DNA of 64,000 bases from Saccharothrix syringae (GTDB taxonomy: Bacteria; Actinomycetota; Actinomycetes; Mycobacteriales; Pseudonocardiaceae), in NCBI RefSeq assembly GCF_009498035.1, contig NZ_CP034550.1:7626001-7690000 (forward strand). The letters run 5' to 3'. Positions 1-64,000 of this stretch are shown here, piece after piece. The notes below the pieces were generated by a model that worked only from the letters and a program-made list of their open reading frames with translations, did no database searches and was not told the origin of the DNA. How positions within the stretch are numbered: the first letter of the stretch is position 1; every line of letters begins with the position of its first letter. The translations under genes were made by a program, and so were the position numbers.

Positions 1-16059
<16,059 letters not shown>

Positions 16060-16073
16060 GGTGTGGTGTCTCC

Positions 16074-30092
<14,019 letters not shown>

Positions 30093-30185
30093 CGCTGTCC
30101 AACCTCGTATTCGGGGCGCGGCGCAGCGCCGCGGGGCACGGTGGGAGGGGGGTGTGGCGGGGCCGCGGCGGTGCGCGGCCCCGCG

Positions 30186-31514
30186 TCAGGCGACTTCTCG
30201 CGCGCGCTGCCGGCGGCCGGCGACCCGGCCGCCGATCTGCACCCGGTCGACCAGGCCGCTGCGCGGGTCGCGGAGGAAGCGCCCGGCGTGACCGGCCTCG
30301 CCACCGGCCAGGTCCGTGACGGAGAACACGAGGCCGTCGTAGACGGTGAGCCGGGCCGCGGGCTCGCCGTCGACGACCAGTTGGACGTCGTCGTCCCGGA
30401 GGACCACGGAGTAGGCGGTGTCACCGTTGACGTAGGTGCCCGCGCAGTCGCGCGGCGCCCGGACGCGCCGCTCCGCGCCGGTCAGCGCGGTGTGCTCGCC
30501 GATCTCCAGGCCCGCGGCGCGCAGCTCGGCGACGAGCTGCCGCCACATCGCGGCGCCGGTGTTGGCGTTCGCGGTCAGCGCGACCACCGTGCCCGAGGTC
30601 GGGTCGAAGCGGAGGTGGCAGGAGGTGCCGTCGGCGGTGCCGTCGTGGCCGAACCAGTCGCCGTGCCCGCCGCGGAACGCGGCCAGGCCCAGTCCCCAGC
30701 CGTCGGCCAGGCCGAAGGGCTCGGCGGCCGGGACGAGGCGCCGCATCTCGGCCAGGTCGTCCGCGTCGACCAGGCCGTGGTCGGTGCCGCCGTGCTCGGG
30801 GCGCAGGTGCATGCGGGCCAGCTCGACCAGGTCGGCGGCGCTCACCGCGAGCGCGCCCGCCGGCGCCTCCACCGGCTCCAGCGCCTGCTCGACCGGGCGC
30901 ACGCGGCGCAGGGAGCGGTTGACGGCGTGGCCGGTGGCGATCGGCGCGGGCACCGGGTCGGCGCCCACCACGGACGCGGCGGTGACGCCCATCGGCTTGA
31001 GCAGGACGGTCTGCACGGCCTCCCACCACGTCATGCCGGTGACCACCTCGACCAGGTGGCCGGCGAGGGCGTAGCCGACGTTGGAGTAGGAGAAGCCGGC
31101 GCCCGGCCGCTGCGGGGTGTCCAGCAGGGAGGCGGCCAGCGGGAAGCGGCCCTCGGCCGGGACGACCTCGGCGGCCAGGCCCCCGGTGTGGCTGAGCAGG
31201 TGGCGCGTGGTCAGCTCCTCGGCGAGGTCCGGTCGCGCCCGCCGCAGGTCGGGCAGGTACTCGGCGACCGGCTCGTCCAGCTCGACGTCGCCGTCCGAGA
31301 CCAGGAGCAGGAGCAGGGTGGCGGTGAAGGTCTTGGTGATGGAGCCGACGGGTACCTTGGCGTCCCGGCTCAACGGGCGGCCGGTACCGTGCCGTTCCTC
31401 GCCGAACTCGAACTCCCAGGTCTCGCCGCCGTGCCGCACCGCCAGCTGCGCGCCCGGCACGCCGTTGTCGAGCGCCGCTCTCTCAAAAGTCCCGCGTAAA
31501 TAGTCCACGACCAT
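30186..31514 (-). CDS. Stand-alone PBP-type thioesterase / peptide cyclase candidate (SurE-like)
   Basis: 442 residues of the class C beta-lactamase / PBP fold. The three motifs are present: SxxK at Ser58-Ile-Thr-Lys61, Tyr143-Ser-Asn145, and His290-Asp-Gly292 in place of KTG. The last ~90 residues (from about 352) look like a beta-rich lipocalin-type domain, the architecture of SurE-type enzymes that release and macrocyclise nonribosomal peptides. There is no signal peptide, unlike a secreted DD-peptidase. It is the first gene of the NRPS operon, 93 bp before the first synthetase, which has no thioesterase of its own. I chose the ATG at 31514 because GAGGGA precedes it; an in-frame start at 31562 would add 16 residues. 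Codon 6 is TTA (31499-31497). The fold is clear; the cyclase role is inferred from context, and a cytosolic esterase or D-peptidase is the alternative. Confidence 0.8.
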   Translation of the reverse strand: MVVDYLRGTFERAALDNGVPGAQLAVRHGGETWEFEFGEERHGTGRPLSRDAKVPVGSITKTFTATLLLLLVSDGDVELDEPVAEYLPDLRRARPDLAEELTTRHLLSHTGGLAAEVVPAEGRFPLAASLLDTPQRPGAGFSYSNVGYALAGHLVEVVTGMTWWEAVQTVLLKPMGVTAASVVGADPVPAPIATGHAVNRSLRRVRPVEQALEPVEAPAGALAVSAADLVELARMHLRPEHGGTDHGLVDADDLAEMRRLVPAAEPFGLADGWGLGLAAFRGGHGDWFGHDGTADGTSCHLRFDPTSGTVVALTANANTGAAMWRQLVAELRAAGLEIGEHTALTGAERRVRAPRDCAGTYVNGDTAYSVVLRDDDVQLVVDGEPAARLTVYDGLVFSVTDLAGGEAGHAGRFLRDPRSGLVDRVQIGGRVAGRRQRAREVA

Positions 31515-32121
31515 CTTCCCTCGCTGTCGAACACCATTCACCCCCACCTGACCGCTTTGCACCCATGACGCGCGTCACAGCACACCGAACCGGCTGTCAG
31601 CACGTCGCAACCTGAATGATCGTCGACGTTCACCCCCTGGCCCTCAACCCGCTCACCTGCAGCCCTGGCGCGACTACCCACTTTCGCGAGCTTCTATGCA
31701 CACACCTACCAGACGTCCATTCCGAAACAAGGCAGGGCCGATCGGAGACGAATCGACCGGCCCATGTTCGTCAGCGCCGTCGCACGCCGGCGACCGCCGA
31801 ACGGAGCATTCTCGACAAGTGGACGGCGTAGGTCCGGGGTAATTATTCGGACATTAATGGAATTGCACCGATGGTAAACAACACCCTGTTGGATTCACCC
31901 GTTCGCCAGGTTTAAGACACAACCCGGCGCATCGCGGCCGCGTAATGTGAGTGCCATTGCGCGAACGAGGTGGTGCACGACGGGGACCGCGCCGTGAACT
32001 TGTGCCCACCGATAGGGTCGGGCCTGGGCCGGTGCCCGCCCGCGCACGTCGGACGGTGTCACCGACCACCCGTCACCCGGTCGGCGGCACCGCGAGACGC
32101 CGCACGGCATGGAGGCAGAGG
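31515..32121. other. Divergent intergenic region between NRPS operon and stress-protein gene
   Basis: 607 bp with no convincing gene. The part near the NRPS operon holds a 12-bp palindrome. The middle (about 31840-31920) is clearly AT-richer than the surroundings and is the likely promoter zone for one or both divergent units. Short open frames here lack actinomycete third-position GC bias, and I do not call them. Confidence 0.6.
31566..31577. promoter_or_regulatory. Palindrome, possible Crp/FNR-family site upstream of the NRPS operon
   Basis: TGACGCGCGTCA is a perfect 12-bp palindrome followed by CA. The arrangement TGA-N6-TCACA resembles the GTGA-N6-TCAC core of Crp-type sites with one change on the left arm. 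It lies 52 bp upstream of the thioesterase start codon. The binding protein is a guess. Confidence 0.35.
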
Positions 32122-32892
32122 ATGACCGCAGGGTCCGGCGCACGCGTTCGAGTGATCACGGGGGCGTCGGCCGAGCTGGCGCACCCGGATGCCGTGCTCT
32201 GGGCGGCCGGCTACGCGGGTCGGACCGGCGGGGAGCTGGGGGTGGTGCACGCGGCGTCGGTTCGGTTGGCCGAACTCCTCGCCCGGGTCCGGGCGGAGGC
32301 ACCGGGCGTCGCGGTGTCCGCCCACGTCGCGCCGGGGCCCGTGGAGCAGCGCCTGGTCGCCGAGTCCGGCACCGCGGCCGCGGTCGTCGTCGGCGGGCCG
32401 AGCCGCGAGGAGGTGGGCGCGCTCGCCACCGCCGTCAGCGCGCGGGCGCGGTGCCCGGTGGTCGCGGTGCCGCCCGGGGCGGTGTGGGACGCGGAAGCCC
32501 TCCCGGTGGTGGTCGGCACCGACGGGGACCGCCTGGCCGAGGGCGTGGTGCACACCGGTTTCGCCATCGCCGCGGCGCTGGGGACGGGGGTGCGGGTCGT
32601 CTGCTGCACGTCGAACCAGCCGGTCAACGGGCCGGTGGCCACCTCGACCGCGCAGGCGGCACTGGCGGTGGCCCAGGTGTGCGGCGCGCGGTTCCCCGGC
32701 GTGCCGCTGGACGTGCGGCTCGCGCGGTCGCAGCCGGTCACCGGGCTGGCCCGGCACGCCAGGCTCGCGTCGATGCTGGTGGTCGGTGCGGGGTCCACAT
32801 CGGACAGTTCGACCTCGTACCGGTTGCTGCTGCGGAGCGAGGGGCCGGTGGTGCTGGTCGGGCCGCTGGTGAGGGAGGCGGCCGGGCGGTGA
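32122..32892 (+). CDS. Tandem universal stress protein (UspA family)
   Basis: 256 residues made of two Usp domains in a row. The first begins VRVITGASAE and contains a VVGGPSREEVG segment before ARCPVVAVPP. The second begins PVVVGTDGDR and ends with MLVVGAGSTSDS before GPVVLVGPL. The glycine-rich G-x2-G-type nucleotide-binding loop survives in part in each half. The ATG at 32122 has GGAGG seven bases upstream; longer frames starting upstream run through non-coding sequence. It diverges from the NRPS operon. Proteins of this kind act in the cytosol in stress and dormancy responses; there is nothing specific to peptide biosynthesis here. Confidence 0.85.
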   Translation: MTAGSGARVRVITGASAELAHPDAVLWAAGYAGRTGGELGVVHAASVRLAELLARVRAEAPGVAVSAHVAPGPVEQRLVAESGTAAAVVVGGPSREEVGALATAVSARARCPVVAVPPGAVWDAEALPVVVGTDGDRLAEGVVHTGFAIAAALGTGVRVVCCTSNQPVNGPVATSTAQAALAVAQVCGARFPGVPLDVRLARSQPVTGLARHARLASMLVVGAGSTSDSSTSYRLLLRSEGPVVLVGPLVREAAGR

Positions 32893-32897
32893 GGGGG

Positions 32898-32919
32898 CCG
32901 GGCACCGGCCGGTGCCCGG
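32898..32919. terminator. Perfect 22-bp palindrome after the stress-protein stop
   Basis: CCGGGCACCGG and its exact reverse complement abut, beginning six bases after the TGA stop of the Usp gene. It can form an 11-bp stem but has little loop and no U tract, as is usual in high-GC actinomycetes. It is the likely end of the Usp transcript. Confidence 0.5.
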
Positions 32920-33009
32920 TTCGAGCGGTGGCCGGTTCGGCCGGTGCCTGGTTCGAGCGGTGCCCGGTTCGAGCGGAGTCGGGGCGGCTGCTCACCCGTC
33001 CCGACCGGG

Positions 33010-33390
33010 ACGAAGGCCAACCCTCACCCCAGGCAGGAGGCGAAGGTCAACCCCGCCCTGGGCGGGGGCGAAGGCCAATCCCCGTCCCGGGCGGGGGGCG
33101 AAGGCCAATCCCCGTCCCGGGCGGGGGGCGAAGGCCAACCCCCGTCCCGGGCGGGGGGCGAAGGCCAACCCCCGTCCCGCGTGGGAGGCGAAAGCCAACC
33201 CCCGTCCCAGGCGAGGGGGCGAAAGCCAACCCCCGTCCCAGGCGAGGGGGCGAAAGCCAACCCCCGTCCCAGGCGAGGGGGCGAAAGCCAACCCCCGTCC
33301 CGGGCGAAGGGGTGGAGGGCGGCCCCGTCCCGGGCGGAGGCCGAAGGGCGACCTCGTCCCGGCGGGGGCGAAGGCCGGCATTCCCTCCTC
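33010..33390. repeat. Tandem array of hairpin-forming 30-31 bp repeats between convergent genes
   Basis: About ten well-kept copies, plus degenerate ones at the right end, of a unit that begins CGAAGGCCAA or CGAAAGCCAA and continues CCCCCGTCCCGGGCGGGGG. The period is 30 bp in the left half and 31 bp in the right half, where the arm changes to CCCAGGCGAGGGGG. Each unit contains a near-palindrome centred on TCCCGGGC. The array fills the space between the stress-protein stop and the oppositely oriented quinone-oxidoreductase stop. There are no unique spacers, so it is not CRISPR. All frames stay open across it only because it lacks stop triplets. Confidence 0.85.
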
Positions 33391-33401
33391 CCGAGCGGCT
33401 T

Positions 33402-34346
33402 TCAGGGCTTCAGCACCTGCTTGCCCACCGTGGCCCGCGCCTCCAGCGCCGCCAGCACCCGCGGCCCGTCGGCCAGGCCGTGCACCACCGGCCGCCCCGG
33501 GGTGAGCACCCCGGCACCCCTCAGCGCCGCCAGCTCGTCCACCAGCCCGGCGAAGACCTCCGGCGCCTCCCGCGCCAGCACCCCGACGTGCAGGCCGATC
33601 ACGTGCACCTGGTGCTCGAACACCAGCTGCCGGTTCGTGACCGCGGCCTCGCCACCCGCCTCGCCGTAGACCACGACCCGGCCGGTCACCGGCCTGGCCG
33701 CCCGCAGGCTCGCCGCGAAGCTGGCGCCGACGGACTCCAGCACCAGGTCCACCGGCCCGACCGCGTCGCAGTCGCCGTAGTCGAGGACCCGGTCCGCGCC
33801 CAGCGCCCGCACCACCTCGTGCTTGCCCGGCGAGGCGGTGGCGACCACGGTCGCGCCGTAGTGCTTGGCCAGCCGCACCGCCGCCTGGCCGACCCCGCCC
33901 GCGGCGGCGCGGACCAGCACGGTCTCACCGGCCGCCACCCGGCCCAGCGGCCTGAGCGCGGCGAGCGCGGTGGCCCAGTTGAGCACCAGGCCCAGCGCCT
34001 GCTCGTCGGCCCACCCCTCGGGCACGGGCATCGTCGAACCGGCCTCCAGCACCGCGTACTCGGCGAACGCCCCGCTCCCGGTGCCGACGACGTGGGCGCC
34101 GACCGCCGGCGCGGTCGTACCGGGCCCCGGTGCCACGACCTCGCCCGCGGCCTCGAACCCGGCGGTGTACGGCGGCCGCGGACCACCGCCGTACGTGCCG
34201 CGGGTCTGCATGACGTCGGCGAAGTTCACGCCCGCGGCGGTGACGCGGACCAGGACCTCGCCCGGTCCGGGGGTGGGCACGGGCACGTCGTCGACCAGTC
34301 GCAGGTCTCGCGGGCCCGCCGTCGACGTCTGCCGCAGGGCGCGCAT
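33402..34346 (-). CDS. NADPH:quinone oxidoreductase-like zinc-independent dehydrogenase
   Basis: 314 residues of the medium-chain dehydrogenase family, quinone oxidoreductase branch. The N-terminal GroES-like domain contains AAGVNFADVMQTRGTYGG; the Rossmann part has VRAAAGGVGQAAVRLAKHYG for NADPH. The structural-zinc cysteines are absent, as expected for this branch. It probably reduces quinones or enones in the cytosol. The start at 34346 is chosen over the in-frame start at 34370 because a MerR-type promoter occupies 34371-34401, so a transcript from it would begin around 34364. The gene follows the MerR gene on the same strand and is presumably its target. It converges on the repeat array. 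Confidence 0.88.
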   Translation of the reverse strand: MRALRQTSTAGPRDLRLVDDVPVPTPGPGEVLVRVTAAGVNFADVMQTRGTYGGGPRPPYTAGFEAAGEVVAPGPGTTAPAVGAHVVGTGSGAFAEYAVLEAGSTMPVPEGWADEQALGLVLNWATALAALRPLGRVAAGETVLVRAAAGGVGQAAVRLAKHYGATVVATASPGKHEVVRALGADRVLDYGDCDAVGPVDLVLESVGASFAASLRAARPVTGRVVVYGEAGGEAAVTNRQLVFEHQVHVIGLHVGVLAREAPEVFAGLVDELAALRGAGVLTPGRPVVHGLADGPRVLAALEARATVGKQVLKP

Positions 34347-34370
34347 GGTGTTCGGGTTCACGACCGGCAC

Positions 34371-34401
34371 GCTAGAACCCTCACGCAGGCGTGAAGGTCA
34401 A
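34371..34401 (-). promoter_or_regulatory. MerR-type promoter/operator with 19-bp spacer
   Basis: Read on the minus strand, TTGACC (34401-34396) is followed by a 19-bp spacer and then TCTAGC (34376-34371). The spacer carries the dyad TCACGC-CT-GCGTGA. A 19-bp spacer with a central dyad is the hallmark of MerR-family promoters. The -35 element overlaps the stop codon of the MerR gene itself (34400-34398). Confidence 0.72.
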
Positions 34402-34775
34402 GCCGGGCCGCGCTCGGCGGCCGCCCGGGCGGCCCGGAGGTAGGCGTCGAGGGCGTCGCGGTTGCGGGTCAGGCACCCGATGCGGCGGTCGAGCTGGTCC
34501 CGCTGCCGCGCCACCTCGTCGAGCATCCACGCGCACGGCACCTCGGGCATCAGGTCCGCCGGGCCGTCGAGGTGGGGCAGGACCTCGCGGATGATCCTGG
34601 TCGGCAGGCCGGCCTCGACCAGCGCGCGGATCTGCCGGACCTGCTCGACCGCGTCCGCGTCGAAGTCGCGGTAGCCGTTGTCGCGGCGCTCCGGGCTGAT
34701 CAGCCCCTCCTCCTCGTAGTGGCGCAGCGCGCGGACGCTGATCCCGGTCATCCGGGACAGCTCGCCTATCCTCAC
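34398..34775 (-). CDS. MerR-family transcriptional regulator
   Basis: 125 residues. The N-terminus MRIGELSRMTGISVRALRHY is a textbook MerR helix-turn-helix, followed by the wing (EGLISPERRDNGYRDFD) and a dimerising helix (VARQRDQLDRRIGCLTRNRD). Only two cysteines (in VPCAWM and IGCLT) are present and no metal-binding cluster is evident, so an organic or redox-linked ligand is more likely than a heavy metal. The GTG start at 34775 has GAGGAGGGG just upstream, overlapping the end of the preceding gene. The promoter for the downstream oxidoreductase lies at and just beyond its stop codon, which suggests direct local control. Confidence 0.9.
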   Translation of the reverse strand: MRIGELSRMTGISVRALRHYEEEGLISPERRDNGYRDFDADAVEQVRQIRALVEAGLPTRIIREVLPHLDGPADLMPEVPCAWMLDEVARQRDQLDRRIGCLTRNRDALDAYLRAARAAAERGPA

Positions 34776-34788
34776 GTCCCCTCCTCGA

Positions 34789-36560
34789 TCACTTGCGCCA
34801 GACCCCCTCGGGACCGGGGCTGGTGAGCCGGGCGAAGTCGAGCCTGCCCGGTTTCGCGTGCCGGTCCAGCCGGGACAGCACGTCGTGGTGGCGGCGCGCC
34901 AGGACCTCGACCAACGCCTCCGGCGGTGTGGCGGCCTCGTCGCCGACCAGCCCGGAGTGGAGGGTGAGGTTGCGCGTGGCGTAGAGGGAGTCGACCACCG
35001 TCGTCATCCGCTCGGTCCGCTCCCGCAGCCACGCCGCGAACACCGCCGGGTCGGCCGGCCGCACCCGCCACTGCCCGACCTGCCGCCGGGCGATCGGGTG
35101 CAGCACGGGCAGCAGCGCGTCCAGCGCGGCCCGCGCCGCGACCAGCGGTTCCGGGTCGCGACCCGGCGGGCGCAGCAGGTCGGTCCACGTGTTGAGGTCC
35201 CGCAGGTGGTGCCGCTCGTCGTGGCGCGCGTGCCCGCCGAGCGCTCCGCCGGCAGGTCGAGCAGCCGGGCGCGGTGCGGGTGGTCGGGCGGGCAGCGGTC
35301 GAGCGCGCGCCGGCGGTGCCGCACCGCGCGACGCGCCACGTGCGCCCCCAGCCGGGTCTGGTCCAGGCGGGCGGCGGCGGACTGGCGCACCACCCGGTAG
35401 GCGCCGACGACCTCCTGGCGCACCGACTGCACGGCCAGGGCCGCCGCCGGCTCCGCCCGCCGCACCAGCCCGCACGCCTCCAGCGCCGACCACGCCAGCG
35501 CCGACACCACCGCGGGCGCGCCCACCGCCACGTGCGCCATCCGCAGCGCCCGCCGCACCTGCTCGGGCGGTTCCCGGCGGATCAGCGGGCGGGCGTCGGG
35601 CGTGCCGCGCCCGGCCGGCCGCCACTCCTCGGTGCCCGGCGTGCCCACGCGGTTGACCAGCACGCGCGCGTCCACGGTCGGGTGCGGCAGCCGGGTGCCC
35701 GCGGCGTACTGGTCCAGCAGCTCGGCCGGCACCCGCCGGGCGCGCCGGGCCGCCGAGGGCCGGTCCACCGCGGGCACGACCAGGCTCACTAGACACGCCT
35801 CGCCACCGGTCGGCGTGCGGGCGACGAAGGCGCGCAACCCGTTCGTCGCCGCGCCCCACCGCACCGGGTGGGCCGACAGCAGCGGCGCCTGGTCGGCGGT
35901 CGGGTCGAACAGCCCCAGGTCGGCGAGCGCGCTCGTGCCGCGCACCACCAGCGCCACCCGGTGGGGGGCGGTGGCGGGCACCAGGGTCCGCCACACCGCG
36001 TCCGCGTCCTGGGTCGGGAGCAGGGCCAGGTCCCGCTCGACGGCGACCCGGTCGCGGTCCACCCGGGCCGGCAGGCACGCCACCTCGTCGGCCACCACGT
36101 CCACCGAGCCGTCGGGCGACTCCCGGGCCCGGGCGAAGCGCTCGGCGAGGACGTCGTCGAGCGATGCCACGACCTGGCGCAGCGGCTCCAGGGCGGTGCC
36201 GGCGCGGGAGGCGTTGCCCGGCCCGTCCGCGACCGCCGCCCGCACCCCGGTCAGCACGTCCCGGACCGGCGCCGGGACCTCATCGCCCCACGCCGCCGCG
36301 GCCGGCCGGAGGCGGCCCAGGACGTTCTCGCACAGCTTGTCCACCAGGTGCTTCTGCGGCTGCCCGACCTCGTGGTGGTGGGCGAGGGCGGCGTGCGGGC
36401 GGGGCAGTTCGGTGACCGGGCAGGCTGGCGCGGAGGCGTGCAGGCTGTGGATGACGGTCGGCTCGATGCCGCGCAGGACCCGCTGCACGAGGTACGCCCG
36501 GTCGTCCGTGCAGGCGTCCAGGCGGTCGGACAGCGCCGCGTCGAACCCCCGGTACCTCAC
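34789..36560 (-). pseudogene. Frameshifted gene for a large protein with C-terminal HEPN-like motif
   Basis: I do not recognise the family. The first ~440 codons (from the GTG at 36560, VRYRGFDAALSDRLD) are in one frame. From about 35241 the protein-like sequence continues in another (LGGHARHDERHHLRDLNTW). Restoring one base there gives a continuous product of 590 residues. The C-terminal part contains YATRNLTLHSG (34974-34957), which fits the R-N-x3-H motif of HEPN ribonuclease domains. No membrane segment or signal peptide is seen. It lies 13 bp upstream of the MerR gene on the same strand, and the MerR ribosome site overlaps its end. The shift may be a real inactivating deletion or a sequencing error. 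An in-frame ATG at 36611 is an alternative start. Confidence 0.65.
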
Positions 36561-36686
36561 CCGCGCGACCCTAATCGCTCGTCGGGTGGGTGGTCGCCGG
36601 GTTTTGGTCATCCGGTGAGGTGGGGCTGTCGGTGGTGAAGAGGAGTTCGCGGGGCGGCCGATCGACAGCACGCGGCGGCGGGGCGT

Positions 36687-39458
36687 TCAGGCCCCGCCCG
36701 CCCCATCGCCCCCGTCCAGCTCCCCGAGCTGCCGCAGCACCCGCGCGGCCTCCTCCTCCCGCGCCTGCGCCCGGTACAGCTCCAACGCCTCCTCCCACAG
36801 CTCCCGGGCCTCCTCCAGCCGCCCGAGCGCCGCGCACGGGTGCCCCAGCCCGTCGAGGCTGTCGGCCACCGCGTAGCTGTGCCCCAGCTCCCGGAACAGC
36901 GCGAGCGCCTGCCGGTAGTGCCCGACCGCCTCGTCGTGCCGCCCGGTGTGGTGGTCGATGTACCCGAGGCTGTCCAGGGTCATCGCCTCGCCCTCGGGCT
37001 CCCGGTGCTCGCGGTACCGGGCGAGCGCGGCCAGGCAGTGCTCGCGGGCCCGGTCGTGCTCGCCCAGCCGCGCCGCGTACCAGCCGACCAGGTTGAGGCA
37101 CAGCGCCTCGCCCAGCGGCCGGTCCAGCCCGCGGTGCAGGCGCAGGGCGTGCGTGGCGTGCTCCAGCGCCTTCCGGTCGTCCCCGCGCAGCGCCCACAGC
37201 CGGGTGAACTCCTGGTGCGCGCGGGCCTGGTCGTTGCGGTCCCCCGTCTCCTCGGCCAGCTCCAGCGCCCGCCTCAGGTGCCGCTCCGCCTCGGCGTGCC
37301 GCCCCAGGTCGGCGTGGGCGCGGCCGGCGGCCTGGTGGGCGAGGTGGTGCACCGCGGGGTCGGCCACGCGCTCCGCGGCGACCAGGCCGACCTGCCACGC
37401 GGCCAGCCGCGCGTGCAGGTGCCCCCGCCGGTGGTGGAACGTGGTCAGGCACCAGGCCAGCGCCCACGCGGCGTGGTGCCCGTCCAGGGTCGCGGCGGTC
37501 TGCTGGGCGGCGAGCAGGTTGGGGTGTTCGGCGTCGAACCACGCCAGCGCGCCGGCGTAGTCGGGCGCCGGCCGGAGCAGGGTGCCGGGTGCCGGCGGGT
37601 CGAGCGCGATGGGCGAGCGCTCCTGGTGCAGGCACCGGTCGGCGGCGAACGCGGTGTGCAGGTAGTGGTCGACCACCCGCCGCAGGGCCGCCTCCCGTTC
37701 CCGCTCGGGCAGTTCGGCGGCGGTGTCGGCGGCGTGGCGGCGGATGAGGTCGTGCATGCGGTAGCGGCCGCGGGCGTCCCGGGTGATCAGCGACGCCTGC
37801 TCCAGGCCGCGCAGCACCGACCCGGTGTCTTTCAGGGACGAGCCGGTGAGGCTGGCGGCGGCGGCCAGGCCGATGTCGGGGCCGGGTGCGATGCCGAGCA
37901 GGGCGAACGCGCGGGCCTGCCCGGGGGTCAGCGCGCGGTGGGACCAGGACAGCACCGCGGGCAGGCTGGCGGCCGGGTCGCCGTCGTCCAGGGCGTCCAG
38001 GCCCAGCTCGCGCAGTTCGGCGGCGAGCGCGGACAGCGGCAGGTCGGGGTGCATGTGGGCGTGGCCGGCGACGATGCTCAGCGCCAGGGGGAAACCCGCG
38101 CACGACCCGATGACCTCGGCCACGGCCGCCGGTTCGGCGGCCACCCGGGCCGCGCCGAGGCGGTCGGTGAGCAGGGCGCGGGCCTCGGCGTCGGTGAGCA
38201 CGTCCAGGGGCACGTGGCGGGCCGCGGAGTGGGCGATCAGGCCGGGCAGGCGGTTGCGACTGGTCACCAGCACGGTGCACGACGGGCTGCCCGGCAGCAG
38301 CGGGGTGACCTGGTCGGTGTCGGCGGCGTTGTCCAGCACCACGAGCACCCGCCGGTTCGCGACCAGGCTGCGGAACAGGGCCGTCTGGGCGTGCGGGTCG
38401 ACGGGGACGCGGCCGGGTTCGACGTCCAGGGCGTCGAGGAACCCGCGCACGGCCACCGCCGGGTCCATCGGCTCGCCCTCGGGGCTGAAGCCGCGCAGGT
38501 CGACGAAGAGCTGGCCGTCGGGGAACCGGTGGAGGTTGCGGTGGGCCCAGTGCAGCGCGAGCCAGGTCTTGCCGATGCCACCGGCGCCGGCGATGGCCGA
38601 GATCACCACCGCGGCCCCCGACGGCGAGGCGGTGTCCAGGCGGTCCAGCTCCCCGTCGCGGCCGACGAACGGCGCGGGCGCGGCGGGCAACTGGCGCGGC
38701 ACCGCGGTCGCGGGCGTCGTCCGGTCCAGGGCCGGGTCGGCGGCCAGCACCTGCCGGTGCAGCTGCTGCAACGCCGTGCCCGGGTCGGTGCCCAGCTCGT
38801 CGGCCAACCGCTCGCGGACCCGCCGGTAGTGCGCCAACGCCTCGGCGGTCCGGCCCGCCCGGTGCAGGGCCAGCAGGTACTGGCCGGCCACCCGCTCGTC
38901 CAGCGGGCGCTCCCGGACCCGCACCGCCAGCCCGGCCACCAGCCCCTCACCGGCACCCAGCCGCAGCCGCACGTCGACCAGCTCGTCCTCGGCGGCCACC
39001 CGCTCCCCGCGCAACCGGTCCCGCTCCGCGTCCGCCCAGCCGCACTCCAGGCCGGTCAGCGCCTCACCGCGCCACAGCCCGACCGCCTCGGCCAGCAACG
39101 CCTCGGCCCGCTCGTCGTCGGCACCACGCGCCCGCGCGCACAACTCCCGGAACCGGTGCAGGTCCACCACCGAGGGTTCGACCACCAGCGCGTAGCCGCC
39201 CGACCGCCGGACGACGCCCACCTCCCCGGAGCCGGCCAGCACGTGGCGCAGGCGCGAGACGTAGGAGGACAGCGCCCCCCGCACCCGCAACGGCACCTCC
39301 GGTCCCCAGACCCGCTCGACCAGCCGGTCGACCGGCACCACCCGGCCGACCTCCACCGCCAGCGCCGCCAGCACGCACCGCTGCCGGGGCGGCCCGGGGT
39401 CCACCGGTCGGCCGCCCACGTGCGCGGTCACCTCACCCAGCAGGCAGATCTCCACCAC
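36687..39458 (-). CDS. SARP-family regulator with NB-ARC and TPR domains (AfsR-like), copy 1
   Basis: 923 residues. Order: winged-helix OmpR-type DNA-binding domain (1-~95, starting MVEICLLGEV), bacterial transcriptional activator domain (~100-245), NB-ARC ATPase with P-loop GAGGIGKT (291-298) and Walker B RVLVVLDN, a winged-helix linker containing YRMHDLIRRHA, then C-terminal tetratricopeptide repeats (for example AEAERHLRRALELAEETGD). Such proteins activate antibiotic or metabolic genes after nucleotide and signal-dependent oligomerisation. The GTG-GTG start at 39458/39455 has GGGAGG a few bases upstream; an in-frame extension to 39677 is Arg/Pro-rich and unlikely. It diverges from the 262-residue unknown gene. 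Target genes cannot be read from the sequence. Confidence 0.92.
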   Translation of the reverse strand: MVEICLLGEVTAHVGGRPVDPGPPRQRCVLAALAVEVGRVVPVDRLVERVWGPEVPLRVRGALSSYVSRLRHVLAGSGEVGVVRRSGGYALVVEPSVVDLHRFRELCARARGADDERAEALLAEAVGLWRGEALTGLECGWADAERDRLRGERVAAEDELVDVRLRLGAGEGLVAGLAVRVRERPLDERVAGQYLLALHRAGRTAEALAHYRRVRERLADELGTDPGTALQQLHRQVLAADPALDRTTPATAVPRQLPAAPAPFVGRDGELDRLDTASPSGAAVVISAIAGAGGIGKTWLALHWAHRNLHRFPDGQLFVDLRGFSPEGEPMDPAVAVRGFLDALDVEPGRVPVDPHAQTALFRSLVANRRVLVVLDNAADTDQVTPLLPGSPSCTVLVTSRNRLPGLIAHSAARHVPLDVLTDAEARALLTDRLGAARVAAEPAAVAEVIGSCAGFPLALSIVAGHAHMHPDLPLSALAAELRELGLDALDDGDPAASLPAVLSWSHRALTPGQARAFALLGIAPGPDIGLAAAASLTGSSLKDTGSVLRGLEQASLITRDARGRYRMHDLIRRHAADTAAELPEREREAALRRVVDHYLHTAFAADRCLHQERSPIALDPPAPGTLLRPAPDYAGALAWFDAEHPNLLAAQQTAATLDGHHAAWALAWCLTTFHHRRGHLHARLAAWQVGLVAAERVADPAVHHLAHQAAGRAHADLGRHAEAERHLRRALELAEETGDRNDQARAHQEFTRLWALRGDDRKALEHATHALRLHRGLDRPLGEALCLNLVGWYAARLGEHDRAREHCLAALARYREHREPEGEAMTLDSLGYIDHHTGRHDEAVGHYRQALALFRELGHSYAVADSLDGLGHPCAALGRLEEARELWEEALELYRAQAREEEAARVLRQLGELDGGDGAGGA

Positions 39459-39913
39459 TCCCCCCTCCCCGCCGGGCACCTGAATATCGCCGACGGGGGT
39501 GGAGCGCGAGGCCGCACGGCGAGTTCCACACGATCGGCCGCACGACGGCCGGCCGCGTGGTGGCGGGGGTGGGCGACACCGTGGCCACGGCGGTCGGCGG
39601 TGGTCGGGCGTGGCCGAGGACGAAGTGGCGTGGCGACTGGCCGGCCGGGCGGGGCGGCCGGGCGAGCGGGGCGGCACGGGCAGGCGGCGTCAGACCCGAC
39701 GGAGCGCTGCGGGCAAGCGGAGCCGGCCCCGAGGACCGGCTGACCGCCCAGCAGGCCCGGATCGACCACCACATCCGCAACACCTTCGCGCACCCGGTCA
39801 TCCGCAGCCGGGTCGAGCCGGTCCGGCCGGTGACACCCGCAGGCGACTTCACCGATGCGGCCCGCGCGCCGCGCCTCCGATACTCGGCCCCCTGACGAGC
39901 GCGAGGAGGCGGC
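39459..39913. other. Divergent intergenic region, no gene called
   Basis: 455 bp between the SARP regulator and the unknown gene on the opposite strand. Open frames exist on both strands (for example 39557-39895 plus and 39852-39433 minus), but their composition is that of shadow frames, and neither has a start with a convincing ribosome site. The region must hold both divergent promoters; I cannot identify them. Confidence 0.5.
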
Positions 39914-40702
39914 GTGACCGAGCCGGCTGTGCGGATCTACGACATCATGGCGTGCGACGTGCACTGGGACTTCGCGGGTTCGGACCTGCCCCGCGAGCAG
40001 CACAAGTTCCTGGTGTCCTTCTACCCGACCGGTGACGTCCCGACCCCGGAGCTGATCGACCGGATCGTGGCGCGGGGCCCCGGCGGGCGCGAGGTCGAGA
40101 TCGCCAACCAGCCCTTCACCCAGGCCAACCTCAACGGCCACATCCACGACGCGGCGCTGGGCACCTACTGGTACATGCACAACATCCCCACCGGCTACCT
40201 GCCGGAGGGCGAGTACACCATCGAGGTCACCGCCAAGGACGGCACGGTCACCAGCCGCTCCCGGTACCAGCGGGCGGCGCCCACCCGGGCCCTGGTGCCG
40301 GTGTACCGGGAGAACCGGGACAGGATCCTCGACGCCTTCACCCCGTCGCGCTCGCGCGAACCCGGTCCCGGAACCCGGCTGGACGCCTTCCGGTGCGCCT
40401 GGGCCACCCTGCGCGACTTCGCGGGACCGGCCGCCGACGCGTACTACGTCTTCCGGCTGGCCCGGGGCGGGACCCTGCGCGAGTTCGACACCCAGAAGCT
40501 GACCTGGTGGGACAACATCTACGTCGACGCGGCCCGCTCGGGCGACCGGACCAACGGCCTCAACCGCGGCGAGGTCACCGTGGGCACCCCGCTGGAGCCG
40601 GGCACCTCGTACGGCTACTTCGTGGAGATCACGGACGGCAACGTGCAGGGCGACGCCAACCTCTGCATCTTCCAACCCCACCAGTTCTTCACCACGCCCT
40701 GA
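39914..40702 (+). CDS. Unknown 262-residue beta-rich protein
   Basis: I do not recognise the family. The GTG start has GAGGAGG upstream, and codon third-position GC is typical of a real gene. There is no signal peptide or membrane segment. The first half (IYDIMACDVHWDFAGSD through LPEGEYTIEVTAKDG) and the end (LEPGTSYGYFVEITDGNV) read like immunoglobulin or fibronectin-like strands, separated by a helical stretch (RENRDRILDAF...RCAWATLRDFAGP). Aromatic residues are frequent (TYWYMHNIPTGY, LTWWDNIYVD), as in carbohydrate- or ligand-binding sandwiches. A strong hairpin 3 bp after the stop makes it a single-gene unit. It diverges from the SARP regulator, a possible controller. Confidence 0.75.
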   Translation: MTEPAVRIYDIMACDVHWDFAGSDLPREQHKFLVSFYPTGDVPTPELIDRIVARGPGGREVEIANQPFTQANLNGHIHDAALGTYWYMHNIPTGYLPEGEYTIEVTAKDGTVTSRSRYQRAAPTRALVPVYRENRDRILDAFTPSRSREPGPGTRLDAFRCAWATLRDFAGPAADAYYVFRLARGGTLREFDTQKLTWWDNIYVDAARSGDRTNGLNRGEVTVGTPLEPGTSYGYFVEITDGNVQGDANLCIFQPHQFFTTP

Positions 40703-40705
40703 CCT

Positions 40706-40753
40706 CACGGCGGCGCGCCGGTGCCGAGCGGTCGGCACCGGCGCGCCGCCGTG
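40706..40753. terminator. Very strong hairpin, 22-bp perfect stem
   Basis: Arms at 40706-40727 and 40732-40753 are perfectly complementary (22 bp) around a GCGG tetraloop. It begins three bases after the TGA of the unknown gene. There is no U tract, as is usual for high-GC terminators. It separates this gene from the GH3 gene. Confidence 0.8.
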
Positions 40754-40877
40754 CGCGCACCCGGTTGCGGGCGTACCTGTTGGGGATTGGCGGCTTCGGC
40801 CGGAACCGCGGCCGCACAGGGGGCAGAACCGGTCCGCCGAGCCCTTGACGACGACCCCGGCGTGAAGTTCCCTCAAT

Positions 40878-40893
40878 GGGAGAGCGCTCTCCC
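40878..40893. promoter_or_regulatory. LacI-family operator upstream of the GH3 gene
   Basis: GGGAGAGCGCTCTCCC is a perfect 16-bp palindrome 82 bp upstream of the start codon. Its central GCGC and flanks resemble LacI-family sites such as the CebR box (TGGGAGCGCTCCCA) that control glycosidase genes in actinomycetes. No LacI gene lies in the window, so the regulator is encoded elsewhere. Confidence 0.7.
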
Positions 40894-40975
40894 GTCGCAA
40901 CGCCACCTCGCCCTGCCCCACCCGCTCCACCCCGGCACCCCACCCACCGCGACGCACGCCCTGCCTGGAGTCGCC

Positions 40976-43900
40976 ATGCCCGCCACCCCCACCCGACAAC
41001 GCCGCCGGGTCGTCCCCCTGCTGGCCCTGCTGACCGCCCTGACCGCCGGCCAACTGGCGGCCACCCGCGCCGAGGCCGAGAGCACCCTGCTCTCCCAGGG
41101 CAAACCCACCACCGCCTCCTCCACCGAGAACGCGGGCACCCCCGCCTCCGCCGCCACCGACGGCAGCACCACCACCCGCTGGTCCAGCGCGTTCAGCGAC
41201 CCCCAGTGGCTCCAGGTCGACCTCGGCGCCACCGCCGCGATCGACCGCGTCACCCTGCTCTGGGAGGCCGCGCACGCCACCGCCTTCCAGGTCCAGACCT
41301 CCGCGAACGGCACCACCTGGACCACCGTCCACACCACCGCCAACGGCACCGGCGGCACGCAGGACCTGAACGTCACCGGCACCGGCCGGTACGTGCGCGT
41401 CCTGGGCACGGCCCGCGCCACGGGCTACGGCTACTCCCTGTGGGAGTTCCGGGTCTACGGCACCACCGGTGGCCAGCCGCCCACCGGTACGCCGATCTCG
41501 CAGTACAAGCAGGTCGCCGCGTCCGGCTGGGAAGGTGGCAACGCACCCGCAGCCGCGCTGGACGGGCGTGCCGACACCCGCTGGTCCAGCCAGTTCGCCG
41601 ACGACCAGTGGCTGCGGGTCGACTTCGGCGGTGTCGCGGCGGTCACCCAGGTGGTGCTCAACTGGGAGGGCGCGTACGCGCGCGGCTACCGGGTCGAGCT
41701 GTCCAACGACCTGACCACGTGGACGCCGGTGTACTCGACCACGACGGGCGCGGGTGGCGTGGAGCGGTTGGCCGTGTCCGGCACGGGCCGCTACCTGCGC
41801 CTGTTCGCCACCGCCCGGGCCACCGGCTACGGGGTGTCGCTGTGGGAGCTGCAGGTGTTCGGCACGGTGGACGTCTCCGCCTCCACGCCGCCGCTGCTGT
41901 CGCCGCCCACCAGGGCGCCCGCGAACACCGGCCGCTTCGCGCTCTCCGCGCCGGCGGACAACGCCATGGTCACCACGACCCGCCGCCCGGCGCTCTCGTG
42001 GGCGGCGGCGCCCGGTGCGGTCCGCTACCAGGTGTGGCTCAACCTCAGCCGCACCGACTACGACTTCACCGCGTCCGGCACCATGCTCGACCTCTACACG
42101 AAGGTGGCCGAAACCACCGCCACCAGCTACACGCCGTCGTGGGACATCACCGATCGGTGGACCTACAAGTGGTTCGTCGTGGCGGTGGACGGGGCCGGTG
42201 CTACCAGCGCGTCGAACATCCGCACGTTCAGCCTCTACCTGCCGACGCTGTCCACTGTGGACGACGGGGTGCGCGTGGTGAACGGCAGCCGCGACCTCAA
42301 CAAGAACGGCGCGGTCGAGCCCTACGAGGACTGGCGGCAGCCCGTGGAGGCGCGGGTCAACGACCTGCTGGGCCGCATGACGCCGGAAGAGAAGGCGTAC
42401 CAGCTGTTCTACAACGCGCAGGTGTTCCCGCGGTCGGGCTGGCACTTCGGGCCGGCCGAGGCGCAGGACCTGCACAACGCGCTGCTCGCCTCGTCCGGCA
42501 CCCGGTTGGGCATCCCGTTCGTGTCGGCCGGTGACACGATCGCGGGATACAAGACGACCTACCCGTTGCAGAGCGCGTTGGCAGCGGCCAAAAACTACCC
42601 GCTGGACCACAGGCTGGGCGACGTGCAGCGGCGCGAGCAGTTGGAGGTCGGCGCGCGCGGCGTGCTGGGCCCGCTCGCCGAGGTCGGCACCAAGGTGCTG
42701 TACCCGCGCATCCAGGAGGGCAACGGCGAGAGCGCCGACGTCGCCTCCGCGCAGGTGCGCGCGCTGGTCACCGGCCTGCAGGGCGGGCCGGAGCTGAACC
42801 CGGCGTCCGTGCTGGCCACGGTCAAGCACTGGCCGGGCGAGGGCGCGGGCGGCGAGGCGGTCATCGTGTTCGACGAGGTGACGGTCAAGTACCACACCGC
42901 GCCGTTCCGGGCCGCGATGGAGGCGGGCGCGGTGAACATCATGCCGGGCTACGCGGGCAGCACCCTGCTCGACCCGGGCGGCCCCGGCGCGGGCGACAGC
43001 GCCAAGATCCTCGCCTACCTGCGGCAGAACCTCGGGTACACGGGCCTGATCACCACCGACTGGCTGCCGTCGGGCAGCTGGGTCGGCGCGGCCAACGCGG
43101 GCAGCGACGTGATGGGCGGCGCGGACCCGGGCGCGGCGGGCTTCAGCATGGCGCAGTTCACCGCGGCCGTCCCGGCGGCGCGCATCGACGACGCGGTGCG
43201 GCGCGTGCTGCGGATCAAGTTCAAGCTCGGCATCTTCGAGAACCCGTACGGCGACCCGGTCAACGGCCCGTACCGGTTCCACAAGCCCGAGTACGCGGCG
43301 CTGGCCAACCAGGCATCCCGGGAGGCCATGACGCTGCTGAAGAACAACGGCGTGCTGCCGCTGCGGCTCAACGCGGGCGACAACATCGTGGTGGCGGGCC
43401 CGCGGGCCGACGACACGTCGGCGTGCTGCATCTGGACCAGCTACTTCCACCAGGAGTACGGCTCGCAGACGATCTACCAGGCGATCCGCTCGCGGGCCGC
43501 GCAGGCCGGGGTCAACGTCCACAAGGACACCGGGCCGTCGCCGAAGCTGGCGGTGGTGGCGGTCGGCGAGGCGTCGTACACGCACGCGACGAACTGGGTG
43601 AAGGAGCAGCCGTACCTGCCGCCGGACCAGCTCGCGCTCATCCGGGGCTTCCGCGACCAGGGCATCCCGGTGGTGGTCGCGCTGGTCCTGCCCCGGCCGT
43701 ACGTGATCACCGAGTGGCACGACCTGGCCAGTGCGGTGGTCGTCACCTACCGGGGCGGCGAGGAGATGGGCCCGGCGCTGGCGTCGCTGCTGTTCGGCGA
43801 CTACTCGCCGCGCGGGAAGCTGCCGTGGCAGCTGCCGCGGGCGCTGTCGGACGTGCTGCGGCCGGGCGGGGCGGACGTGCCTGCCGACGCGGTCGAGGCG

Positions 43901-44038
43901 TGGGACCTGCCCTACGACCTGGGCGCCACGGCGGCCGAGCGGGCGGACATCAGGGCCAGGATCGACGCGGGCCGGCCGGTGCCGACGACGTACGGCAACC
44001 CGCTGTACCCGCACGGGGCCGGGTTGACCGGCTGGTGA
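40976..44038 (+). CDS. Secreted glycoside hydrolase family 3 with two discoidin (CBM32-like) domains
   Basis: 1020 residues. A Sec-type signal peptide (RQRRR then a hydrophobic run, cut after ARAEA near 34) leads to two F5/8-type discoidin domains (~36-160 and ~165-300), both with the TRWSS-x-QW pattern and ending in SLWEFRVYGT or SLWELQVFGT. A fibronectin-like segment (~310-430) and a GH3 catalytic region follow. Visible GH3 features are VKHWPGEG and the expected nucleophile Asp695 in LITTDWLPSG. The ATG at 40976 is chosen because the signal peptide starts there; longer in-frame starts run through the operator. It probably hydrolyses an extracellular beta-linked glycan under LacI-type control. 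The exact substrate is not readable. It converges on the second SARP gene. Confidence 0.9.
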   Translation: MPATPTRQRRRVVPLLALLTALTAGQLAATRAEAESTLLSQGKPTTASSTENAGTPASAATDGSTTTRWSSAFSDPQWLQVDLGATAAIDRVTLLWEAAHATAFQVQTSANGTTWTTVHTTANGTGGTQDLNVTGTGRYVRVLGTARATGYGYSLWEFRVYGTTGGQPPTGTPISQYKQVAASGWEGGNAPAAALDGRADTRWSSQFADDQWLRVDFGGVAAVTQVVLNWEGAYARGYRVELSNDLTTWTPVYSTTTGAGGVERLAVSGTGRYLRLFATARATGYGVSLWELQVFGTVDVSASTPPLLSPPTRAPANTGRFALSAPADNAMVTTTRRPALSWAAAPGAVRYQVWLNLSRTDYDFTASGTMLDLYTKVAETTATSYTPSWDITDRWTYKWFVVAVDGAGATSASNIRTFSLYLPTLSTVDDGVRVVNGSRDLNKNGAVEPYEDWRQPVEARVNDLLGRMTPEEKAYQLFYNAQVFPRSGWHFGPAEAQDLHNALLASSGTRLGIPFVSAGDTIAGYKTTYPLQSALAAAKNYPLDHRLGDVQRREQLEVGARGVLGPLAEVGTKVLYPRIQEGNGESADVASAQVRALVTGLQGGPELNPASVLATVKHWPGEGAGGEAVIVFDEVTVKYHTAPFRAAMEAGAVNIMPGYAGSTLLDPGGPGAGDSAKILAYLRQNLGYTGLITTDWLPSGSWVGAANAGSDVMGGADPGAAGFSMAQFTAAVPAARIDDAVRRVLRIKFKLGIFENPYGDPVNGPYRFHKPEYAALANQASREAMTLLKNNGVLPLRLNAGDNIVVAGPRADDTSACCIWTSYFHQEYGSQTIYQAIRSRAAQAGVNVHKDTGPSPKLAVVAVGEASYTHATNWVKEQPYLPPDQLALIRGFRDQGIPVVVALVLPRPYVITEWHDLASAVVVTYRGGEEMGPALASLLFGDYSPRGKLPWQLPRALSDVLRPGGADVPADAVEAWDLPYDLGATAAERADIRARIDAGRPVPTTYGNPLYPHGAGLTGW

Positions 44039-44040
44039 GG

Positions 44041-44083
44041 GGTGGTGGTCCCCGCGGCGCCCACTGCCGCGGGGACCACCACC
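44041..44083. terminator. Bidirectional terminator, 18-bp perfect stem
   Basis: Arms 44041-44058 and 44066-44083 are perfectly complementary around a seven-base loop. The hairpin fills the 51-bp gap between the stops of the convergent GH3 and SARP genes, so it can serve both. Confidence 0.85.
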
Positions 44084-44089
44084 CGCGGG

Positions 44090-47026
44090 TCAGCTCCCGT
44101 GCGGCGCGCCGCGTTCGAGCTCGCGCAGCGCGTCGGCCAACCCCTCTCGGGCCCTGGCCTCCTCCGACCGGTACCCGGCGCGGCGGGCCAGGTCCAGGGC
44201 CCGCCGGAAGTGCCCGACCGCGGCCGCCGGCCCGTCCGCCGCGTGCACGACCCGGCCCAGCGAGTTCAGCGCGTCGACCTCCAGCGCGTACAGCACGCCG
44301 TCCCTGGCCAGGCCCAGCGCGCGGTGGTGGAGGTCGCGGGCGCGCTCCAGGTCGCCGAGGTCGTGGTGCAGCGAGCCGAGGCAGCCCAGCGCCACCGAGC
44401 CCAGGCCCCGGTCCTGCACCTCCTGGGCGATGCGGGCGGCCCGCGCCAGGCACTCGCGCGCCTCGTCGTACCGCGCGTGCTCGCGGTGGGTCGTGCCGAG
44501 GTTGACCAGCGCGATGCCCTCGCTGTGGCGGTGGCCGTTGCGGCGGGCCGCCGCGACGGCGCTCCGGTACTTCTCCAGCGCCCGGTCGTCGTGGCCGTTG
44601 CGCCGGCACCCGTGCCCTAACGTGATCAGCGCGATGCCCTCCAGGACCGGGTCGCCGGCCGAGCGGGCCAGTTCGGCGACGCGCCGGCACAGCTCGTGCG
44701 CCTCGTCGTAGCGCCCCAACCGGGACAGCGCCGACGCCTGCCAGCACAGGGCGTAGCCGTCCCGGCCGCCGGTGGCGGCGACCGCGGTCGTGTGCAGGGC
44801 CAGGGCGTCGTGGAAGTGGGCGGTGGAGTCCAGGTAGCGGAACAGGGTCCGGGACAGGTGCGCGGCGTGGTGCGGCGCACCGCGTTCGGCCACGGCCAGC
44901 AGGGTGGCGCGTTCGGCGTCCAGCCAGCCCCGCGCCTGCTCGTAGGAGTCGAACCCGACCTCGGGACCGACCGGCGGCGGCACGGGCGGGCGCCGGTGCG
45001 CCTCGGCCGGGGCGAAGGCGTGGGCGGCGACGGACGCGGCGTGGCAGTAGTGGTCGAACAGGCGCCGCAGGGCCGCTTCGACTTCGGCGCCGGCCTGCTC
45101 GGCGGCGTGCAGGCGGACCAGGTCGTGCATGCCGTGGCGGCCCGGGGTGCGCTGGTCGACCAGGTGGGCGTCCTGGAGCTCGCGCAGCGCCTGGCGGGTG
45201 CGGGCGGTGGGCAGGTCGGCCAGGGCGGCCGCGGCGCGGGCGTCGACGTCCCGGCCGGGGATGTGCCCGAGCAGGGCGAACAGGGCCGCGGCGGCGGGCG
45301 TCAGGGCGCGGGTGGAGGCGGTGAACACCGCGCGCAGGGTGGTGGGCAGCTCGCCGGTGTCCAGGGCGTCCAGGCGCGTCGAGGCGTCGTCGAGCTCGTC
45401 GACCAGCGCGGCCAGCGGGAGGTTGGGGTGCGTGCGGGCGCGGGCGGCCAGGATGCCCAGGGCCAGGGGCAGGCCCGCGCAGTGCGCCCGCAGCGCGGCG
45501 GCGGCGTCGGGTTCGGCGGCAACCCGGTCCGCGCCCAGGTGGGCGGTCAGCAGCGCCTCGGCCTGGTCGGGGGGAAGCAGGTCGAGTGGGACGGGCGTGG
45601 CCCCGTGGGCGGCGATGAGCCCGGTGAGCCGGTGGCGGCTGGTGATCAGGACGGCGCAGCGGGGGCCGCCGGGCAGCAGCGGGGTCACCTGGGCGGTGTC
45701 GCGGGCGTTGTCCAGCACGACCAGCAGCCGCCGGTCGGCGGTCAGGTCGCGGAACAGCGCCAGTTGCGCCTCCGGGTCGGCGGGTGCGGACTGCGGCGCC
45801 ACGCCGAGCGCGTCGAGGAAGGAGCGGGCGGCGGCCTGCGGGGGCACCGGGTCGGCGACCGGGTCGAAGCCGCGCAGGTCCACGTGCAACTGGCCGTCGG
45901 GGAACCGGTCGAGGTGGCGGTGCGCCCAGCGCAGCGCCAACCACGACTTGCCCAGCCCGCCGCCACCGGTCAGCACCGCGATCGGGGTGTGCTCGCCACC
46001 GGTCAGGGCGGCGGTCAGCGCGGCCAGCTCCCGCTCGCGACCGGTGAAGGTGGCCGGTGCCGGTGGGAGGCGGCGCGGGATGGGGTGGGGCGGTAGCGAC
46101 CCGAGCCCTGGTTGCGACTCGGGTTGCGATTGGGCCTGTAGTCGCGACCCGAGTTGCGACTGCTGCCGCAGTTGCGATTCAGGTTGCGATTGCCGCCGTA
46201 GTTGCGTTTCGGGCCGTGGGCGCGACGCGGATCGTGAACGTGGTCGTGTGGCGGGTTGGGCGGCGGAGTGGCCAGCGGGGTGAGCGGTGGAGCGGGCGTT
46301 CGCACCGGTGAGGATGTCCTGGTGGCGCTGCCGCAGCTCCGCTCCGGGCTCCACCCCCAGCTCCGCCACCAGCAGCGCCCTGGTCCGCCGGTAGTGCGCC
46401 AACGCGTCGGCCGAGCGCCCGGCCCGGTGCAGCGCGAGCATGAGCTGCCCGGCCAACCGCTCGTCCAGCGGGTGCCGGGCCGCCCGCGCCGGGAGTTCGG
46501 CCAGCAGCTCGGCGTGCCGCCCCAACCGCAGCGCCAGGTCGACCCGGTGGGCCTCGGCGGTCGCCCGCTCGGCCTCCCACACCTGCCGCACCCCGGCCGC
46601 CCACGGGCCGTCGATGCCGGCCAGTGCCTCCGGGCCCCACAGCGCCAGTGCCCGCTCGACCAGTTCCAGCGCCCGCTCGTCGTCCCCCTCGGCCCGCGCC
46701 CGACCCGCCAGCGCCCGGAACCGGTGCACGTCCACCGCCTCGACCGGCGCGTCCAGCAGGTAGCCGCCGTCCCGGTGGGTGATCGCCGTGCCCGCCGGGG
46801 TCAGCGACCGCCGCAGGCGTGACAGGTAGCTGCGCAGCACCGAGCGCACCCGCGCCGGCGGCCGGTCGTCCCACACCCGTGCCACCAGGCGTTCCGCGGG
46901 CACCACCCGGCCGGCGTCCACCAGCAGCGCCGCCAGCACGCACCGCTGGCGGGAGTGCCCCAGCTCCAGCCGCCGGCCGTTCGACTGGGCCCGCACCCCG
47001 TCGAGCAACCGGAACTCGACCTCCAC
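44090..47026 (-). CDS. SARP-family regulator with NB-ARC and TPR domains, copy 2
   Basis: 978 residues with the same plan as the SARP at 36687-39458: DNA-binding domain starting MEVEFRLLDG, activator domain (~100-240), P-loop GGGGLGKS (354-361), Walker B RLLVVLDN, the MHDLVRLHA winged-helix segment, then TPRs. It differs by a 65-70 residue Gln/Ser/Arg/Pro linker (about 243-310, with repeats like RQSQPESQLRQQSQ) between the activator and ATPase domains, encoded by a DNA repeat of TTGCGA-type words at 46110-46210. Codon 803 is TTA (44620-44618), so translation may depend on the bldA leucyl-tRNA. The GTG start at 47026 follows GAGGGGG. It may regulate the nearby P450, the GH3 gene or either cluster; nothing shows which. 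Confidence 0.92.
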   Translation of the reverse strand: MEVEFRLLDGVRAQSNGRRLELGHSRQRCVLAALLVDAGRVVPAERLVARVWDDRPPARVRSVLRSYLSRLRRSLTPAGTAITHRDGGYLLDAPVEAVDVHRFRALAGRARAEGDDERALELVERALALWGPEALAGIDGPWAAGVRQVWEAERATAEAHRVDLALRLGRHAELLAELPARAARHPLDERLAGQLMLALHRAGRSADALAHYRRTRALLVAELGVEPGAELRQRHQDILTGANARSTAHPAGHSAAQPATRPRSRSASRPRPETQLRRQSQPESQLRQQSQLGSRLQAQSQPESQPGLGSLPPHPIPRRLPPAPATFTGRERELAALTAALTGGEHTPIAVLTGGGGLGKSWLALRWAHRHLDRFPDGQLHVDLRGFDPVADPVPPQAAARSFLDALGVAPQSAPADPEAQLALFRDLTADRRLLVVLDNARDTAQVTPLLPGGPRCAVLITSRHRLTGLIAAHGATPVPLDLLPPDQAEALLTAHLGADRVAAEPDAAAALRAHCAGLPLALGILAARARTHPNLPLAALVDELDDASTRLDALDTGELPTTLRAVFTASTRALTPAAAALFALLGHIPGRDVDARAAAALADLPTARTRQALRELQDAHLVDQRTPGRHGMHDLVRLHAAEQAGAEVEAALRRLFDHYCHAASVAAHAFAPAEAHRRPPVPPPVGPEVGFDSYEQARGWLDAERATLLAVAERGAPHHAAHLSRTLFRYLDSTAHFHDALALHTTAVAATGGRDGYALCWQASALSRLGRYDEAHELCRRVAELARSAGDPVLEGIALITLGHGCRRNGHDDRALEKYRSAVAAARRNGHRHSEGIALVNLGTTHREHARYDEARECLARAARIAQEVQDRGLGSVALGCLGSLHHDLGDLERARDLHHRALGLARDGVLYALEVDALNSLGRVVHAADGPAAAVGHFRRALDLARRAGYRSEEARAREGLADALRELERGAPHGS

Positions 47027-47149
47027 CGCGCCCCCTCAAGCTGCGGATTCAACGTTCGTTCCGCGTTGGTTCGGCTCCCCGTCCCCATTGTGGTGCCCGT
47101 GGAGGGTCGGCCGTTGGTCCTTCGCGGGGAGAGGTCCAAAGGGAGGACA

Positions 47150-47269
47150 GTGCTGCACCACGTGAACGCCTGGACCATCGTCGCGCAACGCCGCCGCGAC
47201 GCCGAGCGCGCGGCCACCGAGCACCGGTTGGCCCGCGTCGTGACGCGGCGGCGGGAGCGGCGCGCCTGA
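47150..47269 (+). CDS. Possible small basic protein, 39 residues
   Basis: A short frame opposite the SARP gene's upstream region. GGGAGGA is placed just before GTG at 47150 (another GTG follows at 47162). The product, with core NAWTIVAQRRRDAERAAT, is a single charged helix rich in Arg. It resembles the many tiny uncharacterised Arg-rich proteins of actinomycetes in style, but I cannot name a family. The ribosome site is close to the first start, which favours the second. Tentative. Confidence 0.4.
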   Translation: MLHHVNAWTIVAQRRRDAERAATEHRLARVVTRRRERRA

Positions 47270-47390
47270 AGGGGGGCTCCCGGTCGCCGCGGCGGGTTGT
47301 CGCGGCGACCGGGGGGGCGGCGATCAGGCGATCGGGAGGTGGTGATCAGGCGGCAGGGCGGGCGGCAGGAGCGGGCGGTGGAGGGCGCCC

Positions 47391-47528
47391 CCAGGCAGGC
47401 CAAGCCCAGGCAGACCAAGCCCGAACAAGCCAGGCCCGAGCAAGCCAAGCGCAGGCAAACCGAGCCCCAGCAAGCCAGGCCCCAGCAAGCCAAGCCCAGG
47501 CGAACCAGGTCCCAGCAGATCAGTCCCA
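47391..47528. repeat. Imperfect 15-bp tandem repeat at the 3' end of the P450 gene
   Basis: About nine copies of a 15-bp unit approximating CAAGCCAGGCCCCAG (variants CAAGCCAAGCGCAGG, CAAACCGAGCCCCAG). The array starts in the last codons of the P450 gene and extends ~130 bp beyond its stop. The period is a multiple of three, so long Leu/Cys/Gly-rich shadow frames appear on the minus strand; these are not genes. Confidence 0.75.
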
Positions 47529-48755
47529 GGCGACCGGCAAACGCGCCGGCCCCCGCGTGGCCAGCCCGTCCTTCCACTCGATGCCGCCGATCCCACCGCT
47601 CCCACCGATCCCGCCGTTCTCGTCCTCCCCCTCCGCCAACCGCAACCCGGGCAACCGCCGCAACAACACGTCCAACGCCACCTGCAACTCCATCCGCGCC
47701 AGCGGAGCACCCAGGCAGTGGTGCGGCCCGTGCCCGAACCCGACGTGGGACGCGCCCTGCCGCCGCAGGTCCAGCCGGTCCGGGTCGGGGTACACCGAAC
47801 CGTCCCGGTTGGCCGAGTTCAGCACCGGCAGCACCGGTTCACCCGCCCGCACCAGCACACCGCCCAGCTCGACGTCCTCCAGCGCGTACCGCGCGATGCC
47901 CGCGCCGAGCCCGAGCGGCACGAAGCGCATCAGCTCCTCCACCGCCCGCGGCACCAGGTCGGGGTCCGCGCGCAGCAGCTCCCACTGCTCGGGGTGGGTC
48001 AGCAGCACGTACGCGAAGTTGGGGATCTGCGACGCGGTCGTCTCGTGCCCGGCGACCAGCAGCCCCTCGGCCAGCGACAGCAACTCGTCCTCGGACAACC
48101 GGTCCTCCTCGTCGCGCGCGACGACGAGGGCGCCGATCAGGTCGTCCGTCGGCGCCTCGCGGCGGGCGGCGACCAGGCCGGCCATGTACTCCCGCAGCCG
48201 CCCGACGTGCTCCACCACCTCCGCCGGCGTGAACTTCGTGGTGGACAGGAACGCGTCCGACCACACGCGGAAGTCGACGCGGTCCTCGTAGGGCACGCCC
48301 AGCAGCTCGCAGATGACTGTGATCGGCAGCGGCAGGGCGAAGTCCTCGACGAGGTCGGCGGGCGAGCCCTTGGCCAGCATCGCGTCGACCAGACCGTCGG
48401 CGATCCGCCGGGTCCACGGGCGCAGCTGCTCGACCCGGCGCGCGGTGAACGCCTTGGTGACCAGCCGGCGCAGCCTGCTGTGCTCGGGCGGGTCCAGGCT
48501 CATGATGTTGCCGGGCGGCGCCTGGTGCAGCCGCGTGCGCGGCTCGTCGCGGCCGGTCGCGGCCGCCCGGCTGAACCTCGGGTCGCCCAGGACGACCTTC
48601 ACGTCCTCGTACCGGGTGGCCAGCCAGCCGGGTTCGCCGTAGGGCAGCCGGACGCGGACCAGCGGCTGCCGCTCGCGCAGCTCGGCGAACAGCGGCTCGG
48701 GGTCCAGCCGCTCCGGCGTGCTGAACGGGTAGGGCCTGGGCTCGGTGGTGGTCAT
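47520..48755 (-). CDS. Cytochrome P450 monooxygenase
   Basis: 411 residues, a soluble actinomycete class I P450. Visible motifs: I-helix AGHETT (235-240), EELMR as the ExxR element (273-277), and the haem loop FGHGPHHCLGAP with Cys347 as axial ligand. Style and length recall the CYP105/CYP107 groups that hydroxylate secondary metabolites. An unusual Gly/Ile insertion (GGIGGSGGIGG) lies near the C-terminus before ARLPVAWD. The ATG at 48755 has GAGGAG six bases upstream; a TTG two codons earlier is less likely. No ferredoxin gene is adjacent. A TetR-like palindrome lies 35 bp upstream. It could tailor one of the window's natural products, but it sits apart from both clusters. Confidence 0.93.
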   Translation of the reverse strand: MTTTEPRPYPFSTPERLDPEPLFAELRERQPLVRVRLPYGEPGWLATRYEDVKVVLGDPRFSRAAATGRDEPRTRLHQAPPGNIMSLDPPEHSRLRRLVTKAFTARRVEQLRPWTRRIADGLVDAMLAKGSPADLVEDFALPLPITVICELLGVPYEDRVDFRVWSDAFLSTTKFTPAEVVEHVGRLREYMAGLVAARREAPTDDLIGALVVARDEEDRLSEDELLSLAEGLLVAGHETTASQIPNFAYVLLTHPEQWELLRADPDLVPRAVEELMRFVPLGLGAGIARYALEDVELGGVLVRAGEPVLPVLNSANRDGSVYPDPDRLDLRRQGASHVGFGHGPHHCLGAPLARMELQVALDVLLRRLPGLRLAEGEDENGGIGGSGGIGGIEWKDGLATRGPARLPVAWD

Positions 48756-48789
48756 CGCCAACTCCTCGTGGCACCCTGCGGAAATAATT

Positions 48790-48809
48790 TAAGTCAGTCG
48801 CTTGTCTTA
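48790..48809. promoter_or_regulatory. TetR-like operator upstream of the P450 gene
   Basis: An imperfect 20-bp palindrome with half-sites TAAGTCA and TGTCTTA, in the only AT-rich stretch upstream of the P450 gene. The spacing and TAAGnCA/TGnCTTA arms are typical of TetR-family operators. No TetR gene is adjacent. Confidence 0.5.
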
Positions 48810-49018
48810 TCACCACCGGCACACGACCGGCAACCGTGTGCAACCAATGTCCGATCAGCCCCGAACAACCGGTGTGAGCACCGGTGCCGCGGGGTCGCCG
48901 GGCGGTTCCGCACGCCCGCACACCGGGGGAACCCCCGTGGCGTCGTCGCTCCACCGGCTCGGCCGGTTCCCGTCCCGCCACCGCCAGAGCTGCCCAGCGG
49001 GAAGGCCCGGTGCGCCGA

Positions 49019-49915
49019 TCAGCTCTCGAACAAGCCTTCCGCCGCCGCGCGGAGCGCGGCCGAGCAGGCGGCCACCGCCGGGTGCCCGGCCGCGCCGCGC
49101 CGGTAGGCGATGCGGGTGCGCCTGCGGGTCGGCAGCGGCACCAGGCGCACGCCGGCGGGCGGGTCCACGGCCGCCAACCGGGGCACCAGCGACACGCCCT
49201 GGTCGGCGGCCACCAGGGCGAGCACCGTGCTGAAGTCGTCGGCGTGGTGGCGGGCCCTGGGCCGGAACCCGGCGGCGCGGCACAGGTGCGCGGTCGCGGT
49301 GTGGCAGAGGGTGCCGGGGCTCGCCAGGACCCACGGGGCGTCCCGGACCGCCCGCAGCGGGTCGCCGCCGCCGTCCGGCGTGCCCTCGGGCACCGCGAGG
49401 AACACGGTCTCCTCCAGCAGCGGCACGCCGTCCAGCACCGGGTCCGGCGCGATCGGCACGACGTCGTAGTCGTGCAGCAGTCCGACGTCGAGCCGGTGCT
49501 CGCGCAGCGCCGCCGGCACCGCGACCGGGTCCAGCTCGGTCACCATCAGCTCCAGCCCGGGGTGCTCGCGCCCCAGCGCGACCAGCGCGGGCGGCAGCAG
49601 CGTGCGCACGGCGCTGGGGAAGGCGCCGATGCGCAGCGGGCCGGTCACGCCGCCCGCCATCTCGGCCAGCGCGGCCGACGTGCGCTCCAACGCCGCCAGC
49701 ACCACCTCGGCGTGCCCCACGAGCACCCGTCCCGCCGCGGTCAGGGTGACGCGCCGCCCGGTGCGCTCCAGCAGCGGGAGCCCCGCCTCCCGCTCCAGCG
49801 CGGCCAGCTGCTGGGAGACCGCCGAGGGCGTGTAGGCGTGGGCCTGCGCCACGGCGGCGATGGTGCCCAGCCGGGACAGGTCGTGCAGCAGCCGCAGGCG
49901 GCGGGCGTCGAGCAT
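49019..49915 (-). CDS. LysR-family transcriptional regulator
   Basis: 298 residues. The N-terminal helix-turn-helix (LSRLGTIAAVAQAHAYTPSAVSQQLAALEREAG) is classic LysR and is followed by the linker helix and a periplasmic-binding-like effector domain starting GPLRIGAFPSA. It starts with ATG at 49915, 71 bp from the start of a divergent DapA-family gene. This divergent layout is the usual one for a LysR protein and its target. The shared gap holds CAGTTC and GAACTG half-sites about 26 bp apart, which may be part of its binding region. The effector is unknown, perhaps the substrate of the lyase. Confidence 0.92.
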   Translation of the reverse strand: MLDARRLRLLHDLSRLGTIAAVAQAHAYTPSAVSQQLAALEREAGLPLLERTGRRVTLTAAGRVLVGHAEVVLAALERTSAALAEMAGGVTGPLRIGAFPSAVRTLLPPALVALGREHPGLELMVTELDPVAVPAALREHRLDVGLLHDYDVVPIAPDPVLDGVPLLEETVFLAVPEGTPDGGGDPLRAVRDAPWVLASPGTLCHTATAHLCRAAGFRPRARHHADDFSTVLALVAADQGVSLVPRLAAVDPPAGVRLVPLPTRRRTRIAYRRGAAGHPAVAACSAALRAAAEGLFES

Positions 49916-49986
49916 CAGTTCAGCTTATGCTTCCGTGCAGGAATCCGAACTGGACCTGTTCCTCGGTGGTGCCGGACGCTGGTCCC

Positions 49987-50862
49987 ATGACCCTCTCCGG
50001 TGTGCTCGTCCCGCTGATCACCCCCTTCGACGCCGCGGGCGCGGTGGCCCGCGACGCGCTGGAAGCCCTGGCCAACGAGGTGCTGGACGACGGCGCGGCG
50101 GGCCTGGTGGCCCTGGGCACCACCGCCGAACCGACGTCGCTGAACACCGTCGAGCGGCACCTCGTCCTGGACGTGCTGCTCGGCGTGTGCCGGGAGCGCT
50201 CGGCCGCGCTGCTGGTCGGCGCCTCCACCCCGGACGCGCTGGCGGAGCTGCGCGGCAGGCCCGGGGTGACCGCGGCGATGAGCACGGTGCCGCCGTTCGT
50301 GCGGCCGGGCGAGGACGGCGTCGTGGCGCACTTCGCGGCGCTCGCCGCGGCCTCCCCCGTCCCGCTCGTGGTCTACCACGTGCCCCACCGCACCGGGCAG
50401 CACCTGTCCGCCGGCACCCTCCGGCGGCTGGCCGCCGTCGACGGCGTGGTGGGCGTCAAGTACGCCGCCGGGCTCGACGCCGACGCGGTCGACCTGCTGG
50501 CGGACCCGCCGGCCGGCTTCGCCCTGCTGGGCGGCGACGACGTGGTCATCTCGCCCCTGCTGGCCCTGGGCGCGCACGGCGGCATCCTGGCCTCCGCTCA
50601 CTTCGCGACCGCGCGGTTCGTCGAACTGGTGGACGCCTGGCACGCCGACGACGCCGGCCGGGGCCGCGCCCTGGGGCACCGGCTCGCACCGCTGTCGGCC
50701 GCGGTGTTCGCCGAGCCCAACCCCGTGGTGGTCAAGGCGGTGCTGCACGCGCAGGGGCGCATCCCCACGCCGGCCGTCCGGTTGCCGCTGCTGGCCGCCG
50801 GGCCCGGGAGCACGCGGGAGGCGTTGCGGCAGGTCGAGCGCGTGACCCCGGTCGCCGCGTGA
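49987..50862 (+). CDS. DapA/NanA-family aldolase-lyase
   Basis: 291 residues, a class I (Schiff-base) TIM-barrel enzyme of the dihydrodipicolinate synthase / N-acetylneuraminate lyase family. Family marks: LVPLITPFD near the start, GTTAEPTSLN in place of the GTTGE loop, VVYHVPHRTG with the catalytic Tyr, and GVKYAAG with the Schiff-base Lys. The GTTAE variation suggests a substrate other than aspartate semialdehyde; a 2-keto-3-deoxy sugar acid is plausible because the rhamnose operon follows. The ATG at 49987 is chosen because the barrel starts there. It probably answers to the divergent LysR. A hairpin just after the stop separates it from the rhamnose genes. Confidence 0.85.
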   Translation: MTLSGVLVPLITPFDAAGAVARDALEALANEVLDDGAAGLVALGTTAEPTSLNTVERHLVLDVLLGVCRERSAALLVGASTPDALAELRGRPGVTAAMSTVPPFVRPGEDGVVAHFAALAAASPVPLVVYHVPHRTGQHLSAGTLRRLAAVDGVVGVKYAAGLDADAVDLLADPPAGFALLGGDDVVISPLLALGAHGGILASAHFATARFVELVDAWHADDAGRGRALGHRLAPLSAAVFAEPNPVVVKAVLHAQGRIPTPAVRLPLLAAGPGSTREALRQVERVTPVAA

Positions 50863-50864
50863 TC

Positions 50865-50890
50865 GTGCGGCGGTCACCCGACCGCCGCAC
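50865..50890. terminator. Hairpin terminator, 11-bp perfect stem
   Basis: GTGCGGCGGTC and GACCGCCGCAC pair around an ACCC loop, starting two bases after the lyase stop codon. It ends the lyase transcript before the rhamnose operon promoter. Confidence 0.75.
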
Positions 50891-50902
50891 ACCCCGAGGA
50901 GG

Positions 50903-50914
50903 TGAAGCGTTTCA
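50903..50914. promoter_or_regulatory. Upstream LacI-type operator of the rhamnose operon
   Basis: TGAAGCGTTTCA differs by one base from the perfect palindrome at 50970-50981. The centres of the two sites are 67 bp apart. Confidence 0.65.
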
Positions 50915-50930
50915 GAGACCTCGGGCATCC

Positions 50931-50958
50931 TTGACGCCGCGCGCCGGGGCCGGATAGT
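50931..50958 (+). promoter_or_regulatory. Sigma-70-type promoter of the rhamnose operon
   Basis: TTGACG (50931-50936), a 16-bp spacer, then GATAGT (50953-50958). The predicted start near 50965 falls just before the downstream operator, so a bound repressor would block initiation. Confidence 0.6.
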
Positions 50959-50969
50959 TTCGCTTTCTT

Positions 50970-50981
50970 TGAAACGTTTCA
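50970..50981. promoter_or_regulatory. Downstream LacI-type operator of the rhamnose operon
   Basis: TGAAACGTTTCA is a perfect 12-bp palindrome with the central CG usual for LacI-family sites. It lies 16 bp upstream of the rhaI start codon and over the predicted transcription start. Confidence 0.75.
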
Positions 50982-50997
50982 TTGACTGAGGAGTGTC

Positions 50998-52164
50998 GTG
51001 GCGACCTTCGACGACATCGCCGACGCGCTCGCGCGGCAGGCGATCGAGCTGCCCTCGTGGGCGTTCGGCAACTCGGGCACGCGGTTCAAGGTGTTCGCGC
51101 AGCCCGGGGTGCCGCGGACGGTGGAGGAGAAGCTCGCCGACGCGGCGAAGGTGCACGCGCTGACCGGGCTGGCCCCGTCGGTGGCGCTGCACATCCCCTG
51201 GGACCGGGTGGACGACTTCGCCAAGCTGCGCGCGCACGCCGAAGACCTGGGTGTGCGGCTGGGCACGATCAACACCAACACGTTCCAGGACGACGACTAC
51301 AAGTTCGGCAGCCTGACGCACGTCGACGAGCGGGTGCGCGCCAAGGCGATCGCGCACATGCACGAGTGCGTGGACATCATGGACGTGACCGGAAGCCGGG
51401 ACCTGAAGGTGTGGCTGCCGGACGGCACCAACTACCCCGGCCAGGGCGACCTGCGGGACCGGCAGGACCGCCTGGCCGACTCGCTGGCGCGGGTCTACGC
51501 CCGGCTGGGCGACCACCAGCGGCTGGTGCTGGAGTACAAGTTCTTCGAGCCGGCGTTCTACGCCACCGACGTGCCGGACTGGGGCACGGCGTACGCGCAC
51601 TGCGTGGCTTTGGGCGAGCGGGCGGTGGTGTGCCTGGACACCGGGCACCACGCGCCGGGCACCAACATCGAGTTCATCGTGACGCAACTGCTGCGCCTGG
51701 GGCGGTTGGGCGCGTTCGACTTCAACTCGCGCTTCTACGCCGACGACGACCTGATCGTGGGCGCCGCGGACCCGTTCCAGCTCTTCCGCATCCTGTTCGA
51801 GGTGGTGCGCGGCGGCGGGTACGACGAGGGCAGCGGGGTGGCGTTCATGCTCGACCAGTGCCACAACGTGGAGGACAAGATCCCCGGTCAGGTCCGGTCG
51901 GTGCTCAACGTGCAGGAGATGACCGCGCGGGCGCTGCTGGTGGACCGGGACGCGCTGGCCGCCGCGGAGCGGGCCGGTGACGTGCTGGGCGCGAACGAGG
52001 TGTTCATGGACGCCTTCTACACCGACGTGCGGGCGGACCTGGCCGACTGGCGTGCCAGCCGCGGCCTGCCCGCCGACCCGATGAGGGCGTACCGCGACAG
52101 CGGGTACGCGGAGCGGATCGTCGCCGAGCGGGTCGGCGGTTCCCAGGCGGGGTGGGGTGCGTGA
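50998..52164 (+). CDS. rhaI: L-rhamnose isomerase
   Basis: 388 residues of the xylose-isomerase-like TIM-barrel type of L-rhamnose isomerase (the RhaI group, as in Pseudomonas stutzeri). It converts L-rhamnose to L-rhamnulose in the cytosol. Probable metal ligands lie in LEYKFFEPAFY (Glu), CLDTGHHAPGTN (Asp, His) and AFDFNSRFYADDD (Asp), matching the family's two-metal site. The GTG start at 50998 has GAGGAG upstream. It is the first gene of a three-gene operon, and its TGA overlaps the GTG of the next gene. Two LacI-type operators control the promoter. No rhamnose transporter is in the window. Confidence 0.93.
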   Translation: MATFDDIADALARQAIELPSWAFGNSGTRFKVFAQPGVPRTVEEKLADAAKVHALTGLAPSVALHIPWDRVDDFAKLRAHAEDLGVRLGTINTNTFQDDDYKFGSLTHVDERVRAKAIAHMHECVDIMDVTGSRDLKVWLPDGTNYPGQGDLRDRQDRLADSLARVYARLGDHQRLVLEYKFFEPAFYATDVPDWGTAYAHCVALGERAVVCLDTGHHAPGTNIEFIVTQLLRLGRLGAFDFNSRFYADDDLIVGAADPFQLFRILFEVVRGGGYDEGSGVAFMLDQCHNVEDKIPGQVRSVLNVQEMTARALLVDRDALAAAERAGDVLGANEVFMDAFYTDVRADLADWRASRGLPADPMRAYRDSGYAERIVAERVGGSQAGWGA

Positions 52165-54194
52165 ACGAGACCGTGGCGCGGCTGCTGGCGCGTTCGAACC
52201 GGCTGGGCGCGGACCCGGCCAACACCAACTACGCGGGCGGCAACACCTCGGCCAAGGGCGTGGGCACCGACCCGGTGACGGGGCGCGAGGTCGAGCTGGT
52301 GTGGGTCAAGGGCTCCGGCGGCGACCTCGGCACGCTGACCGAGGCGGGCCTGGCCGTGCTGCGGCTGGACCGGGTGCGGGCCCTGGTGGACGTCTACCCC
52401 GGGGTGGGGCGCGAGGACGGGATGGTCGCCGCGTTCGACCACTGCCTGCACGGCCGGGGCGGTGCGGCGCCGTCGATCGACACCGCCATGCACGCCCTGG
52501 TGGACGCCGCGCACGTGGACCACCTGCACCCCGACAGCGGCATCGCCATCGCCACCGCGGCCGACGGCGAGGAGCTGACCGGGAAGATCTTCGGCGAGCG
52601 CGTGGTGTGGGTGCCGTGGCGGCGGCCGGGTTTCCAGCTCGGCCTGGACGTCGCCGCGATCAAGGCGGCCAACCCGCGGGCCGTCGGCACGGTCCTCGGC
52701 GGGCACGGCATCACCGCGTGGGGCGCGACCAGCGACGAGGCCGAGGCCAACTCGCGCTGGATCATCGAGACTGCGCGGGCATACCTGGACGCCCACGGCA
52801 AGGCCGACCCGTTCGGCGCGGTCGTGCCCGGTCACGAGCCGCTGCCCGAGGCGGAGCGGCGCGCCCGGGCCGCCGCGCTCGCGCCGCACCTGCGCGCGGT
52901 CGCCGCGCGGGACAGGCCGGTGGTCGGGCACTTCACCGACTCGCCCGCGGTGCTGGAGTTCCTGGCGTCGGAGAAGCTGGTGCCGCTGGCGGAGCTGGGC
53001 ACCTCGTGCCCGGACCACTTCCTGCGCACCAAGGTCAAGCCGCTGGTGCTCGACGTGCCGCCGGCCGCTTCGGTGGAGGAGTGCGTGGCGCGGCTGGCCG
53101 GGCTGCACGAGGCGTACCGGGCGGACTACCGCGCCTACTACGAGCGGCACGCCACGCCCGGCTCGCCGCCGATGCGCGGCGCGGACCCGGCGGTCGTCCT
53201 GGTGCCCGGGGTCGGCATGTTCAGCTACGGCAAGGACAAGCAGACCGCGCGCGTGGCGGGCGAGTTCTACGTCAACGCGATCAACGTGATGCGCGGCGCG
53301 GAGTCCGTGTCGCGCTACTCCCCCATTTCCGAAGCGGAGAAGTTCCGCATCGAGTACTGGGAGCTGGAGGAGGCCAAGCTCCGGCGGATGCCCGCGCCGC
53401 GCTCGCACGCCGGCCGCGTCGCCCTGGTCACCGGTGCGGCGAGCGGCATCGGCAGGGCCGTGGCGCGCCGGCTCGCCGCCGAGGGCGCGTGCGTGGTCAT
53501 CGCCGACCTGGACGCGGACGAGGCGCGGGCGGCGGCCGAGGAGATCGGGTCGACCGACGTGGCCGTGGGCGTGCGCGCCGACGTGACCGACGCCGGGCAG
53601 GTGCGGGCGGCCGTGGACGCGGCCCTGCTGGCGTTCGGCGGCCTCGACCTGGTGGTCAACAACGCGGGCCTGTCGATCTCCAAGCCGCTGCTGGAGACCA
53701 CCGAGGCGGACTGGGACGTGCAGCACGACGTGATGGCGCGCGGGTCGTTCCTGGTCTCGCAGGCCGCGGCGCGCGTCATGATCGCGCAGGGGCTGGGCGG
53801 GGACATCGTCTACGTGTCGTCGAAGAACTCGGTGTTCGCCGGGCCCGACAACATCGCCTACAGCGCGGCCAAGGCCGACCAGGCCCACCAGGTCCGGCTG
53901 CTCGCGGCCGAGCTGGGCGGGCACGGCATCCGGGTCAACGGCGTCAACCCCGACGGCGTGGTGCGCGGCTCGGGCATCTTCGCCGGCGGCTGGGGCGCGC
54001 AGCGCGCGGCCGTCTACGGGGTGCCCGAGGAGGAGCTGGGGAGGTTCTACGCCCAGCGCACCCTGCTCAAGCGGGAGGTGCTGCCCGAGCACGTCGCCAA
54101 CGCGGTCACCGCGCTGACCTCGGCGGAGTTCAGCCACACCACCGGGCTGCACGTGCCGGTGGACGCGGGCGTGGCAGCGGCGTTCCTGCGATGA
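52161..54194 (+). CDS. rhaD: Bifunctional rhamnulose-1-phosphate aldolase / alcohol dehydrogenase
   Basis: 677 residues. The N-terminal ~400 residues are a class II (zinc) aldolase domain: NTNYAGGNTSAKG near the start, and histidines in DHLHPDSG and GGHGITAWG. The C-terminal ~250 residues are a short-chain dehydrogenase: TGAASGIG cofactor loop, VVNNAG, and YSAAK as the active Tyr-Lys pair. Such fusions (also called RhaEW) cleave L-rhamnulose-1-phosphate to dihydroxyacetone phosphate and L-lactaldehyde and oxidise the aldehyde. The start is GTG at 52161 because it forms a GTGA overlap with the rhaI stop, implying translational coupling; an ATG at 52152 is an alternative. The stop overlaps the kinase start. 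Confidence 0.93.
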   Translation: MNETVARLLARSNRLGADPANTNYAGGNTSAKGVGTDPVTGREVELVWVKGSGGDLGTLTEAGLAVLRLDRVRALVDVYPGVGREDGMVAAFDHCLHGRGGAAPSIDTAMHALVDAAHVDHLHPDSGIAIATAADGEELTGKIFGERVVWVPWRRPGFQLGLDVAAIKAANPRAVGTVLGGHGITAWGATSDEAEANSRWIIETARAYLDAHGKADPFGAVVPGHEPLPEAERRARAAALAPHLRAVAARDRPVVGHFTDSPAVLEFLASEKLVPLAELGTSCPDHFLRTKVKPLVLDVPPAASVEECVARLAGLHEAYRADYRAYYERHATPGSPPMRGADPAVVLVPGVGMFSYGKDKQTARVAGEFYVNAINVMRGAESVSRYSPISEAEKFRIEYWELEEAKLRRMPAPRSHAGRVALVTGAASGIGRAVARRLAAEGACVVIADLDADEARAAAEEIGSTDVAVGVRADVTDAGQVRAAVDAALLAFGGLDLVVNNAGLSISKPLLETTEADWDVQHDVMARGSFLVSQAAARVMIAQGLGGDIVYVSSKNSVFAGPDNIAYSAAKADQAHQVRLLAAELGGHGIRVNGVNPDGVVRGSGIFAGGWGAQRAAVYGVPEEELGRFYAQRTLLKREVLPEHVANAVTALTSAEFSHTTGLHVPVDAGVAAAFLR

Positions 54195-55597
54195 GGGTGT
54201 TCGGCGCGGTCGACCTCGGCGCGTCCGGCGGCCGGGTCGTCGCGGGCCTGGTCGACGGCGGGCGGGTGGACCTGGAGGTCGTGCACCGCTTCCCCAACGG
54301 CGCCCGGCCCGCGGCCGGCCGGCTGCGCTGGGACCTGACCGGCCTGCACCGGGAGGTGCTGGCCGGCCTGCGGGCGCTCGCCGCGGCGTTCCCGGGGGTC
54401 GAGTCGATCGGCGTCGACACCTGGGCGGTCGACTACGGCCTGCTCGACGTCGACGGGCGCCTGCTGGCCGAACCGGTCTGCCACCGCGACGACCGCACCG
54501 CCGACGCGGTGGCGCGGGTGCACGCCCTGGTGCCGCCGGAGGAGCTGTACGCGGTCAACGGGTTGCAGTTCCTGCCGTTCAACACGGTGTACCAGCTGGA
54601 GGCGGAGAAGGGGTCGCCGCTGTGGGCGCGGGCCGCGCGCGCCGTGCTGCTGCCCGACCTGATCGCGTACTGGCTGACCGGGGAGCTGCGCACCGAGGTG
54701 ACCAACGCCTCCACCACCGGGCTGCTCGACGCGCGCACCGGCACGTGGTCGCGGTCCCTGCACGAGCGCCTGGGCATCCCGGTCGGCCTGTTCCCGCCGC
54801 TGCAACGCCCCGGCGAGGTGCGCGGTCCCCTGCTCCCGGAGGTGGTCGCGGCCACCGGGCTGCCGCCGGGCGCGGTGGTGACCGCCGTCGGCTCGCACGA
54901 CACCGCGTCGGCCGTGGTCGCCCTGCCCGCGAGCGGGCCGCGGTTCGCCTACGTGTCCAGCGGCACGTGGTCGCTGGCCGGCGTCGAACTGCCCGCCCCG
55001 GTGCTGACGGGGGAAGCGCGGCTGGCCAACGTCACCAACGAGGGCGGGGTCGACGGGCGGACGAGGTTCCTGCGCAACGTCGGCGGGCTGTGGCTGCTCC
55101 AGGAGTGCTCGCGCGCGTGGGGGTTCGGGCTGGACGCGGTGCTCGCCGAGGCCGAGGCGCTGCCCGCGGGCGGGCCGGTGGTCGACGTGGACGACCCGGC
55201 GTTCATCCCGCCGGGCGACATGCCGGACCGGATCGCCGCGGCGGCGGTGGCCGCGGGGCACCGGGCGCCGGCGAGCCCGGCGGAGACCGTGCGCTGCGTG
55301 CTGGACTCCCTGGCGGCGGCTTATGCCCGGACGGTGGAGCGGGTGGGCGGGCTGGCCGGGGTGGAGGTCGAGACGATCCACGTGGTGGGGGGTGGGTCGC
55401 GCAACGCGCTGCTGTGCCGGCTGACCGCCGAGCTGTCCGGGCGGGTGGTGGTGGCCGGGCCGGTGGAGGCCACGGCGTTGGGGAACGTGCTGGTGCAGGC
55501 GCGGGCGCACGGGGCCGTGCCGGGGTCGCTGGAGGAGGTGCGGGCGGGGTTGGCGCGGACCTGCCCGACCCGCCGGTTCACGCCGGGGGGCGGGTGA
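54191..55597 (+). CDS. rhaB: L-rhamnulokinase, FGGY family
   Basis: 468 residues. The N-terminal phosphate loop is GAVDLGASGGRV. The substrate region includes GVDTWAVDYGLLD, and the ATP-binding part has YVSSGTWSLAGVEL and VVGGGSRNALLCR, all as in rhamnulokinases. It phosphorylates L-rhamnulose for the aldolase encoded just upstream. ATG at 54191 overlaps the aldolase TGA (ATGA), completing a tightly coupled operon in the order isomerase, aldolase, kinase. A weak hairpin (55601-55614) follows the stop. Confidence 0.94.
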   Translation: MRVFGAVDLGASGGRVVAGLVDGGRVDLEVVHRFPNGARPAAGRLRWDLTGLHREVLAGLRALAAAFPGVESIGVDTWAVDYGLLDVDGRLLAEPVCHRDDRTADAVARVHALVPPEELYAVNGLQFLPFNTVYQLEAEKGSPLWARAARAVLLPDLIAYWLTGELRTEVTNASTTGLLDARTGTWSRSLHERLGIPVGLFPPLQRPGEVRGPLLPEVVAATGLPPGAVVTAVGSHDTASAVVALPASGPRFAYVSSGTWSLAGVELPAPVLTGEARLANVTNEGGVDGRTRFLRNVGGLWLLQECSRAWGFGLDAVLAEAEALPAGGPVVDVDDPAFIPPGDMPDRIAAAAVAAGHRAPASPAETVRCVLDSLAAAYARTVERVGGLAGVEVETIHVVGGGSRNALLCRLTAELSGRVVVAGPVEATALGNVLVQARAHGAVPGSLEEVRAGLARTCPTRRFTPGGG

Positions 55598-56134
55598 GCG
55601 GGTGGGGGACCACCTCCCAGGCCGCCCGGGTTGGCGCCGGCAGTACCCGTCCCCTCGTCGCACCGCCCGTCAACCGCAGGGCCACAACTCGACAGCAGCC
55701 AACAACGGCGGCTACGCGCGCTCGTGGAGCAGGGAGCCGGTGGTGATCGCGCTGATCCCCGGCAGGGTGGTGGGCGCGGTCCCGGTTGACCTGTAGGGAC
55801 GGCTCCGCGGGAGCGGTCGTCGCGGCAGCGCCGATCGGCGTCCCGGTCACCGGGTTGACGTCACCCCCACATCATCGCGCGACGGGGCTGCCCGGTGGTG
55901 TGCGGCTCCACGTCGTACCGCTTCGTGCCCGGGGGGTGAGCGGGACGCGGGAGCCGCAGCGGGTGGACCAGTGGCCGGTCACCGAGCGACGCGCACCCCC
56001 ACGGTGCGGAAGCCGGCCGCGTGGCGCCCCCCACCCGGATGACGCTCCACCACAGCCGAAAAAGTTGCCGAATCGGCAACCGGCTTTGCCTCTCCGGCAT
56101 CCAACCCGCATCGTGGCCGCAGGAGGTGGTCACG
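55598..56134. other. Intergenic region between rhamnose operon and flavoprotein gene
   Basis: 537 bp without a convincing gene. It starts with a weak 5-bp hairpin (55601-55614) and ends with a 17-bp palindrome and an AGGAGG ribosome site for the flavoprotein. The frame 55602-55796 (plus, 64 codons) has no good ribosome site and lacks coding bias. Confidence 0.55.
56064..56080. promoter_or_regulatory. Palindromic operator upstream of the flavoprotein gene
   Basis: GTTGCCGAATCGGCAAC has perfect 8-bp arms around a single A. It sits 55 bp upstream of the start codon in an otherwise featureless gap. The size suggests a MarR-, TetR- or Rrf2-type dimer; no regulator gene is adjacent. Confidence 0.6.
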
Positions 56135-57157
56135 ATGACCGATCAGCTGGTGGACGAGTGCGACGTGGTGGTGGTCGGCGGTGGCGCCGCCGGGTTGAAC
56201 GGGGCGCTGGTGCTGGCCCGGGCCCGGCGGTCCGTGGTGGTGGTCGACTCGGGCGCACCGCGCAACGCCCCGGCCGAGGGGGTGCACGGCCTGCTGGCCC
56301 GCGAGGGCGTGCCGCCGACCGAGCTGCTGGAGCGCGGTCGGGCCGAGGTCCGCGGCTACGGCGGCCGGGTGGTGGGCGGCGAGGTGGGCTCGGTGACCCG
56401 CGAGGGCGACCGGTTCGCCGTGACCCTGGTCGACGGCCGGTCGGTGCGCGCCCGGCGGCTGCTGGTGGCCACCGGGCTGGTCGACGAGCTGCCGGACGTC
56501 GCGGGGCTGCGCGAGCGCTGGGGCCGGGACGTGCTGCACTGCCCGTACTGCCACGGCTGGGAGGTCCGCGACCGGGCCGTCGGGGTGCTGGGCGCCGGGC
56601 CGATGGCGGTGCACCAGGCGCTGCTGTGGCGCCAGTGGAGCGCCGACGTCGTGTTCTTCCGCCACACCCGGGCGACGGGCGACGAGGAGCTGGAGCAGCT
56701 CGTCGTGCGCGGCATCCGGGTGGTGCCGGGCGAGGTGGCGTCCGTGGAGGTGGTCGACGACCGGGTGGGCGGCGTGCGGCTGGTCGACGGGACGCTGGTG
56801 GCGCGCGAGGTGCTGGCCGTGCCGACGCGGATGGTGGCGCGCACGGGGTTCCTCGCGGGGCTCGGGCTGCGGGCGGTCGAGCACCCGATGGGCGTCGGTG
56901 AGCACGTGCCCACCGACGCCGCGGGGCGGACCGAGGTGCCCGGGGTGTGGGTGGCGGGCAACGTCACCGACCTGACCGCGCAGGTCGGCGCCGCCGCGGC
57001 GGCGGGGGCGGCGGCCGCGGCGCAGATCAACGCCGACCTGGTGGCCGAGGAGACCCGGCTGGCCGTGGCCGCGCACCGGGACGTGTTCTCGGCCGCGTCG
57101 GAGTCGCGCGTGTCCGCGCTGGTGGTGGGCGACCGCCGGCACGGCCTGCGGGTGTGA
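56135..57157 (+). CDS. Thioredoxin-reductase-like FAD/NAD(P) oxidoreductase
   Basis: 340 residues with two nucleotide-binding motifs: VVVVGGGAAGLNGALVLARA for FAD at the N-terminus and VGVLGAGPMAVHQALL for NAD(P) in the middle. Between them lies LHCPYCHGWEVRD, which supplies a CxxC redox pair in the thioredoxin-reductase position. The C-terminal VWVAGNVTDLTAQVGAAAAAG closes the FAD site. The ATG at 56135 is preceded by AGGAGG. Stand-alone members in actinomycetes are often stress-linked; the partner is unknown, since no thioredoxin gene is near. The palindrome upstream suggests its own repressor. A 13-bp repeat array begins ~80 bp after the stop. Confidence 0.9.
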   Translation: MTDQLVDECDVVVVGGGAAGLNGALVLARARRSVVVVDSGAPRNAPAEGVHGLLAREGVPPTELLERGRAEVRGYGGRVVGGEVGSVTREGDRFAVTLVDGRSVRARRLLVATGLVDELPDVAGLRERWGRDVLHCPYCHGWEVRDRAVGVLGAGPMAVHQALLWRQWSADVVFFRHTRATGDEELEQLVVRGIRVVPGEVASVEVVDDRVGGVRLVDGTLVAREVLAVPTRMVARTGFLAGLGLRAVEHPMGVGEHVPTDAAGRTEVPGVWVAGNVTDLTAQVGAAAAAGAAAAAQINADLVAEETRLAVAAHRDVFSAASESRVSALVVGDRRHGLRV

Positions 57158-57239
57158 GCGGTTCGCGAGCCGGCGGGGGTGGGCGGTTCGCGAACCCGCG
57201 AGGGCCGGCCGCCACCCGGGCGGCCACCCCGACCCGCCA

Positions 57240-57418
57240 CACCCCGACCCGCCACACCCCAGGCACCCACACCCCAGGCACCACTCCGGGCACCCACCCC
57301 GGGCACCCACCCCAGGGCACCCACCCCAGGCACCCACCCCCGGCCCCCCCCCCAGGCCCCCACCCCAGGCACCCACCCCAGGCACCCACCCCAGGCACCC
57401 ACCCCAGGCACCCACTAC
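57240..57418. repeat. 13-bp tandem repeat array between convergent genes
   Basis: A cytosine-rich array whose best-kept part (57363-57415) repeats AGGCACCCACCCC head to tail. Degenerate copies (GGGCACCCACCCC, CAGGGCACCCA) lie to the left. It occupies most of the 316-bp gap between the flavoprotein stop and the monooxygenase stop. The period is not a multiple of three, and the open frames across it are artefacts of composition. Confidence 0.85.
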
Positions 57419-57473
57419 GTGCGAGCCGCTGAAGCCCCGACCGGGGCACCCGGCGACCGGCAAGCGCATGCCC

Positions 57474-58610
57474 CTACCCCCCGTAGGCGACGTCCAGCCC
57501 GCTCAGCACGCCCGCGAGGTGGCGCCGCACGTCGTCCAGCCCCATCAGCTCGCGGAACGTCGTCCGCAGCGCCTCCGCCTCCGGGCCGCCCAGCAGCAGC
57601 TGCTCCTGGGTGAGCACGTTGGCCAGCACCCGGCCGCCCTCGGCGTGCCGCTCCTCCGAGTAGCTGTCCAGCAGGCCCGGCGGCGCCCAGCCCCGAACCT
57701 CGGCGGCCAGCTTCCACCCCAGGTTCACCGCGTCCTGCAACCCCAGGTTGAGGGCCTGGCCGCCGATCGGCATGTGCCAGTGCGCGGCGTCGCCGGCGAG
57801 CAGCACGCGGCCGCGCCGGTAGCCGGTCACGTGGCCGTGCCGGTTGTCGAACGCGTCGACCCACAGCGGCCGGCCGGCCGAGATGTCCTCGCCGGTGACC
57901 TCCGCCCAGTTGGCCACCACCTCGTCGAACGACGGCGGCCCGGACCGCTCCCGGGGCGCGCGGCCGAACGCGTGCACCATGACCCGGGTGACGCCGTTGG
58001 CGGTCGCGGCGATGGCCAGGCCACGCGGGAACCGCTCGAACCGCCGGTCCGGGACGTCGATCCCGGCCACGTCCGCGCGCAGCAGCTCCCTGGTCGCGGC
58101 CGCGCCCTCGTGCCCGAAACCGGCGAGCCGCCGCACGGTGCTGTCCGCGCCGTCGCAGCCGACCACGTAGTCGGCCACCACGCGGACCGGGCCGTCGGCG
58201 GCGCCCAGGCCGCACACCACCCGGTCGCCCTCGTCGGACAGCTCGCACAGCTCGTGGCCGCGCAGCAGCCGCGCGCCCAGCCCGACCGCCCACCCGGCGA
58301 GCGCGGCCTCGGTCCGGTGCTGGGGCACCTTCCGGTAGCCCGCCCACGGGCTGTCCACGTCGGACACCGACAGCCGCAGGCCGCCGAAGTGCCCGGACGG
58401 CTCCGGCCGGGCGGCCTCCAGCAGGTCGGTCAGCCCGCGTTCGGCGAACAGCTCGGCCGTGCGGGAGTTGAGCTGGCTCGCCCGGGACTCGGTCATCGGG
58501 CTCGCCAGCCGGTCGACCACGACCGCGCCCACCCCGCACCGGGCCAGCTCGCCGGCCAGCAGGAGGCCGACCGGGCCGGCGCCGACCACCAGGACCCGGG
58601 TCCGCGTCAC
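57474..58610 (-). CDS. FAD-dependent aromatic hydroxylase, C-terminally shortened
   Basis: 378 residues of the group A flavoprotein monooxygenases that oxygenate aromatic polyketides (PgaE/RdmE-like). Visible: VLVVGAGPVGLLLAGELARC (FAD, residues ~5-24), VVGCDGADSTVRR, and GRVLLAGDAAHWHMPIGGQA (second FAD motif). The start is GTG at 58610, overlapping the upstream aromatase stop as GTGA. The family normally has ~490 residues with a thioredoxin-like C-terminal domain. Here a TAG at 57476-57474 ends the frame right after LDVAYGG. The same frame beyond it reads GHALAGRRVP, which resembles the conserved start of the missing domain before the sequence dissolves into the repeat array. The active core could still fold, but activity is uncertain. 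Confidence 0.88.
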   Translation of the reverse strand: MTRTRVLVVGAGPVGLLLAGELARCGVGAVVVDRLASPMTESRASQLNSRTAELFAERGLTDLLEAARPEPSGHFGGLRLSVSDVDSPWAGYRKVPQHRTEAALAGWAVGLGARLLRGHELCELSDEGDRVVCGLGAADGPVRVVADYVVGCDGADSTVRRLAGFGHEGAAATRELLRADVAGIDVPDRRFERFPRGLAIAATANGVTRVMVHAFGRAPRERSGPPSFDEVVANWAEVTGEDISAGRPLWVDAFDNRHGHVTGYRRGRVLLAGDAAHWHMPIGGQALNLGLQDAVNLGWKLAAEVRGWAPPGLLDSYSEERHAEGGRVLANVLTQEQLLLGGPEAEALRTTFRELMGLDDVRRHLAGVLSGLDVAYGG

Positions 58611-59548
58611 GCCCGGCGCTCCGCGTAGGTCTTGGCGTGCCCGAGCGTGGCCAGGCTGTTGGCGCTCAACGCCTTCTGCACGAACTCGCGCGCCGCCGGC
58701 ACGTCCGCGCCCGGGCCGAGGACCGAGGTGATGTTGTCCTCGTTGATGCGCACGGTGTGCCGGGAGGTGACCACGAGCCCGCCGCCGGGCCGCTGGTCGA
58801 TCTGCCACCGGCCGGTGTGCAGGGTCATCAGCGCGGGCACCCTGATCTGCTTGTAGACGATCGTGGTGGGTGCCAGGCACACGCGGACCGACGTGGTGGT
58901 GTGGGTCTTGCCGTCCTTGGTCCTGGTGTCCATGTCCAGCAGTTGCAGGCCGGGCGTGTCCTCCTCCAGCCTGACCCGCGCCACGTGCGGCAGCCGCTCG
59001 GACCACCGGTCGGCCTCGTTGATGAAGTCGAACACGTCCCGCGCGTGGCCGTCGACCTCGACGCTGTCGGCGAAGCCGAACAGCAGCCCGTCGTGCGCGC
59101 CCTCGGCGGTGGCCTTCAAAGCGGCCAGCTCGGCGTGGCTGTTGCGGTCCACGGCCGCCTCGATCCAGGCCAGCTTCTCCGGGTCGTCGTCCACCGGGCG
59201 GTAGTCGTGCAGCAGCCGCACCCGGCACTCGTCGGCGGACAGGGGTTCGACCAGCCAGCAGCCGCCCATGGCGCCGACCGGCGCCTGCGAGACCTCCTGG
59301 CGGAACTCGACCCGCAGCCGCCCGGGGTCCAGCTCGCGGCGCGAGGTCCAGGTCTTGGCGGTGCCGTTGGCGGTCGCCCAGATGCGGATGCGCTCGCCGG
59401 TCTCGCCGCGCTCCAGGTGCTCGACGTGCACGGTGGGCGGGAAGACCTGCGGCCAGTCGGCCACGTCGGCGATGAGGTCGTACACGGCGCGCGCGGACGC
59501 GCGGACGGTGATGTCGTGCTCGACCTCGCGGGCGAGGCTCGTGGTCAT
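58607..59548 (-). CDS. Didomain polyketide aromatase/cyclase
   Basis: 313 residues made of two START/Bet v1-like (SRPBCC) domains: the first from VEHDITVRASARAVYDLI to about 150, the second from FADSVEVDGHARDVFDFINE. This two-domain layout is the type II polyketide first-ring aromatase/cyclase associated with C9-reduced chains, matching the ketoreductase encoded just upstream. It catalyses dehydration and aromatisation of the first ring in the cytosol. The ATG at 59548 has GAGGAG upstream. Its TGA overlaps the GTG of the monooxygenase, so the two are coupled. Confidence 0.92.
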   Translation of the reverse strand: MTTSLAREVEHDITVRASARAVYDLIADVADWPQVFPPTVHVEHLERGETGERIRIWATANGTAKTWTSRRELDPGRLRVEFRQEVSQAPVGAMGGCWLVEPLSADECRVRLLHDYRPVDDDPEKLAWIEAAVDRNSHAELAALKATAEGAHDGLLFGFADSVEVDGHARDVFDFINEADRWSERLPHVARVRLEEDTPGLQLLDMDTRTKDGKTHTTTSVRVCLAPTTIVYKQIRVPALMTLHTGRWQIDQRPGGGLVVTSRHTVRINEDNITSVLGPGADVPAAREFVQKALSANSLATLGHAKTYAERRA

Positions 59549-59573
59549 CCTTTGCTCCTCGGTGGTCGTCGGT

Positions 59574-59617
59574 GGGCGGCGGTGGCGGCCTGGGGGATCG
59601 ACGCGCCACCGCCGCCC
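59574..59617. other. Intercistronic hairpin in the polyketide operon
   Basis: Arms 59574-59587 and 59604-59617 are perfectly complementary (14 bp) around a 16-base loop, in the 87-bp gap between the ketoreductase stop and the aromatase start. It may attenuate read-through or stabilise mRNA. Confidence 0.55.
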
Positions 59618-59635
59618 GGTTCGGGGGGAACGGGG

Positions 59636-60421
59636 TCAGAAGTTGCCGAGCCCGCCGCACACGTTGATCGCCTGCGACGTGACCGAGGCCGCGCGGTGGC
59701 CGACCAGGTAGCCGACCATGCCCGCCACCTCCTCCGGCGTGGAGTAGCGGCCGAGCGGGATCTTGGCCTGGAACCGGTCGAGCACGTCGTCCTCGCCGAT
59801 GCCCCAGGCCGCGGCGTAGCCCTGCCGGACCCGCTGCGCCATCGGGGTCTCCACGTAGCCGGGGCACACGGCGTTGACCGTGATCCCGGTCTTGGCCAGC
59901 TCGTTGCCCAGCGCCTTGGTGAAGCCCACGACGCCGTGCTTGGACGCGGAGTAGGGCGCGCCGAGCACGACGCCCTGCTTGCCCGCGGTGGACGCGACGT
60001 TGACGATGCGGCCCCAGCCCTTGTCGCGCATGCCGCCCACCGACAGCACGTCCCGGGTCATCAGGAACACGCTGTCGAGGTTGGTGGCGATCACGTCGAA
60101 CCACAGCTCGTCGGCGAGGTCGGCGGTGACGCCGCCACCGCTGCGCCCGGCGTTGTTGACCAGGATGTCGACGGTGCCGTAGCGCTCGACCGCGGCGGTG
60201 ACGAATCCTCGCACCGCCTCGGGCGAGCGCACGTCGCAGCTCGCGCCGTCGACGTCGTAGCCCTTGTCCTGCAACTGCTTCACCGTGTGCGCCACGTTGT
60301 CCGCGTCGCGCGCGCACAGGAACACCCGGTGGCCGAGCTCACCGAGCAGGTCGGCCACCGCGAGCCCGATGCCGCTGGTGGCGCCGGTGACGATCGCGGT
60401 CTTGCCGGCGTGGTCCGCCAT
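59636..60421 (-). CDS. Type II polyketide C9 ketoreductase (ActIII-like)
   Basis: 261 residues, exactly the length of ActIII. The short-chain dehydrogenase marks are all present: TGATSGIG cofactor loop (12-19), NNAG (89-92), Ser144 in VAST, and the Tyr157-x3-Lys161 pair in PYSASKHG. The ActIII PGG motif reads SGG here (Ser94), a change seen in relatives. It reduces the C9 carbonyl of the poly-beta-keto chain with NADPH. The ATG at 60421 has AGGAGG upstream, 26 bp after the biotin carboxylase stop, so it belongs to the same operon. Together with the aromatase this implies a C9-reduced aromatic polyketide. Confidence 0.94.
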   Translation of the reverse strand: MADHAGKTAIVTGATSGIGLAVADLLGELGHRVFLCARDADNVAHTVKQLQDKGYDVDGASCDVRSPEAVRGFVTAAVERYGTVDILVNNAGRSGGGVTADLADELWFDVIATNLDSVFLMTRDVLSVGGMRDKGWGRIVNVASTAGKQGVVLGAPYSASKHGVVGFTKALGNELAKTGITVNAVCPGYVETPMAQRVRQGYAAAWGIGEDDVLDRFQAKIPLGRYSTPEEVAGMVGYLVGHRAASVTSQAINVCGGLGNF

Positions 60422-60447
60422 TGCTCCTCCTGGGTAGGTCGAAAGGG

Positions 60448-61824
60448 TCACCCCGCCGCGCGGTGCGGTCCGTGCTGCTCGTCGAGCACCTGCCCGACGA
60501 TCGCGGTGCTGTGCGTGCCGGCCCGGAAGGACTCGTGGGCCAGCACGCGCCGCAGGAAGGCCGTTGTCGTGCGCACGCCCGGCCCGGCGATCCGGAACTC
60601 GGCCAGGGCCCGGTCCATCCGGGCCAGCGCGGTGGGCCGGTCCGGCGCCCACACCAGCACCTTGGCCAGCATCGAGTCGTAGCTCGCGGGCACCCGGTAG
60701 CCCGGGTAGCCGTGCGTGTCGACCCGCACGAACGGGCCGCCCGGCGGGCTGAACTCCACCAGCCGCCCCGGCGCGGGCGCGAAGTCCCGCTCGGGGTCCT
60801 CCACGTTGACCCGGCACTCGATCGCCACGCCGCGCGGCACCACGTCCTGCTGCCGCAGGCCCAGTTCGGCGCCCGCCGCGACCTCGATCTGCGCGCGCAC
60901 CAGGTCCAGGCCGGTGACCAGCTCGGTGACCGGGTGCTCGACCTGGATGCGGGTGTTGACCTCCATGAAGTAGAACCGCCCGTCCGGCCCGACCAGGAAC
61001 TCGAACGTGCCGGCGCCGACGTAGCCGACGGCCCGCGCGCCGGCCACCGACACCTCGCCCATGCGCTCGACCAGCTCGCGCGGCAGGCCCGGCGCGGGCG
61101 TCTCCTCGACCAGCTTCTGGTGCCTGCGCTGGGTCGAGCAGTCGCGCTCGCCCAGGTGCACCGCGTTGCCGTGCCGGTCGCACAGGACCTGGATCTCGAC
61201 GTGCCTGGCGGTGGCCAGGTACCGCTCCACGTACACCCGCGGGTCGCCGAACAACGCCTGCGCCACCGCGACGGTCTCCCGGTGGGCGCGCCCGAACTCC
61301 GCCGCGTCGTGCACCACCCGCATGCCCCGGCCGCCGCCGCCCGCGGCCGCCTTGATGATCACCGGGTAGCCGATGTCGTCGGCCAGGGACCGCGCCTCGG
61401 ATGCCGAGCCCAGCGGGTCCAGGCTGCCCGGCAGCAGCGGCAGCCCGGCCCGCGCCATGACCCCGCGCGCGGCCGTCTTGTCCCCCAGCTGGGCGATGAC
61501 CTCCGGCGGGGGGCCGATGAACACCAGGCCGTTGTCCCGGCACACCTCGGCGAAGTCCGGGTCCTCGGACAGGAACCCGTAGCCCGGGTGGACCGCCTCG
61601 GCGCCGGTGCGCAGGGCGGCCTCGACCACCGCGGCGATGTCGAGGTAGCTCTTCCTGGCCGGCGCCGGTCCGATCTGGACGGACTCGTCGGCGTAGGACA
61701 CCACCGCGGAGTCGCGGTCGTCCGTGGAGTGCACCGCGACCGTGCGGATGCCCATCTCGCGGCACGTGCGGGCCACCCGGAGGGCGATCTCGCCCCGGTT
61801 GGCGATGAGGACCTTGTCGAACAC
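60448..61824 (-). CDS. accC: Acetyl-CoA carboxylase biotin carboxylase subunit
   Basis: 458 residues, full length for AccC. It starts FDKVLIANRGEIALRVARTC, with the ATP-grasp glycine loop IIKAAAGGGGRGMRVV and the catalytic EVNTRIQVEHPVTE. It carboxylates the biotin on the carrier encoded just upstream, using ATP and bicarbonate. GTG start at 61824, only 3 bp after the carrier stop. It is embedded with a polyketide ketoreductase, so it likely supplies malonyl-CoA to the polyketide synthase rather than being the only housekeeping copy. The last ~15 residues are short compared with some homologues, but no domain is missing. Confidence 0.95.
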   Translation of the reverse strand: MFDKVLIANRGEIALRVARTCREMGIRTVAVHSTDDRDSAVVSYADESVQIGPAPARKSYLDIAAVVEAALRTGAEAVHPGYGFLSEDPDFAEVCRDNGLVFIGPPPEVIAQLGDKTAARGVMARAGLPLLPGSLDPLGSASEARSLADDIGYPVIIKAAAGGGGRGMRVVHDAAEFGRAHRETVAVAQALFGDPRVYVERYLATARHVEIQVLCDRHGNAVHLGERDCSTQRRHQKLVEETPAPGLPRELVERMGEVSVAGARAVGYVGAGTFEFLVGPDGRFYFMEVNTRIQVEHPVTELVTGLDLVRAQIEVAAGAELGLRQQDVVPRGVAIECRVNVEDPERDFAPAPGRLVEFSPPGGPFVRVDTHGYPGYRVPASYDSMLAKVLVWAPDRPTALARMDRALAEFRIAGPGVRTTTAFLRRVLAHESFRAGTHSTAIVGQVLDEQHGPHRAAG

Positions 61825-61827
61825 GGC

Positions 61828-62340
61828 CTACCCCGCCGTCCGGTCGGGGGGTGCCAGCTCGAACAGCCGGGTGCCGTACTCGACGGTCTCGCCGTCGGCG
61901 GCCAGGGCCCGCGCGACCAGGCCGGCCCGGTCCGCCTCGACCGGGATCATCAGCTTCATCGCCTCGACGATGCCGACCTGCTGGCCCGGCCGCACCCGGT
62001 CGCCCTCGGCGACGAACGGCGGCGCACCGGGCTGCGGCGCCCGGTAGAACACGCCGACCGTCGGCGAGGTCAGGTACTCGCCCTCCGGGGCGGGCGGCTC
62101 GGGCGCGGCGGGCGCCCCGGCCGCGACGACGGTGACCGGCTGCCCCGCGTCGTCCCACTCCACCTCGACGACCACGTCGCCCGCCTGCACGCGCAGCCGC
62201 TTCGGCGCGGTCGGCACGTCGGCCAGCAGCCGCACCACCGAGCGCCGGGTCTCCTCCAGCAGCGCCCGGTGCCCGTCGAGGCGCTCGGTCAGGCCGTTGA
62301 ACAGCTCGTGGCCGTTGTCGGTGATCACACCCTGCGTCAC
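61828..62340 (-). CDS. accB: Biotin carboxyl carrier protein of acetyl-CoA carboxylase
   Basis: 170 residues. The C-terminal biotinyl domain contains [12 protein letters not shown] with the biotin-accepting Lys in AMKLM. The Ala/Pro-rich middle ([17 protein letters not shown]) is the usual mobile linker, and the N-terminal helix ([20 protein letters not shown]) may contact the carboxylase. The GTG start at 62340 overlaps the stop of the carboxyltransferase gene as GTGA and has GGGAGGG upstream. It shuttles CO2 between AccC and the carboxyltransferase. Confidence 0.94.
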
Positions 62341-64000
62341 GGGGTTCCCTCCCTGTCGAACCATTCCGGCGAGCCGAAGGCCCGGAACCTGCGCCACCGC
62401 CGCTCCACCAGGTCGTCCCGGTCCAGGGCGGACAGCCGGTCCAGGGCCGCGGCGAGCGCGGACCGCAGCCGGTCGGCCGCGGCGCGGTGGTCGGCCTGGC
62501 TGCCGCCCGCCGGCTCCGGCACCACGCCGTCCACCACGCCCAGCCGCAGCAGGCTGCGCGCGTCGACCCGGAGCGCGTCGGCCGCGGTCGGGGCCATCGC
62601 CGGGTCGCTCCACAGGATCGAGGCGCACCCCTCCGGGCTGATCACGGAGTACGTGCCCCGCTCGCAGATCAGCACCTCGTCGGCCGCGGCCAGGGCCAGC
62701 GCCCCGCCACTGCCGCCCTCGCCGATGACGACCGCCACCACCGGCACGCGCAGCCCGGTCATCAGGCGGATGCTCTCCGCGATGGCCACGGCCTGCCCGT
62801 TCTCCTCGGCCTCCACGCCGGGGTGGGCGCCGGGCGTGTCCACCAGCGTGACCACGGGCAGGGACAGCTTCTCGGCCAGCCGCATCAGCCGGGCCGCCTT
62901 GCGGTACCCCCGCGGCGAGGCCATGCCGTAGTTGCGCCTGGCCAGCTCGGCGGGCGTGTGGCCCTTCTGGTGGCCGAGGACCACGACCGGGCGGCCGCCC
63001 AGCCGGGCGATGCCGCCGACGAGGGCGGCGCAGTCGCCGCCGATCCGGTCGCCGCGCAGCTCCTCGAAACCGTCGAAGGCCAGCGCCAGGTAGTCGAGCG
63101 CGGTGGGCCGGTCGATGTCCCTGGCCTGCCGCACGGTTTCCCAGCGGTCCACCGGGGGCAGCCGGTCGGGGTCGCGGATGACGGGGTCCGGACCGGTGCC
63201 GGGGTGAGGGGGTGCCTCGGCCGGCCGGGCGGCGCCGGCGGACCGGGCGACGCCGCCCGCCTGCTCTGCGTCGGCCGGTTGCCGGCTCCCGACGGCCCGC
63301 CCGCCCTCCCCCTCCCCCTCCCCCTCCACCCCACCCCGCTCCACCCCACCCCGCGCGGCCGCGAGCAGCGCGCCCAGAGCGGCCCGCAGCTCACCCCGCG
63401 GCCGGATCGCGTCGACCAGCCCGTGCGCCAGCAGGAACTCCGCCGTCTGGAACGCGGGCGGCAGCTCCTGCCGGATGGTCTGCTCGATCACCCGCCGCCC
63501 GGCGAAGCCCAGGCGCGCGCCCGGCTCGGCGACGATCACGTCGCACAGCGTCGCGAACGAGGCCGCCACCCCGCCGTAGGTCGGGTCGGTGACCAGCGAG
63601 ACGGTCAGCACCCCCGCCCGGTCCAGCCGACCCAGCGCCTGGCTGGTCTTCGCCATCTGCATCAGCGAGACGGCGCCCTCCTGCATCCGCGCCCCGCCGG
63701 ACGCCGGCACGAGCAGCAGCGGCCACCGCCGCTCCAGCGCGACCTCCGCCGCCCCGGTGACCAGCTCGCCGACCGCCGCGCCGAGGCTGCCGCCCAGGAA
63801 CCGGAAGTCCATCACGGCCGCGACCACCGGTTCACCGCCGATCCGGCCGGTCACCACCAGCACGGCCTCGGTCAGGCCGGTGGCCCGGCGCGCGGCGGCC
63901 AGCCGCTCCGGGTAGGGCTTGCGGTCGACGAAGCCGAGCACGTCGACGCTGCGCGCGGGCAGGTCGACGACCTCCGCGCTGCCGGGGTCGAACAGCAGGT
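62337..64000 (-). CDS. Acetyl-CoA carboxylase carboxyltransferase, fused beta-alpha (5' end beyond window)
   Basis: At least 554 residues; the frame continues past the right edge, and the zinc-ribbon N-terminus of AccD is not visible. The first part is the beta subunit ([53 protein letters not shown]). A linker of Gly/Glu repeats ([10 protein letters not shown], encoded by a CCTCCC-rich stretch at 63300-63350) leads to the alpha subunit ([61 protein letters not shown]). It transfers CO2 from carboxybiotin to acetyl-CoA. The fused form in an operon with ketoreductase and aromatase indicates a dedicated malonyl-CoA supply for the type II polyketide synthase. Confidence 0.93.

What the first reader, a model, noticed from the sequence alone, without database searches (positions are those of the whole stretch)
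30186..31514. SurE-like stand-alone cyclase candidate heads a starter-C-less NRPS operon
The sequence shows an unsecreted class C beta-lactamase fold with SxxK, YSN and HDG motifs plus a beta-rich C-terminal domain, directly upstream of an NRPS that begins with an A domain. Established: PBP-type thioesterases such as SurE cyclise surugamide-type peptides head to tail and prefer a D residue at the C-terminus. Inference: this operon makes a head-to-tail macrocycle of nine or more residues not matched by any peptide I can recall.
Basis: partly seen in the sequence, partly recalled or inferred. Interest (0 to 1): 0.75.

Follow-up and report, generated by a model that had tools for sequence, protein, structure and literature searches.

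The report
Stand-alone cyclase for cyclic nonapeptide
A soil actinomycete carries a four-gene set that most likely builds a nine-residue peptide, closes it into a ring with a separate penicillin-binding-protein-like enzyme, and exports it; the enzyme belongs to a known family, but a product of this kind was not found described.

Summary
Window 30186-31514 (minus) encodes a 442-aa PBP-type thioesterase; its nearest solved relatives by sequence, fold and tree are SurE and Ulm16. It heads a cassette: cyclase, NRPS A (4 modules, starts with A), NRPS B (5 modules), MFS exporter. Extending leftwards shows NRPS B ending in an epimerisation domain with no thioesterase. Nine modules, chirality L-D-D-L-D-L-D-L-D: a head-to-tail cyclic nonapeptide is expected, roughly cyclo(Val-D-Val-D-Thr-Val-D-Val-basic-D-?-basic-D-Asn). 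Residue calls are only partly sourced and no chemistry was shown. The nine-module plan recurs in 11 of 11 fully covered clusters of Saccharothrix, Umezawaea and Lentzea. A published survey already found SurE-linked NRPSs with 4-10 modules, so this is a new member of a known kind with a product I found nowhere described. In passing: a second SurE-type cluster, in 22 of 25 same-genus genomes, lacks the adenylation core in module 2 in 22 of 22.

The parts
30186..31514 (-). stand-alone PBP-type thioesterase (SurE/Ulm16 family), 442 aa; S58xxK61, Y143-S-N145, H290-D-G292; G220 aligns with SurE Gly235
16074..30092 (-). NRPS A, 4672 aa, modules 1-4: A-T | C-A-T-E | C-A-T-E | C-A-T; initiates with A, no starter C
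1..16077 (-). NRPS B, modules 5-9: C-A-T-E | C-A-T | C-A-T-E | C-A-T | C-A-T-E; continues about 3.7 kb beyond the left window edge (to L026:254), ends in E, no thioesterase
23733..25145 (-). piece holding the E domain of module 2 (TIGR01720 109.6 bits)
19233..20645 (-). piece holding the E domain of module 3 (TIGR01720 129.3 bits)
11458..12870 (-). piece holding the E domain of module 5 (TIGR01720 123.8 bits)
3808..5220 (-). piece holding the E domain of module 7 (TIGR01720 113.5 bits); the terminal E of module 9 lies outside the window, L026:257-1630 minus, 88.3 bits

Best explanation
The gene is a SurE-family penicillin-binding-protein-type thioesterase. NRPS A and B assemble a nonapeptidyl thioester with an L residue at the N-terminus and a D residue on the last carrier protein; the terminal E domain sets the D configuration. 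The stand-alone cyclase acts in trans: Ser58, activated by Lys61 with Tyr143, Asn145 and His290, takes over the peptidyl chain, and the free N-terminal amine attacks the acyl-enzyme to give a head-to-tail nine-residue macrolactam, which the MFS protein encoded next in the row exports. Shown here: family membership, fold, motif residues, gene order, nine-module architecture, E placement, absence of a thioesterase, conservation across three genera. Inferred: the cyclisation reaction, ring size by co-linearity, residue identities, co-transcription, export.
Against: No chemistry was shown. Identity to SurE is only 37% and to Ulm16 44% over aligned columns, and SurE and Ulm16 have long branches, flagged by the program, in both trees. 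The next structural match, IS11, is a thermophilic esterase aligned over 418 residues, so the fold alone does not prove a cyclase. Ring size rests on co-linearity. Gly220 (SurE Gly235) does not discriminate: Ulm16 and 6 of 8 S12 paralogues have Gly there too.
Confidence: 0.88

Rival explanations
1. The enzyme is a SurE-family member that mainly hydrolyses the peptidyl thioester and releases a linear nonapeptide, with the ring not formed or formed only in part.
For: The fold is shared with hydrolases (class C beta-lactamases, D-peptidases, IS11 esterase). The desotamide review reports that one study of a surugamide F substrate saw only a trace of ring and mainly the linear peptide (PMC7459860, passage).
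Against: It groups with the two solved cyclases and not with the hydrolases tested. An N-terminal L and C-terminal D residue is the ring-closing pattern the review gives for this family (PMC11735501).
Confidence: 0.06
2. The enzyme is a self-protection or tailoring D-peptidase, amidase, esterase or beta-lactamase that happens to lie beside an NRPS.
For: Pfam family is Beta-lactamase. Solved D-stereospecific peptidases are among the matches.
Against: No export signal by hydropathy. The best NCBIfam class C beta-lactamase model scores 64.9 bits against a cut-off of 825. The trees exclude three solved peptidases/esterases and the eight S12 paralogues used. 28 of 28 relatives lie beside an NRPS. 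Without it the line would have no release domain.
Confidence: 0.03
3. The cassette makes a ring of another size because a module is skipped, used twice, or because the cyclase joins two chains.
For: The review says SurE cyclo-dimerises a tetrapeptide (PMC11735501, passage). The sister cluster in this genome has a module without an A core.
Against: All nine modules here carry A and T motifs, and all but the first a C motif, and the plan is conserved in 11 of 11 fully covered clusters.
Confidence: 0.03

Closest known systems
SurE (surugamide cyclase, PDB 6KSU/6KSV)
   Same: PBP-type fold with C-terminal beta domain, same catalytic residues, stand-alone, acts on TE-less NRPSs ending in E; Gly at the Gly235 position
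   Different: 37% identity over aligned columns; native surugamide substrates have 8 and 10 residues, though an engineered SurE variant has cyclised a synthetic nonapeptide, desprenylagaramide C (PMC11735501); here nine modules are encoded
Ulm16 (ulleungmycin cyclase, PDB 8FEK)
   Same: same family, fold and motifs; 44% identity over aligned columns
   Different: studied on a hexapeptide and on a tetrapeptide substrate (PMC11735501, passage); here nine modules
BifB SurE domain (biffamycin)
   Same: SurE-family release of a cyclic peptide, with an MFS exporter encoded in the cluster (PMC13285481, passages)
   Different: embedded in the NRPS and acting on a tetrapeptide; here stand-alone with nine modules
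IS11 thermophilic esterase (PDB 7SPN)
   Same: aligned over 418 of 442 residues of the model
   Different: 26% identity in that alignment; falls with the non-NRPS S12 proteins in the tree

Membership tests
PBP-type thioesterase (SurE family) | N-terminal catalytic domain with Ser, His, Asn, Lys (tetrad as given in PMC11735501) | tested here: met
   S58, K61, N145, H290; conserved in 153-155 of 156 family rows depending on the residue (one of the 156 is a mis-sliced row)
[quoted passage not shown]
   AlphaFold2 model, eight strands in 359-434; full-length match to SurE and Ulm16
PBP-type thioesterase (SurE family) | stand-alone gene beside an NRPS without its own thioesterase | tested here: met
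PBP-type thioesterase (SurE family) | first NRPS module loads an L residue, last one a D residue (or Gly) | tested here: met
   module 1 is A-T without E; module 9 ends in E with TIGR01720 88.3 bits, cut-off 74.2; configuration itself inferred from the domains
PBP-type thioesterase (SurE family) | tree position with characterised members | tested here: met
   long branches are a caution; PenA, WolJ, FlkO not included because no sequence was at hand
PBP-type thioesterase (SurE family) | head-to-tail macrolactamisation in vitro | not testable with these tools
   needs enzyme and substrate
Class C beta-lactamase | score over the curated NCBIfam cut-off | tested here: not met
   bla_class_C 60.1 bits against 415
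Secreted S12 DD-/D-peptidase | export signal | tested here: not met
   no hydrophobic N-terminal stretch by Kyte-Doolittle in P0001 or in 16 close relatives; no dedicated signal-peptide program was run
Secreted S12 DD-/D-peptidase | groups with solved peptidases in a tree | tested here: not met
   (two D-peptidases and the IS11 esterase; R61 was not in the tree)
Type I NRPS thioesterase release | alpha/beta-hydrolase TE domain at the end of the last NRPS gene | tested here: not met
   Pfam scan of both parts of NRPS B shows only Condensation, AMP-binding, AMP-binding_C and PP-binding at E <= 0.01; the frame ends 306 aa after the last E motif

The most novel reading that the evidence does not exclude
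The cassette defines an undescribed class of cationic cyclic D,L-nonapeptides, made without tailoring genes of its own, whose backbone chirality (L-D-D-L-D-L-D-L-D) is fixed across three genera while, in one lineage, residues were exchanged by swapping A domains at D positions 3, 5, 7 and 9. Its cyclase would be the first described PBP-type thioesterase with a native nine-residue ring. The sister octapeptide line in the same genus would be a genus-wide example of a module that lost its adenylation core and is loaded in trans.
Probability: 0.5. Interest if true: 0.6.

Novelty: new member of a known kind. Interest (0 to 1): 0.42.

Why it matters
PBP-type thioesterases are studied as biocatalysts, and substrate size and preferred ring-closing residues differ between them (PMC11735501). 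In the passages I saw, native products with a stated size have 4, 5, 6, 8 and 10 residues (PMC11735501; PMC13285481). A family of natural nine-residue cyclases, with one lineage whose last A code changes from Asn-like to Val-like, would give a natural series for studying the C-terminal pocket. The predicted product is a compact, cationic, tailoring-free cyclic peptide from a genus that a genome-mining paper ranks among its top 20 for cationic nonribosomal peptide clusters (PMC6095874, passage).

Tried and rejected
Tried without use: solved A domains as a guide to residues 6 and 7 only returned general A domains. Literature searches for the codes of A6-A9 found nothing, so those rest on recall. 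Looking for residues near the active site that change with the last residue gave eight scattered differences between G018 and five other enzymes, too few sequences to read. NCBIfam on whole NRPS proteins was uninformative because A-domain models fill the list; short pieces worked. The pdb_via list holds only chains that Foldseek ranks high, so absence of other folds means nothing.

Considered and rejected: beta-lactamase or secreted peptidase; canonical thioesterase further left; chance neighbour.

Rows dropped or not examined: G043_L054 was left out of both trees because my slice of that contig-end locus was out of frame (six stops); own_L018, G002b_L058 and G020c_L059 were left out of the second tree as long branches; 25 of 119 database homologues (P0003-P0121) were used in the trees, and 52 of them in the alignment for folding. 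Eight of the 18 weaker S12 matches of this genome were examined. G115 is cut by its contig end and counts as not fully covered. In G309 and G305 NRPS B lies in more than one open frame and was left as it is; A7 of G309 was not read. The flanks compared are those fetched, only 2.7 kb beyond NRPS B in G061.

Full report

In a 69-row tree the family rows with SurE and Ulm16 form one side of a branch against eight S12 paralogues of the same genome (98/96). A second 69-row tree, without three long rows and with three solved S12 proteins added (7spn esterase, 4y7p and 3wwx D-peptidases), gives the same at 99/97. SurE and Ulm16 join each other and sit outside the group that holds this protein; both have long branches, so their exact place is unsure. 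The clade of this protein holds proteins from records named Saccharothrix, Umezawaea and Lentzea, and one each named Actinosynnema and Nocardia.

The assembly line. The window is G000:C1:7626001-7690000 of a 10.93-Mb single contig. NRPS A (16074-30092) reads A-T, C-A-T-E, C-A-T-E, C-A-T. NRPS B begins at 16077 or shortly after, ends about 3.7 kb left of the window, and reads C-A-T-E, C-A-T, C-A-T-E, C-A-T, C-A-T-E. TIGR01720, an NCBIfam NRPS domain model that here marks E, was found in 5 of 5 E pieces and 0 of 2 C pieces. C domains that follow an E, C domains that follow a T, and E domains form three clean classes in six lines: the nearest neighbour within the line was of the same class for 78 of 78 domains. 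The chirality read from the domains is L-D-D-L-D-L-D-L-D. No thioesterase family was found in either part of NRPS B. The next gene left, with a 4-base overlap, is an MFS transporter. The review (PMC11735501: section 7 part 1 and passages) states that PBP-type thioesterases join an N-terminal L to a C-terminal D residue, that SurE needs a C-terminal D residue, prefers neutral, aliphatic or aromatic ones, and tolerates most L residues at the N-terminus.

Residues. Codes: A1 DAYFWGVTY, A2 and A4 DAYWWGGTF, A3 DFWNVGMVH, A5 DAYFWGVTF, A6 and A8 DTLDMGFVD, A7 DAWSAGLVD, A9 DLTKVGEVG. A table passage in PMC9113097 lists DAYWWGGTFK and DAYFWGVTFK as Val and DFWNVGMVHK as Thr. A9 as Asn and A6/A8 as ornithine- or lysine-like rest on recalled codes, found in no call. 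The third letter of A6-A8 is uncertain (a gap-free reading by eye gives E). A7 is related to A6/A8 (61-62% identity) but is not assigned.

Conservation. 12 of 297 genomes sampled from the family, this one included, carry an orthologue at E <= 1e-140. All 12 clusters were read (the Umezawaea and two Lentzea loci are three of them, with the same coordinates). In 11, with full coverage, there are nine T domains, E in the same places, and a terminal E about 305 aa from the end; the twelfth (G115) is cut by its contig end. In two of the 11 (G309, G305) NRPS B is in more than one open frame. Of the 11, ten share the code series apart from variants of A1, A3 and A5 that stay Val-like or Thr-like (A7 read in nine of the ten). 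G018 differs: position 3 is Val-like instead of Thr, 5 is Thr instead of Val, 7 is Asn-like, 9 is Val-like, with the A domains most like other positions of the query line (A3 best to A2, A5 to A3, A7 to A9, A9 to A2). All four are D positions; D position 2 is unchanged. Its A1, A4, A6 and A8 are still most like the same positions of the query line (A6 ties with A8 after rounding), though the codes of A1, A4 and A8 differ by three, three and one letters. In the six clusters compared for neighbours, cyclase and MFS genes flank the NRPS pair in 6 of 6. A universal-stress-like gene upstream is shared only by the three same-genus clusters. No other gene was shared by all six within the flanks fetched; single weak hits of 31-39% identity to oxidoreductase- and regulator-like genes occur in three clusters. 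Of 28 further family hits (E <= 1e-60) in 59 relatives, 26 are directly followed by an A-domain frame and two directly follow an NRPS gene; 0 of 8 examined weaker S12 matches of this genome have an NRPS motif within 1.5 kb.

Organism. Genus Saccharothrix: the same-genus genome G009 has a contig of 9360653 bases, the chromosome size given for S. espanaensis DSM 44229 in PMC3469384 (passages), and G019 matches the contig length listed for a Saccharothrix violaceirubra protein. That the window is from S. syringae is only my recollection of its genome size, not verified.

What is known. The PBP-type thioesterase family, its trans action and its stereochemistry are established (PMC11735501). An engineered SurE has already closed a synthetic nonapeptide ring (desprenylagaramide C, same review), so nine residues is no new reach for the fold. 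The desotamide review (PMC7459860, section 15) reports 166 organisms with a SurE-type line among 1421 actinobacterial genomes and 4-10 modules, so nine-module lines may already be in that survey. I found no described nonapeptide product of this family in searches of the open library (listings, plus the passages cited). Most subscription papers are not in that library, so this is weak evidence of absence.

Verdict. It is a new member of a known kind: a well-supported SurE-type cyclase with a nine-module line and a product that I found nowhere described, probably cationic. The reaction itself is inferred.

Side finding. The same genome has a second SurE-type cluster (G000:C1:8165925-8193618, plus). 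Its line has eight T domains but seven A motifs, E in modules 2, 4, 6 and 8, so alternating L and D, and ends in E; the same holds for 6 of 6 same-genus lines read in full. Module 2 has C, T and E but no adenylation core; Pfam sees Condensation, PP-binding and a weak AMP-binding_C remnant (19.4 bits, cut-off 24.5). At E <= 1e-60, 22 of 25 same-genus genomes, this one included, have such a cyclase, and in 22 of 22 the first NRPS gene lacks the A motif in module 2 (six, sixteen, where only the first gene was read). A cluster from another genus (G026) has an A motif there. A precedent for loading in trans is CmnI of capreomycin biosynthesis (PMC12400406, abstract and passages).

Noticed in passing
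L023-L025 (G000:C1:8165925-8193618, plus); orthologous cyclases in 21 other same-genus genomes: A second SurE-type cyclase heads a line whose second module keeps C, T and E but has lost its adenylation core: 22 of 22 same-genus clusters by their first NRPS gene. The six read in full have eight T domains, seven A motifs and strictly alternating L/D configuration. How that carrier protein is loaded, or whether it is skipped, is open.
   Followed up: partly
L033 and L063-L065 (G018:C9), nonapeptide line: Same nine-module, same-chirality line but different A codes at D positions 3, 5, 7 and 9, suggesting exchange of A domains within a fixed backbone pattern.
   Followed up: partly
L086 (G020:C55) and L055 (G025:C2): SurE-type cyclase gene placed directly after, not before, an NRPS gene.
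   Followed up: no
L030 and L031 (Solihabitans fulvus, Allokutzneria sp.): Cyclase-linked lines of other genera with an A-less module 2 as well, and in L031 also an A-less module 3.
   Followed up: no
L098-L099 (G309) and L104-L105 (G305): NRPS B lies in two and three open frames respectively; sequencing error or decay not told apart.
   Followed up: no
L021:9014-13903 plus, left of the cassette: RHS-repeat protein of 1629 aa with a C-terminal Tox-HDC match (28.9 bits, cut-off 21), followed by a 360-aa frame without Pfam match.
   Followed up: no
window 36687-39458 minus and 47520-48755 minus: BTAD-type regulator and a cytochrome P450 further right; beside the five other cassettes compared the regulator has only one weak hit (36%, G018) and the P450 none.
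   Followed up: no
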